NCBI RefSeq assembly: GCF_001457835.1
Contig: NZ_LN898230.1
Coordinates: 637,600 to 701,599, forward strand
Length of the DNA: 64,000 nt
From: Fenollaria timonensis
GTDB lineage: Bacteria; Bacillota; Clostridia; Tissierellales; Peptoniphilaceae
Direction of reading: 5' to 3'
Shown: positions 1-64,000 of the stretch, one piece after another
How the letters are laid out: each line of letters starts with the position of its first letter
Position numbering within the stretch: position 1 is the stretch's first letter
Translations under genes and position numbers: made by a program
The notes under the pieces: generated by a model
Told to the model about the DNA's origin: nothing
What the model saw: the letters and a program-made list of their open reading frames with translations, nothing else
Databases searched by the model: none

Positions 1-1
1 A

Positions 2-322
2 TATGCAGATTTATCACCTGTCATAGGCTCTGAACAAGGCGGTGTGAGGCCAGTTATTGTCGTGCAAAACGATGTCGGCAACAAGTATTCACCGACCATC
101 ATTGTTGCGGCAATTACAAGCCAACTGAATAAATCTAAACTACCGACCCATATAGAGATAGATGGACCGGAATTTGGCTTGCCTAAGGATAGTGTAATTT
201 TGCTTGAACAGATCAGAACTATTGATAAGAAAAGATTAAGAGAAAAGATAGGCAGTGTAACTGATAAGCTTATGGCAAAGGTTGACGAGGGACTAAAGAT
301 AAGTTTAGCATTGACTAAATAA
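2..322 (+). CDS. MazF/PemK-family endoribonuclease toxin (EndoA-like), 5' end cut by window
   Basis: The reading frame is open to the left edge, so the true start lies outside the window. The visible part begins [20 protein letters not shown] and continues with [11 protein letters not shown] and an AAITSQ segment, the typical core of chromosomal MazF/EndoA mRNA interferases, which cleave single-stranded RNA at short motifs and are held inactive by a small antitoxin. The antitoxin gene would be expected just upstream, out of view. An internal GTG at 44 is unlikely to be the start because conserved family sequence precedes it. The gene ends 31 bp before the glycan cluster. Confidence 0.9.
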
Positions 323-353
323 TTTTTACATATAGAAAATTTAGGAGGAAATA

Positions 354-1622
354 ATGAATATTAAAAGCATTTCCGTATTAGGATTAGGATATATTGGCTT
401 ACCAACAGCCACAATACTAAGTGATCATTTCAAGGTTTTTGGATATGATCCAGTTAAGGAAAAAATCGAAAAGATTAAGAATGGAACTTTAGAGATAGAT
501 GAGCCAGGACTTAAAGAAGTTCTAGACAAAGCTCTTGAAGAAGGAAGGATAGAAGTTTCAGATAGGATTCATGAAGCCGATATGTATATAATATGCGTAG
601 GAACACCATTTAATGATGACAAGAGCTGCGACTTAAAGTACATTAAGGATGCTTGTCACGACATATTAAAAGTTATTAAAAAAGGTGATACTGTTGTTCT
701 TGAATCAACATCGCCACCACGCACAACTGAAGATGTGGTCAAGCCTATACTTGAAAAGTCTGGCTTAAAAGTTTCAGAAGACATATATTTAGCTCATAGT
801 CCTGAAAGAGTTATTCCAGGAAATATTTTATATGAGCTAAAGAACAACCATAGAGTAGTAGGTGGAGTAGATGCAAAATCTGCCGAAATAGTTAGAGATG
901 TGTATAAAACTTTTGTTGATGCAGAAGTATTTACAACAGACGCAACAACAGCTGAAGTATGTAAGCTATTAGAAAACACATTCAGAGACGTCAACATAGC
1001 TCTTGCAAATGAAATGCTTAAGATTTGTGACACACTTGGAGTCAATGTGTGGGAACTAATTGAATTAGCTAATAAACACCCAAGAGTAAATGTTCATACA
1101 CCAGGACCAGGTGTTGGAGGACACTGCATATCCGTAGACCCATGGTTCTTAGTAACAGCAGATAAGGAAAATTCCAAGTTAATTCATCAAGCTAGAGATA
1201 TAAATGACTCTATGCCTAAGTTTACTGCGGATAAGATAAGGAAAATAGTTGATAAAGGCTCTAAGATAGCTATACTTGGTTCTTCATTTAAGCCAAATAT
1301 AGATGACTTTAGAGAAAGCCCAATAACTCATCTTATTGCTTTATTGAAAGATGATTACAATGTAGCTGTTTACGATCCATTTAAGAATGATCAAATTCTT
1401 GAATTTAATGAACTTTATGATGACATACGCGCAGTAGTTACAGGCGCAGATTTATTGGTTTTAGGAGTAAATCATGGACAATTCTGTTTCCTTGACTACA
1501 AAGAAATAAAGAAAATTATGAATAAAAAGAATATTTTTGACACAAGAAACTATGTTGATAGAGAAAAAGTAGAAGCTTTAGGCTTTAATTATTATTTATT
1601 AGGTAGTGGGGAATTTGAGTAG
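354..1622 (+). CDS. wecC: UDP-N-acetyl-D-mannosamine dehydrogenase (WecC-like)
   Basis: NAD-dependent oxidation of UDP-ManNAc to UDP-ManNAcA, supplying an acidic sugar for a surface polysaccharide. The 422-residue length fits the UDP-glucose/GDP-mannose dehydrogenase family. The N-terminal Rossmann motif GLGYIGLPTA lies at residues 10-19, followed by a PERVIPG segment. The catalytic-cysteine motif GPGVGGHCISVDPWFL places the cysteine at residue 258. HCISVDPWFL with PERVIPG favours the WecC/ManNAc branch over UDP-glucose dehydrogenase, but substrate is inferred. A strong AGGAGG precedes the ATG. It is the first gene of a glycan cluster whose TagA-type transferase would use ManNAc. Confidence 0.88.
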   Translation: MNIKSISVLGLGYIGLPTATILSDHFKVFGYDPVKEKIEKIKNGTLEIDEPGLKEVLDKALEEGRIEVSDRIHEADMYIICVGTPFNDDKSCDLKYIKDACHDILKVIKKGDTVVLESTSPPRTTEDVVKPILEKSGLKVSEDIYLAHSPERVIPGNILYELKNNHRVVGGVDAKSAEIVRDVYKTFVDAEVFTTDATTAEVCKLLENTFRDVNIALANEMLKICDTLGVNVWELIELANKHPRVNVHTPGPGVGGHCISVDPWFLVTADKENSKLIHQARDINDSMPKFTADKIRKIVDKGSKIAILGSSFKPNIDDFRESPITHLIALLKDDYNVAVYDPFKNDQILEFNELYDDIRAVVTGADLLVLGVNHGQFCFLDYKEIKKIMNKKNIFDTRNYVDREKVEALGFNYYLLGSGEFE

Positions 1623-2853
1623 GATATTATTTATTGCAAATCAATTCCCGCCAATAGGTGGAAGCGGTGTGCAAAGAAGTTTAAAGTTTGTAAAATACCT
1701 ATCAAGGCTTGGCAATGAAGTTTTAGTTGTGTCGAAAGACGCTAGTAAGGATTTAAAAGACGATAGCTTATTAAAAGATGTTCCAGAAAATGTCAAAGTT
1801 ATTAGACTTAAGGCCCATGATATTAATAACAGCGGTCTATTTAAAAAAGTCTATGCTAAGTTTTTTGCTCTTCCTGATGCAGAAGTTTTTTGGTATAAAT
1901 TTAATAAAAAAGAGATAGAAAAGATAGCTCTAGAATTCAATCCAGATGTGATATATACTACAAGTTACCCATATTCGGCTCATCTATTTGGCTTATACTT
2001 AAAAGAAAAGTTTCCGAAGATGAAGTGGATAGTTGACTATAGAGATGAGTGGACAAATAATCCATTCCATTTGGATAGCTTTTCATCAAGAATGAAGATG
2101 AAAGCATCTAAAAAGACTGAGCTTGAAATAAATTCTAAGTGCGATTACTTTATTACAAACACTAGATTTATGCTCGATAACTTTATAGCAGACTTACCTG
2201 AGCTTAAGGGCAAGTCCACATATATACCGAACGGTTACGACGAAGAAGACTTTTTAGGCATATATCCTAAAGAAGAAAGCGATAAATTTACTTTTATTCA
2301 CACAGGTGCTCTATATGGCAGAAGGAATTTGCATGAATTTTTATCAGCCTTAAAAGAGCTTGTAGATGAAGGTAAAATCGATAAGAATGAGATTAGGATA
2401 AATATTGCAGGCAATGTAAAAGAATCTCAAATAGAAGAGTATAAAAAAACATATAATTTTGAAAAAGAAATTAATTATCTATCTTATCTAGCTCATGAAG
2501 AGTCAATAAGAAAGCTACTTGAAGCGGATGTGCTATTGCTTCTTATTGGTAAGGGCAAAGGCTCTGAGAACTTCTACACAGGAAAAGTTTTTGAGTATCT
2601 AAGAGCATATAAAAACATTTTAGCTATAGTTCCTAAGCATGGAGCAGCAGGAGAGCTTATAGAAGAGACAAAGACTGGCCTTGTTGCAGAACCTGGAGAG
2701 ACTATAGAGATTAAAAACGCTATAATGAGGCTATACGAAAACTATAAGAACGAGAATAATTATTATGGCGATAAAGAGCTAATAAAAAAATATTCAAGAC
2801 AAGCACAAGCTGAAGAGCTAAACAATATTATAAATAAAATTTTGGAGGAATAA
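1606..2853 (+). CDS. GT-B fold glycosyltransferase (family 4-like)
   Basis: A cytoplasmic or membrane-associated sugar transferase of about 415 residues. The N-terminal LFIANQFPPIGGSGVQR segment is the usual start of a GT4 acceptor domain. The C-terminal half carries a FTFIHTGALYGRRNL segment and a GKVFEYLRAYKNILAI segment typical of the nucleotide-sugar-binding domain. The start overlaps the end of wecC: GTG at 1606 or the in-frame TTG at 1615 are both possible, and the upstream Shine-Dalgarno is weak, which suggests translational coupling. The sugar and acceptor cannot be told from sequence; context points to assembly of the same wall polymer as its neighbours. Confidence 0.82.
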   Translation: MGNLSRILFIANQFPPIGGSGVQRSLKFVKYLSRLGNEVLVVSKDASKDLKDDSLLKDVPENVKVIRLKAHDINNSGLFKKVYAKFFALPDAEVFWYKFNKKEIEKIALEFNPDVIYTTSYPYSAHLFGLYLKEKFPKMKWIVDYRDEWTNNPFHLDSFSSRMKMKASKKTELEINSKCDYFITNTRFMLDNFIADLPELKGKSTYIPNGYDEEDFLGIYPKEESDKFTFIHTGALYGRRNLHEFLSALKELVDEGKIDKNEIRINIAGNVKESQIEEYKKTYNFEKEINYLSYLAHEESIRKLLEADVLLLLIGKGKGSENFYTGKVFEYLRAYKNILAIVPKHGAAGELIEETKTGLVAEPGETIEIKNAIMRLYENYKNENNYYGDKELIKKYSRQAQAEELNNIINKILEE

Positions 2854-3336
2854 ATGAAGAAGAAATTTAAGATTAATATTTTCGATATATTTATTATATT
2901 AATCTTCTTAGTGCTAATATTTTTACTTGTCAATAGAAAAAATATTAAGTCAAACATAGGTAAAGAAGAAAAAAGAACAGTTATCATCACCGCAGAAGCT
3001 AAAGATGACATTACAAGAGACGCTATCAAGGATTTGAAGCCGGGAGATAAGCTATTTGCGCAAGAAACATTTCAAGACGGCGAAATAATAAGCGTTGATA
3101 TACAAGCTAAAAAGAATGAACTAGTAAAGACTAACGGTGAGATCGTTGTAGTTGACGATGCAGAATTTGTTAACCCTATACTTAAGATTAAGGCTAATGT
3201 CAACTATACTGGTCCTTACATGTCTTTAGGAGGACAAGAGATAAAAGCAGGCGTTGATATGTACGTTAAGACTAAGGATCACGCATATCTTGGCTATATA
3301 ACAAATGTGGAGGAAGTAGATGAAAATAATAGATAA
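2854..3336 (+). CDS. DUF4330-like single-pass membrane protein (first of a tandem pair)
   Basis: A 160-residue protein with one N-terminal transmembrane segment (residues about 9-26, IFDIFIILIFLVLIFLLV) and an extracytoplasmic, probably beta-rich domain. Near the C-terminus, GGQEIKAGVDMYVKTKDHAY resembles the equivalent GKQELRLGSTIFLESDNY stretch of the next gene, so the two are diverged paralogs. The DUF4330 assignment is by recollection of the family pattern and is weaker here than for the second copy. A GGAGG sits before the ATG. Function is unknown; the place between a glycosyltransferase and the polymerase-like gene suggests a role in polysaccharide assembly or export. Confidence 0.65.
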   Translation: MKKKFKINIFDIFIILIFLVLIFLLVNRKNIKSNIGKEEKRTVIITAEAKDDITRDAIKDLKPGDKLFAQETFQDGEIISVDIQAKKNELVKTNGEIVVVDDAEFVNPILKIKANVNYTGPYMSLGGQEIKAGVDMYVKTKDHAYLGYITNVEEVDENNR

Positions 3337-3814
3337 TAAATTAAGATTATTTGGTAAAGTAAGTCTATTAGATATAATAGCTGTATTGATTGTAATAGCC
3401 TTAGTTTTCTTTGCTTCGCTAAAACTAATGAGAAAAGATGTTGCCGACATAACTTTAGGCAAAACAACTGAAAAGTATGAGGCGACACTATATTTATATG
3501 AAGATAAAGGCAATACAGATTGTATAAGAGTAGGCGACCAACTAGGCGAAATGAAAAATCACTTCGACATCTTCGTTAAAGATATTAAAAGAGAAGACTT
3601 CTATGTAAATACAGTTGATGACAATGGTGAGGTAAAAAAAGTAATTGATCCACTTAAGGAAAAGACTATAGTTACTATAGAAGGCGATTTTTCACATGTA
3701 AACAACTCGCTTAAGTTTGGCAAGCAAGAGCTAAGACTTGGCTCAACAATATTCTTAGAGTCTGACAATTATAGACTTAGTGCGCTTATAGCTGATAGGA
3801 AGAAAGTTGATTAA
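3320..3814 (+). CDS. DUF4330 domain membrane protein (second of a tandem pair)
   Basis: A 164-residue protein that starts KIIDNKLRLFGKVSLLDIIA, the characteristic opening of DUF4330 proteins (a short cytoplasmic leader, then one transmembrane helix at about residues 17-36). The rest is a predicted extracytoplasmic domain with the conserved GKQELRLGSTIFLESD element near the end. It overlaps the preceding paralog by 17 bp and touches the next gene, so it is surely co-transcribed. The biochemical function of DUF4330 is not known to me. Its placement beside a Wzy-like protein and CsaB/TagA domains is the best functional clue. Confidence 0.75.
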   Translation: MKIIDNKLRLFGKVSLLDIIAVLIVIALVFFASLKLMRKDVADITLGKTTEKYEATLYLYEDKGNTDCIRVGDQLGEMKNHFDIFVKDIKREDFYVNTVDDNGEVKKVIDPLKEKTIVTIEGDFSHVNNSLKFGKQELRLGSTIFLESDNYRLSALIADRKKVD

Positions 3815-3815
3815 G

Positions 3816-5351
3816 ATGGAAAAACTATTTAAAGAGAGCCTTTTTTATAGAATATACATCTATATACTGTCTCTACTTAGATCAAGCTTTCTATTTGACT
3901 ATACAAAACCGCAATATAAACTAAGAACTTACAATGATAGTTTAAAAGGCAGTCATCTATACAAATTATTAGCTAAACTAGATGAAAAGATGTCTAGATT
4001 TTATAAAAAGTTAAATAAGGTATACAAAGAAAGCTTTATCCGTGACATAGTCGATAAATTTAATACTGCATTTCATGAGTCAATCATTTACAAGGGCTTT
4101 ATTAAGCTTACTGGTGTAAACTACTTTGGCTTTATTTTTGTTTTAGTAATTGTAGCATATATATTTACTGACTATATAATCAGAAGGATACCTGGACTTA
4201 GCTCGTTTGCAAACTACTGGGATGAATTTTACTTTTTATTCATGGTTTTTTATATAGCAATGAGAAGGATGAACTCAAATGGAAGCATTAGATATAATTT
4301 CACTCCATTTGGCTTTGTGCTAGCTGTATACTTCATTCTAGGTGTAATACATGTGCTTGTAGTACAACCGAACACTAAGATAGCTATAGAAGGCTTTAGA
4401 GCTATGTTCCAACACATTCTATGGTACTACATCTTTGTACAATTTTTAACAAATGAAAATATTGTCAAGACAAGTTCAAAGTTTATAATGCACGGCGGAT
4501 TTTTACTCGGTTTACACGCCTTATATCAATTCATATTCAAAGTCAAAATGCCAGGCAACTGGATTGACTCAAGCGAATCAATAAAGGTAAGAGCCTTTTC
4601 AATAGTAGGCTCGCCTAATATACTTGGCGTACTATTTGTACTAATAATACCACTTGCAATAGCTTTATTTTTAATTGAAAAGAATAAAAAATCAAAAGCC
4701 ATATATTTTATTGAAGTCATGGTTATGCTCTTAGGATTACTATTAACATACTCAAGAGGCGCGTGGATTGCCTTTGCACTAGCCATCTTCGTCTTTATAC
4801 TATTTACAAATGTGCGTGTACTTACGCCATTCGTAATACTCGGCTCTTTGTTTATAGTTTCAGGCAACTCACTATCAACAAGATTATTATACATGCTAAC
4901 ACCAGAATACATGTTTAAATCAGCTAGTGGAGGCAGGATATATAGATGGACAATTGGCTTAAAAGTTTGGTCAAAGCATAAGTTTTGGGGCGTTGGCCTT
5001 GGTAGATATGGCGGAGCAGTTGCTTTAAATAACGATTTATCGCCATTTTACTTAGATAACTACTACTTAAAAACACTTGTCGAAACAGGCTACTATGGTA
5101 TATGTGCAATAGGTTTTATGATACTTGGATTTTTAATATCTACATTAAAAGTAGTTTTTACACAAAAGAACTTAGATAATAAGATACTAGCATGCGGACT
5201 ATTTTGCGGCGCTTTAGGCGTCTTAATTCAAAACTCTGTTGAAAACATATTTGAGTTCCCAGCTATGATCATATATTTTGTTATGTATGCAGCACTTATC
5301 ATGGGACTAAGAAATAAAGGAATTGATTATGAAAGTACTTCATCTAATTAG
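3816..5351 (+). CDS. O-antigen ligase / Wzy polymerase-like membrane protein
   Basis: A polytopic membrane protein of about 511 residues. An N-terminal cytoplasmic stretch of roughly 90 residues is followed by about ten to twelve hydrophobic helices. The motif LLTYSRGAWIAFALAIFVF and the later GVGLGRYGG and ENIFEFPAMI segments are typical of the O-antigen ligase (Wzy_C) superfamily, which polymerises or transfers lipid-linked glycans on the outer face of the membrane. I chose the ATG at 3816 over the TTG at 3807 because AGGAAGAA at 3797-3804 is well spaced for it. The stop overlaps the start of the next gene. Polymerase versus ligase activity cannot be decided. Confidence 0.85.
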   Translation: MEKLFKESLFYRIYIYILSLLRSSFLFDYTKPQYKLRTYNDSLKGSHLYKLLAKLDEKMSRFYKKLNKVYKESFIRDIVDKFNTAFHESIIYKGFIKLTGVNYFGFIFVLVIVAYIFTDYIIRRIPGLSSFANYWDEFYFLFMVFYIAMRRMNSNGSIRYNFTPFGFVLAVYFILGVIHVLVVQPNTKIAIEGFRAMFQHILWYYIFVQFLTNENIVKTSSKFIMHGGFLLGLHALYQFIFKVKMPGNWIDSSESIKVRAFSIVGSPNILGVLFVLIIPLAIALFLIEKNKKSKAIYFIEVMVMLLGLLLTYSRGAWIAFALAIFVFILFTNVRVLTPFVILGSLFIVSGNSLSTRLLYMLTPEYMFKSASGGRIYRWTIGLKVWSKHKFWGVGLGRYGGAVALNNDLSPFYLDNYYLKTLVETGYYGICAIGFMILGFLISTLKVVFTQKNLDNKILACGLFCGALGVLIQNSVENIFEFPAMIIYFVMYAALIMGLRNKGIDYESTSSN

Positions 5352-7518
5352 TGGCGGAGACACTGGCGGAGCAAAGACACACATCATAAATCTGCTATGC
5401 GGTTTAAAAGACAAAGTAGAAGTAAAATTAGTTTGCTTTATCTATGGACCTTTTGCTGAAGACTTAAAAAAGCACGGTATAGACGTAGAGGTCATTGAAC
5501 AAAGAAGCAGATTTGATTTTTCTGTCGTTAATAAGCTCAAGGACCTTATTGAGAGTGAAAATTATGAGATAGTTCATTCACATGGAGCAAGAGCTAACCT
5601 TATAAGCTACTTTTTGAAGAAGAAAGTCAATGCTAAGTTTATAACTACAGTTCACAGCGATTATTTATTAGACTTTAAAGATAATTTTTATAAGAATATA
5701 GTTTTTACCAATCTTAACAAGTTTGCCTTAAAAAGATTTGACAATTACATAGCAGTTTCTGATAGTTTTAAGGATATGCTTGTAAGTAGAGGCTTTGATA
5801 AGAATAAAATATTTACTATATATAATGGTATATTTTTAGAAGATAGAGATATTAAGGACAAAGAAAGCTATTTAAAAGAAAAAAATATTGCTTATAAGGA
5901 TAAGTTCATAGTCGGTATCTTAGCTAGACTAGATAAGGTTAAAGACCACGAGACATTTTTAAGAGCGGCAAGAGAAGTAATTGATAAAGATAAATCAGTC
6001 ATATTCTTAATTGCGGGAGACGGTCAAGATAAGGAGCACTTATTGAGCCTAAGTAAAGAGCTAGCTTTAGAAGATAATGTTTATTTCTTAGGCAACGAAG
6101 AGCATCCATACGATTTTCTTAACGCGATAGATATAAATGTCTTATGCAGTTTGAGTGAGTCATTCCCATACGTTATCATGGAGGGAGGCTCATTAAAGAA
6201 GGCGACCATTGCATCTAAAGTTGGTGGTATACCAAAGATCATACTTGACGGAGAGACAGGAAAATTATTCGAAAAACAAGATTACAAGGCCTTAGCAGCG
6301 CACATACTTGATTTAAAAAATAATGCTGATGAGCGAAAAAAGCTTGGCGAAAATCTTTATAATAGAATAATTGATAATTTCACTCACATCAAGATGGCTG
6401 AGAAACATGTAGATATTTACAAGAAGATAGTCTCAAAGAAAATAATTATGTCGGGCTACTTCGGCTTTTCAAACTCGGGGGATGATGCTATACTTAAATC
6501 AATTATAGAATCATTTAAGTCATTGGATCCTTATCTAAATATTAAAGTTCTATCAAAAGATCCAGACTTAACTGAGAGGGAATATGGCGTAGCTGCCGTT
6601 GATAGATTTAAATTCTTTGATGTAAGAAAAAGTTTAAAGGCAGCTGATATGCTTATAAGTGGTGGCGGAAGTTTACTTCAAGACAAGACAAGTTCAAGAT
6701 CAATTTGGTACTACTTGTTAATTATGAAGCTCGCTAAGCGCTACAAGAAAAAAGTTTTTGTCTACTCCAATGGTGTTGGGCCTATAAATAAGAGATTTAA
6801 TAGAAATATCACACGAAGAGTACTTAATAAAGTTGACTATATTACGCTTAGAGACAAGGACTCGTATGATTTTATAAAGTCCATCGGCGTTAACAATCCA
6901 AATATAAAAGTCTTATCAGATCCAGTCTTTAATTTAAAAGAGGCTAGCGATGAAAGTGTTCACAAGAAATTTGATATAAATGAGGATACAGTTTTGGTCT
7001 CAATTAGATCGTGGATGGATGACGAAAAGCTTATAGCTGAGCTAAGTAAGTTTTTAAACTACCTTATTGATGAGGGCAAAAACATCGTCTTTATGCCTAT
7101 GCAAACACCTAGAGATACGACTATCTCAGAAAAAATTGCGGCAAATTTAAAATCAAGTAAGATTATCAATGAAAAGTATCCAGTTGAGATACTCATGAGT
7201 CTTATGAAGAACGCTGACTTTATCGTGGCCATGAGGCTTCATGCTATGATATACGCAATACATCAAAACGTGCCATTCATTGGTCTTTCTTATGATCCAA
7301 AGACAGAGACACTGCTAAAAGACTTTGATGAGAGCATAAACATCGACGTTGACGCAATTAATTATGATGATTTACTAAAAGCGTATAAGTACATTAAAGA
7401 GAATAGAGAAGCTTTTATCTCTAATTTAAGTACTATTAATGAAGAGAATAAGAAAAAGGCGATAGAGGCAAGTAAGCTTGCACTAAAACTTTTAGAGGAT
7501 GATGCTAATGGACATTAA
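5329..7518 (+). CDS. Fusion: GT4 glycosyltransferase + CsaB-type polysaccharide pyruvyl transferase
   Basis: A 729-residue two-domain protein. Residues 1 to about 365 form a GT-B glycosyltransferase (start MKVLHLISGGDTGGAKTHI; FLIAGDGQD; C-terminal ALSESFPYVIMEGG-like SLSESFPYVIMEGG element). From about residue 372, MSGYFGFSNSGDDAILKSI opens a polysaccharide pyruvyl transferase domain of the CsaB family, with the family signature AMRLHAMIYA near the end. CsaB adds ketal pyruvate to wall polymer ManNAc residues, and the modified polymer anchors SLH-domain surface proteins. The ATG at 5329 overlaps the preceding gene. I see no internal ribosome-binding site before the second domain, so one polypeptide is expected. 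Confidence 0.87.
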   Translation: MKVLHLISGGDTGGAKTHIINLLCGLKDKVEVKLVCFIYGPFAEDLKKHGIDVEVIEQRSRFDFSVVNKLKDLIESENYEIVHSHGARANLISYFLKKKVNAKFITTVHSDYLLDFKDNFYKNIVFTNLNKFALKRFDNYIAVSDSFKDMLVSRGFDKNKIFTIYNGIFLEDRDIKDKESYLKEKNIAYKDKFIVGILARLDKVKDHETFLRAAREVIDKDKSVIFLIAGDGQDKEHLLSLSKELALEDNVYFLGNEEHPYDFLNAIDINVLCSLSESFPYVIMEGGSLKKATIASKVGGIPKIILDGETGKLFEKQDYKALAAHILDLKNNADERKKLGENLYNRIIDNFTHIKMAEKHVDIYKKIVSKKIIMSGYFGFSNSGDDAILKSIIESFKSLDPYLNIKVLSKDPDLTEREYGVAAVDRFKFFDVRKSLKAADMLISGGGSLLQDKTSSRSIWYYLLIMKLAKRYKKKVFVYSNGVGPINKRFNRNITRRVLNKVDYITLRDKDSYDFIKSIGVNNPNIKVLSDPVFNLKEASDESVHKKFDINEDTVLVSIRSWMDDEKLIAELSKFLNYLIDEGKNIVFMPMQTPRDTTISEKIAANLKSSKIINEKYPVEILMSLMKNADFIVAMRLHAMIYAIHQNVPFIGLSYDPKTETLLKDFDESINIDVDAINYDDLLKAYKYIKENREAFISNLSTINEENKKKAIEASKLALKLLEDDANGH

Positions 7519-8275
7519 AATATTAGGTGTTAGAATAAATAATATTGACATGGATGAGACCATGAACAAGATAGATGGTTTTTTTGATAGTGATGAACTA
7601 AATTATATATATACGCCAAATCCAGAAATAGTTATGAGAGCAGGAAGAGATGAGGAGTTTAAGAAAATTATTAACTCAGCCTCACTAAACTTATGTGACG
7701 GAATTGGATTAATAATTGCATCAAAACTAAAAAAGAAGCCACTTAAATCAAGAGTAACCGGCTACGATACATCAATTAAGATCTTAGAGCTAATGAATGA
7801 GAAATGCCTCTCACTATTCTTATTAGGAGCTAAGCCTGGCATAGCTGAAAAAGCTATTGAAAGAATCAATCATGATTATCCAAACATCGTCATAGCAGGC
7901 TACAACAACGGATATTTCAATGGTAGCCACAACGGTCACGCTTCATGTTACGAAGAAGAGGCTTTAATACAAAAGATAAATGATTCAAAGGCAGACGCCA
8001 TCTTCGTAGGTATGGGCGCTGGCTACCAAGAAAAATTTATCTATTATAATAAAGATAAATTAAAAACCAAACTAGCTATTGCTAATGGCGGCGTCATAGA
8101 TGTACTGGCAGGCAATGTCAAGATAGCACCAGCTTTTATAAGAAAAATAGGGATGGAGTGGCTATATAGGTTAATCAAAGAGCCAAAACGATTTAAACGA
8201 CAATTAGATATACCAAAATTTTTAATTAAGATAATATTTACAAAAAACGCAGTAGAGTATATAGATAAAGAATAA
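7508..8275 (+). CDS. tagA: WecG/TagA/CpsF-family N-acetylmannosaminyltransferase
   Basis: Transfers ManNAc from UDP-ManNAc to undecaprenyl-PP-GlcNAc, the committed second step in many wall polymer pathways. The 255-residue protein has the family hallmarks YTPNPEIVMRA, LCDGIGLI, a LFLLGAKPG glycine-rich loop and IFVGMGAGYQEKFI. Three in-frame ATGs (7499, 7502, 7508) exist; AGAGG at 7494-7498 best fits 7508. It overlaps the CsaB fusion gene. Product is inferred from family; some members use glucose or other UDP-sugars. Confidence 0.88.
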   Translation: MDIKILGVRINNIDMDETMNKIDGFFDSDELNYIYTPNPEIVMRAGRDEEFKKIINSASLNLCDGIGLIIASKLKKKPLKSRVTGYDTSIKILELMNEKCLSLFLLGAKPGIAEKAIERINHDYPNIVIAGYNNGYFNGSHNGHASCYEEEALIQKINDSKADAIFVGMGAGYQEKFIYYNKDKLKTKLAIANGGVIDVLAGNVKIAPAFIRKIGMEWLYRLIKEPKRFKRQLDIPKFLIKIIFTKNAVEYIDKE

Positions 8276-8287
8276 TAGGAGGTTAAT

Positions 8288-10267
8288 ATGGACGTTAAAC
8301 AAAAGGTGATAAACACAATTAGAGTTCTATCAGCTGAAGCGATAGAGAAGGCAAATTCAGGCCACCCTGGCTTGCCACTAGGAGCAGCGCCAGCAGCATT
8401 TACATTATTTAATGAGCACTTAAAACACAATCCAAAGAATCCTGATTGGATAAACAGAGACAGATTTATCTTATCTGCAGGACATGGATCTATGCTTTTA
8501 TACTCACTACTTAATTTATATGGCTATGGCTTAAAGATCGAAGACTTAGAAAATTTCAGACAATTTGACTCACTTACACCAGGTCACCCTGAGTACATGC
8601 ACACAAAAGGCGTTGAAGCAAGCACTGGACCACTTGGCCAAGGTATTGCTATGGGTGTTGGTATGGCGATTGCTGAAAGGCATTTAGCAGCATTATTTAA
8701 TAAAGATGATAACAAGCTTATTGACCACATGACCTATATACTTTGCGGCGATGGCTGTCTTCAAGAAGGTATCTCAAACGAAGCATCATCCTTAGCAGGA
8801 ACACTTAAGTTAAATAAATTAGTTGTTTTATATGACTCAAACAACATTACCATAGAAGGAGATACAGAAGTAGCTTTCACTGAAAATGTCAGAGCAAGAT
8901 ATGAAGCACTTGGCTGGAATACTTTATTAGTTGAAGATGGTAATGATATCGAGGCCATATCAAAGGCTATAGCTGAAGCAAAGAAGAGCACTGATAAGCC
9001 AACACTAATCGAAATCAAGACTAAGATAGGTTTTGGCGCAACTGGCAAGGAAGGTACTGCAGGCGCTCACGGCGCACCGCTTGGAGCTGAATCACTTGCA
9101 GCACTTAGAAAGAATCTTACTTATGAAGAAGAAGGCTTTAATGTGAGTCAAGACGTTCTTGATTACATGAAAGAAAAGTGCGAAGAGCTTGATAAATATG
9201 ATGAAGAATGGCACAAGCAATTAGAAGCTTATAAAGCTAAGTATAAAGCTGATTATGACAAGCTTATGAGTTTCTATGACGGAGAAGTAAGTGAAGAAGT
9301 ATTAAAGGCTTGTACTGATATAGAGCTTAAAGACGACGCGTCAAGAGCTTCATCTGGAAAAGTTCTTAACAAAGTAAGCCATGTATTAGAAAATATAATA
9401 GGCGGTTCAGCAGACTTAGGTCCATCAAACAAATCAGTAATGAATGATGAAAAGTACTTCTCAAGCGAATGTCCAGAAGGAAGAAACATTCACTTTGGTG
9501 TTAGGGAACATGCAATGGCAGCTATTTGCAATGGTATTTTATTACACGGTGGTCTAAGATCATATGCGGCAACATTCTTAGTCTTCTCAGACTATATGAA
9601 GCCATCAATAAGACTAGCATCACTAATGAATTTACCAGCTATATATATATTAACTCACGACAGCATAGGCGTTGGCGAAGACGGACCAACACATCAACCT
9701 ATAGAGCACTTAGCTATGCTTAGAAGTATACCAAACATCAACGTAATTAGACCTGCTGACTCAAGAGAAGTAATTTACGCTTGGCAAAGCGCACTCATGA
9801 GCAAAGAAACACCAACATGCTTGATACTTTCAAGACAAGGACTAAAACTTCTTGACAATTCATCTGAAGAAGCTTTAAAGGGCGCATACATTGTTCATAA
9901 AGAAGCAAAGGATGCAATCGACGCTATAATCATAGCTACAGGATCAGAAGTAGCTTTGTCAATAGAAGCAGCTAAGGATTTAGAAGCAAAAGGCAAATCG
10001 ATAAGAGTTGTTAGTATGCCATCACAAGAGATATTCTTAAGACAAGATAAAGAATACATCGAAAAGATACTTCCATCAAATGTTAAGAGAAGAGTATCAG
10101 TTGAAGCACTTTCAACAATGCCTTGGGGCAAGTTTGTCGGCTTAGAAGGTACTGCAATAGGTATCGATAGATTCGGTTCATCTGCGCCAGGAAAAGTATT
10201 ATTCGAAAAATACGGAATTACTAAAGAACACGTTGAAGAAGAAGTAAGTAAACTTATAGAAAAATAG
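8288..10267 (+). CDS. tkt: Transketolase
   Basis: Thiamine diphosphate enzyme of the non-oxidative pentose phosphate pathway, moving two-carbon units between sugar phosphates. At 659 residues it is full length. The N-terminal GHPGLPLGAAP and LSAGHGSMLLYSLL segments and the TPP-binding GDGCLQEGIS stretch are followed by the pyrimidine domain (FGVREHAMAAICNGI, GEDGPTHQPIEHLA) and the C-terminal domain. AGGAGG precedes the ATG. It starts 12 bp after the TagA-type gene with no terminator between, so it is probably read with the glycan cluster, and it ends at a clear terminator. Confidence 0.97.
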   Translation: MDVKQKVINTIRVLSAEAIEKANSGHPGLPLGAAPAAFTLFNEHLKHNPKNPDWINRDRFILSAGHGSMLLYSLLNLYGYGLKIEDLENFRQFDSLTPGHPEYMHTKGVEASTGPLGQGIAMGVGMAIAERHLAALFNKDDNKLIDHMTYILCGDGCLQEGISNEASSLAGTLKLNKLVVLYDSNNITIEGDTEVAFTENVRARYEALGWNTLLVEDGNDIEAISKAIAEAKKSTDKPTLIEIKTKIGFGATGKEGTAGAHGAPLGAESLAALRKNLTYEEEGFNVSQDVLDYMKEKCEELDKYDEEWHKQLEAYKAKYKADYDKLMSFYDGEVSEEVLKACTDIELKDDASRASSGKVLNKVSHVLENIIGGSADLGPSNKSVMNDEKYFSSECPEGRNIHFGVREHAMAAICNGILLHGGLRSYAATFLVFSDYMKPSIRLASLMNLPAIYILTHDSIGVGEDGPTHQPIEHLAMLRSIPNINVIRPADSREVIYAWQSALMSKETPTCLILSRQGLKLLDNSSEEALKGAYIVHKEAKDAIDAIIIATGSEVALSIEAAKDLEAKGKSIRVVSMPSQEIFLRQDKEYIEKILPSNVKRRVSVEALSTMPWGKFVGLEGTAIGIDRFGSSAPGKVLFEKYGITKEHVEEEVSKLIEK

Positions 10268-10281
10268 TTAAAATTATAAAA

Positions 10282-10317
10282 CCCTCTTTACTCATTAGAA
10301 GTAGAGAGGGTATTTTT
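10282..10317 (+). terminator. Rho-independent terminator after transketolase
   Basis: CCCTCTTTACT pairs with AGTAGAGAGGG (11 bp with one G-T pair) around a short loop, followed by TATTTTT. It separates the glycan/tkt transcription unit from the accessory region. Confidence 0.85.
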
Positions 10318-10352
10318 ATGCGTAAAAACAATTAATAATTTATAGAAAGTAC

Positions 10353-10381
10353 TTGACTTTTCTTATGAAATATGATATATT
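10353..10381 (+). promoter_or_regulatory. Candidate promoter of the BlaI-like/M56 operon, with overlapping dyad
   Basis: TTGACT at 10353-10358 and TATATT at 10376-10381 are separated by 17 bp, a good sigma-A promoter. The -35 box overlaps a small dyad, AAAGT (10346-10350), 5-bp spacer, ACTTT (10356-10360), which could be an autoregulatory operator for the BlaI-like repressor. The promoter call is from sequence; the operator is a guess, because the dyad does not match the classical TACA-TGTA BlaI box. Confidence 0.55.
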
Positions 10382-10428
10382 CGAGTTGAAAATATTAAGA
10401 TAAATGAAAATGAAATAGGAGGTATAAT

Positions 10429-10833
10429 ATGGATTTATCAAATGGTGAATTACAAGTTATGGAGCTTCTATGGCAAGGAGATGTTTTAGATGAGAACGGA
10501 GAAATACAAGCTTTAGAATTGTCCAAAATTTTAAAAGAAAAATATGGAATTAGTAAAACTTCTGCTTATACATTCATCGGCAGATTAATAGAAAAGGGAG
10601 TCTTGGATAGGCGTTATCCAAAATATACGATTAGTATTATTATGTCGCGTGAAGAAACTTTACTTAGTAAGCAAAAAGAAGCATTTCAAAAATTGTTTAA
10701 AGGATCTCTTGTAAATATGTGTAAAACATTTTTAAGCACAGAAAAAGTTTCAGAAGAAGAACTTGAAGAAATGAAAAACTTATTAGAAAATTTTGAGGTA
10801 GAGGATAGTAAAGGTGATAGTAGACATATATAA
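10429..10833 (+). CDS. BlaI/MecI/CopY-family transcriptional repressor
   Basis: A 134-residue winged-helix protein. The N-terminal LSNGELQVMELLWQGD and ISKTSAYTFIGRLIEKGVLDRR segments match the BlaI/MecI DNA-binding domain; the C-terminal helices would dimerise. In this family, cleavage by a partner M56 membrane protease inactivates the repressor. Here the partner gene overlaps the 3' end by 20 bp but is disrupted by an IS element, so normal signal-induced cleavage is probably lost. A good AGGAGG precedes the ATG. Target genes are unknown; its own operon and perhaps the adjacent amidase and lipoprotein are candidates. Confidence 0.87.
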   Translation: MDLSNGELQVMELLWQGDVLDENGEIQALELSKILKEKYGISKTSAYTFIGRLIEKGVLDRRYPKYTISIIMSREETLLSKQKEAFQKLFKGSLVNMCKTFLSTEKVSEEELEEMKNLLENFEVEDSKGDSRHI

Positions 10834-11157
10834 TGAATATGCTTTGCTAAAAAGTTTTAAAAGTTTCTTGCTAATAATATTAATTTTACTCGTAAGAAAA
10901 TATTTAAACAAAAATGCTTTTAAATCAGCAAGTATTATTTTATGGGCATTCTTATTTATATACTTAATATGTCCATATCAAATTTTAATCAGAATTGAAG
11001 AATTTAACTCCAATAAGGTATTTAATTTTATATTATACATCTTAAGTTATATTGACTCAGTTATAAGATTAATGTCACAGAAGGCAAGTTATGTATTATA
11101 TCCAATTAATCGTTATATAGTAACAGTGATTATTTTGTGCTATGTTCTATATAAATA

Positions 11158-11170
11158 TATAAAATTTAAT
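11158..11170. repeat. 13-bp target-site duplication, left side of IS30 copy 1
   Basis: TATAAAATTTAAT, repeated exactly at 12436-12448 immediately beyond the other end of the element. It lies inside the M56 gene. Confidence 0.93.
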
Positions 11171-12435
11171 TATAAATTGCAACAATAAGTTAGCCACCCA
11201 GACATCATATAGACTAAATGTATAGTATAGCTTAAAAGTATTTATTTTTATTAAACTAGATACTTTTAAGCTGTTTTATTTCCTTTATGAACTCTTCTTT
11301 TGCAGTTTTGTAATTAAAGATTTTTCTTGGCAAATTATTCATCCACTCGTTTATTCTGTATATTTTTTCTTTTGATACTTCTTCTATTGATGTGCCTTTT
11401 TGTATAAATCTTCGTATTAATTTATGTTGACATTCACTAGTTCCTCTTTCCCATGATGTATATGGATGACAAAAATATATATCTACATATTCTGCTAATT
11501 CTGATAAGCTTGAAAATTCTGAACCATTATCTGATGTTATACTTTTAAATATTTCTTTGTTTAACTGCGCATTATCTTTTAAGAATTTAAGTCCAATGTC
11601 TACTGCATCGGGTGTTTTTCCATGTATTTTTATCAGCTTTTCATATCTTGTTTTTCTTTCTACTAATGTAAGTAGTACTGGATCTGTCTTTTTCTTTTTA
11701 CCTATAACTGTATCTATTTCCCAGTGGCCGAATTCTTCTCTTGTTTGTATTTTATCTGGTCTTTCTTCTATGGATATGCCAAGCTTTTTCTTGTTTTGTC
11801 TTGTTCTTCTTGTGCTATTTTTGTTTTTTCTCTTTACTTTTTCTAGTAGATCTATATTTTTTGTTTTCATTAGTGACTTATTTATCCAGTTGTAGAGGCT
11901 TTTTGTTGATGGTATTTCTGATGATGGAAAGAGTCTATTTGCTTTTGCGTATCCAACACATACATCTGGAGACCATTTATCTTTTAACATTTTATTGTCT
12001 GCCCATTTAAGAAATTCGACTATATCTATATATTTTGGTCTTCTTCCGCAAGAAGATCTATTGTTTATATATACCTCATAATTAGTTAAGGCAAAGTATT
12101 TTTCATCGTAGTAAGTATATGTTTTGTTATTACTTTTTATTATTCTCTTTTGCTTTACTGTGCCTTTCTTTATTGCGTTGTTTATTGTCTGCGGGGCTCT
12201 ATTTAGCCTTCTTGCTATCTCTCTGTTGCTATGTCCATCTATTTTCCATGCCTGTATTAATGACATTTCATGTAGTGATAGATGTGAATTTTTCTTGCGT
12301 TCTGTAAATTCTATGGTATAATTTATATGAGTCATGTGTACCTCCGTATAGTTGTTTTTTTGTTTGTTACTAATACTATACCATATGTACACATGATTTT
12401 TTTATTTGGTGGCTAAGTTAATTATACAATCTTCC
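11171..12435 (-). mobile_element. IS30-family insertion sequence, copy 1 (1265 bp)
   Basis: Ends are fixed by comparing three copies in the window and by the abutting 13-bp repeats. In transposase orientation the element begins GGAAGATTGTATAA and ends GTTGCAATTTATA. The terminal 28 bp at each end align without gaps as an imperfect inverted repeat (19 of 28 matches, with a perfect TTAGCCACC inner core). It is inserted in the M56 gene with its transposase opposite to that gene. A 13-bp stem (11229-11241 with 11260-11272) followed by GTTTTATTT on the plus strand would terminate transcription entering from the host gene. Confidence 0.96.
11256..12335 (-). CDS. IS30-family transposase (copy 1)
   Basis: A 359-residue DDE transposase: N-terminal helix-turn-helix (LSLHEMSLIQAWKIDGHSNR, then EIARRLNRAPQTI), then the catalytic core with EFGHWEIDTVIGKK (first Asp), SDNGSEF (second Asp) and YTSWERGTSE (Glu), the IS30 signature. 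The ATG at 12333-12335 is preceded by CGGAGGTAC; a longer frame opening 19 codons upstream has no ribosome-binding site. The encoded protein is identical to the other two copies in the window, implying an intact, recently mobile element. Confidence 0.97.
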   Translation of the reverse strand: MTHINYTIEFTERKKNSHLSLHEMSLIQAWKIDGHSNREIARRLNRAPQTINNAIKKGTVKQKRIIKSNNKTYTYYDEKYFALTNYEVYINNRSSCGRRPKYIDIVEFLKWADNKMLKDKWSPDVCVGYAKANRLFPSSEIPSTKSLYNWINKSLMKTKNIDLLEKVKRKNKNSTRRTRQNKKKLGISIEERPDKIQTREEFGHWEIDTVIGKKKKTDPVLLTLVERKTRYEKLIKIHGKTPDAVDIGLKFLKDNAQLNKEIFKSITSDNGSEFSSLSELAEYVDIYFCHPYTSWERGTSECQHKLIRRFIQKGTSIEEVSKEKIYRINEWMNNLPRKIFNYKTAKEEFIKEIKQLKSI

Positions 12436-12448
12436 TATAAAATTTAAT
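12436..12448. repeat. 13-bp target-site duplication, right side of IS30 copy 1
   Basis: TATAAAATTTAAT, identical to 11158-11170. Confidence 0.93.
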
Positions 12449-13493
12449 AAAATTATGAAGGACTCAAAAATAATACATGAAAATAAGTGCATAGATTATA
12501 TAAAGTCTTTTAAATTAAGAAGGACAGTCAGTATTTATATAAATAATAATTTAAAAACACCAGTGACATATGGCTTATTTAAACCTAAAATAATTCTCCA
12601 GTCATATATACTAGATGATGAAGAGTTATTAAAGTATGTTATGATGCATGAGCTGACACATATAAAAAAATTTCATATCTTATTTAATCATATAGTAAAT
12701 ATTGTAGCTTGTGTATTCTGGTGTAATCCACTACTTATTGTAAGTTTGAAATATCTAGAGCAAGATATCGAAATCTTTACAGACAAAGAGGTCATTTCAA
12801 GATTGGGAGATACTTTAGAATCAAGAAAAGGCTACTGTAAGTCAATGTTTCAACTTATGAGCAATTCAGTAAAAAGAGATGAAGTAACTTTAAAATTGAA
12901 TCCAAATTTAGAAAGGATGATTATAATGAAAAATTACAAAAAAACAATACTAGGCTCATTTATATTCGCTTTAACATTTCTTTTTAGCATACCAGTTTTT
13001 GCTAGTGTAGTTAAATTAGAGAAAGATAGGATAGAAGTTATTGGAACAGAAGTAGAGTTTCAAAGTGTTGACAATTCTGATGGAAGAATTCATATTATAA
13101 GTGAAGAAGAATATAGTAAACTAAAATTAAATGACATATATACAGCACAATTAAAATCTGTAAATGTAAATAATAATTTAAGACTTGGAAAATTAGAATA
13201 TACTAATTATTTATTTGATAACTCAAACTGGGGAGGAACAAATTATAACGGATTTACTATTAAATTGTCTGGACTAAACTGCAATGGTGGAATTAAATAC
13301 ACTATCATTATTATAGAAAGTAATAAAGTGGTATATGAAAAAGAATTTAATGATAACGTTATAATTAAAATGAAGACTTTAGAGGATTGCAAATATGAGG
13401 TGTTAATTAGTAACAAGTCAACTAATTCTTTGACTGGAAGAATTAGCATAAAATCATATACAAGGTAATAACCTTGAACCTATATGGTAAGCC

Positions 13494-13541
13494 ATTAATT
13501 ACTTATAATTATTATGCTAACTAAAATTTTAAGTAATTAAT
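13494..13541. repeat. 12-bp perfect inverted repeat between the M56 gene and the amidase gene
   Basis: ATTAATTACTTA (13494-13505) and TAAGTAATTAAT (13530-13541) are perfect inverted complements separated by 24 bp. There is no clear T-run after it. It lies in the 177-bp gap 13469-13645, where I could not identify a convincing promoter. It may be an operator, a weak terminator of the M56 transcript, or chance in AT-rich DNA. Confidence 0.5.
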
Positions 13542-13645
13542 ATAATTGTATATAAAAGAGAACAAGTAGGTGTTAAAATTTAATTTACTTATATATTAGT
13601 ATATAAACATTTAATTTTGTTCGTTATTAAAAAAGGAGGATTATT

Positions 13646-14734
13646 ATGAACAAAAAGTTAAGATTAGTAACAATATTATCATTGGTTCTTGTAATGATAT
13701 TTACAACCGTACAAGCAATTAGTGCTGACGAAATCGAAAGAAGAGAAGAAATTGATTTTTCTCCAATCGTGAATCAAATAATCAATGATTATGAAGACCT
13801 ATATAAGTTAGAAAATTTTGAGTTTGAAACATTTTCATTCAAGTATAATAATGAAGATTATACTGGTATTAATGTGTATGTCGATATGACTTTAATTAAA
13901 CATCCTAAAGATTTTGAATACTTTAAAGGTCTTAAAGATGGCGTTGAAAAACTTGATAATATAGAAAAGATGGAAATAGAAAAAGACATTAATGCACGTT
14001 TAGAAGAGATTGAAAAAGAATGCTATGGAGTAAGAGATCGTTCTACTTTTACTTATGCTGTTAAAACATCTGATTTATCTAATAAATATACAGTTAAATA
14101 CAGCATGAACCCATTGGATAAGTTCTATTATAGAGTAGATGCAGATGAAGTAACACTTTATAGTGCGAACAATCTTGTTAAGCCTAATACTGAAAAAGAC
14201 TATAATAATGGGCTAATGGAAACTAAAAATATGCTAGAAAAATTACAAGTACAAAAAATTAAATCTATATCTAGAAGGAGAACGTACTACGACAGGATAG
14301 CTGCAAGAAACTGGGCATTAGACAATGCATATTCAGAGCAAGAATTTCCTTCTAGCGAAGTTAATGGATCAGATTGTGCTAATTTTGTATCAAAAGCTTT
14401 AAATGAAGGAGGAATACCTGAAGATAGAAGTGGCGATTGGTATAGAGCAAGTCATTGGGGTGGATGGCCTGGAATTAATTGGTTTAGAACAGGTCATAAT
14501 AATAACGGAGGAGTTGTTCCTTATATGGTTGATAACGGATATTTCTATAGAGAAAGAGATGAATCGAGTATAAGTGCTGGTTGCATTATGAATTGGTTAG
14601 ATACATCTCATGTAGCTCTAGTAACATATGGGGATTCTGTTACTATAAAATATACTGAGCATGGTAGAAGAGCATCAAGAAATACTGTTTACAGACCAGA
14701 TTCTATAAATGTTTCATTCTACAATTACTATTAA
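13646..14734 (+). CDS. Secreted protein with C-terminal amidase domain (Amidase_6-like)
   Basis: A 362-residue exported protein. A signal peptide (residues 1 to about 27, ending near VQAISADE) is followed by an uncharacterised region and, from about residue 215, a papain-like putative amidase domain: RRTYYDRIAARNWALDNAY, NGSDCANFVSKALNEGG with the presumed nucleophile Cys244, GGWPGINWF, and TSHVALV with the presumed catalytic His322. This domain in other Firmicutes occurs in secreted peptidoglycan- or peptide-directed enzymes, but the substrate is not established. AAGGAGG precedes the ATG. Position after a BlaI/M56 pair suggests a wall-stress-controlled wall enzyme; that link is inference. 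Confidence 0.83.
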   Translation: MNKKLRLVTILSLVLVMIFTTVQAISADEIERREEIDFSPIVNQIINDYEDLYKLENFEFETFSFKYNNEDYTGINVYVDMTLIKHPKDFEYFKGLKDGVEKLDNIEKMEIEKDINARLEEIEKECYGVRDRSTFTYAVKTSDLSNKYTVKYSMNPLDKFYYRVDADEVTLYSANNLVKPNTEKDYNNGLMETKNMLEKLQVQKIKSISRRRTYYDRIAARNWALDNAYSEQEFPSSEVNGSDCANFVSKALNEGGIPEDRSGDWYRASHWGGWPGINWFRTGHNNNGGVVPYMVDNGYFYRERDESSISAGCIMNWLDTSHVALVTYGDSVTIKYTEHGRRASRNTVYRPDSINVSFYNYY

Positions 14735-14736
14735 TA

Positions 14737-15246
14737 ATGCGCGTGGTAAATATGAACAAGAAAAAAATATTATTATTAACAACATTATTAATTTTTACAC
14801 TTTCATTATTTGCTTGCAATAAAGATGTATCAAATAATGAAAAGGGTGATTCTAAGGAAAGCGTAGTTAAAACTTACAAATTTTTAAAAGTAAATGAAAC
14901 AGAGATAGAAGCACAAGAAGTTATACTTTTAAATTACTTCTTAGAAGAAGATAAAAAGGAACTAGAAAGGTTAGAAATACCTGAAGATGAATATCCAGGT
15001 GGTTTTTATTATAAGGAATTAGATAATAAGGATATGCTAAAAGTTGATGAAAATACAAAAATAACGATTATTGATAACGCAGAGAAATATTCAAAGGATA
15101 TTGGTGAAGACAGGAAATATACTTTTGAAAGTTTTAAGGATTTTGCTTCCTTATTTAAAACAAACGAGGATTTAGCAAATAGAATTTATATTGCTGAAAC
15201 AAAAGATGGTAAAGTAATAAAAGCAGAGGAAAAACTTACAAATTAG
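14737..15246 (+). CDS. Small lipoprotein of unknown function
   Basis: A protein of 164-169 residues with a lipoprotein signal: basic start, hydrophobic LLLTTLLIFTLSLFAC and the lipobox LFAC with Cys at about 27. The mature part is charged and lysine/glutamate-rich with no motif I recognise. The ATG at 14737 or the in-frame ATG at 14752 (NKKKILLL) could be used; neither has a strong Shine-Dalgarno. The gene starts 2 bp after the amidase gene stops, so it is likely co-translated with it and may be a partner or inhibitor of the amidase. It ends before a strong terminator. Confidence 0.75.
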   Translation: MRVVNMNKKKILLLTTLLIFTLSLFACNKDVSNNEKGDSKESVVKTYKFLKVNETEIEAQEVILLNYFLEEDKKELERLEIPEDEYPGGFYYKELDNKDMLKVDENTKITIIDNAEKYSKDIGEDRKYTFESFKDFASLFKTNEDLANRIYIAETKDGKVIKAEEKLTN

Positions 15247-15277
15247 TTTTTGCTCAAATATGATCGGAAAACATTTT

Positions 15278-15310
15278 AAAGGCGATTAGAATTATTTCTA
15301 GTCGCCTTTT
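15278..15310. terminator. Bidirectional terminator hairpin next to IS30 copy 2
   Basis: AAAGGCGATTAGAA pairs with TTCTAGTCGCCTTT (14 bp, one G-T pair) and runs into TTTTATATTT. It ends the lipoprotein transcript and, before the IS inserted a few bases away, probably also the convergent gene now ending at 16603. Confidence 0.88.
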
Positions 15311-15311
15311 A

Positions 15312-15324
15312 TATTTATTCTTTA
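15312..15324. repeat. 13-bp target-site duplication, left side of IS30 copy 2
   Basis: TATTTATTCTTTA, repeated exactly at 16590-16602. Confidence 0.93.
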
Positions 15325-16589
15325 GGAAGATTGTATAATTAACTTAGCCACCAAATAAAAAAATCATGTGTACATATGGTATAGTATTAGTAACAAACAA
15401 AAAAACAACTATACGGAGGTACACATGACTCATATAAATTATACCATAGAATTTACAGAACGCAAGAAAAATTCACATCTATCACTACATGAAATGTCAT
15501 TAATACAGGCATGGAAAATAGATGGACATAGCAACAGAGAGATAGCAAGAAGGCTAAATAGAGCCCCGCAGACAATAAACAACGCAATAAAGAAAGGCAC
15601 AGTAAAGCAAAAGAGAATAATAAAAAGTAATAACAAAACATATACTTACTACGATGAAAAATACTTTGCCTTAACTAATTATGAGGTATATATAAACAAT
15701 AGATCTTCTTGCGGAAGAAGACCAAAATATATAGATATAGTCGAATTTCTTAAATGGGCAGACAATAAAATGTTAAAAGATAAATGGTCTCCAGATGTAT
15801 GTGTTGGATACGCAAAAGCAAATAGACTCTTTCCATCATCAGAAATACCATCAACAAAAAGCCTCTACAACTGGATAAATAAGTCACTAATGAAAACAAA
15901 AAATATAGATCTACTAGAAAAAGTAAAGAGAAAAAACAAAAATAGCACAAGAAGAACAAGACAAAACAAGAAAAAGCTTGGCATATCCATAGAAGAAAGA
16001 CCAGATAAAATACAAACAAGAGAAGAATTCGGCCACTGGGAAATAGATACAGTTATAGGTAAAAAGAAAAAGACAGATCCAGTACTACTTACATTAGTAG
16101 AAAGAAAAACAAGATATGAAAAGCTGATAAAAATACATGGAAAAACACCCGATGCAGTAGACATTGGACTTAAATTCTTAAAAGATAATGCGCAGTTAAA
16201 CAAAGAAATATTTAAAAGTATAACATCAGATAATGGTTCAGAATTTTCAAGCTTATCAGAATTAGCAGAATATGTAGATATATATTTTTGTCATCCATAT
16301 ACATCATGGGAAAGAGGAACTAGTGAATGTCAACATAAATTAATACGAAGATTTATACAAAAAGGCACATCAATAGAAGAAGTATCAAAAGAAAAAATAT
16401 ACAGAATAAACGAGTGGATGAATAATTTGCCAAGAAAAATCTTTAATTACAAAACTGCAAAAGAAGAGTTCATAAAGGAAATAAAACAGCTTAAAAGTAT
16501 CTAGTTTAATAAAAATAAATACTTTTAAGCTATACTATACATTTAGTCTATATGATGTCTGGGTGGCTAACTTATTGTTGCAATTTATA
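15325..16589 (+). mobile_element. IS30-family insertion sequence, copy 2 (1265 bp)
   Basis: Same length and ends as copies 1 and 3 (GGAAGATTGT... to ...GCAATTTATA), inverted relative to copy 1. It sits directly downstream of a terminator hairpin and directly before the stop codon end of the minus-strand gene at 16603. A 13-bp inverted repeat (16488-16500 with 16519-16531) overlaps the transposase 3' end; on the minus strand it is followed by GTTTTATTT and could act as a terminator for the convergent gene. Confidence 0.96.
15425..16504 (+). CDS. IS30-family transposase (copy 2)
   Basis: A 359-residue DDE transposase, identical in sequence to the products of copies 1 and 3. ATG at 15425 follows CGGAGGTAC. 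HTH at the N-terminus, HWEIDTVIGKK, SDNGSEF and SWERGTSE in the core. The stop codon lies inside the 3' inverted repeat of the element. Confidence 0.97.
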   Translation: MTHINYTIEFTERKKNSHLSLHEMSLIQAWKIDGHSNREIARRLNRAPQTINNAIKKGTVKQKRIIKSNNKTYTYYDEKYFALTNYEVYINNRSSCGRRPKYIDIVEFLKWADNKMLKDKWSPDVCVGYAKANRLFPSSEIPSTKSLYNWINKSLMKTKNIDLLEKVKRKNKNSTRRTRQNKKKLGISIEERPDKIQTREEFGHWEIDTVIGKKKKTDPVLLTLVERKTRYEKLIKIHGKTPDAVDIGLKFLKDNAQLNKEIFKSITSDNGSEFSSLSELAEYVDIYFCHPYTSWERGTSECQHKLIRRFIQKGTSIEEVSKEKIYRINEWMNNLPRKIFNYKTAKEEFIKEIKQLKSI

Positions 16590-16602
16590 TATTTATTCTT
16601 TA
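16590..16602. repeat. 13-bp target-site duplication, right side of IS30 copy 2
   Basis: TATTTATTCTTTA, identical to 15312-15324. It ends at the base immediately before the TTA (stop codon, minus strand) of the next gene. Confidence 0.93.
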
Positions 16603-17796
16603 TTATTCTTCTGAAAAATTATCGAAGTAGCCTTTTATATAGACAACAGGAGTTCCTTTATCGCCGCTACCGCTTGTTAGATCACATAAGGAGCCTATAA
16701 GGTCTGTTAATTGTCTTGGTGTTGTTCCTTGTGACTCCATCGAGCCAACCAGATTACTGTCTTTATTGTGAATCTTTTCCTTAATTGCTTCTTCTAGCTC
16801 TTCTCCTTTTAATTCTGCAAAGCTATTGTCAGCGATGTACTTAAGTTTTATTTCGTTTGGCGTACCTTTTAAGCCATCTGTAAAAGCAGGGGAGACAACT
16901 GGGTCAGCTAGTTCCCATATCTTACCAACTGGATCTTTGAAAGCACCATCACCATAAACAAGGACTTCAATTTTTTTGCCAGTCTTTTCTAGAATTTTAT
17001 CTTGAATAGCGTAAACGATTTTTTCGCAATCTCTTGGGAATAGTTTTATCTTGTTTTCTGTAGATTTGTTTGAGCCAAGTAGACCATATTTTTCGTTAAA
17101 GCCTGAACCGTCAATGGATGTATCAAGTATTTCAGATAGACAGAATATCTTTTCTGCGCCTGCTTTTTTAAGCTTTTCTTTAGTTCTGACGCGAGTGTGT
17201 ATACTGCATACTAAGATGTTTTTAGTGTATTTCAGTACATTTCTTTCGTTATTGCCAAATAGCATAACTGCTTCAGCACCTGCTTCTTCAATTATTTCCT
17301 TGTAGTATTCAATATAGTCAACATTAGTAAATATGTGTTTTGTATTTGGAAAGCATTTCTTGAATTCTTTTTCTTCAACTATCTCACCATAAGGATTGAT
17401 GTCAAAGTTATCTAGTTCATCTGGGTCGCATAGGTGGTTACCAACTTCGTCATGAGGGTAGCTAAATAAGACATATACTTTTTTGAAAGCTTTAGCAATA
17501 CCTTTTAAGCAAATTGCAAATCTGTTTCTACTCATGATAGGATGTATTAAGGCAACCTCATCGCAGTTAAATTTGTTTTTTACGTCATGAGTTATGTCAT
17601 CAACTGTTGCAAAGTTATTCATAGACTTAGCAACTATCGATTCAGTTAAGCCAACGACGTCTCTGTCATTAATTTTAAAATTACCGGCTTCGCTTGCTTT
17701 TAATATAGTGTCAACAGTGATGTCAACAATATCATCGCCAGCTTTTATTATAGGGCATCTCAAGCCCATTACATTTGTACCAATATATCTTTTCAT
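16603..17796 (-). CDS. Coenzyme F420-0:L-glutamate ligase family protein (CofE-like domain), function unknown
   Basis: A 397-residue protein opening RYIGTNVMGLRCPIIKAGDD with DRDVVGLTESIVAKSMNNFA, and conserved stretches DGAFKDPVGKIWELADPVV, TDGLKGTPNE and LTSGSGDKGTPVVYIKGY. These match the Firmicutes branch of the CofE/F420 ligase family (COG1478-like), which is longer than true CofE (about 250 residues). True CofE adds glutamate to F420-0, but nothing in this window suggests F420 synthesis, so another amide-ligase role is likely. The stop codon abuts the target duplication of IS30 copy 2. The start overlaps the 5-formyl-THF cyclo-ligase gene by 4 bp, suggesting coupled translation. Confidence 0.8.
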   Translation of the reverse strand: MKRYIGTNVMGLRCPIIKAGDDIVDITVDTILKASEAGNFKINDRDVVGLTESIVAKSMNNFATVDDITHDVKNKFNCDEVALIHPIMSRNRFAICLKGIAKAFKKVYVLFSYPHDEVGNHLCDPDELDNFDINPYGEIVEEKEFKKCFPNTKHIFTNVDYIEYYKEIIEEAGAEAVMLFGNNERNVLKYTKNILVCSIHTRVRTKEKLKKAGAEKIFCLSEILDTSIDGSGFNEKYGLLGSNKSTENKIKLFPRDCEKIVYAIQDKILEKTGKKIEVLVYGDGAFKDPVGKIWELADPVVSPAFTDGLKGTPNEIKLKYIADNSFAELKGEELEEAIKEKIHNKDSNLVGSMESQGTTPRQLTDLIGSLCDLTSGSGDKGTPVVYIKGYFDNFSEE

Positions 17797-18368
17797 CTTG
17801 ATCTCCTTTGGAAATTTCTTATTTTTCTATCTGTTATAAGGACAGGAACTTTCATATCGTACCTGCTAATAATAACTCTATATACATATAGCTCCTCAAA
17901 ATTGATAGCGACAATCTTAGTTCTCTTATCAAGTGAGGCTAAGAATCTGTCGTAATAACCGCCGCCGTAGCCCATCCTGAAGCCTCTGTGGTCAAAGGCA
18001 ACACCGGGAACTATGACTAGGTCAAGTTTATTTCTATCAAAATTTTCTTTCTTCTCTGGTTCTAGTATACCATAAGTAGATGGTTTTAGTTCATCAAAAT
18101 TTGTAATTTCTTGTAAAAAAAGACTTCTGTCTTCTTTGATTGATATAGGTAATATGATTCTCTTGCCATTAGCAAGTGAAGTCTTGATAAAATCGTGAGT
18201 ATTAACCTCGGTATCAAAGCTAGCAAAGGCCATGATATTAGTAGCGTTCTTATACTCGTGAGTTGCCATCAGCTTATCGATTATTATCTTTGACTTATTA
18301 AGTCTATCTTCTTCGGAGATATTTTTTCTTGTCTCTAAGAGCTGAGATCTTAGTGTTTTCTTGTTCAA
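17793..18368 (-). CDS. 5-formyltetrahydrofolate cyclo-ligase
   Basis: ATP-dependent conversion of 5-formyl-THF to 5,10-methenyl-THF in folate one-carbon metabolism. The 191-residue length is standard. The N-terminal basic KKTLRSQLLETRKNIS helix, the central LVIVPGVAFDHRGFRMGYGG region and the family signature GYGGGYYDRFL are all present. It overlaps the downstream CofE-like gene (ATGA type), and the pair diverges from ftsE. A GGGGGAA sequence upstream of the ATG serves as ribosome-binding site. Confidence 0.93.
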   Translation of the reverse strand: MNKKTLRSQLLETRKNISEEDRLNKSKIIIDKLMATHEYKNATNIMAFASFDTEVNTHDFIKTSLANGKRIILPISIKEDRSLFLQEITNFDELKPSTYGILEPEKKENFDRNKLDLVIVPGVAFDHRGFRMGYGGGYYDRFLASLDKRTKIVAINFEELYVYRVIISRYDMKVPVLITDRKIRNFQRRSR

Positions 18369-18401
18369 AGAAATTCCCCCTTTATTTTTTAAGCATTTTG
18401 T

Positions 18402-18431
18402 ATTATAATATATATGTATATTCTACCACAA
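18402..18431 (-). promoter_or_regulatory. Candidate promoter for the cyclo-ligase operon, shared -10 palindrome with ftsE side
   Basis: The palindrome TATTATAATA (18401-18410) offers a TATAAT on both strands. On the minus strand it is 18 bp from TTGTGG (complement of 18426-18431). On the plus strand a -35 partner is poor (TTTATT at 18381). Divergent transcription from here is likely but the exact elements are uncertain. Confidence 0.4.
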
Positions 18432-18463
18432 AACGATTATAAATGACAAGAGGTGTTATATTT

Positions 18464-19147
18464 TTGATTAGATTAGAAAACGTAAGTAAAAAATATGGCG
18501 AAGTTCTTGCTCTTAATGATATAAACATACACATCAAACCGGGTGAGTTTGTATTTTTGATAGGACCATCTGGGGCAGGCAAGTCAACTTTGACAAAATT
18601 AATATTGAAAGAAATTAGGCCCACGAGCGGCAAGATATATTTGAACAATGAAGACATAACTGATGTTAGTAACAGAAAGATTCCATATATCAGAAGGTAT
18701 ATAGGAGTTGTTTTTCAAGACTTTAGACTTTTACCTAACAAGACTGTTTATGAAAACGTTGCTTTTGCTATGGAGATTATCGGCAAGAAGCCTAGAGAGA
18801 TTAGAAGAAGTGTGCCTATTATACTAAGCATGGTTGGTCTAAGTGATAAGGCAAAGTCTTATCCCCATCAACTTTCAGGAGGCGAGTGCCAAAGGACTGC
18901 TATTGCCAGAGCTTTAGTAAATAAGCCAGATGTTATCATTGCGGACGAGCCAACAGGTAACCTCGACTCAGATACTGCATGGGAAATAATGAACCTATTG
19001 CAAGATATCAACAATAGAGGCACAACCATAGTCATGGCAACGCATGCGAAGAACATCGTTGACGAGATGAAAAAGAGAGTAATCACTTTAAACCACGGTA
19101 ATGTTATAAGTGATGTTTATGAAGGTGGGTACTACTGTGAAATTTAG
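18464..19147 (+). CDS. ftsE: FtsE, ATPase of the FtsEX cell-division complex
   Basis: ABC-type ATPase of 227 residues that, with FtsX, transmits division signals across the membrane to peptidoglycan hydrolases. Walker A GPSGAGKST is at about 34-42, the signature LSGGECQRTAIARAL at about 135 and Walker B VIIADEPTGNLD at about 155. I prefer the TTG at 18464 (MIRLENVSKKYGE) because GAGGTG at 18450-18455 is well placed and homologs start there; an ATG at 18443 adds seven residues with no ribosome-binding site. It overlaps ftsX. Confidence 0.95.
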   Translation: MIRLENVSKKYGEVLALNDINIHIKPGEFVFLIGPSGAGKSTLTKLILKEIRPTSGKIYLNNEDITDVSNRKIPYIRRYIGVVFQDFRLLPNKTVYENVAFAMEIIGKKPREIRRSVPIILSMVGLSDKAKSYPHQLSGGECQRTAIARALVNKPDVIIADEPTGNLDSDTAWEIMNLLQDINNRGTTIVMATHAKNIVDEMKKRVITLNHGNVISDVYEGGYYCEI

Positions 19148-20036
19148 AGAGATAATAAATATAATTAAAGATGGATTTAAAGGGATAGCAAGGCACTTCA
19201 ACATGGCCTTAGCAGCAATAGTATCGATACTTTCGGTTTTGTTAATACTTTCAACTGTATTGATTATAGTTTTAAGTGTTAATAAAGTTGTTGGTGACAC
19301 TAAAGAAAAGATAAATGAAGTAAAGGTCTTTTTACTAGATGGCGTTGATGATGATGGCATTAAGGACATGGAGGAAAAGATCAAGGATATAGATGAAGTT
19401 AAAGAAGTTAAATTTATCTCCAAAGATGAAGGCCTAGAAAGCATGTTTGAACAATGGGAAAATAAGAGCTACTTACTTGAAGAATACAAGGAAGATAATC
19501 CACTACCAAATGCGTTCAAGATTCATGTTAATGATATAGAAAAGATAAATGATGTTGCTGGAGAGATCAAGATGATGCCAGGCGTTGAAGATGTAAGGTA
19601 TTTATCTGATGAAGTAATACATTTACTAAAAATATCTAAGTATATGCAGATAGGCGGTTTTGGTTTAATCATAGCTTTAATATTCATCTCAATATTTTTA
19701 ATATCAAATACTATAAGATTATCCATAAGCTCAAGAAAGAAAGAAATTGAGATTATGAAGTATGTTGGAGCAACTAACGGCTACATCACTGGCCCATATG
19801 TATTCGAGGGTATAATGATAGGCCTAATTGCAGCGCTTATCGCAATACTATGTGTAAAATTTGGCTACTCATATGTATACGATTATCTAGCTGGATCAAA
19901 AAATGGAATGCTTAGTGATGCCTTAGTTAGCCCAGAGAATATTATTACAGACTTTAGTATTATATTTGTGACATTAGGAGTTGGAATTGGTATGCTTGGT
20001 AGCATCAGTTCACTTAAGAAGTTATTGAAGGTATAG
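19137..20036 (+). CDS. ftsX: FtsX, membrane subunit of the FtsEX complex
   Basis: A 299-residue permease-like protein. One transmembrane helix near residues 25-50, an extracytoplasmic domain (about 55-160) that in homologs binds the hydrolase partner, and three C-terminal helices including the FtsX domain (ISSRKKEIEIMKYVGATNGY). GTG at 19137 is chosen because GGTGGG at 19124-19129 precedes it at 7 bp; upstream in-frame starts lie within ftsE. The neighbour downstream is an M23 hydrolase, the expected client. Confidence 0.94.
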   Translation: MKFREIINIIKDGFKGIARHFNMALAAIVSILSVLLILSTVLIIVLSVNKVVGDTKEKINEVKVFLLDGVDDDGIKDMEEKIKDIDEVKEVKFISKDEGLESMFEQWENKSYLLEEYKEDNPLPNAFKIHVNDIEKINDVAGEIKMMPGVEDVRYLSDEVIHLLKISKYMQIGGFGLIIALIFISIFLISNTIRLSISSRKKEIEIMKYVGATNGYITGPYVFEGIMIGLIAALIAILCVKFGYSYVYDYLAGSKNGMLSDALVSPENIITDFSIIFVTLGVGIGMLGSISSLKKLLKV

Positions 20037-20044
20037 GTGATTAT

Positions 20045-21163
20045 TTGTTTAATAAGAAGAGATTGATAATTGTTTTATTAATATTAGCCTTAAGTTTTCA
20101 AACTGTGTTTGCTGCAGGAAAGCTAAAAAACAAGAAGAAAAATGTTGACAAGAAGATAAAGGACACTAAAACTGAGATAAACACGAAACAAAAAGAATCT
20201 ACAAACGTTTATAACAATATAGTTAAGTATGGAAATAGTATTTCATCTTTAAACTCGAGTATAGATAGTCTGAACAACGCTATTAAAAATACTGATAATA
20301 AGATAGCTCAAAAGACTATTGAGCTTGATGATGCTCAAAAAAGACTAAAAGAAAATGATGCTTTGTTTAGAAAGAGACTAAGAAGTATGTATATGAATAG
20401 TGATGATAATTATGTTACAGTACTTCTTTCATCTAAATCTTTGGATGATTATCTTTCCAAGAAAAACATGGTTCAAAAGATGGCCAAGAGAGATCAAGAT
20501 CTCATCGCAAGCATTGAAGGCGAAGTTGATAACATTGTTAAGATAAAATCTTCACTAGAAAGCTTAAAGAACACTCAAGTTGAGAACAAAAACAAACTAG
20601 CTAGTCAAAAAGATGAAGTATCCAAGTTAAAATCAGAACAAGAAAAACAATTTTCAATATTAAAAAATGATATAGAAAAGGCAAAAAAGAGTCTGGCAAA
20701 ACTCGAGCAAGACTCTAAGAATCTTGGTGCGCAAATACTTAAGCTTCAATCGAACACTCAAAAGTTTGTAGGCGGTAAGCTTGGCTGGCCACTACCTGGT
20801 CATACTAGAATTAGTTCAGGCTATGGATATAGAAATCATCCTATATTTAAGATAAAAAGATTACACACCGGTATTGACATACCTGCTCCAACAGGTACAA
20901 ATATCGTTGCAGCAGCAGATGGCACAGTAATTTTCTCTGGCAAATATGCTGGCTATGGCAACCTAATACTAGTTGACCATGGAGGAAAGATAGTTACTGG
21001 CTACGGACACTGCTCGAGATTATTAAAGAGTAAGGGAGCGAAAGTTAAAAAAGGTCAAGCAATAGCCAAAGTTGGATCAACTGGCTTCTCAACTGCTCCG
21101 CACTTACATTTTGAAGTAAGAAAGAACGGTAATTTCACAAACCCAATAAATTGGCTTAGATAA
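20045..21163 (+). CDS. Murein hydrolase with coiled coil and active M23 peptidase domain (EnvC/CwlO-like FtsEX partner)
   Basis: A 372-residue secreted protein: signal peptide (1 to about 23, ending VFAAG), a long coiled coil (about 25-230) rich in Lys/Glu/Ser/Asn, and a C-terminal M23 LytM domain. Zinc ligands are visible: His274 and Asp278 in HTGIDIPA and His353/His355 in HLHFE, so unlike Escherichia coli EnvC the peptidase site looks intact. It starts at TTG with TAGGTGA upstream, 8 bp after ftsX. Presumably activated by FtsEX to split peptidoglycan at division or during growth. Confidence 0.9.
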   Translation: MFNKKRLIIVLLILALSFQTVFAAGKLKNKKKNVDKKIKDTKTEINTKQKESTNVYNNIVKYGNSISSLNSSIDSLNNAIKNTDNKIAQKTIELDDAQKRLKENDALFRKRLRSMYMNSDDNYVTVLLSSKSLDDYLSKKNMVQKMAKRDQDLIASIEGEVDNIVKIKSSLESLKNTQVENKNKLASQKDEVSKLKSEQEKQFSILKNDIEKAKKSLAKLEQDSKNLGAQILKLQSNTQKFVGGKLGWPLPGHTRISSGYGYRNHPIFKIKRLHTGIDIPAPTGTNIVAAADGTVIFSGKYAGYGNLILVDHGGKIVTGYGHCSRLLKSKGAKVKKGQAIAKVGSTGFSTAPHLHFEVRKNGNFTNPINWLR

Positions 21164-21174
21164 CGGAGGATAAA

Positions 21175-22407
21175 ATGAAATTAAAGAAAGTATTAATAAC
21201 TATATTGGTCCTAGCTTTATTCTTTACTAGTAATCTTATTTCGTACAATATAGGCAATTCAAAGAGCAAAGGTGTTGATTCGACAATCATTGCCAAAAAA
21301 GAGGATAACGAAAAGACGGATAAAAAACTTGATGACGAATATGTTTTAGAGAGAATAAATGAAGTTAAGAGTATGATTGACAAAAATTACTATAAGAAGG
21401 CTGATGATTACGACGTTCTTATGGGCATGCTTAAAGGCGCTGTAAGTAGTTTAAACGATCCATACTCATACTACATGACTGAAGATGAATATAAAAAGTT
21501 TAATGAAGAGACTGACGGCGAGTTCGCTGGCCTTGGTATATACGTAAGTGGGTCAATTGATGACAACTTAATAACTATAGTTTCACCAATGAAGGGCACA
21601 CCAGCTGATAGAGCGGGCTTAAAGACTGATGATAAGATCATAAAGATTAACGGAGAAGACTTTACTGCTGATAAGATGGATGACGCTGTAAAGATTATGA
21701 GAGGTAAGCCTGGTGAAAAGGTTAAAATAACTATATTAAGAAGAGATAAAAATGGTAAAGCACAGTTCTTAGACTTTGATATTGTTAGAGAAATAATTAA
21801 AGTGCAAACTGTTTCATCAAAGCTTTTAAAAGATAATATTGGCTATATAAGCATATCAGGTTTTGATACACCAACATATAATGACTTCGATAAGCAATAT
21901 AAAGAGCTTAAGAAGCAAGGTATGACTAAGCTAATACTAGATTTAAGAAACAATCCAGGTGGACTCTTAACAACATCAACACAAGTAGTTAATACTTTTC
22001 TTGATGGCGGCTTAATCATGTACACACTTGATAAGCAAAACAATAAAGAAACGATAAACGCTACTAAAGGCGCAGACGATATCAAGATAGTTGTTCTTGT
22101 CAACAAGGGATCTGCATCAGCTTCAGAAATAGTTGCTGGCGCGCTTAAAGATAGAAAGAGAGCAACTATAGTTGGTACACAAACCTTTGGTAAGGGCATA
22201 GTACAAACTGTATATAATATGCCAGATGGAGAAGGCCTAAAACTTACAACGAGCGCTTATTATACACCTAGCGGAGTTAATATACATGGCAAGGGCATAG
22301 CACCAGATGTAAAAGTAGAATTAAATGAAGAAGTAAAAACTATATCTATAGATAATCTTGACAAAGACAATCAAATACAAAAAGCTATAGAAATATTAAA
22401 TAAATAG
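21175..22407 (+). CDS. C-terminal processing peptidase, S41A family (CtpA/CtpB-like)
   Basis: A 410-residue exported serine protease. An N-terminal membrane anchor (LITILVLALFFTSNLIS) is followed by a PDZ domain (about 100-185, GLGIYVSGSIDD...MKGTPADRAGLKTDDKI) and the S41 domain. The catalytic dyad is Ser315 in NKGSASASEIVAGAL and Lys340 in TFGKGIVQT, 25 residues apart as in known Ctp proteases. Such proteases cut the C-termini of envelope proteins; in Firmicutes the gene commonly follows ftsEX and the M23 hydrolase, which may be a substrate or partner. CGGAGG precedes the ATG. Confidence 0.94.
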   Translation: MKLKKVLITILVLALFFTSNLISYNIGNSKSKGVDSTIIAKKEDNEKTDKKLDDEYVLERINEVKSMIDKNYYKKADDYDVLMGMLKGAVSSLNDPYSYYMTEDEYKKFNEETDGEFAGLGIYVSGSIDDNLITIVSPMKGTPADRAGLKTDDKIIKINGEDFTADKMDDAVKIMRGKPGEKVKITILRRDKNGKAQFLDFDIVREIIKVQTVSSKLLKDNIGYISISGFDTPTYNDFDKQYKELKKQGMTKLILDLRNNPGGLLTTSTQVVNTFLDGGLIMYTLDKQNNKETINATKGADDIKIVVLVNKGSASASEIVAGALKDRKRATIVGTQTFGKGIVQTVYNMPDGEGLKLTTSAYYTPSGVNIHGKGIAPDVKVELNEEVKTISIDNLDKDNQIQKAIEILNK

Positions 22408-22417
22408 GAGAATTAAA

Positions 22418-22678
22418 ATGGCAAAAGATTTTGAATACGAAATACTAGAACAATTAGGAGAATTTTCTAACAATGGAAGAGGTATGGTTAAAGAGGTAAA
22501 CGTTATTTCATGGAACGGTGCCGATGGCAAAGTTGACATTAGAAACTGGAGAGAAGACCACAGCAGGATGGGTAAGGGCATATCCCTAACACATGCTGAA
22601 GCTAGAAAGTTAAGAGATTTATTAAACGATATAGACTTAGGTTCGGATGATGAATCTAATGAAGACGAAGAAATATAA
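22418..22678 (+). CDS. YdbC family PC4-like ssDNA-binding protein
   Basis: An 86-residue protein with the PC4/YdbC fold pattern: DFEYEILEQLGEFSNNGRGM, KEVNVISWNGADGKVDIRNW and GKGISLTHAEARKLRDLL. YdbC of Lactococcus is a homodimeric single-stranded DNA/RNA-binding protein; the role here is unknown. The C-terminus is acidic. AGGAG precedes the ATG 11 bp after the ctp gene. Position upstream of uvrB/uvrA could link it to DNA repair, but that is only context. Confidence 0.85.
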   Translation: MAKDFEYEILEQLGEFSNNGRGMVKEVNVISWNGADGKVDIRNWREDHSRMGKGISLTHAEARKLRDLLNDIDLGSDDESNEDEEI

Positions 22679-22687
22679 TTTATTTAG

Positions 22688-24289
22688 ATGAGAAAAAATA
22701 TATCTTTATTACTTATATTTATCTCGATACTTGCACTAAGCGCTTGCACTAATGGACCACTATTCATCAAGGATAGTGATAAGCGCTATGGTTTTGACGA
22801 CCTTGACGCTCCTATAAATGAAGGAGAAGAGATTGAATTAAGTGAAAATAAAGAAATTCCTTTTGTGCTTAGAAAGATTAATTATTTAAAGGATCTTGAA
22901 GTGCAAAATGATAGAGTAGAAATTGACAAAAACGATAGTTCATTATTAAGCATGGTTATTAAGCCATGCTTAACTGACGATATAGAGCTTTCGTCTCTAG
23001 TATACAAGAACGGAAAGTTTCATATATTACTTAATTCTAAGAAAGACTCGAACAATGTTTGCACGCCATATATAAGTATTAAGCTGCTTAATAAACTTCC
23101 TGATGATATAGAAGCGGATGATTTTGTTATTGACAAAAGTGGTATTAAGAATATCGATATAAAGTACACTAAGGACAATGCAATCAACTATGTTAAGCAA
23201 AAATATAAGCTTATTGCGAACTTACCTGATTCAGCTGAATTAATTTATACAGACAGGTCCATTTGGCAGATTAAATATAAATTTGTTTATGAAAAGGATG
23301 ATCATGAGCACCCTATAAAAAATTTAAAAATAAATTTTGATGCGAATGAGGGTAAAGTTCTTTCACTTGATGAAGAAATTATTTCAAAGTTTATTGACAA
23401 TGGTAATGTCTTTAAGCTTAATACAGATAAAGCTATATACTATAATAAAAAAGACGATGAACTTAACAATATTTATATCTATGATATAGCTAGCAGACGC
23501 TCTAAGAAGATATTGTCTTTTAGTGGCGATATTAAGTCTATATACAAGAAGAATGAAAATGATGACATAATTATCAACTTTAAAGACAAGTCATCGGCTT
23601 TAAGCAGTGCTATTTACAATGAAGCAAGAGATGAAATAAAGTTTATAGATTATAAAGATGATTTAAACATAATTGACGCAAATTTTAAGAGCGATGATTC
23701 ACTACTTGCAATAAGTAAAGGCGAGGCTAATATGACTACTCTATACGAAGTGGATATAAATGACGATAGCTATATAGACTTATTCAGTGCTGAGGATAAT
23801 ATAATAAGAGCCTCTTATATCAACGGCTTCTATGTATACTTATCAAAGTATGATATTAATCAAATGCTATATATCACGAGAGACTTTGAAGATTATGACT
23901 TCATTGATGAAGTAGAAAACTATTATTATGCTGATGATAACTCCTTTGTATATAGAAGCGATAATAAGATTGAAGGCACGAGTCTTTATATTTACAACTT
24001 AAGTGAAAGATTTTACAAGATGATAATTAAGGGCGATTACTCTTACATCAAAAAGATAGATGAAGAATATGTTTTAGCAAAAAAAGATATAAATCTTGAG
24101 TCATATGATTTATTATTATGCAAATTGGATAATAATCTTAAAGAGGAAGTTCTTTTTGAAAATGTAGATAACTTAAGTTTATATTTGACTAATGATTTAA
24201 AGAAGCTATATAAAAGTACAAAGGTTATTGATAAGAATTATACGAAGAACATTATTTATGAGATAGATATTAGTAAAGGTGATGCATAG
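22688..24289 (+). CDS. Large lipoprotein of unknown function, possibly beta-propeller
   Basis: A 533-residue lipoprotein: hydrophobic signal ending [10 protein letters not shown] with lipobox Cys at about 20. I do not recognise the family. The region about 155-235 ([18 protein letters not shown]... [14 protein letters not shown]) resembles PepSY-like segments, and the remainder has recurring short strands with YD/YK/DD turns that could form a beta-propeller. It is very rich in Asp, Lys, Ile and Tyr. The stop overlaps the GTG of uvrB (TAGTG), so translation is coupled to uvrB, an odd partner for a surface lipoprotein. Confidence 0.72.
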
Positions 24290-26256
24290 TGAAATTCAAA
24301 TTAAAGTCTGATTATATTCCTACAGGAGATCAACCAAAGGCAATAGAATCACTATCTGAAGGAATTAATAAAGGCTATAGGGATCAAGTTTTGCTAGGCG
24401 TAACAGGCTCTGGTAAAACTTTTACTATGGCAAATATAATTAAAGAGACACAAAGACCAGCATTAGTCATCGCACACAACAAGACTCTTGCGTATCAGTT
24501 ATATAGCGAGTTTAAGGAGTTCTTTCCAGAAAATTCTGTTGAGTTCTTTATAAGTTACTACGACTACTATCAACCAGAGGCTTATGTAGCTGCAACTGAC
24601 ACATACATCGCTAAGGACAGTCAGATCAATGATGATATAGATGAGCTAAGGCACTCGGCTACAGCAGCTTTATTTGAAAGAAAAGATGTAATCATTGTTG
24701 CCTCTGTTTCTTGTATATATGGACTAGGTGACCCTATTGATTATGAAAAGCTGATGGTATCACTTAGACCTGAGATGCAAATCTCAAGAGATGATGTAAT
24801 TAAAAAATTAATTAGCATACAATATGTCAGAAATGATATAAACTTCATCAGAGGCACATTTAGAGTTAGGGGAGATATACTAGACATATTCCCAGCATCT
24901 GAAAAGACAAATGCATTTAGAATTGAATTCTTTGGAGATGAGATTGATAAGATACTTGAAATTGATTCATTGACTGGCGAAGTCATTGGCACTAGAGTGC
25001 ATGTATCCATCTTCCCGGCGTCTCACTATGCGACAACTGATGACAAAGTTAAAAAAGCTATTGAAAGCATTAAGCTTGAGCTCGATGATAGGCTTAAGTG
25101 GCTACACGAGCAAGGCAAACTAGTTGAGGAACAAAGACTTAAAGAGAGAACTAATTATGATTTGGAGATGCTTAATGAGATAGGTTTTTGCTCGGGTATA
25201 GAAAACTATTCTAGGCACTTATCACAAAGACTGCCAGGATCAAGACCATATACCTTGATAGACTACTTTCCAAAGGACTTTATAACCTTTATAGATGAGT
25301 CACATGTAAGCGTACCGCAAATCAGAGCGATGTACGAGGGCGATAGGTCTAGAAAGACATCGCTTGTGGACTATGGATTTAGACTACCAAGCGCTCTTGA
25401 CAATAGGCCCTTGAAATTCGCTGAGTTTGAAGCTATGATGAATCAAGTTATATATGTGAGCGCGACACCTGCTCACTATGAGCTAGAACGCTCTAAAAAT
25501 ACTGTAGAGCAAGTTATTAGGCCAACTGGTCTACTAGACCCAGTGATTGAAGTAAGACCTACTAAGGGTCAAATAGATGACTTGATTAAGGAAATTAGAA
25601 TCAGATCTAAAAAAGACGAAAGAGTCTTAATCACAACGCTTACTAAGAAGATGGCTGAGGACTTAACTAAGTATCTTGATCAATTAGGTATCAATGTTAC
25701 TTATATGCACTCAGATGTCACAGCAATAGACAGAATGCAGATTATAAAGGATTTAAGAGAGAAAAAGTTTGACTGCTTGGTCGGAATAAATCTTCTAAGA
25801 GAAGGACTTGACTTACCAGAAGTTTCTTTAGTAGCAATACTAGATGCAGATAAAGAAGGTTTTTTACGTAGTGAAACATCTTTGGTTCAAACAGCTGGTA
25901 GAACAGCTAGAAACTCTAATGGACTAGTTATTATGTACGCAGATACTATAACTAAATCTATGGAGAGCGCTATTAATGAAACAGCTAGAAGAAGAAAGAT
26001 ACAGATTAAGTACAATGAAGACAATAATATAACGCCTATGACTATTAAAAAATCCATTAGAGATGTTATTGAAGTAACTAAGGCGATGGATGAGGGCGAA
26101 AAGTACACTTATAGCGCAAAGGGCGTTCAAGATAAGATTAAGAAACTTACGACAAAGATGAATAAGGCGGCAAAGGATTTAAACTTCGAAGAAGCTGCTA
26201 AATATAGAGATATGATAGAAGAATTGAAGAAGGAGGAATTATTCATTGGAGAATAA
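24289..26256 (+). CDS. uvrB: Excinuclease ABC subunit B
   Basis: Damage-verifying helicase-like subunit of nucleotide excision repair. The 655-residue protein begins [19 protein letters not shown] with Walker A GVTGSGKT at about 38-45, the [19 protein letters not shown] beta-hairpin region, helicase motifs ([35 protein letters not shown]) and a C-terminal UVR domain (about 615-650) that contacts UvrC. The GTG start overlaps the preceding stop codon. uvrA follows with a 11-bp overlap. Confidence 0.98.
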
Positions 26257-29083
26257 AATAGTTATTAGAGGTGCCAATGAAAATAATTTAAAAAACTTAG
26301 ATATAGATATACCTAGAAATAAATTTGTGGTTATAACAGGACTATCAGGTTCGGGGAAGTCTTCACTTGCTTTTGACACAATATATGCTGAAGGTCAAAG
26401 AAGGTATGTGGAGAGCCTTTCGAGCTATGCTAGAATGTTCTTAGGAAACACTACTAAGCCAAATGTTGAGTTTATTAGCGGCCTAAGTCCATCTATATCC
26501 ATAGACCAAAAGACTACAAGCAATAACCCGAGATCAACAGTAGGAACAGTTACAGAAGTTTATGATTATCTAAGACTTTTATATGCAAGAATTGGCCAAA
26601 TCTATTGCCCAAGCTGTGGTAAGAAGATTACATCACAAACCATTGATCAGATAGCTGATATAATCATGAGCCACGAAGAAGGACAAAAGATTTATGTCTT
26701 AGCACCTATTGTTAGAGGACAAAAGGGGCAACATAAAAAAGTTATTGAGCAAATTCAAAAAGACGGCTTTGTTAGATATATATTAGATGGCGAAATGCAT
26801 GATATTACAGATAAAGTAGATATAGACAAGAACAAGAAACACGATATTGACATCGTTATCGATAGGCTTGTGATTAAAGATGGTATATTATCAAGACTAA
26901 CTGGCTCACTTGAGACTGCAGTTCATTATTCGAATGGACTTGTTAAGATAAATTATTTAGACTTATATGAGAAATCTTATTCAACAAAATATGCCTGTAT
27001 TGATTGCGGTATATCATTTGATGAGCTATCTACAAGATTGTTTTCATTCAACAGTCCTTTTGGTATGTGTGAAAGATGTAACGGACTAGGCTACTTTAGA
27101 AGCATTGACAGGGATTTAGTTATACCTGACTATTCACTTTCACTTGAAGAAGGAGTCATAGAGCCATTTAAAAATTCAAAGAAGGGCACTTATTATTATA
27201 AGATATTTAAATTTATATTAGATAAATATGACTTTAAAGAAGACCAGCCATTCTCAGAGGCACCTAAGAAAATGATAGATGATTTACTTAATGGTACTGA
27301 CTACAATGTAAGGTTTAAGTACAATTCATTATTCACAAAAACATCTAGAGAATTTAATAAGAAGTGGCCGGGTATACTCTCTGTAATGATGGACAGGCTT
27401 ACAAGCTCTATGTCCCAAGCGGTTAGAGATAACACTGAAGAGTATGTTGAAGAGATTGAATGCCCTGAGTGTCATGGTGCAAGACTAAAAAAGGAAGCAC
27501 TTGCTGTTAGGGTAGGCGATTTAAATATTTATGAATTTACTCAGTTAAGTATAAAAGACGAACTTGATTATATAAATAATTTAAAGCTAAATAAAACGGA
27601 AGAAAAGATTGCTGAACAAATCTTGATTGAGATAAAGAAGAGATTATCATTCTTGATAACTGTAGGACTTGATTACTTAAATCTATCCAGAATGGCGAAG
27701 ACGCTATCTGGTGGTGAAGCTCAAAGAATTAGGCTTGCTACACAGATAGGCTCTGCTCTAGTGGGCGTTATATACGTTTTAGACGAACCATCCATAGGTT
27801 TACATCAAAGAGACAATTTAAAGTTAATACAAGCGCTTAAGGAGCTAACAGATGCAGGCAACACCTTACTTGTAGTAGAACATGACGAAGAGATTATGCA
27901 CCATTGCGACGAGATCATAGATATTGGTCCTGGAGCGGGTATACATGGTGGACATCTTGTTGTTCAAGGCAATATCAATAAAGTTATGAAATGTAAAAAA
28001 TCCATCACAGGCGACTATTTATCTGGAAGAAAGAAAATTCCTCTTAAGGATGAGTATAGAAAGACTGATAAAGATAATGTTTTGAGGGTCATAGGAGCAA
28101 GCGAAAACAATCTTAAAAACATAGACGTAGAAGTGCCTCTAAGTGAATTTGTAACAGTAACGGGTGTTTCTGGTTCAGGAAAGTCAACTTTAGTTAATGA
28201 AATTATTTATAAATCACTAGCACAAAAGATTAATAAATCAAAATATAAACCTGGTAAGAGAAAAGCTGTTGAAGGCATTGAAAATATTGACAAGGTAGTA
28301 GTAATTGATCAAAGCCCAATAGGTAGAACGCCTAGATCAAATCCAGCGACATACACTGGCACATTTGATCTAATCAGAGATGTCTTTGCTATGACGCAAG
28401 AGGCTAAGATGAGAGGCTATCAAAAAGGAAGATTCTCTTTCAATGTTAAAGGCGGTCGCTGCGAAGCATGTAAGGGTGATGGTATATTAAAGGTTGAAAT
28501 GCATTTCTTGCCAGATGTATATGTACCATGTGAGGTATGTAAAGGAAAGAGATACAATAGAGAGACGCTTGAAGTTAAGTTTAAGGACAAAACTATTGCC
28601 GATGTACTTGACATGACAGTTGAGGAAGGACTAAAGTTTTTTGAAAATCAACCGCGTATAGCAAGAAAACTACAAACGCTTTATGATGTAGGTCTTGGAT
28701 ATATAAAGATTGGTCAAAGCTCAACAGAGCTATCGGGTGGCGAGGCACAAAGAGTTAAGCTTGCAACAGAACTTTCTAAAAAGTCAACTGGAAGAACCAT
28801 ATATATACTTGATGAGCCAACTACTGGACTTCATTCGCATGACGTTGCAAAGCTTATAAAGGTACTAAACACACTTGTTGATCAAAACAACTCAGTCTTA
28901 GTCATAGAACACAATCTTGATGTTATTAAACAATCAGACTACATCATAGACCTTGGTCCAGAAGGCGGAGACATGGGCGGAACCATAGTTGCCACAGGAA
29001 CACCTATAGAAGTAGCTAAGAACAAAAAATCATATACAGGAAAGTTTTTGAGAGAAATATTTGAAAAGGAAGGAAAGCTTTAA
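26246..29083 (+). CDS. uvrA: Excinuclease ABC subunit A
   Basis: Damage-recognition ATPase of nucleotide excision repair, 945 residues, full length. Two ABC modules: Walker [16 protein letters not shown] near residue 31 and [15 protein letters not shown] near 640, each with its LSGGEAQR signature, plus CxxC zinc elements ([15 protein letters not shown]...[14 protein letters not shown]...CEVCKGKR). It starts at TTG 26246 with AAGGAGG upstream inside uvrB. Confidence 0.98.
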
Positions 29084-29132
29084 TTGATTAAAAGCATGAC
29101 ATTTCGGGTATATTTTATATACGGAGGTAAAT

Positions 29133-29945
29133 ATGAAAAGGAGCTTTCTTAAAAAATTTATAATATTATTTATAGTTCAAATACTTTTCCTACAAGGCTT
29201 TACTGCAAAAGCAATCTCAAAGCCTGATTATGGATTTGTACTTGATAATGCAAATATTATCTCTCAAGATACTATTGATCATATCAATGAAATGAATTTT
29301 AAAATGAAAGACTATGGAAGTCAAGTTGCTGTACTAACAATTAATGACTTAGGCGGCACGGATATAGAATCATTTTCTAATAAAGTATTTAGAGATTGGG
29401 GCATAGGGGATAAGAAAAAGAACAACGGAGTACTTTTATTAGTAAGCCTTAATGATAGACAGGTAAGGTTTGAAGTAGGTTATGGGCTTGAAGGCGCAAT
29501 AAATGATGCTAAAGCAGGAAGAATAATAAGAAATGTAATAAAACCAAATTTTCAAGCAGAAGATTATGATAAAGGTATTAGAGATGCGTTCGATAGCGTA
29601 ATTTATTACATCGGAGAAGAGTACAATGTAAAGTTTGAAGAAATAGACGTAAATGAATTAGGACTTGAAAATGATTTATCTATAAGCCCAGTAATGATAA
29701 TATTATTAATATTTTTATTTATTATGATTACATCTAGGCTTAATAGATCAAGATATATCTACGGCAGAAGAGGAAGAATGTATAGACGTAGACGTAGAAA
29801 TATATTTTTCGATGACGATGATCCATTCGGTGGCTTTTTCGGAGGCTCTGGTGGTTCAGGCGGATTTGGTGGCTTCGGCGGATCAGGTGGCGGCAGCTTT
29901 GGCGGCGGTTCATCTGGAGGCGGCGGAGCATCAGGATCTTGGTAA
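29133..29945 (+). CDS. TPM domain membrane protein with Gly/Ser-rich tail (YgcG-like)
   Basis: A 270-residue protein: signal peptide (1 to about 27), extracytoplasmic TPM domain (about 30-165; YGFVLDNANIISQDTIDHIN, VAVLTINDLGG, KNNGVLLLVSLNDRQVRFEV), a transmembrane helix (about 183-200) and a basic then glycine/serine-rich cytoplasmic tail (GGFFGGSGGSGGFGGFGG). CGGAGG precedes the ATG. It is paired with lemA, a widespread association; the function of the pair is poorly defined, with membrane protein quality control suggested for TPM homologs. Confidence 0.88.
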   Translation: MKRSFLKKFIILFIVQILFLQGFTAKAISKPDYGFVLDNANIISQDTIDHINEMNFKMKDYGSQVAVLTINDLGGTDIESFSNKVFRDWGIGDKKKNNGVLLLVSLNDRQVRFEVGYGLEGAINDAKAGRIIRNVIKPNFQAEDYDKGIRDAFDSVIYYIGEEYNVKFEEIDVNELGLENDLSISPVMIILLIFLFIMITSRLNRSRYIYGRRGRMYRRRRRNIFFDDDDPFGGFFGGSGGSGGFGGFGGSGGGSFGGGSSGGGGASGSW

Positions 29946-29973
29946 ATAAATTTTAAATAAAGGAGATAAAGAA

Positions 29974-30552
29974 ATGGAAGAAAAAAGACAAAGAAGAGGT
30001 AGGTTTTCACCACTTTTAATTATACTAGTAATAGTAATTGCATTAGGTGCATTAGTAGCATCTAAGTACAACGGCCTAGTTAACAGACAAGAGAACGTTA
30101 ATAAGACATGGGCAGAAGTTCAAACTCAATATCAAAGAAGAGCAGACCTAATACCAAACTTAGTTGAAACAGTAAAGGGTTATGCTAAACATGAAGAAGA
30201 AACACTTGAAAATATTGCTAAACTTAGAAGCGGTTATACTGAAGCAAAAACACCTGAAGACTATGAAGAGCTTGATACAGAACTAGCTAAAAATATTAAC
30301 ATAGTTGTAGAAAACTATCCAGATTTAAAAGCTAATGAAAACTTCTTAAGTTTACAAGATGAATTAGCAGGAACTGAAAACAGGATAGCAGTTGCAAGAC
30401 GTGACTTTAATAACGAAGCAACTGAATTCAATAAATCAGTTAGGACATTCCCTAACAATATCTTTGCATCGATTCTTGGCTTTGATAAATTTGAAACATT
30501 TAAAGCTCAAGACGGAGCAGAGAACGCACCAAGCGTTGATTTTGGTAAATAA
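29974..30552 (+). CDS. lemA: LemA family protein
   Basis: A 192-residue single-pass membrane protein. A basic N-terminus (KRQRRGR) and one helix (about 12-28, LLIILVIVIALGALVAS) are followed by the LemA helical domain: YNGLVNRQENVNKTWAEVQT, YQRRADLIPNLVETVKGYA and ENRIAVARRDFNNEATEFNK, ending with FPNNIFASILGF. AAGGAGAT precedes the ATG. It follows the TPM gene by 28 bp and ends at a terminator, so the two form a small unit, possibly with read-through from uvrA. Confidence 0.93.
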   Translation: MEEKRQRRGRFSPLLIILVIVIALGALVASKYNGLVNRQENVNKTWAEVQTQYQRRADLIPNLVETVKGYAKHEEETLENIAKLRSGYTEAKTPEDYEELDTELAKNINIVVENYPDLKANENFLSLQDELAGTENRIAVARRDFNNEATEFNKSVRTFPNNIFASILGFDKFETFKAQDGAENAPSVDFGK

Positions 30553-30559
30553 TATAATT

Positions 30560-30592
30560 AAAAGTCAAACTTTGATTTTGTTTGACTTTTTC
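30560..30592 (+). terminator. Rho-independent terminator after lemA
   Basis: AAAAGTCAAAC pairs perfectly with GTTTGACTTTT, 9-base loop, followed by TTC. Confidence 0.85.
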
Positions 30593-30616
30593 TTGTGTAA
30601 TTAAGTAAAATATTTA

Positions 30617-30645
30617 TTTACTTATAATGATATTAGTGATATAAT
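30617..30645 (+). promoter_or_regulatory. Sigma-A-type promoter for tig-clpP-clpX
   Basis: TTTACT (30617-30622), 17 bp, TATAAT (30640-30645). Lies 32 bp before the tig start codon and just after the lemA terminator. No CIRCE or CtsR-like repeat was noticed. Confidence 0.75.
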
Positions 30646-30677
30646 AACAACATAAGTAATTTTAAGGAGTGAATTAA

Positions 30678-31967
30678 GTGAAAGTTAATTTTGACAAAAA
30701 AGAAAAAAATAAAGTTTACTTCAATGTAGACGTGGATTGGAAGGATTTTGAGCCTAAGATAGACGAAGCTTATAAGAAGATTAGATCAAAATTTAGTATT
30801 CCTGGATTTAGAAAAGGTAAAGTACCTAAGATGATTATTGAACAAAACTATGGCGTTCAAGTATTTTATGATGAAGCTATAAACATCATGCTTCAAGAAA
30901 TCTATCCAAAGGCTTTAGAAGAATTAGATTTAAAAGTTGTTGACCAACCAGATGTTGACGTTAAAGACTTTAAAGAAAATGAAAATATTAACTTTACATT
31001 TGAAGTAGAAGTAGTTCCTGAGTTTGAATTACCAAACTTTGAAGAAATAGAAGTTAAAGATATTAAAGAAGAATTCGATAAAGAAGTTGTTACTAACGAA
31101 ATTGAAAGATTAAGAAACGAAAATGCTAGATACACTATCATTGAAGATAGAAAAACTAAAAAAGGTGATATAGTTAAGCTTGACTTTAAAGGTTATGTAG
31201 ATAATGAAGCATTCCAAGGCGGAGAAGCAAAAGATTATGAACTAGAAATTGGTTCTAATTCATTTATACCAGGCTTTGAAGATCAATTAGTAGATAGAGC
31301 TATAGGCGAAGAATTTGATGTAAATGTTAAATTCCCTGAAGAATATCATGCAGAAGATCTAAAAGGAAAAGACGCTAAATTTATCTGCACTATAAATGAA
31401 ATTAAAGTTAAAGAATTACCTGAACTTGATGATAACTTTGCATCAGATGTTTCAGAATTCGATACATTAAAAGAATTTAAAGCAGATTTAAGAAAGAAAT
31501 TAAAAGCTCAATTCAATGAAATGATTGACGCTCAAAGAGAAAACAAAGTACTTGATAAAGTTATTGAAGAAACAAAATTTGATGTTCCAAATAGAATGAT
31601 TGAAGACGAAGTAGAAAACGAATTAAGAAACTTCCAATATAGACTACAAGCTCAAGGCTTAAACTATGAAGATTACAAGAAGTATACTGGAAATACAGAC
31701 GAAGAAATCAAGGAAACATTCAAAGAACCTGCGGAAAAAAGAGTTAAACTTGGTTTAATTCTTGAAAAATATGCTAAAGAAAATAAATTAAAAGCTACAA
31801 AGAGAGATTATGACAAAGAACTTGATAAATTAGCTGAAATGTATAAAGCAGAAGATAAAGAAGAATTTAAAAAATCAATGAGTGAAGGATCTCTAGAATT
31901 CTTAGACAGAGGCATACTTAACTCAAAAGCAATTGACGATATAAAGAAAAAAGTAAAATATATTTAA
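30678..31967 (+). CDS. tig: Trigger factor
   Basis: Ribosome-associated chaperone and peptidyl-prolyl isomerase. The 429-residue protein has the N-terminal ribosome-binding motif FSIPGFRKGKVPK, the FKBP-type PPIase domain (about 155-235; GDIVKLDFKGYVDNEAFQGG, FIPGFEDQLV) and the C-terminal helical chaperone domain. It starts at GTG with AAGGAGTG upstream. It heads the tig-clpP-clpX block. Confidence 0.97.
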   Translation: MKVNFDKKEKNKVYFNVDVDWKDFEPKIDEAYKKIRSKFSIPGFRKGKVPKMIIEQNYGVQVFYDEAINIMLQEIYPKALEELDLKVVDQPDVDVKDFKENENINFTFEVEVVPEFELPNFEEIEVKDIKEEFDKEVVTNEIERLRNENARYTIIEDRKTKKGDIVKLDFKGYVDNEAFQGGEAKDYELEIGSNSFIPGFEDQLVDRAIGEEFDVNVKFPEEYHAEDLKGKDAKFICTINEIKVKELPELDDNFASDVSEFDTLKEFKADLRKKLKAQFNEMIDAQRENKVLDKVIEETKFDVPNRMIEDEVENELRNFQYRLQAQGLNYEDYKKYTGNTDEEIKETFKEPAEKRVKLGLILEKYAKENKLKATKRDYDKELDKLAEMYKAEDKEEFKKSMSEGSLEFLDRGILNSKAIDDIKKKVKYI

Positions 31968-31979
31968 TGGGGTGATAAA

Positions 31980-32561
31980 ATGGCATTAATTCCTATGGTT
32001 GTAGAACAAAGTTCCAGAGGAGAAAGGTCATATGATATCTACTCAAGGCTTTTAAAAGAAAGAATTATTTTCTTGTCAGGTGAAATAAACAATGAGATGG
32101 CTGACTTAATTGTAGCTCAATTGTTATTTCTAGAAGCAGAAGATCCTGATAAAGATATACAAATCTATATAAATTCACCAGGAGGCTCAGTATCAGCTGG
32201 CTTTGCTATATATGATACAATGCAATATATAAAACCTGATGTTTCAACTATATGCGTTGGCTTAGCTGCATCCATGGGTGCCTTCCTATTAGCAGCAGGT
32301 ACTAAAGGAAAGAGATATGCTTTACCAAACGCTGACATCATGATACATCAACCACTTGGTGGAACTCAAGGACAAGCTGAAGACATTCGTATTCAAGCAG
32401 AAAAGATTCTTGAAATTAGAAAGAGAATAAATAAGATACTGTCAGAAAAAACTGGACAAGATATTGAGATAATCAATAGAGATACTGACAGAGACTACTA
32501 CTTAAATGCAGAAGAAGCAGTTAAGTACGGTCTAATAGATAAAGTTATGGAGAAACATTAA
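31980..32561 (+). CDS. clpP: ATP-dependent Clp protease proteolytic subunit
   Basis: Serine peptidase that forms the tetradecameric chamber of ClpXP. The 193-residue protein carries the catalytic triad Ser98 (GLAASMGAF), His123 (MIHQPLGG) and Asp172 ([10 protein letters not shown]), and the [11 protein letters not shown] oxyanion region. GGGGTG precedes the ATG, 12 bp after tig. Partner ClpX is next, 3 bp downstream. Confidence 0.98.
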
Positions 32562-32564
32562 TAA

Positions 32565-33818
32565 ATGTCTAAATATGATGAAATAAGATGTTCCTTTTGT
32601 GGCAAAACTCAAAATGAAGTAAAAAGATTGATATCTGGGCCAAATGTATACATCTGTGATGAATGTATTAACGTTTGTATGGATATATTAGAAGAAGATC
32701 AATTACTAAACGAAGAAAATTATGGCTTCGAAGATATGGTTTTACCAACACCAATGGAGATAAAGAAGTCCTTAGATGATTATGTCATTGGACAAGATGA
32801 CGCTAAGAAGACATTATCCGTTGCTGTATATAACCATTATAAGAGAATCACAAAGGATACAATTGATAAAGATGTAGAAATAAAGAAAAGTAATATACTT
32901 TTACTCGGTCCAACAGGAAGCGGTAAAACACTTCTTGCTGAGACTCTAGCAAGGATACTTAACGTTCCATTTGCAATATGTGATGCAACTACTCTTACTG
33001 AGGCAGGCTACGTTGGTGAAGATGTTGAAAACATCATTCTTAAGCTTATCCAAAATGCGAACTACGATGTAGATAGAGCTGAAAGAGGCATAATTTACGT
33101 TGATGAGATAGATAAGATTGCTAAGAAGAGTGAAAACGTTTCTATCACTAGAGATGTTAGCGGTGAAGGTGTTCAACAAGCTCTTTTAAAAATCTTAGAG
33201 GGAACTATAGCTAACGTGCCACCACAAGGCGGAAGAAAGCATCCACAAGAGGAGTTTATTCAAGTTGATACAAGCAATATACTTTTCATAGTTGGTGGAG
33301 CCTTCCAAGGTCTTGACGACATCATTGCAAAGAGAACTAATAAAAAGTCTTACGGCTTTGGATCAGAAATTTTCGATAAATCTAAACAAAAGTCAGAAGC
33401 TTTAAAGCATGTTGAGAGCGAAGATTTAATGAAGTTTGGCTTGATACCAGAACTAATCGGCAGACTTCCAGTTACAGTAACACTTAACGAGCTTAAGGAA
33501 GATGATTTAGTCAAGATACTAACAGAGCCAAAGAACGCACTTATTAAGCAATACCAAGAGCTTATTAGGATGGATGGCGCAGAGCTTGAGTTTACTGATG
33601 ATGCAGTTAGAAGGATAGCTCAAAAAGCTATAGAAATGAAGACTGGAGCTAGAGGACTAAGAAGTATTATTGAAAAAGTAATGCTTGACATAATGTATGA
33701 ACTTCCATCTAAGAAGTACGATGGAACATTAAAGATAGATAGTTCTGTTATTGATGGAAAGAAGAAGCTTACTTATCATAGTGACGATAAGGATAAAGAA
33801 GAAAAAATCGTTTCATAG
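32565..33818 (+). CDS. clpX: ClpX, ATP-dependent unfoldase of ClpXP
   Basis: AAA+ unfoldase of 417 residues. N-terminal zinc-binding domain ([15 protein letters not shown], then CDECINVC), Walker A GPTGSGKT, Walker [11 protein letters not shown], sensor and pore-loop [10 protein letters not shown] region, and the ClpP-contact type GFGSEI segment (Gly-Phe-Gly). ATG starts 4 bp after clpP stop. A hairpin follows the gene. Confidence 0.98.
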
Positions 33819-33849
33819 ATTAAGCAGATTGCTTATTTAGAAGCTCAAT

Positions 33850-33880
33850 AAGGCCGGACAAATATGTTTCGGCCTTTTAT
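33850..33880 (+). terminator. Terminator or attenuator hairpin between clpX and lon
   Basis: AAGGCCG pairs with CGGCCTT (GC-rich for this genome, inner ACA/TGT can extend it) followed by TTATT. It would partly or fully uncouple lon-ysxC from tig-clpPX. No strong promoter was seen between this hairpin and the lon start 15 bp later, so read-through may be the main source of lon mRNA. Confidence 0.7.
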
Positions 33881-33894
33881 TAAAGGAGAAAGAT

Positions 33895-36279
33895 ATGGAT
33901 AATTATGAAGAAATAATCGATAATTTTTCATTTGATGATGACTATGGTGAAGATGGCATTAAAGTGCCTATCGTTTCAATTCAAGATTTGAATCTTGTTA
34001 GTAATAACTTTTACAGTATCAATCTAGATAATGAAGACTTGGTTACTTCTATAGCGAAGGCATCTAAGACTAATGGTATCTTTGCTGTTTTTCAATTAAA
34101 AACAAATAGAAAGTCTATATCAAGCGCAAAATCAGTTCACGAGATAGGTATACTTGCTGAGATTGAATCCATAGTTCCTAATAATAAGTACATGAAGATG
34201 AACTTTAGAACTCTATCTAAGGTTTATTTGACTAATGTTTTTAAGAACGATGGCATTGTTTATGGTGATCTTATAAAATTAAATGACGAGAACGACTATT
34301 CATTTGACAATCCTGAGAATATTACATACTCTGAGGTAGTTAAGAGTTCACTCGATAAGTTAAATGCACTTATTATGGAGAGTCAATCAAGTAAGGATAG
34401 GATAGCTCCAAGTACTGTTGACTACGATGTATTTTTGGATAGTATATTCTCAAGGCTTGATATTGATAAAAAAATTACTCAAGATTATAATAACGCGCTT
34501 GACAAGAAGGAAAGAACTAAGATAGTTATTGATACTATCAATAAATCCATAGTTACAATTGAGGTTTTACAAACACTTCAAGATAAAACAAAAGATGCCA
34601 TGGACAAAAATCAAAGAGACTACATCCTTCATGAACAGTTAAAGATTATAAAAAATGAACTTAATGCAGATAAATCTGGAGCTAAAAATATTTTTGATGC
34701 ATATAGAAGTGACATTAAAAAATTAAAGGCTCCAAAAGAAGTAGAGGAGAAGGCTTTTAAGGAGATAGAGAAGCTTGAGCAAACGCCAGTTACATCACCT
34801 GATTATCCTTCTACACTTCAATATATCGAGTTAATTAAGGACCTTCCTTGGAATACTAGAACTAAGGATACAAAGGATTTAAAGTTAGCTAAGGAGATAC
34901 TTGATAGGGATCATTACGGCTTAAAAGATGTTAAGGATAGGATACTTGAATACCTTGCTATACTTAATAATAAGAAAGCTATAAAAGGCTCCATCATATG
35001 CTTTGTTGGACCTCCGGGGGTCGGTAAGACATCTATCGCTAACTCCATAGCCAATGCTACGAACAGAAATTTTGTTAGGATGTCACTAGGCGGTATCAAG
35101 GACGAAGCTGATATTAGAGGTCATATGAGGACTTATGTTGGATCTATGCCTGGAAGAATTATTTCCTTGATGAAGAAAGCTAAGTCAAAAAACCCAGTAT
35201 TTTTATTTGACGAGATAGATAAGATAGGACAAGATTTTAGAGGAGACCCATCAAGTGCACTACTAGAAGTGCTTGACAGCTCTCAAAATAGTGACTTTAC
35301 AGACAGATACTTAGAGCTTCCATATGATTTGTCAGAAGTTTTATTTATAACTACTGCAAACTCGCTAGATACAATACCAGAAGCGCTTTTAGATAGGCTT
35401 GAAATTATAAGGATAGAGGGCTACACTGACGAAGAAAAACTTAATATAGCAAAGAAGTATCTTGTACCAAAGTCTTTAGAAAATGCTGGTTTAAGTAAGG
35501 ACGCAATAAAATTCGATGATGAGGCTCTTTATAGACTCATTGATAATTACACAAGAGAGTCGGGTGTAAGAGAGCTTGAAAGAAAGATACAATCAATAAT
35601 TAGAAAGCTAGTTTATAAAAAATATATGGATGATGATCTAGAAAAAAAAGTTGATGTAAAAACTGTTGATAAATTATTAGAAGGACCTATTTTTGAATAC
35701 AACTTAGTTGATAAAGAGGACAGCGTTGGTAAGGCTGTAGGCCTTGCATGGACAAGGGTAGGTGGCGATACCATAAACGTTGAAGCTCAATTGATGCCTG
35801 GTGATGGCAAACTTAATATAACTGGTAATCTTGGTAAAGTTATGCAAGAGTCTTGTCAATTAGCGATAAGCTACTTAAAGGCAAACTACGAGTACTTTAA
35901 TATTGACAAGAAGAAGTTCAAAGATTACGACATACATGTTCACGTACCAGAAGGCGCTATACCAAAAGACGGTCCAAGTGCTGGTATAACCATAACAACG
36001 GCGATACTATCAGCTTTGACAGATCAAAAGATTAACAGATACTTTGCTATGACTGGAGAAATTACTTTATTAGGCAATGTTCTTGCCATAGGCGGTCTTA
36101 AAGAGAAGGCGCTTGCTGCTAAGAGAATGAAGATTAGGGATTTAATTCTTCCTATGGAAAATAAGAAAGATTTTGAAAAGCTTCCAAAAAATATTAAAGA
36201 AAGTCTTAATGTACACTACGTTAATAACTTTAAAGAGCTTAGCAAAATTATTTTCATAGATGGTGATAAAGATGCTTAA
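33895..36279 (+). CDS. lon: ATP-dependent protease Lon (LonA)
   Basis: A 794-residue AAA+ serine protease of the cytoplasm. N-terminal substrate-binding domain (about 1-210; sequence weakly conserved, as usual), coiled region, AAA+ domain with Walker A GPPGVGKTSIA and VFLFDEIDKIG, and the C-terminal protease domain with Ser695 in PKDGPSAGITI and the GGLKEK lysine region near 736-738. AAAGGAGAA precedes the ATG. Its 3' end overlaps ysxC. The lon-ysxC order after clpX is common in Firmicutes. Confidence 0.97.
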   Translation: MDNYEEIIDNFSFDDDYGEDGIKVPIVSIQDLNLVSNNFYSINLDNEDLVTSIAKASKTNGIFAVFQLKTNRKSISSAKSVHEIGILAEIESIVPNNKYMKMNFRTLSKVYLTNVFKNDGIVYGDLIKLNDENDYSFDNPENITYSEVVKSSLDKLNALIMESQSSKDRIAPSTVDYDVFLDSIFSRLDIDKKITQDYNNALDKKERTKIVIDTINKSIVTIEVLQTLQDKTKDAMDKNQRDYILHEQLKIIKNELNADKSGAKNIFDAYRSDIKKLKAPKEVEEKAFKEIEKLEQTPVTSPDYPSTLQYIELIKDLPWNTRTKDTKDLKLAKEILDRDHYGLKDVKDRILEYLAILNNKKAIKGSIICFVGPPGVGKTSIANSIANATNRNFVRMSLGGIKDEADIRGHMRTYVGSMPGRIISLMKKAKSKNPVFLFDEIDKIGQDFRGDPSSALLEVLDSSQNSDFTDRYLELPYDLSEVLFITTANSLDTIPEALLDRLEIIRIEGYTDEEKLNIAKKYLVPKSLENAGLSKDAIKFDDEALYRLIDNYTRESGVRELERKIQSIIRKLVYKKYMDDDLEKKVDVKTVDKLLEGPIFEYNLVDKEDSVGKAVGLAWTRVGGDTINVEAQLMPGDGKLNITGNLGKVMQESCQLAISYLKANYEYFNIDKKKFKDYDIHVHVPEGAIPKDGPSAGITITTAILSALTDQKINRYFAMTGEITLLGNVLAIGGLKEKALAAKRMKIRDLILPMENKKDFEKLPKNIKESLNVHYVNNFKELSKIIFIDGDKDA

Positions 36280-36856
36280 GATTAATGAACCCTTCTTAGA
36301 GAGGATGGCAGTTGATGAGAAGAGCTACCCAAAAGATGGACTTAAGGAGATAGTCTTAGTTGGTAGAAGTAATGTTGGTAAGAGCTCATTTATAAATGCA
36401 CTTACTAACAGAAAGAAACTTGCTTATACATCGTCTTCACCTGGAAAGACTAGAACTATTAACTTTTATAATATGGATAATAAGTTTAGAATAGTTGACC
36501 TTCCTGGCTATGGATATGCAAAAATATCCATGAAGGAAAGAGAGAAGTGGAAGAAGATTATAGAAGAGTACCTTGTAAAGTCTCAAAACATTGCTCTTAT
36601 CTGTCAAATAATTGATATTAGGCATGAGCCAACAAAGCTAGACTTAATGATGTATGATTACATTCGATCAACTGGAACGGATTATCTCATCATAGCTAAT
36701 AAGCTAGATAAGTTAAAATCATCACAAATACTAAAACAAGTAAGCATAATAAATAAATCACTTCACGACTTAGATAAGGATTTACTAATACCATTTTCAT
36801 CGCAAGACAAAAGAGGAGTTAAAGAAGTACTAAATAAGTTTGAAGAGATAATTTAA
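36272..36856 (+). CDS. ysxC: Ribosome biogenesis GTPase YsxC/EngB
   Basis: A 194-residue GTPase needed for 50S assembly. G1 GRSNVGKSSFINAL, G3 DLPGYGYA, G4 NKLDKL are present. The ATG at 36272 overlaps the end of lon (ATGCTTAA); an ATG at 36260 would add four residues and is less likely. A strong terminator follows. Confidence 0.95.
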   Translation: MLKINEPFLERMAVDEKSYPKDGLKEIVLVGRSNVGKSSFINALTNRKKLAYTSSSPGKTRTINFYNMDNKFRIVDLPGYGYAKISMKEREKWKKIIEEYLVKSQNIALICQIIDIRHEPTKLDLMMYDYIRSTGTDYLIIANKLDKLKSSQILKQVSIINKSLHDLDKDLLIPFSSQDKRGVKEVLNKFEEII

Positions 36857-36866
36857 TAAGAACAAG

Positions 36867-36906
36867 AAAGGCGCTTATATCAATATTGATAAGAGCGCCT
36901 TTAAAT
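36867..36906 (+). terminator. Rho-independent terminator after ysxC
   Basis: AAAGGCGCT pairs with AGCGCCTTT; the enclosed sequence contains a further self-complementary ATCAATATTGAT, giving a long stem, followed by TTTAAATAT. Confidence 0.85.
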
Positions 36907-36918
36907 ATATAGTAAAAT

Positions 36919-36946
36919 GAAAAAGCCGAAGTGATTCGGCTTTTAA
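36919..36946. terminator. Terminator hairpin of rubredoxin (functional on the minus strand, near-symmetric)
   Basis: AAAAGCCGAA (36921-36930), loop GTGA, TTCGGCTTTT (36935-36944), a perfect 10-bp stem. On the minus strand it follows the rubredoxin stop codon and runs into TTTTTCATTTT; on the plus strand it runs into TTTTAATTTA and backs up the ysxC terminator. Confidence 0.82.
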
Positions 36947-36955
36947 TTTACTTAG

Positions 36956-37114
36956 TTACATTTTAGAAAACATGTCCTTACCAACACCACAAACTGGGCA
37001 AACCCAATCATCAGGGATGTCTTCAAAAGCTGTTCCTGGAGCTATACCTCCGTCTGGATCACCTATTTCAGGATCATAAACATAACCGCATGCATCGCAT
37101 TCATATTTGTCCAT
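36956..37114 (-). CDS. Rubredoxin
   Basis: A 52-residue electron carrier, short enough to be overlooked. The iron-binding cysteines are in CDACGY (Cys6, Cys9) and CPVCGVGKD (Cys39, Cys42), with the family core [15 protein letters not shown] and [11 protein letters not shown] between. Rubredoxins hold one Fe(Cys)4 and commonly serve oxygen and peroxide detoxification in anaerobes; no partner reductase or rubrerythrin is in this window. The ATG is preceded by AAGGAGG. It is transcribed alone, divergent from the RsbW-like gene, and ends at its own terminator. Confidence 0.97.
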
Positions 37115-37139
37115 AATGCAACCTCCTTCCTTTCGATTT

Positions 37140-37203
37140 ATTTATACCCAAAACAGATAATTTGTAACAATTTGCGTAATAATTTTTTATCACGGGTATA
37201 AAT
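37140..37203. promoter_or_regulatory. Divergent promoter region with perfect 10-bp inverted repeat
   Basis: ATTTATACCC (37140-37149) and GGGTATAAAT (37194-37203) are perfect inverted complements 44 bp apart. Each contains a TATAAA that can serve as -10: minus strand for rubredoxin with TTGTTA (complement of 37165-37170) 18 bp upstream, plus strand for the RsbW-like gene with a poor TTGCGT at 37172-37177 and 19-bp spacing. The shared extended sequence may be a common -10 or a two-site operator. Confidence 0.5.
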
Positions 37204-37225
37204 AGATTAGTAGAGGAAGGATATA

Positions 37226-37621
37226 ATGTATAAATTTTATGGAACAGTATCTTCAAATATTGAAAGTGTCGAGATATTTGTAGATAGAATAGTAGAAAAT
37301 CTATATGAATATTTGCCTAATGAGATGATATTTAATATTAGGCTTGTTCTTAATGAGCTTATGCTTAATTCCGCATCACATGGCAACCAATATAGCAAGG
37401 ATAAAAAAGTTAAGCTATACATATCTATATGCAATGAGTCAATAAAACTTAGAGTTGAAGATGAGGGGGTCGGCACTCTTAGCATATGCTCGAATAATGC
37501 TGTCTGTGACCTTGGTGGAAGGGGATTAAAGATAGTTGAAGCCTTGACAGATAGCGTTGCTAGATTGGAACATGGTATAAAATGCACTATTTTTTCAAGC
37601 TTTATTGATGATAGAGAGTAA
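37226..37621 (+). CDS. RsbW/SpoIIAB-like ATP-binding protein (anti-sigma factor kinase-type HATPase)
   Basis: A 131-residue GHKL ATPase domain protein. The N-box LVLNELMLNSASHGN, the G1 box VEDEGVGT and the G2 region LGGRGLKIVEALTD are clear. Family members are serine kinases that sequester a sigma factor or phosphorylate an STAS anti-anti-sigma protein. No sigma factor or STAS gene is adjacent, so the target is unknown. It is preceded by GAGGAAGGAT and diverges from rubredoxin; typA follows from its own promoter. Confidence 0.82.
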   Translation: MYKFYGTVSSNIESVEIFVDRIVENLYEYLPNEMIFNIRLVLNELMLNSASHGNQYSKDKKVKLYISICNESIKLRVEDEGVGTLSICSNNAVCDLGGRGLKIVEALTDSVARLEHGIKCTIFSSFIDDRE

Positions 37622-37626
37622 AATAC

Positions 37627-37655
37627 TTGTAATTATTATAAAAAAGTATTATAAT
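37627..37655 (+). promoter_or_regulatory. Sigma-A-type promoter for typA
   Basis: TTGTAA (37627-37632), 17 bp, TATAAT (37650-37655), located 27 bp before the typA ATG. Confidence 0.75.
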
Positions 37656-37681
37656 AAAAGGTAGTGTTTAGGAGGAATAAT

Positions 37682-39508
37682 ATGTTAAGAGAAGATTTAA
37701 GAAATATAGCAATAATAGCGCACGTTGACCATGGTAAGACAACCTTAGTCGATCAAATGCTTAGACAATCAGGAACTTTCAGAGAAAACCAAGTTGTTCA
37801 AGACAGGGTTATGGACTCTGGAGACCTTGAAAAAGAACGTGGTATTACTATACTTTCAAAGAATACAGCCGTTATACACAACGGTAAAAAGATTAATATC
37901 ATTGATACGCCCGGCCATGCTGACTTCGGTGGTGAAGTAGAGAGAGTTCTAAAGATGGTTAATGGTGTAGTTTTGGTCGTAGATGCCTTTGAAGGGCCTA
38001 TGCCACAAACAAAATTCGTATTGAAGAAAGCTTTCGATTTAAACCTACCAGTTATTGTATGTATAAATAAGATTGATAGACCAGAAGTAAGACCAGTTCA
38101 AGTAGTTGACGAAGTTCTAGACTTATTCATAGAACTAGGTGCTGAAGATGAAGCACTAGAAGCTCCATTTATCTTTGCATCTGCTAAAAAAGGCTACGCA
38201 TCAAATCAAGCAACTATCGAAAAAGATAATATGGACGACTTATTTGACGCCATCGTCGAGCATATACCAGCTCCTGAATCAAACGAAGACGAGCCGCTAC
38301 AATTACTTATATCAACAATTGACTACAATGACTATGTTGGTAGAATTGGTATAGGCAAGATTGAAAGAGGTACTATAAAGAATGGCCAAGAAGCTGTCTT
38401 AGTTAATAAGCTTCATCCAGAAATGCAAAGAAAAGTTAAGATAGGTAAACTTTATGAATTCATTGGTCTTGACAAAGTTGAGACAAATGAACAAAAGGGC
38501 GGGGCGATAGTTGCCGTTACAGGTATTGAAGACATATCCATAGGTGATACTATAGCTGATTCTGAATGCCCAGAAGCACTAGACTTCGTTAAGATATCTG
38601 AACCAACCATATCTATGAACTTCATTGTTAATGACTCACCATTTGCAGGAAGAGAAGGTAAATTTGTAACATCTAGACAAATAAGAACAAGACTAGAAAA
38701 GGAATTACAATCAAATGTATCATTGAGAGTTGAAGAAACTGATTCAACTGACGCATTTAAGGTTTCAGGTAGAGGTGAGCTTCACTTATCAGTTTTAGTT
38801 GAAACAATGAGAAGGGAAGACTATGAACTTCAATTATCAAAACCACAAGTACTATTCAAAACTGATGAGAATGGCAAGAAGCTTGAACCTATGGAAAAGG
38901 TTACAGTAGACGTTTCTGAGCAATTTGTTGGAGCGGTTATAGATAAATTATCAAGAAGAAAAGCTGAATTACAAGAGATGAAAGAAAACTCAGCTGGATA
39001 CTCAAGACTAGTGTTTAAGATGCCTGCAAGAGGCTTAATTGGATACAGAGGCGAGTTTATGACTGATACACACGGAGAAGGTATTATAAACTCGAGCTTC
39101 TTAGGTTATGAACCATATAAAGGCGATATACCTACAAGAACTACCGGCTCACTAATTGCCTTTGAAACAGGTGTTGCATCAAGCTATGGATTAAATATCG
39201 CTCAAGGCAGAGGTATATTATTCATAGGGCCACAAACTGAAGTTTATGAAGGCATGGTTGTTGGAGAAAATCCAAAGGGTCTTGATATAGAAGTTAACGT
39301 TACTAAGAAGAAACAAATGACTAATACAAGAGCAGCGGGCTCTGATGATGCTATCAGACTTAGCCCACCAAGAGTATTATCGCTTGAGGAAGCACTTGAA
39401 TTTATTGAAGACGATGAGCTAATAGAAGTGACACCAAAATCTATTAGAATAAGAAAGAAAATATTGGATACAAACAAGAGATATAAATCAAAAAATACTA
39501 AGAAATAG
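37682..39508 (+). CDS. typA: Ribosome-associated GTPase TypA/BipA
   Basis: Translational GTPase of 608 residues linked to ribosome assembly and stress or cold adaptation. G1 AHVDHGKTTLVDQM, the switch-I region RGITILSKNTAV, G3 DTPGHADFGGEVER and G4 NKIDRPEVRP, then domain II, EF-G-like domains III/V and the C-terminal domain (ARGLIGYRGEFMTDTHGEG). The ATG at 37682 follows AGGAGG; an upstream in-frame GTG at 37664 precedes that site and is rejected. Confidence 0.97.
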   Translation: MLREDLRNIAIIAHVDHGKTTLVDQMLRQSGTFRENQVVQDRVMDSGDLEKERGITILSKNTAVIHNGKKINIIDTPGHADFGGEVERVLKMVNGVVLVVDAFEGPMPQTKFVLKKAFDLNLPVIVCINKIDRPEVRPVQVVDEVLDLFIELGAEDEALEAPFIFASAKKGYASNQATIEKDNMDDLFDAIVEHIPAPESNEDEPLQLLISTIDYNDYVGRIGIGKIERGTIKNGQEAVLVNKLHPEMQRKVKIGKLYEFIGLDKVETNEQKGGAIVAVTGIEDISIGDTIADSECPEALDFVKISEPTISMNFIVNDSPFAGREGKFVTSRQIRTRLEKELQSNVSLRVEETDSTDAFKVSGRGELHLSVLVETMRREDYELQLSKPQVLFKTDENGKKLEPMEKVTVDVSEQFVGAVIDKLSRRKAELQEMKENSAGYSRLVFKMPARGLIGYRGEFMTDTHGEGIINSSFLGYEPYKGDIPTRTTGSLIAFETGVASSYGLNIAQGRGILFIGPQTEVYEGMVVGENPKGLDIEVNVTKKKQMTNTRAAGSDDAIRLSPPRVLSLEEALEFIEDDELIEVTPKSIRIRKKILDTNKRYKSKNTKK

Positions 39509-39519
39509 GAGATAATGCG

Positions 39520-40947
39520 ATGGATGTCTCATTACAAGTTTTAATTGGTTATTTATTAAACTTGCTATTAGGCCTATTTATAGTTTTTAAAGAAAGAAAG
39601 AATATAAAGTCAACATGGCTATGGTTAATGATACTACTTTATTTGCCATTTGTTGGCTTTATACTTTATATGTTCTTTGGACTTAATTACAGAAAGAGAA
39701 AAACTTTTGATGAAAAGATGATGCTAGATGAGCAAGAGAAAAGACTTATTGAGCATCAAAAAAAGTATATAGCTCTAAGTAATTCAGATAGCTTAAATGC
39801 AGATCAAAAAGATTTAATAAATTTATGCTTATCAACAAGCGATTCCGCTTTTACCGATTATAACGACATTAAATTTTACTTTGATGGAAAAGATAAGTTT
39901 AAGGACTTATTTGAGGACATCAAGAATGCAAAAGAATACATCTATGTAGAGTACTACATCTTTAAAACAGATGAACTAGGAAGGGAGCTTATAAGCCTTC
40001 TTAATCAAAAGTTAAAAGAAGGGGTAGAGGTAAGGATACTTGTCGACGCAGTTGGCTCTAGAAGCATCAGAAAAAGACACTTTATAGAGTTTAAAAGATT
40101 AGGTGGCGAAGTAGACTCGTTCTTCCCATTATTTTTCTCTAAATTTACTACAAGATTCAACTATAGAAATCATAGAAAGATAGTTGTTATTGATGGTAAA
40201 ATTGCATATAGCGGCGGTTTTAATGTTGGTAATGAGTATATTAACAATGATAAAAAATTTGGATTTTGGAGAGATACTCATTTTAGATTAGAAGGGGACA
40301 TAGTTGAAGAGTACCTAAGAAGATTTAACTTTGACTATAGATTTGCTACTAAGATTAAAACAAAAGGTGAATTTTATAAAGATCATGACATTAAGACTTT
40401 AAGCAGAATGCAGCTAGTAACATCAGGACCAGACTCTATGTATGAAAGTATAAAGAATGTCTATTTAAAAATGATTAGCACGGCTAAAACAAGGCTATGG
40501 ATACAAAGTCCGTACTTTGTTCCTGATGAATCTATATTTGAAGCAGTTAGGATAGCTGCTTTATCAGGTGTTGATGTTAGAATTATGATACCAGATAAAC
40601 CAGATCACTTCTTCGTATATTGGGCAACACAAAGCTATGTGGGACAGCTGCTTGAAGACGGGGTTAAGGTTTATGAGTATGGAAAAGGCTTTTTACACGC
40701 TAAACAAGTTGTTAAAGATGATGATATATGCACGGTAGGAACAGCTAACTTTGATATTAGAAGTTTCTCATTAAACTTTGAAGCGAATTTGATTTTTTAT
40801 GATAAAGATACAAATGCATTATTAAGTGAACAATTTTTGAGGGATATGGAAGAGTCGAAAGAGCTTACTCTTGATAGATACAATCAAAGATCAAGAGTTG
40901 CCAAGATTAAAGAGTCAATAACTAGATTGTTTTCACCAATGCTATAA
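39520..40947 (+). CDS. cls: Cardiolipin synthase (phospholipase D family)
   Basis: A 475-residue membrane enzyme joining two phosphatidylglycerols to make cardiolipin and glycerol. Two N-terminal transmembrane helices (about 5-22 and 31-50) are followed by two PLD half-sites: HRKIVVIDGKIAYSGGFN and HAKQVVKDDDICTVGTANFD (HxK motifs). AGGAG lies 10 bp before the ATG, 11 bp after typA, so they are likely co-transcribed. A terminator-like hairpin follows. Confidence 0.95.
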   Translation: MDVSLQVLIGYLLNLLLGLFIVFKERKNIKSTWLWLMILLYLPFVGFILYMFFGLNYRKRKTFDEKMMLDEQEKRLIEHQKKYIALSNSDSLNADQKDLINLCLSTSDSAFTDYNDIKFYFDGKDKFKDLFEDIKNAKEYIYVEYYIFKTDELGRELISLLNQKLKEGVEVRILVDAVGSRSIRKRHFIEFKRLGGEVDSFFPLFFSKFTTRFNYRNHRKIVVIDGKIAYSGGFNVGNEYINNDKKFGFWRDTHFRLEGDIVEEYLRRFNFDYRFATKIKTKGEFYKDHDIKTLSRMQLVTSGPDSMYESIKNVYLKMISTAKTRLWIQSPYFVPDESIFEAVRIAALSGVDVRIMIPDKPDHFFVYWATQSYVGQLLEDGVKVYEYGKGFLHAKQVVKDDDICTVGTANFDIRSFSLNFEANLIFYDKDTNALLSEQFLRDMEESKELTLDRYNQRSRVAKIKESITRLFSPML

Positions 40948-40961
40948 TAAATATATACTGT

Positions 40962-40996
40962 ATAAGGCTAAATACGATGTTTAGTCTTATTTTTTC
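40962..40996 (+). terminator. Rho-independent terminator after cls
   Basis: ATAAGGCTAAA pairs with TTTAGTCTTAT (one G-T), followed by TTTTT. Confidence 0.8.
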
Positions 40997-41048
40997 GCAT
41001 TGATATGGAAGTGCTATAAAAAATATCTATATTAATCATACTAAAAAC

Positions 41049-41077
41049 TTGCTAATAAATCAAAAATGTGTTATAAT
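41049..41077 (+). promoter_or_regulatory. Sigma-A-type promoter for rny
   Basis: TTGCTA (41049-41054), 17 bp, TATAAT (41072-41077), about 54 bp before the rny start. Confidence 0.75.
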
Positions 41078-41131
41078 AACTTTAAGCGTGATGCTTAAAA
41101 CCAATAAAATTTAATAGGAGGTGTTTTAAGT

Positions 41132-42682
41132 TTGGATAAGTTTTTAACAGGCGAAGTACTGATTACAGCTTTAATTGCTATAGTTCTAGGTTTTATCATA
41201 GGATATATAATTAGAAAGATTCTAGGCGAAAAGAAGATTAAAAGTGCTGAAATTGAATCAAGTAGAATTATCGAAGACGCAAAGAACAAAGCAAGTCAAG
41301 AAGCTAAAGAGAAGATACTATCTGCCCAAGAAGAAATTCACAAACTAAGAAATGACCTCGACAAAGAAGCAAAAGAAAAAGAAATCGAACTGAAAAAATC
41401 GGAAAAAAGATTGATCAACAAAGAAGAAAATCTTGACAAGAGAACACAATCTTACGAAAAGAAGGAAGAACAACTTAAGAATAAGATGAACTCTTTAAGT
41501 AAGAAAGAAGAAGAAGTTGAACAATTAATTGAAGAAAGAAGAAAAGAAATTGAGCGCGTTTCCAAAATGAGTACCCAAGAAGCAAAAGACATCATCTTGG
41601 ATGAAGTTAAAAAGGAAATGACTCATGAGTGTGCTACTTATATCAGACAAGCTACATATGAAGCTAAAGAAGAAGCACAAAAGAATGCTAGAGAAATCAT
41701 AGCTGACGCTATTCAAAAGAATGCATCTGACTATGTAACTGAAGTTAGTGTTAATGTTGTTAACCTACCAAATGACGAGATGAAGGGAAGAATCATCGGT
41801 AGAGAAGGTAGAAATATAAGAACACTAGAAACTTTAACCGGAGTAGATCTAATCATAGACGATACACCGGAAGCAGTAGTATTATCAAGTTTTGACCCAA
41901 TTAGAAGAGAGATTTGCAAAATTGCTTTAGAAAAACTTATAGCTGACGGAAGAATTCATCCAGCTAGGATTGAAGAGATGGTCAACAAAGCTAAGGTCGA
42001 GGTAGAGACAGTTATAAAAGAAGAAGGTGAAAGAGCCGTTATCGAAGCCGGCGTACGTAACTTACATCCTGAGCTAGTAAAACTATTAGGTAGACTTAAA
42101 TTTAGAACAAGCTATGGTCAAAATGTCCTAGAGCACTCTATAGAGGTAGCTAAACTATCAGCAACTATAGCTGAAGAGCTAGGCGCAGACATAAGGCTTG
42201 CTAGAAGAGGAGGTTTACTACACGATATAGGTAAATCCATTGACCAACAAATGGAAGGAAGCCATATCGAGATAGGTGTAAATACTTGCAAGAGATATAA
42301 GGAGAATAAAGAAGTTCTAAACATCATCGCATCACACCATGGTGACGAAGAGCCAACAACAGTTGAGGCTGTTATCGTTCAAGCTGCAGACGCAATATCT
42401 GCTGCAAGACCAGGCGCTAGAAGAGAAACATTAGAATCGTACATCAAGAGGCTAGAAACACTAGAGGGTATAGCTAACTCATTTGAAGGTATAGAAAAGT
42501 CATTTGCTATACAAGCTGGTAGAGAAATCAGAATAATGGTTAAACCTGAAGTTATAGATGAAGATAAAATGCTTTTAATGAGTCGCGATATTGCTAAGCA
42601 AATTGAAGAAAATTTGGAATATCCAGGACAAATAAAAGTTACTGTCATTAGAGAAACAAGAAGTACTGATTATGCAAAATAG
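41132..42682 (+). CDS. rny: Ribonuclease Y
   Basis: Membrane-anchored endoribonuclease that initiates mRNA decay in many Firmicutes. 516 residues: N-terminal helix (about 7-28, [20 protein letters not shown]), long coiled coil (about 35-200), KH domain ([19 protein letters not shown]) and HD domain with the metal-binding HD in [10 protein letters not shown] and the HH of [13 protein letters not shown] start at 41132, preceded by AGGAGGTG. Confidence 0.97.
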
Positions 42683-42692
42683 TATTTAAATA

Positions 42693-42728
42693 AAATGTGT
42701 AGATAAAAAGTCTACACATTTTTTATTT
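42693..42728 (+). terminator. Rho-independent terminator after rny
   Basis: AAAATGTGTAGA pairs with TCTACACATTTT, 7-base loop, followed by a TTTTT run. IS30 copy 3 begins about 30 bp downstream. Confidence 0.88.
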
Positions 42729-42745
42729 GTTTATGATATTAAATA

Positions 42746-42758
42746 CACAAATTATAAT
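42746..42758. repeat. 13-bp target-site duplication, left side of IS30 copy 3
   Basis: CACAAATTATAAT, repeated exactly at 44024-44036. Confidence 0.93.
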
Positions 42759-44023
42759 GGAAGATTGTATAATTAACTTAGCCACCAAATAAAAAAATCA
42801 TGTGTACATATGGTATAGTATTAGTAACAAACAAAAAAACAACTATACGGAGGTACACATGACTCATATAAATTATACCATAGAATTTACAGAACGCAAG
42901 AAAAATTCACATCTATCACTACATGAAATGTCATTAATACAGGCATGGAAAATAGATGGACATAGCAACAGAGAGATAGCAAGAAGGCTAAATAGAGCCC
43001 CGCAGACAATAAACAACGCAATAAAGAAAGGCACAGTAAAGCAAAAGAGAATAATAAAAAGTAATAACAAAACATATACTTACTACGATGAAAAATACTT
43101 TGCCTTAACTAATTATGAGGTATATATAAACAATAGATCTTCTTGCGGAAGAAGACCAAAATATATAGATATAGTCGAATTTCTTAAATGGGCAGACAAT
43201 AAAATGTTAAAAGATAAATGGTCTCCAGATGTATGTGTTGGATACGCAAAAGCAAATAGACTCTTTCCATCATCAGAAATACCATCAACAAAAAGCCTCT
43301 ACAACTGGATAAATAAGTCACTAATGAAAACAAAAAATATAGATCTACTAGAAAAAGTAAAGAGAAAAAACAAAAATAGCACAAGAAGAACAAGACAAAA
43401 CAAGAAAAAGCTTGGCATATCCATAGAAGAAAGACCAGATAAAATACAAACAAGAGAAGAATTCGGCCACTGGGAAATAGATACAGTTATAGGTAAAAAG
43501 AAAAAGACAGATCCAGTACTACTTACATTAGTAGAAAGAAAAACAAGATATGAAAAGCTGATAAAAATACATGGAAAAACACCCGATGCAGTAGACATTG
43601 GACTTAAATTCTTAAAAGATAATGCGCAGTTAAACAAAGAAATATTTAAAAGTATAACATCAGATAATGGTTCAGAATTTTCAAGCTTATCAGAATTAGC
43701 AGAATATGTAGATATATATTTTTGTCATCCATATACATCATGGGAAAGAGGAACTAGTGAATGTCAACATAAATTAATACGAAGATTTATACAAAAAGGC
43801 ACATCAATAGAAGAAGTATCAAAAGAAAAAATATACAGAATAAACGAGTGGATGAATAATTTGCCAAGAAAAATCTTTAATTACAAAACTGCAAAAGAAG
43901 AGTTCATAAAGGAAATAAAACAGCTTAAAAGTATCTAGTTTAATAAAAATAAATACTTTTAAGCTATACTATACATTTAGTCTATATGATGTCTGGGTGG
44001 CTAACTTATTGTTGCAATTTATA
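42759..44023 (+). mobile_element. IS30-family insertion sequence, copy 3 (1265 bp)
   Basis: Same ends and length as copies 1 and 2. It lies in the intergenic space between the rny terminator and the promoter of the Xer recombinase gene, in the same orientation as copy 2. No gene is broken. Internal inverted repeat at 43922-43934 with 43953-43965 as in the other copies. Confidence 0.96.
42859..43938 (+). CDS. IS30-family transposase (copy 3)
   Basis: A 359-residue DDE transposase, identical to those of copies 1 and 2 (HTH, HWEIDTVIGKK, SDNGSEF, SWERGTSE). ATG at 42859 follows CGGAGGTAC. Confidence 0.97.
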   Translation: MTHINYTIEFTERKKNSHLSLHEMSLIQAWKIDGHSNREIARRLNRAPQTINNAIKKGTVKQKRIIKSNNKTYTYYDEKYFALTNYEVYINNRSSCGRRPKYIDIVEFLKWADNKMLKDKWSPDVCVGYAKANRLFPSSEIPSTKSLYNWINKSLMKTKNIDLLEKVKRKNKNSTRRTRQNKKKLGISIEERPDKIQTREEFGHWEIDTVIGKKKKTDPVLLTLVERKTRYEKLIKIHGKTPDAVDIGLKFLKDNAQLNKEIFKSITSDNGSEFSSLSELAEYVDIYFCHPYTSWERGTSECQHKLIRRFIQKGTSIEEVSKEKIYRINEWMNNLPRKIFNYKTAKEEFIKEIKQLKSI

Positions 44024-44036
44024 CACAAATTATAAT
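44024..44036. repeat. 13-bp target-site duplication, right side of IS30 copy 3
   Basis: CACAAATTATAAT, identical to 42746-42758. The TATAAT inside it lies 16 bp from a TTGTTG within the IS end (44009-44014), forming a possible outward hybrid promoter toward the Xer gene. Confidence 0.93.
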
Positions 44037-44112
44037 TAGAATTAGTATTATTATTAGTATAAAGATTGGAGCTAATTTAAATTAAATAAATATAAGTATT
44101 ATTTAAAAAGCT

Positions 44113-44141
44113 TTGACATTTATATAAAAGGGTGGTATAAT
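44113..44141 (+). promoter_or_regulatory. Consensus sigma-A promoter of the Xer recombinase gene
   Basis: TTGACA (44113-44118), exactly 17 bp, TATAAT (44136-44141): a full match to the consensus. It lies about 75 bp before the start codon. Confidence 0.85.
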
Positions 44142-44154
44142 AGATTTAGATAAA

Positions 44155-44182
44155 ATGTCGCTAAATATAAATTTAGTGACAT
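44155..44182. repeat. 12-bp dyad immediately downstream of the Xer promoter
   Basis: ATGTCGCTAAAT (44155-44166), loop ATAA, ATTTAGTGACAT (44171-44182); one G-T pair. It starts 14 bp after the -10 box, so it overlaps or directly follows the transcription start. It lacks a T-run, so it is not a terminator; an operator or an mRNA-stabilising 5' hairpin fits better. Confidence 0.6.
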
Positions 44183-44214
44183 AAACACATAATATCGAAA
44201 GGGGCTTCAAATAT

Positions 44215-45189
44215 ATGGCAATTACACAAAAAAACGATCCTAACTACATAAAAGACTTTTTAGGATATTTAAAATCAGTTAAGGGTTTGTCTCCTAATAC
44301 TATTCAAAGTTATTATTATGACTTAAAATCCTTCCTTAACTTTGTCGCTATTCGTTTAGAAATTTTAGATGAAAACGATGAATATTATTATACAGCTGTT
44401 ACTATTGATGACATTAAAAAGCTTCAAATTAATGACCTATATGCTTTCATATCCTACGCTGATGAAGATCTTGATAACACTAACTATGGTAAATATAGAA
44501 AAGCTGCTGTAGTTCATGCTCTATACGCTTACCTAATGAAGGTTAATCTAATCGATAATAACGTTGCTAATGAGTTAGAAATGCCTAAGATTGATCAGCG
44601 TCTACCAATATACTTAAGTCTTAATCAATGCGAAATGCTATTAAATACCATTATGAAGAATGAAAATAACGAAATGCGTAATCGTGACTATGCTATAATT
44701 ATGCTGTTTTTAAACTGTGGTCTACGTATATCTGAGCTTACTAGCCTTAATTTAGACTCTATTAATGAGGATAGATACATCAATGTTGTTGGTAAAGGCA
44801 ATAAAGAAAGACAAATATATTTAAATGATGCTACCTTTAGTGCAATAAAGGACTATATAGAAGTAAGACCGAAAGATGTTAAAGAAAGTGACAAACACGC
44901 CCTGTTCATCTCTCAAAAGAAGGTTCGTATGTCAAATCGCGCTGTTCAGTACATGTTTGATAAGTATCTACTTGAGGCTGGTCTTGACAAAAATAAGTTT
45001 ACAGTCCATAAATTAAGACATACTGCCGCTACCCTTATGTATAAATATGGCTCAGTAGATATAAGGTCTTTGCAAGAGATACTTGGTCACACATCAGTTG
45101 CTACAACACAGATATATACCCATCTTGATAATAGCACTCTTAAAAAATCAATTGAAAATAATCCACTAGCTAATAGAAAAAAGTATTAG
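44215..45189 (+). CDS. xer: Tyrosine recombinase, XerC/XerD-like
   Basis: A 324-residue site-specific recombinase with the N-terminal SAM-like core-binding domain (FLGYLKSVKGLSPNTIQSYY) and the catalytic domain: Arg171 (LRISELTSL), the GKGNKER lysine near 197, His265 and Arg268 (HKLRHTAA), His292 (LGHTSVATT) and nucleophile Tyr301 (IYTH). Length and motifs fit chromosomal dimer resolution Xer proteins rather than phage integrases, but a mobile-element integrase cannot be excluded. GGGG lies 10 bp before the ATG. The stop codon lies in a terminator stem. Confidence 0.88.
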   Translation: MAITQKNDPNYIKDFLGYLKSVKGLSPNTIQSYYYDLKSFLNFVAIRLEILDENDEYYYTAVTIDDIKKLQINDLYAFISYADEDLDNTNYGKYRKAAVVHALYAYLMKVNLIDNNVANELEMPKIDQRLPIYLSLNQCEMLLNTIMKNENNEMRNRDYAIIMLFLNCGLRISELTSLNLDSINEDRYINVVGKGNKERQIYLNDATFSAIKDYIEVRPKDVKESDKHALFISQKKVRMSNRAVQYMFDKYLLEAGLDKNKFTVHKLRHTAATLMYKYGSVDIRSLQEILGHTSVATTQIYTHLDNSTLKKSIENNPLANRKKY

Positions 45190-45213
45190 ATTCGCTCTAA
45201 TACTTTTATTTTG
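45179..45213. terminator. Bidirectional terminator between xer and the convergent YnbB-like gene
   Basis: AAAAGTATTAGA (45179-45190) and TCTAATACTTTT (45196-45207) form a perfect 12-bp stem with a 5-base loop; T-rich on both strands. It overlaps the xer stop codon and ends the minus-strand operon as well. Confidence 0.88.
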
Positions 45214-45224
45214 CTTATATTTTA

Positions 45225-46499
45225 TTATAATGATATCTTCCCTGCGTCTATAAGGTTTTGTAAGGCTATCATTAAGCCAAGTTTACCTTGTTCTAAGGAC
45301 ATAGATCCTTGGAAATATGCTATATACGGCTCTCTTATGGGACCATCAGCTGAAATCTCTATGGATGAACCGTCTATAAAGCTGCCTGATGCCATGATTA
45401 TCTTGTTTTCATAGCCTGGCATGTCCCAAGGCTCTGGCGTTAAGAATGAGTCAACGCAAGCTGCCTTTTGGATCGATTTACAGAACTTTATAAGTATATC
45501 TGGGTCTTTGAACTTTATTGCACAAACAATATCTGATTTATGCTCGTTATATTCAGGTGTGCACTCAAAGCCAAGCTTTGTAAATACATATGAGAACAAG
45601 CTTTGAGTCTTTAAAGCTTCACATACTACTCGTGGCGACATGTATAAGCCTTGAAGTGTTGTTCTAAGCGTGCCATAAGATAAGCCTAGCTCTTTACCAA
45701 GGCCTGGTGCATATAAACGGTCTGCAGCTAGCTCTATAAGATCTTTTCTGCCTACTAAGTAACCGCCACCTAAACTTATACCAGCACCAAGATTTTTAAG
45801 CAGTGATCCAGCTATGATATCAGCGCCGATATCTGTTGGCTCAATACTATCAGTAAATTCTCCATAGCAATTGTCATACATTATAACAATATCTGGATGC
45901 TTCTCTTTAAACTTAAGCATATCATCTTTTATTGCGTGAAGATTGATTGCCTTTCTAAATTCGTAGCCAATTGACCTTTGCACGACTATAGCTTTGGTAT
46001 TTTTTGTGATTTTCGCTTCTAAGGCATCAAAATCGATCGTAGCGCCTTTTAGCTCCACTTGGCTATACATTATACCTTTTTTCATTAATGAGTCCCTTAA
46101 ATCGCCAATTAAGCCTATACTTTTTTGTATAGTGTCATAAGGAGTGCCAGTTACGTATATAAATTCATCTCCATGGTCAAGAATTGAGGAAAGCATTATA
46201 TATATAGCATGAGTACCAGAAACTATAGAAGTTCTTACTAAAGCATCTTCTGCATTGAAGATGTCTTTGAAAATTTCTTCAATTTTGTCTCTACCGATAT
46301 CTCCATAACCATAACCAGTAGCATAGTAAAAGTCTGATGCAGCTAAGTTATTTTTTTGCATAGCATGTATAACTTTTATTTGATTGATCTCTTTATTTTT
46401 TTCATACTCTTTGTATGTTTCGCTTAATTCATCACTTGCGTCATTAACTAAATTTATGACAGCATCTGATAAATCGTATTTTTTGTAAATATTATTCAT
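45225..46499 (-). CDS. PLP-dependent enzyme, methionine gamma-lyase-like / aluminium-resistance family (YnbB-like)
   Basis: A 424-residue fold-type I PLP protein. N-terminal SETYKEYEKNKEINQIKVIHA, FYYATGYGYGDIGRDKIEEIF and the SIVSGTHAIY cofactor-binding segment are typical of this COG4100 family; the PLP lysine is probably in AGSLLKNLGAGISLGGGYLVG. The name aluminium resistance is historical and the reaction is not established, with Cys/Met beta- or gamma-lyase activity suggested. It overlaps miaA by 8 bp; ynbB near miaA is also seen in Bacillus. Confidence 0.83.
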   Translation of the reverse strand: MNNIYKKYDLSDAVINLVNDASDELSETYKEYEKNKEINQIKVIHAMQKNNLAASDFYYATGYGYGDIGRDKIEEIFKDIFNAEDALVRTSIVSGTHAIYIMLSSILDHGDEFIYVTGTPYDTIQKSIGLIGDLRDSLMKKGIMYSQVELKGATIDFDALEAKITKNTKAIVVQRSIGYEFRKAINLHAIKDDMLKFKEKHPDIVIMYDNCYGEFTDSIEPTDIGADIIAGSLLKNLGAGISLGGGYLVGRKDLIELAADRLYAPGLGKELGLSYGTLRTTLQGLYMSPRVVCEALKTQSLFSYVFTKLGFECTPEYNEHKSDIVCAIKFKDPDILIKFCKSIQKAACVDSFLTPEPWDMPGYENKIIMASGSFIDGSSIEISADGPIREPYIAYFQGSMSLEQGKLGLMIALQNLIDAGKISL

Positions 46500-47448
46500 T
46501 CTTCCACCTTTTCATTATGTCATTATATATTGTATTAATTGTTTGCTCTATATCTTCAAAGTTCATATCAATGAAATTTGCTTCACTTTCACGTCTAAAC
46601 CATGTCAATTGTCTTTTTGCATAGTTCCTAGACTTTTGCTTAATCAGCTCAATAGCTCTTTCATAAGTAATTTCTCCTTGCAGATAACTTATAAGCTCTT
46701 TATATCCAATAGCGAGGAGAGCTCTATTTGAAGCAACTTCCTCACTACTCATATCCTTTATAATGTCTTTAACTTCATCTAAGAGACCAGCTGCAAACAT
46801 CTTGTCAACTCTTTTATTGATTCTATCATATAAAAGCCCTCTATCTGTTTGAAGTATATAGATTAGCTTATCATATTCGTCATTGTATTCTCTGAAGTTT
46901 TTGTTTTCTTCGCTGTATTTATTGCCACTCTTGTATATAACCTCTAAAGCTCTAATTATCCTGAAAGTATCATTCACACTAAGCTTTTCAGCATATTCTG
47001 GATCAAGCTCTTTTAATTTATTATATAAATGCTCCTTGCCATATAGTTCTGCTTCTTTATTAAGCTTTTCTCTAAGCTCTTTATCTTCAGCTTCACTACT
47101 AAAGTCTAGCTTATATAATAAGGAATTGATATATAGACCCGTTCCACCTATGATTATAGGGATTGTGCCGCGCTCATTCATATCACTAATTAGCTTTTTT
47201 GCCTTCTTTTGATAATCGTAGACAGAGAAATTATCATGAATGCTGACTTCGTCTATCATATGATGCTTAATACCAGACATCTCTTCGTCAGTGACTTTTG
47301 CAGTCCCAATGCTCATTTCTTTATATATCTGCATTGAATCAGATGAGATTATCTCAGCATTTCCAAGCTTTTTAGCGAGCTCAACAGCGACCTTTGATTT
47401 TCCAATACCAGTTGGTCCTGATATAACTATAATTTTTTCTTTCATCAT
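46492..47448 (-). CDS. miaA: tRNA dimethylallyltransferase
   Basis: Adds a dimethylallyl group to N6 of A37 in tRNAs reading UNN codons, the substrate step for MiaB in the same operon. The 318-residue protein starts with the P-loop ISGPTGIGKSKVAVELA, followed by SSDSMQIYKEMSIGTAK, the GGTGLYINSLLY motif and IGYKELISYL near the C-terminus with the KQRSRNYAKRQ-type element (KQKSRNYAKRQLTWFR). It overlaps mutL by 4 bp. Confidence 0.96.
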   Translation of the reverse strand: MMKEKIIVISGPTGIGKSKVAVELAKKLGNAEIISSDSMQIYKEMSIGTAKVTDEEMSGIKHHMIDEVSIHDNFSVYDYQKKAKKLISDMNERGTIPIIIGGTGLYINSLLYKLDFSSEAEDKELREKLNKEAELYGKEHLYNKLKELDPEYAEKLSVNDTFRIIRALEVIYKSGNKYSEENKNFREYNDEYDKLIYILQTDRGLLYDRINKRVDKMFAAGLLDEVKDIIKDMSSEEVASNRALLAIGYKELISYLQGEITYERAIELIKQKSRNYAKRQLTWFRRESEANFIDMNFEDIEQTINTIYNDIMKRWKNE

Positions 47449-49394
47449 TGTATCCTATAGAACATCTTTTCAATCATATTCTTCTTAAGTATAATCATGC
47501 TTGGCCTGCCATGAGGACAAGTAGTTGGATACTTACACTTCTTAAGGTCTTCGATAAGTTTATCTATCTCAATATTAGATATCTTGTCTCCAGCCTTAAT
47601 AGCATTTTTACAAGCGTATTTCATGATCTTTTCTACTTTATAGTCATAGATATTCGTCTTTTCTTCATCAAGTATACCAATTATATCTTTAATTAAGTCT
47701 AAGCTGTAATTACCGCCAAATATTATAGGTATACTTCTTACTACAACATTATGATCAGGATATATATCTATAGTAAAACCAAATTTATTAAGTAAATCCA
47801 TGTTTTCTTTTATAGTTTCTTCCTCATTAACTGTTAGCTTTATAGGGCTTAGGCCTTCTATATATTGAGAATTTACTTTAGAATTCTTAAATTTTTCAGA
47901 AAACTCTTCGTAAAGAATCCTTTCATGCGCCGCATGTTGATCTATCATAACAACAAAGTCGTTATTGTAATCATAAAGCAGTATGAAGGTATTGAATAAA
48001 ACGCCTTCTATCTTATAAGCATCAAGTATATTAATATCATCCATGACTATTCTGTTTTTATCATCTTCCGTTCTTTCGTCAAATATTAATATCTCTTCAT
48101 ATTCTTGTGAAGACTTTTTAATATCTTTATTTCTATTTTGTAATAAATTTATTTCATTTGTGAACTCGTCATCATCAAAGACTGGTATATCTGCATTATT
48201 TTGATCTATATCAATACGTTCGTTATTTATAAATTCATCATCATATTCAGTATCATTAGATTTAGCATAAACTGCCTTATCTTGGGCCCTCGTATCATCT
48301 TCATAAGTAATTCTTACTGCAGCATCACTAGCTTCTTCATCTTTTTCAACTATATTAAGCTTAGTCTCCTCTTCCCTCTCATCTTTTTTATCGGAAAAAG
48401 CTATCTTAAGCTCAACATCGCTATTGATGACGCGCTTTAGATTAGAGTTAAGTAAAATAAGTAGTTCATCCATGTCTTGTATCTTAACCTCAGTTTTAGC
48501 TGGATGTATGTTCACGTCAAGCATGCTAGGATCTATATCTATAAACAAGAAGAATACAGGGAATCTATTTAAAGGTATAGTAGATTTATAAGCTTCATTA
48601 ATTACCTTGTTTATAGCGTCATTTTTAACGGTTCTATTATTTATATAAAGAAGCTGATTTTTCTTGTTGCTTCTATATAGAAGATTATTCGATATATAGC
48701 CTCTAATCTTAAACTTATCGCTTTCTATATTAACTTCCTTCATATTTATGGCTGTATCATAACCATAAAGGCTGTTGATCCTTTCGTATAAGCTTTGATC
48801 ACTAAATAAGTCAAAAATAAGCTTATCATTATTCATATACTTAAAGCCTATACTAGGATTTGCTATAGCAAGCCTATAAAGAAGATCATTTATAAGATTT
48901 GACTCATAAGTATCTTTTTTTAGAAATTTCTTTCTTGCAGGAATATTATAAAAGATATCTTCGACTATTATGGATGTACCTTTATTAGTGGAAATATTTT
49001 CTATCCTTTTATTGCCATTAAAAAAGCTGATTTTAGATCCAATCTCTTCATCTTCGGTCTTACTTATAAGTGTAACATTGCTTATAGCTTTGATGCTTGC
49101 CAATGCCTCGCCTCTGAAACCCATAGTGTGTATCCTATATAAGTCATCAACATTCTCGATTTTGCTCGTAGAGTGCTTAATAAAGGCGAGATTAACGTCT
49201 TCTCTGTTTATTCCGCTGCCATTGTCAGAAATTGATATCTTTCTTTTTCCGCCATCATATATCTTGATAATGATATTTGTAGCGCCTGCATCTATTGAAT
49301 TTTCTACAAGTTCTTTGACAACTGATACCGGTCTCTCAATAACCTCGCCTGCAGCTATCTTTTCAACTGTTTCTTTTGATAGTACTTTTATCAT
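47445..49394 (-). CDS. mutL: DNA mismatch repair protein MutL
   Basis: Mismatch repair ATPase with endonuclease function, 649 residues. N-terminal GHKL ATPase (GEVIERPVSVVKELVENS, DAGATNI, DNGSGI, HTMGFRGEALASI) and transducer domain, an acidic linker (about 320-440), and the C-terminal dimerisation domain carrying the endonuclease motif IDQHAAHERILYEEF and a late CPHGRPS. These mark a nicking MutL of the kind found in bacteria without MutH. It follows mutS directly. Confidence 0.97.
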   Translation of the reverse strand: MIKVLSKETVEKIAAGEVIERPVSVVKELVENSIDAGATNIIIKIYDGGKRKISISDNGSGINREDVNLAFIKHSTSKIENVDDLYRIHTMGFRGEALASIKAISNVTLISKTEDEEIGSKISFFNGNKRIENISTNKGTSIIVEDIFYNIPARKKFLKKDTYESNLINDLLYRLAIANPSIGFKYMNNDKLIFDLFSDQSLYERINSLYGYDTAINMKEVNIESDKFKIRGYISNNLLYRSNKKNQLLYINNRTVKNDAINKVINEAYKSTIPLNRFPVFFLFIDIDPSMLDVNIHPAKTEVKIQDMDELLILLNSNLKRVINSDVELKIAFSDKKDEREEETKLNIVEKDEEASDAAVRITYEDDTRAQDKAVYAKSNDTEYDDEFINNERIDIDQNNADIPVFDDDEFTNEINLLQNRNKDIKKSSQEYEEILIFDERTEDDKNRIVMDDINILDAYKIEGVLFNTFILLYDYNNDFVVMIDQHAAHERILYEEFSEKFKNSKVNSQYIEGLSPIKLTVNEEETIKENMDLLNKFGFTIDIYPDHNVVVRSIPIIFGGNYSLDLIKDIIGILDEEKTNIYDYKVEKIMKYACKNAIKAGDKISNIEIDKLIEDLKKCKYPTTCPHGRPSMIILKKNMIEKMFYRIQ

Positions 49395-51947
49395 CTAATC
49401 ACCTAATTTTTTTGCTCTTTCAATTATCTTATTTAGCTCGTTTAGAGCATCCATTGGGGTCATTGCATTTATGTCTATATTTTTGATTGAATCTACATAA
49501 GATCTGTACTTGTATTCATCTAAGCTAATGTTAGTCGTTTCTTTCTCTTTTTTTCTAACGCTAAGGTCCTGGTATTCAAGCCTATCCATCATCTCTTGTG
49601 CGCTTGATATAACCTCATCATTAATGCCGCTAAGCTTTGCTACATATATGCCGTAGCTCTTGTCTTGCGCTTCGTTTTTAATCTTTCTCAAGAATATAAG
49701 ATCTTCACCATCATCTAATATATCCATAGATATTTGCTCAACATTTTTAAACTTTTCAGTTAAATGAGGTATCTCGTGATAGTGCGTACTGAATATGGTC
49801 TTAGCCTTAATCTTCTTTGATATATACTCAAGTATTGCAAAGGCTATGGATAAGCCATCGTTAGTGCTAGTTCCTCTGCCTACTTCGTCTAAAACAATGA
49901 AGCTATCTTTTGTCGCAAACTTTAGTATCTCATTTACTTCTTTCATCTCAACCATAAATGTCGAATTGCCTCTAGATATATCATCTGATGCGCCTATCCT
50001 AGTAAATATCCTATCTACTATAGGTAATTTTGCCTCGTTTGCTGGAACGAAGGAGCCTATTTGATTTAAGTATAAGGATATAGCTATCTGTCTCATATAA
50101 GTCGATTTACCGCTCATATTTGGCCCTGTGATGACTTTTATATACTTATTGCTATCAAAGTATACATCGTTCTCAATAAAGGCAGTATCTTTGAGATTTT
50201 TCTCAATAACTGGATGTCTTGAATTTTTTAATACAAGATCTTCATCGCTTATACTTGCCCTTACATATTTATTCTTTCTAGCAATATATGCAAGATTAAC
50301 TATAAAGTCAAGATATGCAATCTTTTCGCTTAAGTTCTTTATCCTAGATAAGCTATCTAATAATTTATTTTTGATATCATTAAATAGCTCTCTCTCAAGT
50401 GATTCAAATCTATCTTTTGCTGTAAGTATCTCTGTTTCAAGAGCTTTAAGCTCTTCTGTTACGAACCTTTCACTATTAACAAGAGTAGCTCTTTTCATAA
50501 AATAGTCAGGAACCATATTTAAGTTAGATTTAGTAACCTCATAGAAATAACCAAGTATCTTATTATATTTTATCTTTAAATTTTTAATCTTTGTATTTTT
50601 TCTGTCCTTATCCTCAAGTAGTAGTATCTCTTTTAAAGAATCATTTTGTAGGCTTCTGTATTTATCAAGCTCCTCGTTGTAATTAAGCTTAATTATATAT
50701 TCACTTTCCATTGAATCTATCGCTAGATCAATTAGCTTAACTAAGTCATCTAAGTCATAAAACTTGAAATTCTCTTTAATATTTTCATCTTTTATAATAG
50801 CTACAGCATTTTCAGCGTAGATAATATAGTCCTTAAGCCTTAGCATATCCTGCTTTGTAACTGTAATCTCATTGATTCTGTTGGAAATTCTGTCTATGTC
50901 ACGAATATTCTTAAGATAGTTTCGTATGCCTGTCATTTCTATCTCATTTTTATAAAAATATTCGACTAAATCAAGTCTATCGTTTATATCACTAGCGTTG
51001 ACAAGCGGCTTTAGCATAGCATTTTTAAGGTATCTTAAGCCCATAGCTGTCTTTGTATCATTAAGTATATCAAATAATGTTTTTGATTTAGTATTATAAG
51101 ATGAGTCTATCTCTAGATTTAGCCTAGTTTGATCATCTAAGACCATTGTCTTTACATTATCATTGATATTTTCAAACTTAAAGTGCTTCAAATCATTCTT
51201 TTGAGTGTATTCAAGATAATTTATAAGATAATAGATAGCAATAGCTTTTCTATATTCATTTTTCTTGAGGCTTATATTATGGCTATCTTTTAAAATTGCT
51301 ATGATATCATCAAGATTTTTTTCTACTCTATAAGTCTTTACATAGTCAAGAGATTTTTTATTTAGATACGTAATAAGGTCTTCTATATCTTTATAGTCAT
51401 CATTAATAAAGACTTCGGCAACATTGTACTTAAATATGCTGTCAACGACATCATATATACTGCCCTTAAGAATGTAGTCATGAGCATCAATATCGCCTGT
51501 CAGGTAGTCGCACTTGACGATTGATGCACCAATATCGTCTATATATAGGTAGATGATATACTTATTTAGCTCTTCTTCGCTTGATGTTGTTCCTGGCGTA
51601 ACTATCTTTACTATGTCTCTTTTAACAAGGCCTTGAGCTAGTCTTGGGTCTTCTACTTGATCGACAATTATAACTTTTTTATTATTTTGACCAAGCTTAT
51701 TGATGTAGACGTCAACAGCTTTAGCAGGCACGCCGCACATAGGCGCTCTTTCATCTAGACCGCAGTCGCGTCCTGTTAAGACTAAGTCAAGTATCTCACT
51801 TGCTTCAACTGCATCATCGAAAAACATTTCAAAGAAGTCGCCAATCCTATACATGACTATAGCATCTTGATTCTTTTCTTTAAGTTCTACATACTCCTTC
51901 ATCATAGGAGATAATTTATCTTTATCAATCTTCAACTTTCTCACCAT
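49395..51947 (-). CDS. mutS: DNA mismatch repair protein MutS
   Basis: Mismatch recognition ATPase of 850 residues. The mismatch-binding domain at the N-terminus has the MYRIGDFFEMFFDDA stretch with the intercalating Phe; the C-terminal ATPase has Walker A GPNMSGKSTYMRQIA, DEVGRGTSTNDGLSIA and STHYHEI. It overlaps the end of miaB by 23 bp, showing translational coupling between tRNA modification and repair genes. Confidence 0.97.
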   Translation of the reverse strand: MVRKLKIDKDKLSPMMKEYVELKEKNQDAIVMYRIGDFFEMFFDDAVEASEILDLVLTGRDCGLDERAPMCGVPAKAVDVYINKLGQNNKKVIIVDQVEDPRLAQGLVKRDIVKIVTPGTTSSEEELNKYIIYLYIDDIGASIVKCDYLTGDIDAHDYILKGSIYDVVDSIFKYNVAEVFINDDYKDIEDLITYLNKKSLDYVKTYRVEKNLDDIIAILKDSHNISLKKNEYRKAIAIYYLINYLEYTQKNDLKHFKFENINDNVKTMVLDDQTRLNLEIDSSYNTKSKTLFDILNDTKTAMGLRYLKNAMLKPLVNASDINDRLDLVEYFYKNEIEMTGIRNYLKNIRDIDRISNRINEITVTKQDMLRLKDYIIYAENAVAIIKDENIKENFKFYDLDDLVKLIDLAIDSMESEYIIKLNYNEELDKYRSLQNDSLKEILLLEDKDRKNTKIKNLKIKYNKILGYFYEVTKSNLNMVPDYFMKRATLVNSERFVTEELKALETEILTAKDRFESLERELFNDIKNKLLDSLSRIKNLSEKIAYLDFIVNLAYIARKNKYVRASISDEDLVLKNSRHPVIEKNLKDTAFIENDVYFDSNKYIKVITGPNMSGKSTYMRQIAISLYLNQIGSFVPANEAKLPIVDRIFTRIGASDDISRGNSTFMVEMKEVNEILKFATKDSFIVLDEVGRGTSTNDGLSIAFAILEYISKKIKAKTIFSTHYHEIPHLTEKFKNVEQISMDILDDGEDLIFLRKIKNEAQDKSYGIYVAKLSGINDEVISSAQEMMDRLEYQDLSVRKKEKETTNISLDEYKYRSYVDSIKNIDINAMTPMDALNELNKIIERAKKLGD

Positions 51948-53301
51948 TCATAGAAAATGATTTAACATCATTTATTATTACTTTAATAATATTGCCAATG
52001 TCTTCTTCATTTGCTTTAAAGTTTACTAATTTAAACTCTTCGGATCTACCTGAGTAGAAATTTTCATCTTTTTGAGATTTTCCTTCTACTAATACATTTA
52101 GTGTTTTACCTAGGTACATCTTGTTCTTTTCTAAGCTAATATCGTTTTGAACCTCGATTAGTTTTTGTAGTCTTGCGTTTTTAATATCATCAGGAATTTG
52201 ATTTTCCATCTTAGCAGCAAGAGTACCTGGTCTTATTGAATATATAAAGGTAAAGGCTTGATCGTAGCCAACAGTTTTAACTAGATCAATAGTATCTTCA
52301 AAATCCCTATCACTTTCGTCTGGAAAACCTACTATGATGTCTGTAGATAAGGCAATATCACGTTTTAAGGATTTAATAAGCTCTATCTTTTCTAGATAAT
52401 CTTCTCTAGTGTATTTTCTATTCATAAGCTTAAGTATTCTATTTGAGCCAGATTGCACTGGTATATGCAAGAATGGCATAAGTTTATCTATCTCATCAAA
52501 GGCATATATAAGCTCTTTAGATATATCCTTAGGATGAGACGTCATAAACCTGATTCTTTCAAGGCCATCTATATCAGCAATCTTATAGATAAGATCAGTA
52601 AATAAAATTTTGGGATCTAAGGTTTTTCCGTATGAGTTAACATTTTGACCAAGAAGCGTCACTTCTTTTACGCCGCCATCAACAAGGTGCTTAATCTCGG
52701 CTATTATATCCTTAGCCTCTCTTGATACTTCCCTGCCTCTAGTGTATGGTACAATGCAATATGTACAAAAATTATCGCAGCCATACATAATATTGACATA
52801 AGACTTGAAATTATATCTTCTATTTTGGCCAATCTTTTCTCTTGTCTTTAGATTGATTTGATCAATATTGATAACTTGTTTTTTTGTAGATAGATGTTCT
52901 TCAAGCAAATCTTCTAAAATGGCAATGGAATTAGTTCCAAATATGATGTCTACGTGTTTGAATTTTTCTTCTAGAAATTCTCTTGAAGAGTCAATCTCCA
53001 TAACACAGCCGCAAACCATAATGATCTTTTTTAAATTATTTGCTTCCATTAGATGCTTTAAATCACCTAAGTTGCCTAATAGTTTATTCTCTGCATTTTG
53101 CCTTACAGCGCATGTATTGAATATAACTATGTCAGATTCAATCATATCATCTGTCTCTACAAAGCCTAGATTTGATAGTATCCAGCTTATAGACTCGCTG
53201 TCACGCTCGTTCATCTGACAGCCATAGGTTTTAATCATAAAGCTTGGTGATTTTTTATATTTACTTTGATAATCATCGATATATTTTTTTATACTATTCA
53301 A
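51925..53301 (-). CDS. miaB: tRNA-2-methylthio-N6-dimethylallyladenosine synthase
   Basis: Radical SAM methylthiotransferase converting i6A37 to ms2i6A37. The 458-residue protein has the UPF0004 domain (MIKTYGCQMNERDSE, with the further cluster cysteines in NTCAVR and CGCVME), the radical SAM motif YGCDNFCTYCIVPYTRGRE and a C-terminal TRAM domain. It appears to start at TTG 53301 with TAGGAG upstream at a rather long spacing. Only about 24 bp separate it from the upstream palindromic hairpin. Confidence 0.95.
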   Translation of the reverse strand: MNSIKKYIDDYQSKYKKSPSFMIKTYGCQMNERDSESISWILSNLGFVETDDMIESDIVIFNTCAVRQNAENKLLGNLGDLKHLMEANNLKKIIMVCGCVMEIDSSREFLEEKFKHVDIIFGTNSIAILEDLLEEHLSTKKQVINIDQINLKTREKIGQNRRYNFKSYVNIMYGCDNFCTYCIVPYTRGREVSREAKDIIAEIKHLVDGGVKEVTLLGQNVNSYGKTLDPKILFTDLIYKIADIDGLERIRFMTSHPKDISKELIYAFDEIDKLMPFLHIPVQSGSNRILKLMNRKYTREDYLEKIELIKSLKRDIALSTDIIVGFPDESDRDFEDTIDLVKTVGYDQAFTFIYSIRPGTLAAKMENQIPDDIKNARLQKLIEVQNDISLEKNKMYLGKTLNVLVEGKSQKDENFYSGRSEEFKLVNFKANEEDIGNIIKVIINDVKSFSMNGEKVED

Positions 53302-53325
53302 TATATGTCTTACTCCTAACTAATT

Positions 53326-53349
53326 AAAGGCACGCCTAGGCGTGCCTTT
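53326..53349 (-). terminator. Perfect palindromic hairpin between ispH-rpsA and miaB
   Basis: AAAGGCACGC, loop CTAG, GCGTGCCTTT, a perfect GC-rich stem. The following minus-strand sequence TTTAATTAG is a weak T-tract, so termination may be partial, allowing read-through into miaB-mutS-mutL-miaA, for which no separate promoter was found. Confidence 0.75.
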
Positions 53350-53361
53350 AAAAATCAATTA

Positions 53362-55491
53362 TTATTGTTCTTCTGATTCAGAATTTTCTATTGCATTTTT
53401 AAATAACGCACCCATATCTTCTGATAAGTCATCATTTTGTACAGGTAATTCTTTTACTTCAGCTTCCTTTATTTCTTTTTCTTCAACTTCAGGTTTTTCT
53501 TCTTCATGAACTTCTTCAGCTGCTGGAGCTTCTTCTTCGTATTCTTGTTCTTCTTCTTCTTCTTCTTCTACTGGTTCTTCAAGTCTTCTCTTAGATACAC
53601 TAACCTTCTTGTCTTCATGAATTTCAGTAATCATAACTTCGAAGCGATCGCCAACTTTTAATACGTCCTTTGGATCATTAACTCTCTTATGAGAAATTTG
53701 TGAAACGTGTAGTAAAGCATCTACGCCTTCCATAATTCTAACGAAAGCGCCGTATGATTCAATATTAACAACTTCTACTTCAACAACATCGCCTTCGTGG
53801 TATTTTTCTGTAAATACTGTCCATGGTTCAGGTACTGTTTGTTTTAATCCAAGTGAAATTCTATTTCTTTCTTTATCTACTGATAAAACTTTAACTTCGA
53901 TTTCTTCACCTTGTTTTAAAACTTCCTTAGGATTTCTAATTCTTCCCCATGTAAGGTCTGTGATGTGAACTAAGCCATCGATTCCGCCTAGGTCAATGAA
54001 AGCACCATAATCAACGATTCTAGCTACTATACCTTTGACTATTTCTCCTTCTTTGATGTTTTCCCAAGCTTCTTCTCTCTTCTTATCAAGCTCTTTCTTT
54101 TCAACAGCTTTTCTAGAGAATACTAATCTTCTTTTATTTATATCAACGTCGATAATTACAACGTCTAGATTTTGTCCAACAAATTCTTCAAGGTTTTCTT
54201 TATATCTAACTGATACTAATGAAGCTGGTATAAATCCTTGGATTCCGTTGTAGTTAACAATCAAGCCACCTTTAGTGACAGATTTAACTTTTACAGAAAC
54301 TACTTCGTCTCTTTCCTTAACTTCTTCAATCTTTTCCCAAACTTCCATTTCTTTCAACTTCTTAGTTGATAGAACTACGTTACCTTCTCCATCGTCAATC
54401 TTAACTACATAAACTTTGATTTTATCGCCTTGTTTATATAGATCCTTTGGATTAACATCTTCTTCAGCTAGGTCTTCTTTTTTGATTATACCGTCGCTTC
54501 TAAAGTTGATGTTAACACTAACATCGTTGTCAGTTACATAAAGAACTTCACCTTCAATGATTTCGCCTCTTGATATTCTCTTGAAAGAATCATCAATAGC
54601 TTTAATCATTTCATCTTTTTTTGTTTCTTTAGCATCCTCCTTTTTCATTGTTTCATCGTGGTTTAAATTTTCCATTACTTTAATTGCCTCCTTAATTATA
54701 TCATCAGGCACCGAAGCACCTGCTGTAATACCAATATTATAATCTGGTTTTATTAAACTCATGTCCAGCTCATGAATATTTTCAAGTAAATATGTTTTAG
54801 GATTAATAGTTTTCGAAATCTCATACAATTTTTTAGTATTTGAACTGAAATTTGATCCAAAGACTAAAACCATATCTACTTTATTTGCAAGCTCCCTAAC
54901 AGCCTTCTGTCTGTTTTCAGTAGCGTTGCATATAGTGTTAAATACAAGTACATCCTCATTATGCTCTTCTAAGCACTTTGACATCTTATCAAATTTATCA
55001 TGAATGAATGTTGATTGTGCAAAGAATGCAATATGATTTAAGCCAATAATTTCTTTAGCTTCATCTAAATCCTTAATGATGATTGCTTCTGTTTTAGAAT
55101 GAGAAACTATAGCTTTTACTTCTGGATGTTCTTTATCACACGCTATAATAACATTATAACCTATATTTGAATATTTTTCCACTAATTCGTGAATATTTTT
55201 TACTTTTATACAAGTTGTATCGCAAATATTTTTATGATTATCCTCTAGGAGCTTAGTATTTTCAATGGTTTCACCATGCGCGCGTATGATTATATTATTT
55301 GAAAATATTTTTTTATAATCATCAATTTTTTTTAGCCCACGTCTAGTAAAATCATCGATAACTGTTTGATTGTGAATTAAGTCACCAACTATCTCCGCTT
55401 CTTTATTTTCTTTTAAAAAATCATTTGCTTTTTTTACGGCCAATCTAACCCCAGAACAAAAGCCGTAGTATTTTGCTAAATATATCTTCAT
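53362..55491 (-). CDS. ispH-rpsA: Fusion: IspH (HMBPP reductase) + ribosomal protein S1-like domains
   Basis: A 709-residue bifunctional protein. Residues 1 to about 280 are IspH/LytB, the last MEP-pathway enzyme making IPP and DMAPP; its iron-sulfur cysteines are in YYGFCSGVR, CDTTC and FNTICNATENR. From about 300 to 630 there are four S1 RNA-binding domains (for example VKGIVARIVDYGAFIDLGGI and VEVVNIESYGAFVRIMEGVD), then an acidic Glu-rich tail of about 75 residues. The same fusion is known in Clostridia. It overlaps plsC as TAATG. The MEP pathway also feeds MiaA, encoded downstream. Confidence 0.95.
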   Translation of the reverse strand: MKIYLAKYYGFCSGVRLAVKKANDFLKENKEAEIVGDLIHNQTVIDDFTRRGLKKIDDYKKIFSNNIIIRAHGETIENTKLLEDNHKNICDTTCIKVKNIHELVEKYSNIGYNVIIACDKEHPEVKAIVSHSKTEAIIIKDLDEAKEIIGLNHIAFFAQSTFIHDKFDKMSKCLEEHNEDVLVFNTICNATENRQKAVRELANKVDMVLVFGSNFSSNTKKLYEISKTINPKTYLLENIHELDMSLIKPDYNIGITAGASVPDDIIKEAIKVMENLNHDETMKKEDAKETKKDEMIKAIDDSFKRISRGEIIEGEVLYVTDNDVSVNINFRSDGIIKKEDLAEEDVNPKDLYKQGDKIKVYVVKIDDGEGNVVLSTKKLKEMEVWEKIEEVKERDEVVSVKVKSVTKGGLIVNYNGIQGFIPASLVSVRYKENLEEFVGQNLDVVIIDVDINKRRLVFSRKAVEKKELDKKREEAWENIKEGEIVKGIVARIVDYGAFIDLGGIDGLVHITDLTWGRIRNPKEVLKQGEEIEVKVLSVDKERNRISLGLKQTVPEPWTVFTEKYHEGDVVEVEVVNIESYGAFVRIMEGVDALLHVSQISHKRVNDPKDVLKVGDRFEVMITEIHEDKKVSVSKRRLEEPVEEEEEEEQEYEEEAPAAEEVHEEEKPEVEEKEIKEAEVKELPVQNDDLSEDMGALFKNAIENSESEEQ

Positions 55492-56039
55492 TATAACGAT
55501 GCTATCCTATCCATTAAGTTTTCGGAGAAATCTCCTTCTAGCTTCTCAAATTCGTCTACATCAATTATTTCACCAAAAGTCATTTTAACTTTAGAAAAAA
55601 TTTTGTAGCTCGATTCAATATGGCAAGGGACGATGTTCGTGCCAGTTCTCTTTGCAATTAAGTGTATTCCATCCTTTGCCTTTGCTGTTCCATCTACATT
55701 TCTAGTGCCTTCTGGAAAGAAAATCAAATTATTGCCATTCTTAAGTGTTCTCATAACATCTTTTATGGCTTTAATATCAGCTTTTTCCCTATCTACTTTT
55801 ATAGCGTTAGATTTATTAAGTATAAACCTTGTAAATGGGTTTTCGTAAAGTTCTTTTTTTGCAAAGAAAGCTATATTTGTACCTAAATTCATTGCTACAA
55901 ATATAGGGTCCCAGTTTGATCTATGGTTTCCTGCGACTATAAAATTTGTATCTTGTTTTAAATTTTCCTTGCCTTTTATATCAAATCTGAATAATATTCT
56001 GCAAATTATTATTCCAACAAATCTAATGACTTTATACAT
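55491..56039 (-). CDS. plsC: 1-acylglycerol-3-phosphate O-acyltransferase (PlsC family)
   Basis: A 182-residue membrane-associated acyltransferase producing phosphatidic acid. Motif I NHRSNWDP (HX4D) near residue 38 and motif III FFPEGTRN near 106 are intact. It is short for the family but has all catalytic motifs. TAATG overlaps link it to both neighbours, the aroH-cmk fusion upstream and ispH-rpsA downstream. Confidence 0.92.
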   Translation of the reverse strand: MYKVIRFVGIIICRILFRFDIKGKENLKQDTNFIVAGNHRSNWDPIFVAMNLGTNIAFFAKKELYENPFTRFILNKSNAIKVDREKADIKAIKDVMRTLKNGNNLIFFPEGTRNVDGTAKAKDGIHLIAKRTGTNIVPCHIESSYKIFSKVKMTFGEIIDVDEFEKLEGDFSENLMDRIASL

Positions 56040-57037
56040 TATTTATCTCCATTTATATAAGAAAGCATAAGCTCAACTGTTTCTTCGATGTTCTTATCAT
56101 CTGTGTTAACTTCGATAGCATCACTTGCTTTTACTAGTGGATCTACTTCTCTATGTGAGTCGTAGTCATCTCTACGGATAAGATCCTTTTTGATATCATC
56201 AAAATTAACTTCTAAACCTTTTTCCAAGTATTCTTTGTATCTTCTTTTAGCTCTCACATCAGCTGAAGCTGTTAAGAAGAACTTGTAGTCGGCATCCTTT
56301 AATACAACGGTTCCTATATCACGGCCATCCATGATTACAGATGATTTAGAAGCTATCTCTCTTTGCAAGCTTACTAGTCTTTTTCTTACATCTCTATATT
56401 GACAAACATAGGAAACATTTTTATCGATACGCTCGTTTCTTATCTTGTCATCAACACAAAGCCCATCTAGGAAGATATGGTTTTCAAAATAATCTATCTT
56501 AGTCTTTTCAGCTAAGGCCACAACATCTTCTTCGGCTTTAGGATCAATATTATTGTTTAAAACCTTTAGTGTTAGTGCCCTATACATTGAACCAGTATCT
56601 ACGTAATTAATCTTAAGTTTTTCTGCTAATAGCTTAGCTATTGTGCTTTTGCCAGCACTTGTTGGACCGTCTATAGCCACTTTTATATTATTACTCATAT
56701 ATTTATCCTTTCTTAGAGTTTGCGTTTTTCCTATATATACATCTTTTTTATCTAGATCTTTATTATAAAATACGCTTAGTCTTATAACGCCTTGCATTTG
56801 TCCTTCGACAAGCATTTCGTTTAAGCATATCAAAGCTGTATCATTTAGGCCAATATATCTAGCTGCAAGAGCTGGATATGCCTTGTCTAAGTCTTGAGTT
56901 ACAGTAAATAAAACGCATTTAATCTCTTTTTTATCTAAATTATTTACGTTTATTATCTCTTCTAATAAAATTTTGCTTTGATTAATTATTGAACTTGCCG
57001 TATTTTGAGCATCTACTGCTCCTCTAATTACTACCAC
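56039..57037 (-). CDS. aroH-cmk: Fusion: AroH-type chorismate mutase + cytidylate kinase
   Basis: A 332-residue two-domain protein. Residues 1 to about 112 are AroH-like: Arg5 (VIRGAVDAQ), Cys71 and Glu74 (CLNEML), Arg86 (VIRLSVFY), Tyr101 and Arg109 (VYIGKTQTLR) correspond in type and spacing to the Bacillus subtilis active site, so activity is plausible. From Met114 the protein is (d)CMP kinase (IDGPTSAGKSTIAKLLAEKL, YVDTGSMYRALT, DGRDIGTVV). GTG start with AGGTGAT upstream. Met114 (codon 56696-56698) has AAAGGA 7 bp upstream, so the kinase may also be made alone. Confidence 0.88.
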   Translation of the reverse strand: MVVIRGAVDAQNTASSIINQSKILLEEIINVNNLDKKEIKCVLFTVTQDLDKAYPALAARYIGLNDTALICLNEMLVEGQMQGVIRLSVFYNKDLDKKDVYIGKTQTLRKDKYMSNNIKVAIDGPTSAGKSTIAKLLAEKLKINYVDTGSMYRALTLKVLNNNIDPKAEEDVVALAEKTKIDYFENHIFLDGLCVDDKIRNERIDKNVSYVCQYRDVRKRLVSLQREIASKSSVIMDGRDIGTVVLKDADYKFFLTASADVRAKRRYKEYLEKGLEVNFDDIKKDLIRRDDYDSHREVDPLVKASDAIEVNTDDKNIEETVELMLSYINGDK

Positions 57038-57045
57038 AACATCAC

Positions 57046-58278
57046 CTACTCAATGCTTATTGCTGCTTGATAAGCTGTTGAAAATGCTATTTGTAAATTA
57101 TATCCACCAGTTAAGGCGTTTATATCTAAAACTTCACCAACTATATATAGCTTATTTACTAATTTTGACTCCATAGTCTTAGGATCAATTTCTTTTACAT
57201 TAACTCCGCCTGCAGTGATTATCGCTTCATCTATATCTCTTAATGAGTCGTACTTAAGATTGAAGTGTTTAAGATTATTAATAATGGCAGCTCTTTCAAG
57301 TTTTGTAATATCACATGCTTTTTTATAATAATCTAAGTCAATATTCTTTAGAAATATATTTATTAATTTTTTAGGAAGAAGCTTCTCTAGGACCTTGCCA
57401 ATGGATTTAAGATGTTCTTCTTCAAATAGCATTAGAAGCTTATTATCGAGCTGTTCTTCACTTAGTGCAGGTTTTAAATCTAAATAGATAGTATAATCTT
57501 CATCATCTTTCATATATGAGGATGCGCTCAGTATTATTGGGCCAGATATACCAAAGTGAGTAAAGAGCATCTCTCCAAATTCAGTAAAGATAGTCTTTTT
57601 CTTTTGATTTATGACTTTTACCACAACATTTCTTAGTGATAATCCCATAAGCTCAAGCCTATCCTCTTTACTTAAACTTGTGTTCATTGCAACAAGTGAG
57701 GCCTTTATCGGCTTTATGCAGTGTCCAAACTTTTGCGCAAGTTTATAGCCATCACCATTAGAACCAGTTACTTTATAGCTCATACCACCACAAGCTATTA
57801 CAAGGTTTTTTGCATAATCTACTCCAGAATTGGATACTATTTTAAATAAATCTTCATGTTTTTCTAGATTTTTAACTGTGCATTCATTTTTAAAATTTAT
57901 ATTCAAGTCCTTTATAAGCTTCTTAAACAATTCAATTATTTCCATGGCGTCATCCGATTGAGGGAATACTCTATTGCCTCTTTCAACTTTAGTTTTTATG
58001 CCATTGTCATTAAAAAATTTAATAAGATCATTAGCCGAATAATTATTTAATGAGCTATACATAAATTTTTCGTTGTGTACAATATTTTTAAGTATATTGT
58101 CATTGTCAGAGTAATTACAAATATTGCATCTGCCCTTGCCAGTTATTCTTAGCTTTCTTCCAGGGTATTTATTTTTATCATATAATATTACGCTTTTGCC
58201 GCGTTTAGCACAGTGAACAGCAGTAAAAAGACCTGCAGCTCCTGCACCAACTACAGCTACATCATATACTTTATTCAT
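57046..58278 (-). CDS. HI0933/YhiN family FAD-dependent oxidoreductase
   Basis: A 410-residue flavoprotein of unknown substrate. N-terminal dinucleotide-binding motif VVGAGAAGLFTAVHCAKRGK, the family signature KLRITGKGRCNICNYSD, LVIACGGMSYKVTGSNGDGY and the C-terminal VGEVLDINALTGGYNLQIAFS. It commonly precedes cmk-plsC-ispH in Clostridia. It overlaps the RpiR-type gene as TAATG. Confidence 0.9.
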   Translation of the reverse strand: MNKVYDVAVVGAGAAGLFTAVHCAKRGKSVILYDKNKYPGRKLRITGKGRCNICNYSDNDNILKNIVHNEKFMYSSLNNYSANDLIKFFNDNGIKTKVERGNRVFPQSDDAMEIIELFKKLIKDLNINFKNECTVKNLEKHEDLFKIVSNSGVDYAKNLVIACGGMSYKVTGSNGDGYKLAQKFGHCIKPIKASLVAMNTSLSKEDRLELMGLSLRNVVVKVINQKKKTIFTEFGEMLFTHFGISGPIILSASSYMKDDEDYTIYLDLKPALSEEQLDNKLLMLFEEEHLKSIGKVLEKLLPKKLINIFLKNIDLDYYKKACDITKLERAAIINNLKHFNLKYDSLRDIDEAIITAGGVNVKEIDPKTMESKLVNKLYIVGEVLDINALTGGYNLQIAFSTAYQAAISIE

Positions 58279-59147
58279 TATTTATCTTCATAAGGATCAA
58301 AATCGTATATGTCGTATGACTTATAAATCCTTTCCATTTCTGTTAAATAATCTTGTGTTGAATCTAAATTTTTAAAGCTTAGTCCTGCTATGATTATATT
58401 TATTAAAGATAGTGGTGCAACAAATGAATCAATAAATAGAATTATATCGTTTTTAGCAATTAAAACTAAGTCGCTGTTCTTAGCGATGGTAGTGTTTGTA
58501 TTGTCTGTAAGTGATATAACTTTGCTTCCCTTTGATTTAGCGTATTTTAATATACTTACTGACTTTTTAGAGTATCTTGGATAGCTTATACAGAAGAATG
58601 TATCTTCTTCATTCATGTGTAGCATGCTCTCAAAAACAATATCATCGTCAGAATTTATTATAATAGCATCTTTGCCCATTAATTTTAAATAAAAGCAAAA
58701 GTAGTTTGCTAAAAATGAAGAGGTTCTTAAGCCTAGTACAAATATTTTTCTACTATTGTTTAAAATATCTATGCCTTCGTACAGCTTTTCTTTGTCAAGA
58801 TCGTTTTTTAACCTCTTTACGTCGTGAGCATCAGTTGCTAAACATGATTCAACTAGCTCATCCATAGTTGATATCTCTCTAAGCTTAATTCTGTCTATAT
58901 TTGATAGACTTATCTTGGCTAGCTCGTGTATATCATCTTTTAATTCTTTATATCCATCATAACCAAGTAATGTTGCGAATCTTACTACTGTTGACTCACT
59001 TAAACCAAGTTCCATAGCAAGTTTTTGAGCTGTTTGGAAGGTCGATTTGTGAAAATTGTTGAGAATATAGTCAGCAATTAACCTTTGACCCTTACTAAAT
59101 TGCTTTTTGTTTTGTTCAATTCTATAAATTAGATTTTTCTCCATCAT
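58278..59147 (-). CDS. RpiR/MurR-family transcriptional regulator (HTH + SIS)
   Basis: A 289-residue regulator: N-terminal RpiR helix-turn-helix (YILNNFHKSTFQTAQKLAME, LGLSESTVVRFATLLGYDGY) and a C-terminal SIS sugar-phosphate-binding domain (KIFVLGLRTSSFLANYF, SYPRYSKKSVSILKYAKSKG, SLTDNTNTTIA). Effector and targets are unknown; no sugar-use genes adjoin it. The ATG at 59145-59147 is preferred over the GTG two codons upstream because GAGGAG precedes it. It overlaps the methyltransferase gene by about 26 bp. Confidence 0.88.
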   Translation of the reverse strand: MMEKNLIYRIEQNKKQFSKGQRLIADYILNNFHKSTFQTAQKLAMELGLSESTVVRFATLLGYDGYKELKDDIHELAKISLSNIDRIKLREISTMDELVESCLATDAHDVKRLKNDLDKEKLYEGIDILNNSRKIFVLGLRTSSFLANYFCFYLKLMGKDAIIINSDDDIVFESMLHMNEEDTFFCISYPRYSKKSVSILKYAKSKGSKVISLTDNTNTTIAKNSDLVLIAKNDIILFIDSFVAPLSLINIIIAGLSFKNLDSTQDYLTEMERIYKSYDIYDFDPYEDK

Positions 59148-59715
59148 CTTCACTCCTCTTCTCTAAAATATATGTTTTACATGGTTTATTCTTTTGGTTA
59201 ATAAACTCTAATTTGATAACATTAAATATTTTTTGATCTAAACTTTTTAAATATTCATAAATTTTACTATCTTCCAGACTGCCTTCTTCGTGGCCAGGAT
59301 ATGTAGTTATCATAACGATTGCACCATAGTTAAGTTTTTTTAATAGCTTTTCTATTGAGCTCATAGTAGTATATAATCTTGTTACTAGCTTTTTATCAGC
59401 TCCAGGTAAATAGCCTAGGTTATATATAGCAAAATCAATATTTTCTTCTATATCTGATAAATCATCGTGGCTTTTATTTAGATAGATACAATTTTTATAC
59501 GCATAAGACTCCAAGAGAGATTTTGTGTTTTCTATTGCCTTCTTTTGTATATCATAAAGATATAGCTTTTCATAATTTGGCGCGTTTTGCAAAATTCTTA
59601 AGCTGTCGTGCCCGTTACCGCAAGTCATGTCAACAAGAATCTTCTTATCTTTAAGAAAAGTTTTTAATAAGTAATCAATAAAATGATTCGTGTTATCTAA
59701 GAATTTATATTTCAT
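59122..59715 (-). CDS. Class I SAM-dependent methyltransferase, YtqB/MnmM-like
   Basis: A 197-residue methyltransferase with the SAM-binding motif VDMTCGNGHDSLRIL, an acidic strand-2 end (LYLYDIQKKAIENT) and FAIYNLGYLPGADKKLVTR, close to the YtqB family. YtqB (MnmM) of Bacillus methylates nm5s2U34 in tRNA wobble modification; that role is plausible given the tRNA- and rRNA-modification neighbours. It overlaps rluB by 4 bp. Confidence 0.82.
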   Translation of the reverse strand: MKYKFLDNTNHFIDYLLKTFLKDKKILVDMTCGNGHDSLRILQNAPNYEKLYLYDIQKKAIENTKSLLESYAYKNCIYLNKSHDDLSDIEENIDFAIYNLGYLPGADKKLVTRLYTTMSSIEKLLKKLNYGAIVMITTYPGHEEGSLEDSKIYEYLKSLDQKIFNVIKLEFINQKNKPCKTYILEKRSEDDGEKSNL

Positions 59716-60428
59716 CTAAATGATTCAACTTCTTCCTTTGATAGTCTTCTGAATTCTCCTACCTTTAGTACGCCTAATTCTAGAGTGCCTATCTTAACTC
59801 TTTTAAGCATTAGGACCTTATATCCTAAGACTTTAAACATATTTCTGACTTGATGGTTTCTTCCTTCGCATATTGATATAGATACTAAGGAACTGTCATC
59901 ATATACATTTAGCACTTTTACTATGCTTGGAGCTGTCTTAACTCCGTCTAGATAGACGCCGTTTCTTAATTTATTAAGATCGTTCTTATTAGGAGCCTTA
60001 TCTAGTTTAGCAATATATTCTTTATATATTTCATTTTTTGGATGCATAATGCCATTGGACCATTGGCCATCATTTGTTAAAAGCAACAAGCCAGTAGTGT
60101 TTGCGTCTAGCCTACCCACTGGATAAATCCTCTTTTTAATCTTGTAATCATATAAATCCGATATAATGTTCTTAGCATATTTATCTTTTAGTGTTGTTAC
60201 GTAGCCTAGTGGCTTGTTGAGTGCAATGTATATCTTTTTATCTTTATCTACATTAATTACTTCGCCATTTAATTTAACTACGTCAATCTCTGGATCAACG
60301 AAGAATGGCATTTTCTCAACTACTATATTATTTACTGTTACTCTCTTTTTTTCAATAAGTTCGTCTGCCCTTCTGCGAGATACTTCTGCATTTTCTGCAA
60401 CAAACTTATTCAGTCTCACTTTCTCCAT
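59712..60428 (-). CDS. rluB: 23S rRNA pseudouridine synthase, RluB/RsuA family
   Basis: A 238-residue enzyme with an N-terminal S4 RNA-binding domain (RLNKFVAENAEVSRRRADEL) and the pseudouridine synthase core, catalytic Asp in GRLDANTTGLLLLTND and the late EGRNHQVRNMF motif. Its place next to scpA-scpB is the classic Firmicutes context of RluB. The start overlaps scpB by 23 bp. Confidence 0.93.
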   Translation of the reverse strand: MEKVRLNKFVAENAEVSRRRADELIEKKRVTVNNIVVEKMPFFVDPEIDVVKLNGEVINVDKDKKIYIALNKPLGYVTTLKDKYAKNIISDLYDYKIKKRIYPVGRLDANTTGLLLLTNDGQWSNGIMHPKNEIYKEYIAKLDKAPNKNDLNKLRNGVYLDGVKTAPSIVKVLNVYDDSSLVSISICEGRNHQVRNMFKVLGYKVLMLKRVKIGTLELGVLKVGEFRRLSKEEVESFR

Positions 60429-60963
60429 TGTCTTGCCTTTCTATATTTATATCCATGTTTATATCTGGAAGCTCTGATAAATCCTCTATGCCAAAGTTTC
60501 TTAAAAAGATATCACTTGTCCCATAAAGTATTGGTTTACCAGGCGTATCAAGCCTACCTACTTCTTCTATCAAGCCTCTGTCAAGCAAAGTATTAACAGG
60601 ACCATCCGACTTTACAGATCTTATCTTTTCTATTTGAATCTTAGTAACTGGCTGTTTGTAAGCAATTATTGATAGTGTTTCAATAGATGCATTGCTTAGA
60701 TTATTTTTCGGCTTTTCACTCAGCAGTTTTTTTACGTAATCAAAGTATATATCTCTACTTATAAGCTGATAAGAGCTATTCATTCTAATGATTTTTAATC
60801 CATCATTTGATGAATCCATTTCATTTCTAAGATCTTCTATAGCTCTTTCAATTTCTTCAATATCTACTTCGCATATATCGCTAATAGTTTTGATATCGAG
60901 AGGGTCTCCCCATGCAAATAGCAATGCTTTTATAATTTGCTTTATATCATTCATGATTATCAC
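60406..60963 (-). CDS. scpB: Segregation and condensation protein B
   Basis: A 185-residue partner of ScpA and SMC in chromosome condensation, with two winged-helix domains: KQIIKALLFAWGDPLDIKTI and LSIIAYKQPVTKIQIEKIR, then VGRLDTPGKPILYGTSD-type element. The acidic C-terminus is usual. It overlaps scpA by 17 bp. Confidence 0.95.
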   Translation of the reverse strand: MIIMNDIKQIIKALLFAWGDPLDIKTISDICEVDIEEIERAIEDLRNEMDSSNDGLKIIRMNSSYQLISRDIYFDYVKKLLSEKPKNNLSNASIETLSIIAYKQPVTKIQIEKIRSVKSDGPVNTLLDRGLIEEVGRLDTPGKPILYGTSDIFLRNFGIEDLSELPDINMDINIERQDNGESETE

Positions 60964-61660
60964 CCAAGTATGTAAAATCTATATCTGAGAATGTTGCTTC
61001 TTGTTCGTAGCTAATAACTTTGTTTTGTATAAGCTCTAAAACGCTTATAAATAGCGTGATTACATAAGCTACGTCCACTATTTCAGGAATAAACTCACTT
61101 AGTTTTACTTTTTTATTTTTCTTAAATTTTTTAACTATATCATTTGTCATCTTTTTGACACTATATTTTTCTCTACGTATACTGCTAGATTCTTCTTTGA
61201 TAATTGTTCTCTTATTAGTCAAAAGTGATACAAGTACTTTAGATAGATTGTTCAGGTCAAAGTTAAGGTCAAGAGCATCATCTTTTTCATCAATCTCATC
61301 CATTGGCTTAAAAACAAAGTTATTCGACTCTTCATACATTGTGTTTAAGTACAAAGATACATCTTTAAATATCTTGTATTCAAGAATATTTTTACTAAGT
61401 TCTAGACGTGGATCTTCCTCAATATTATCCTTTTCTACTGGTATAAGCATCTTTGATTTTATCTCCAGCAATCTTGATGCCATAACTAAAAAGTCACTAC
61501 TCATTTCGACATCTATCTCTTGAGAAGTATTAATATAGTCAAGAAATTTTTCTGTTATTTCATTGATGGGTATATCGAATATATCCATCTTGTCCTTATC
61601 TATGAGTTCTAATAGTACATCAAAAGGACCTTTGTAGCTGCTTATTTCAACGTTATACAT
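60947..61660 (-). CDS. scpA: Segregation and condensation protein A
   Basis: A 237-residue kleisin of the SMC-ScpAB complex. The N-terminal YKGPFDVLLELIDKDKMDIFDIPI-like signature (YKGPFDVLLELIDKDKMDIF), DFLVMASRLLEIKSKML and the C-terminal winged helix (FISVLELIQNKVISYEQ) are typical. It overlaps the S2P-family gene as TAATG. Confidence 0.95.
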   Translation of the reverse strand: MYNVEISSYKGPFDVLLELIDKDKMDIFDIPINEITEKFLDYINTSQEIDVEMSSDFLVMASRLLEIKSKMLIPVEKDNIEEDPRLELSKNILEYKIFKDVSLYLNTMYEESNNFVFKPMDEIDEKDDALDLNFDLNNLSKVLVSLLTNKRTIIKEESSSIRREKYSVKKMTNDIVKKFKKNKKVKLSEFIPEIVDVAYVITLFISVLELIQNKVISYEQEATFSDIDFTYLGDNHE

Positions 61661-62262
61661 CAGACTATCTTTCCTATCATATTAATCATAAAATTAACCA
61701 TTGGTATAAGTATTTTATCAAGATTATCAGTCATTATCAGTAATAAGAGTAGTATATAGCCATATTTTTCGTACTTTATTAGATAATACTCATACTTTGG
61801 TGGTAGAAATGAAAACAACAGCTTTGATCCATCTAGTGGTGGAATAGGAATAAGGTTAAATACGCCTAAAACAATATTGAACCAGAATATATTCATAAAT
61901 ATCTCAAATACAAAGTCACTTAGTCTTATATGTTTCATAATAATTACTGAAATTATTGCCAAGATAAAGTTAGTTAATACACCAGCAATAGAGACGAAGA
62001 AAGTACCTTTTTTTCTGTCTCTAAAGTTATTTGGGTTTATCATAACTGGTTTTGCCCAACCGAATTTGAAGAAAATCAAACAAATAGTTCCGATTGGATC
62101 AAGATGATGAAGTGGATTTAATGATAATCTACCATCATTTTTTGCTGTTTCATCACCGCAAAGGTATGCTGCGTATCCGTGTGCCATCTCATGAGGTATT
62201 ATTGCAACAAGCACAGCTATTGTTCTTATAATAATATCTTGTAAATTAATATCGCCAAACAT
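61660..62262 (-). CDS. Site-2 protease family membrane metalloprotease (M50, YwhC-like)
   Basis: A 200-residue multi-pass intramembrane protease. Zinc ligands HEMAH at residues 24-28 in helix 1 (IIPHEMAHGYAAYLCGD) and the Asp of NLIPIPPLDGSKLL. Substrate unknown. No PDZ or CBS domain. The location beside scpA and rluB is a common Firmicutes arrangement. Confidence 0.92.
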   Translation of the reverse strand: MFGDINLQDIIIRTIAVLVAIIPHEMAHGYAAYLCGDETAKNDGRLSLNPLHHLDPIGTICLIFFKFGWAKPVMINPNNFRDRKKGTFFVSIAGVLTNFILAIISVIIMKHIRLSDFVFEIFMNIFWFNIVLGVFNLIPIPPLDGSKLLFSFLPPKYEYYLIKYEKYGYILLLLLIMTDNLDKILIPMVNFMINMIGKIV

Positions 62263-63563
62263 TATCTAATCACCTCTAAAATGTGCTTTTCTTTTATAGC
62301 TTTGTCGCCATAGACGACGCTAGCTTTTAAATTAGCTAATTGTTCAGAACTTAGTTCCTTATTTGATCTTATTGTAAATAATAAGTCGCTTTTATCAATC
62401 TTATCGCCAATACATTTTTCATTTATCAAGCCAACTGTGTAATCAATTTTGTCTTCTTTCTTTAATCTACCTGCGCCTAATTCATTGAGTGTCTTTGCGA
62501 TATCTTTAAGCTTATACGAATTTAAATAGCCACTAGTATCTGCCAAAATCTCAGTCTCATATCTAGCCTTATCAAATTTATTAATATCTTCAATATATGA
62601 TATATCTCCACCTTGATTGTGAACAAATTTTAAAAACAATTCAAAGGCTTTTCCATTATCTAAAACTCTTTTTATCTTATCTTTTACTTCATTATAATCT
62701 ACATCTTCAAGGTTTAGTAGAAGTTCATAAACAATATGATTTATCTCATCATATATATCATCATAAGCTTTAAAATTACCTTTTAAAAAGTCGACTACTT
62801 CTATAATCTCTAGATTATTTCCAGCTCTCTTACCAAGAGGTTTGTTCATTGAGCTTATTATACAAGTAGTTTTTCTATTGAATGCTTTGGATACATTAAG
62901 CATAGCGTCACAGAGCTCTTTTGCCTTATCAAAGCTTTCCATAAAGGCACCGGTACCACACTTAACATCTATAAGCAAGGAATCATTTCTAAAGCTAAAT
63001 TTTTTACTAAGTATAGATGAGGCTATAAGAGGAATTGAATCGACACTTGCACAAACATCTCTTAGTGCATATAAAATCCTATCTGCCTTTGCAATATTTT
63101 CTGATTGGCTTACTATGAAGAAGCCTAAATCATTAGCTGTTTTTTCTATCCACTCATCGCTTTGATCTACCTTAAATCCAGGAATTGATTCTAATTTATC
63201 AAGAGTGCCGCCTGTAAAACCAAGACTTCTGCCGCTCATCTTTAAAAATTTATATCCCATAGACGCAAGTATTGGACCAAGTATTAAGCTTATCTTGTCA
63301 CCTACTCCACCAGTTGAGTGTTTGTCAAGGATTGTCGAGTCTACTCCTTCGAAATCAATATATTCACCGTTATCAATTATTGCTTTTGTTAAGTAATAAG
63401 TTTCTTCGTCGTTAAGTCCATTTAAAAATATTGCCATAAGTAAACTTGATGTTTGATAATCAGCTATAGATTCGTCTAGAATACCTTTTATAAAGAAATC
63501 AATTTCATTCTTATTTAATAATTTTTTATCTCTCTTTTTCTCAATGATGTTAATTATGTTCAT
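62262..63563 (-). CDS. pdp: Pyrimidine-nucleoside phosphorylase
   Basis: A 433-residue phosphorylase splitting pyrimidine nucleosides to base plus (deoxy)ribose-1-phosphate for salvage. The phosphate-binding KHSTGGVGDKISLILGP and the signature SGRSLGFTGGTLDKLES are intact, with the C-terminal alpha/beta domain following. Pyrimidine versus thymidine specificity is not resolved. It overlaps the NUDIX gene by 14 bp. Confidence 0.94.
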   Translation of the reverse strand: MNIINIIEKKRDKKLLNKNEIDFFIKGILDESIADYQTSSLLMAIFLNGLNDEETYYLTKAIIDNGEYIDFEGVDSTILDKHSTGGVGDKISLILGPILASMGYKFLKMSGRSLGFTGGTLDKLESIPGFKVDQSDEWIEKTANDLGFFIVSQSENIAKADRILYALRDVCASVDSIPLIASSILSKKFSFRNDSLLIDVKCGTGAFMESFDKAKELCDAMLNVSKAFNRKTTCIISSMNKPLGKRAGNNLEIIEVVDFLKGNFKAYDDIYDEINHIVYELLLNLEDVDYNEVKDKIKRVLDNGKAFELFLKFVHNQGGDISYIEDINKFDKARYETEILADTSGYLNSYKLKDIAKTLNELGAGRLKKEDKIDYTVGLINEKCIGDKIDKSDLLFTIRSNKELSSEQLANLKASVVYGDKAIKEKHILEVIR

Positions 63564-64000
63564 TTTTACTCTTTATATAATCGTATGCATAATTAATTGC
63601 AATGATTGAGCTTGCGTTTTGAACTTCACCATACAATACTTTTTTTCTAAGCTCTTCAATTTCGATTTCTTCTACTTCTAAAAATTCGCCGTCATCAAGA
63701 TTTTGTTCTGTTTTAGCTAAGTCTTCAGCTAAAAACAAATCTATCTTTTCGTCAGAATATCCTGGTGATGTATAGAACTCCATAATGTATTTTGGATTCT
63801 CGCAGAAGTATCCTGTTTCTTCTTCAAGCTCTCTACTTGCAGCTTGTACTGGAGTTTCTTGTACCTCAACTAAGCCAGCTGGTACCTCTAACAAAGTTTT
63901 TTCAACAGCTTTTCTAAATTGTCTAACCATTAAAAGCTTTGTGCCCTTTATTGCAATGATGACCACAGCAGGTTTATGCTCTACTATCTCTCTCTTTGAA
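63550..64000 (-). CDS. NUDIX hydrolase, ADP-ribose pyrophosphatase-like; 5' end cut by window
   Basis: The frame stays open to the right edge (read as SKREIVEHKPAVVIIAIKG at its visible start), so the true start is outside. The NUDIX box GLVEVQETPVQAASRELEEE followed by TG is complete, with PAGLVE before and FYTSPGYSDEKIDLFLAEDL after, typical of ADP-ribose pyrophosphatases (NudF type). It leads the visible minus-strand operon. An internal GTG at 63966 should not be taken as the start. Confidence 0.92.
   Translation of the reverse strand, partial: SKREIVEHKPAVVIIAIKGTKLLMVRQFRKAVEKTLLEVPAGLVEVQETPVQAASRELEEETGYFCENPKYIMEFYTSPGYSDEKIDLFLAEDLAKTEQNLDDGEFLEVEEIEIEELRKKVLYGEVQNASSIIAINYAYDYIKSKNEHN

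Follow-up and report, generated by a model that had tools for sequence, protein, structure and literature searches.

A chorismate mutase fused to cytidylate kinase in Fenollaria timonensis and a possible role of its aromatic pathway in RNA modification

Why a cytidylate kinase should carry a chorismate mutase at its N-terminus is the question raised by one gene of Fenollaria timonensis. The gene lies in a window of 64,000 nucleotides (the whole stretch of DNA that was analysed), and it had been described from the letters of that window as a fused gene with an intact AroH-type site, a possible second start for the kinase and no shikimate-pathway gene nearby. The genome holding the window (G000) was compared with two other Fenollaria genomes (G051 and G052), with 130 genomes of the host family (Peptoniphilaceae) and with 249 genomes of the host order (Tissierellales). 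The coordinates, strand and length given in the original prediction were right, and the features of the locus are collected in Table 1.

Table 1. The fused gene, its parts and its neighbours, with positions counted along the window.
Feature	Position	Strand	Details and evidence
Fused AroH-type chorismate mutase and cytidylate kinase	56039..57037	(-)	332 aa, GTG start at 57037, single open frame, stop ending at 56039
Chorismate mutase part, residues 1-113	56699..57037	(-)	CM_1 98.4 bits; site residues kept; dN/dS 0.13 to 0.22
Cytidylate kinase part, from Met114 (ancestral cmk start)	56039..56698	(-)	TIGR00017 236.3 bits, cut-off 135.55
AAAGGA, Shine-Dalgarno-like, 7 bases upstream of internal ATG	56706..56711	(-)	Sequence; pairing energy against background
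HI0933-like flavoprotein, upstream neighbour	57046..58278	(-)	TIGR00275
PlsC-like acyltransferase, downstream neighbour	55491..56039	(-)	Profile match; shared gene order
IspH-ribosomal protein S1 fusion, downstream neighbour	53362..55491	(-)	Profile matches; internal ATG with a strong Shine-Dalgarno sequence at 54675 near the domain joint

The fusion is genuine, the mutase and the kinase sharing one frame in all three Fenollaria genomes examined. Residues 3-111 were matched by CM_1 (98.4 bits, cut-off 27) and residues 120-329 by Cytidylate_kin (243.3 bits, cut-off 26) in Pfam. In NCBIfam the fusion scored over the cut-off of the Cmk equivalog model TIGR00017 (Table 1) and, with 72.3 bits, under the cut-off of 82 of the AroH equivalog model TIGR01796, by which the mutase half is to be named AroH-type and not an AroH equivalog. 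An AlphaFold model of the fusion as a single chain contained two confident domains (mean pLDDT 90.9, pTM 0.68) and a loose stretch at residues 96-114 (pLDDT under 50). CMP kinases and AroH-type mutases were returned for this model by Foldseek, with a TM-score by target length of 0.82-0.84 and 44% identity for the mutase half against PDB 1xho and an E value of 1.4e-24 for the kinase half against 2h92. The closest named match of the fusion was found in Fenollaria massiliensis (90% identity, full length), which is called an obligate anaerobe in the accessible text of PMC4148993.

The copies in the other Fenollaria genomes differ in how well they are preserved in the assemblies. In G052 the frame of the fusion stops early, at codon 254, and the HI0933, RpiR and PlsC neighbours (L026) each match in two or three frames; the early stop together with the broken neighbours suggests an assembly error (indels). 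In F. massiliensis the HI0933-like upstream neighbour (L015 4761-5989) matches in two frames and is frameshifted or misread.

The origin of the fusion can be read from its relatives. aroH and cmk are separate yet touching or overlapping in seven relatives of the host family, with the aroH stop falling between 2 bases ahead of the point where the kinase match begins and 8 bases beyond it, and the neighbours RpiR, HI0933, aroH, cmk, plsC and ispH-S1 are largely common to the family relatives. CM_1 was matched in 13 of the 130 family genomes (12 over the cut-off) and in 78 of the 249 genomes of the order, and 40 of the 65 CM_1 genomes outside the host family were retrieved for locus comparison. 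All 40 loci from these other families had aroH followed by the kinase gene on the same strand; plsC came next in 39 and ispH-S1 was also present in 38, contig ends accounting for the genes not seen. Two further in-frame fusions, of 349 aa (G218) and 337 aa (G135), were contained among the 40. In a tree of the joined mutase and kinase proteins, G218 was grouped with the unfused G230 (support 0.99), Fenollaria with the unfused G061 (support 0.85) and G135 with the unfused G139 (weak support, 0.41); G134 and G136, belonging to the same genus as G135, are both unfused. The stop codon between aroH and cmk has apparently been lost three times in the order, as judged from these sequences, and the Fenollaria fusion arose almost certainly by stop loss between standing neighbours. 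The cmk gene carries a mutase because in the host order it normally lies just behind aroH, and the merger looks like ordinary gene-order drift. It makes a clean case in which a stop lost between packed genes yielded a two-domain enzyme, with unfused relatives extant and the old start kept in frame.

That old start bears on whether the kinase is also made by itself. The internal ATG at 56698, which has AAAGGA 7 bases upstream as originally described, aligns with the cmk start of relatives, and the pairing energy of its Shine-Dalgarno (SD) sequence is -10.1, an identical value in all three Fenollaria genomes. When the window was scanned for in-frame ATGs inside genes, 296 were counted, and an SD as strong as this precedes two of them, 56698 itself and 54675 (SD -11.1). 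The latter falls near residue 273 of the neighbouring IspH-S1 fusion, at the end of the IspH match, with the S1 match starting some 20 residues later. The window's two most strongly SD-preceded internal ATGs thus both stand at joints of fused genes, and ribosomal protein S1 may be made separately from the IspH-S1 gene too. Of 50 genes in the window, 74% have a start SD no stronger than that at 56698, in a comparison that favours the genes by crediting each with the strongest SD among its first three candidate starts. Synonymous conservation was considered as a proof of the internal SD and set aside: codons 109-112 are identical in the three genomes, but a six-codon run at 15-20 is longer.

The same signals can be taken as an unused remnant, with the fused protein alone being made. 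The independent G135 fusion has no junction ATG, where only a TTG lacking a good SD is present; this makes production of the fused form alone seem workable and shows a second start to be dispensable in general. However, the SD at 56698 is strong and does not differ among the three Fenollaria genomes, the independent G218 fusion has a strong SD and an ATG at its junction as well, and the neighbouring IspH-S1 fusion has the same feature. A fused-only product is on this evidence unlikely. The internal kinase start is credible, two products (the fusion and a free kinase) are likely to be formed, and the free kinase is probably also made from the ancestral cmk start surviving inside the frame.

For the mutase half, the six AroH residues listed in the original prediction (Arg5, Cys71, Glu74, Arg86, Tyr101 and Arg109) were all found, and Arg60 in addition. 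Each is conserved in five of five fused sequences and in 43 to 45 of the 45 stand-alone AroH sequences of the order, where the only deviations are gaps and a single Cys71-to-Ser replacement; with the residues kept in close relatives, the claim that the mutase is no relic stands. Lys is present where the RPD motif usually has Pro. Thr74 of Bacillus subtilis AroH is presumably replaced by Ile in the fusion, a numbering match taken in part from hit ranges. Apart from Thr74, the active-site residues of B. subtilis AroH, as named in the accessible part of PMC5458464, all have counterparts in the fusion. The dN/dS ratios of the mutase were 0.13 (G000-G051), 0.22 (G000-G052) and 0.15 (G051-G052), and for the pair G000-G051 the ratios of the kinase, plsC and the mutase were 0.03, 0.08 and 0.13, respectively. 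By these ratios the mutase half is under purifying selection, weaker than that on the kinase or PlsC, and it is very probably catalytically active.

An active mutase would need chorismate, and the oddity originally seen in the absence of shikimate genes came from the 64-kb view only. When the whole genome was searched, aroE, DAHP synthase, aroB, aroA, aroC, aroK and type II dehydroquinase were found as one run at about 299,639-305,394 of the same contig (G000:C8), about 388 kb from the fusion, and the predicted gene set of the shikimate pathway is complete. The puzzle of a mutase on a kinase is partly dissolved, because a complete shikimate operon is present elsewhere in the genome and aroH-cmk is the usual order.

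The enzymes that commonly follow were less easily accounted for. No pheA was found by the genome search, and in the three Fenollaria genomes prephenate dehydratase (PDT), CM_2 (an AroQ-type second mutase), Chorismate_bind (TrpE, PabB, MenF type) and, for TyrA, a PDH_N match over the cut-off were not found. The weak PDH_N match of G000 was rejected as TyrA, being GpsA, and similar weak matches are present in G051 and G052. SBP_bac_3, to which PheC belongs, is absent in G051, and the SBP_bac_3 protein of G000 was rejected as PheC, being on reading by eye a lipoprotein beside ABC transporter genes; G052 has a copy of the domain too. Among the families sought (CM_1, CM_2 and Chorismate_bind for chorismate; PDT, PDH_N and SBP_bac_3 for prephenate), the fusion thus appears as the only recognised chorismate consumer found in Fenollaria, which is the unusual point of this locus, and prephenate is the apparent end point of the pathway.

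The distribution over the family was recorded in a cross-table of over-cut-off matches, which drops G032 (CM_1, 23 bits) and G054 and G064 (PDT, about 19 bits). Of the 130 family genomes, 78 have chorismate synthase, and 70 of those also have a mutase. The eight without a mutase all carry Chorismate_bind (in G050 a copy with stops, in an incomplete genome), and therefore at least one recognised consumer is present in each of the 78. PDT over the cut-off was found in 21 of the 130 genomes, every one with chorismate synthase; 32 genomes of 14 genera have chorismate synthase and a mutase with neither PDT nor Chorismate_bind, and 43 of the 130 have neither chorismate synthase nor a mutase. TyrA was sought in 16 of the 130 genomes, 11 of them (G049 included) among the 32, and PDH_N over the cut-off was found in four of the 16, clearly in G073 and G062 and marginally, taken with their neighbours, in G049 and G050.

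Several irregular genes were recorded in the same family. A mutase without a chorismate synthase match was seen in nine genomes (G057, G063, G066, G073, G090, G091, G092, G094 and G106). The putative chorismate synthase of the six genomes G045-G050 (genus g5) is a single frame of 308-328 aa that matches its profile as two segments, with positions of about 148-181 left out. In G070 (L042 1468-2988) a single protein of 506 aa, encoded immediately behind aroC, combines an AroQ-type mutase, shikimate dehydrogenase and shikimate kinase.

Prephenate is proposed as the wanted product because the three genomes yielded no recognised enzyme leading onward to Phe, Tyr, Trp, folate or quinones, and its users would be RNA hydroxylases of the U32 family. 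According to the accessible part of PMC6599085, hydroxylation of tRNA U34 by TrhP and of 23S rRNA by RlhA both require prephenate, the TrhP route does not depend on oxygen, and in Clostridia a different U32 subfamily, accompanied by trmR, takes the place of TrhP. In G000 there is a protein with 37% identity to E. coli TrhP, in which the U32 domain, the Glu/Cys/Cys motif and the U32 C-terminal domain are all present; with 368.6 bits it falls under the cut-off of 534 of NF011996 (the NCBIfam TrhP equivalog) and is TrhP-like only. The gene directly follows that of a TrmR-like methyltransferase, the best PDB match of which is the tRNA 5-hydroxyuridine methyltransferase 8k1f, and a second, longer U32 protein of G000 has an N-terminal part 36% identical to E. 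coli RlhA over 261 columns. Directly downstream of the TrhP-like gene, a type IV pilus/competence-like gene run (L109 1228-7757, G000:C8) was recognised by eye.

The presence of TrhP was also considered as a marker of prephenate synthesis and does not discriminate: U32 proteins were found in 77 of the 78 genomes with chorismate synthase versus 49 of the 52 without, and the TrhP motif was intact in all 14 sampled genomes without chorismate synthase. Such U32-bearing genomes must get prephenate elsewhere or manage without it. Since ho5U of E. coli is restored by prephenate in the medium, as stated in the accessible part of PMC6599085, uptake is at least possible. The TrhP-like/TrmR-like operon would be the best candidate prephenate sink of Fenollaria, a role weakened by the U32 proteins of relatives without chorismate synthase, and the use of prephenate for RNA hydroxylation is put forward tentatively, at somewhat less than an even balance.

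A role in amino acid synthesis was weighed on the same gene content. The mutase would then serve Phe or Tyr synthesis, either through a next enzyme that escapes recognition or through non-enzymatic conversion of prephenate to phenylpyruvate followed by a general aminotransferase; prephenate is converted to phenylpyruvate without an enzyme in an acid-promoted reaction. The pathway is complete as far as prephenate, and the occurrence of PDT in 21 of the 130 family genomes, each with chorismate synthase, marks the classical route as native to the family. Against this role, however, PDT is missing from the three Fenollaria genomes, no TyrA exceeds the cut-off (the weak G000 match being GpsA), and the PheC-type domain is missing in G051 and represented in G000 by the lipoprotein beside ABC transporter genes, so that amino acid synthesis appears a rather unlikely purpose. 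That the mutase is a mere passenger, left over as the pathway shrank, hardly useful or useless in itself and kept in frame only since it leads into an essential kinase, would agree with its weaker constraint, its score under the AroH equivalog cut-off and the loss of both chorismate synthase and mutase in many relatives (the 43 with neither), but is very improbable with dN/dS values well under 1, site residues intact in three genomes and a chorismate synthase and remaining pathway that are intact and would then have no recognised outlet.

The preferred explanation, in which the mutase is active and prephenate is wanted for RNA, can then be set out as follows. aroH and cmk would have merged in frame through loss of the aroH stop codon, and the product is most likely a bifunctional protein accompanied by the free kinase. 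AroH enzymes form trimers, and three kinases would ride on one trimeric mutase core. Chorismate supplied through the distant shikimate operon would be converted to prephenate by the mutase half and, with prephenate available, the TrhP-like protein and the TrmR-like methyltransferase would convert tRNA U34 to ho5U and mo5U, the RlhA-like protein being perhaps another user. As a whole, with stop-loss fusion, an active mutase, two products and RNA use as a proposal, this explanation is cautiously favoured, at slightly better than an even balance. Its widest form, that Fenollaria and perhaps as many as 32 of the 130 genomes of the family retain a complete shikimate pathway only to supply prephenate for hydroxylation of the wobble base (perhaps also of rRNA), with the amino acid, folate and quinone branches gone and, in Fenollaria, the mutase riding on a kinase, is a more speculative suggestion than RNA use itself. 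The gene content hints that RNA modification, not amino acid synthesis, may be the purpose of the aromatic pathway. If this metabolic reading holds, an amino acid and vitamin pathway would have been retained for RNA modification alone, and the family members with chorismate synthase and a mutase yet without pheA would be explained.

Statements of a chorismate mutase-Cmk fusion, or of prephenate supply for RNA in this sense, were not found in the literature, which was covered mainly at the title and abstract level, and they could still be in print. Among known systems, the pathway of TrhP and TrmR (B. subtilis yrrMNO, E. coli trhP), as presented in the accessible part of PMC6599085, resembles G000 in pairing a TrhP-like with a TrmR-like gene; B. 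subtilis has a pair where the G000 locus has a single TrhP-like gene. The accessible part of PMC1173090 reports gene strings running aroF (EPSP synthase), cmk, rpsA and, apart from these, an aroH operon in Bacillus. These strings are alike in having aromatic genes near cmk and rpsA, some with lytB (ispH) between, and lineage-specific neighbour fusions, whereas an aroH adjoining cmk was not found described in that part of the paper. The AroH-type mutases of Clostridium thermocellum (PDB 1xho) and B. subtilis (1com/2cht) are like the fusion in fold, in sequence over residues 3-111 and in site residues, but the fusion has a C-terminal kinase in place of the usual tail and Lys for Pro in the RPD motif. 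The kinase half is like the (d)CMP kinase Cmk (TIGR00017) by score, but bears a second enzyme as an N-terminal extension. In the bifunctional Cmk proteins of NCBIfam (pantoate--beta-alanine ligase/Cmk, AroA/Cmk and Cmk/Der) Cmk is likewise merged with a neighbour-encoded enzyme; these three models each scored under the cut-off for the fusion, and no chorismate mutase-Cmk model was among the 16 NCBIfam matches listed. In AroA/Cmk the partner is likewise taken from the aromatic pathway, whereas the partner here is chorismate mutase, and as far as the NCBIfam hits show this architecture is new among known Cmk fusions.
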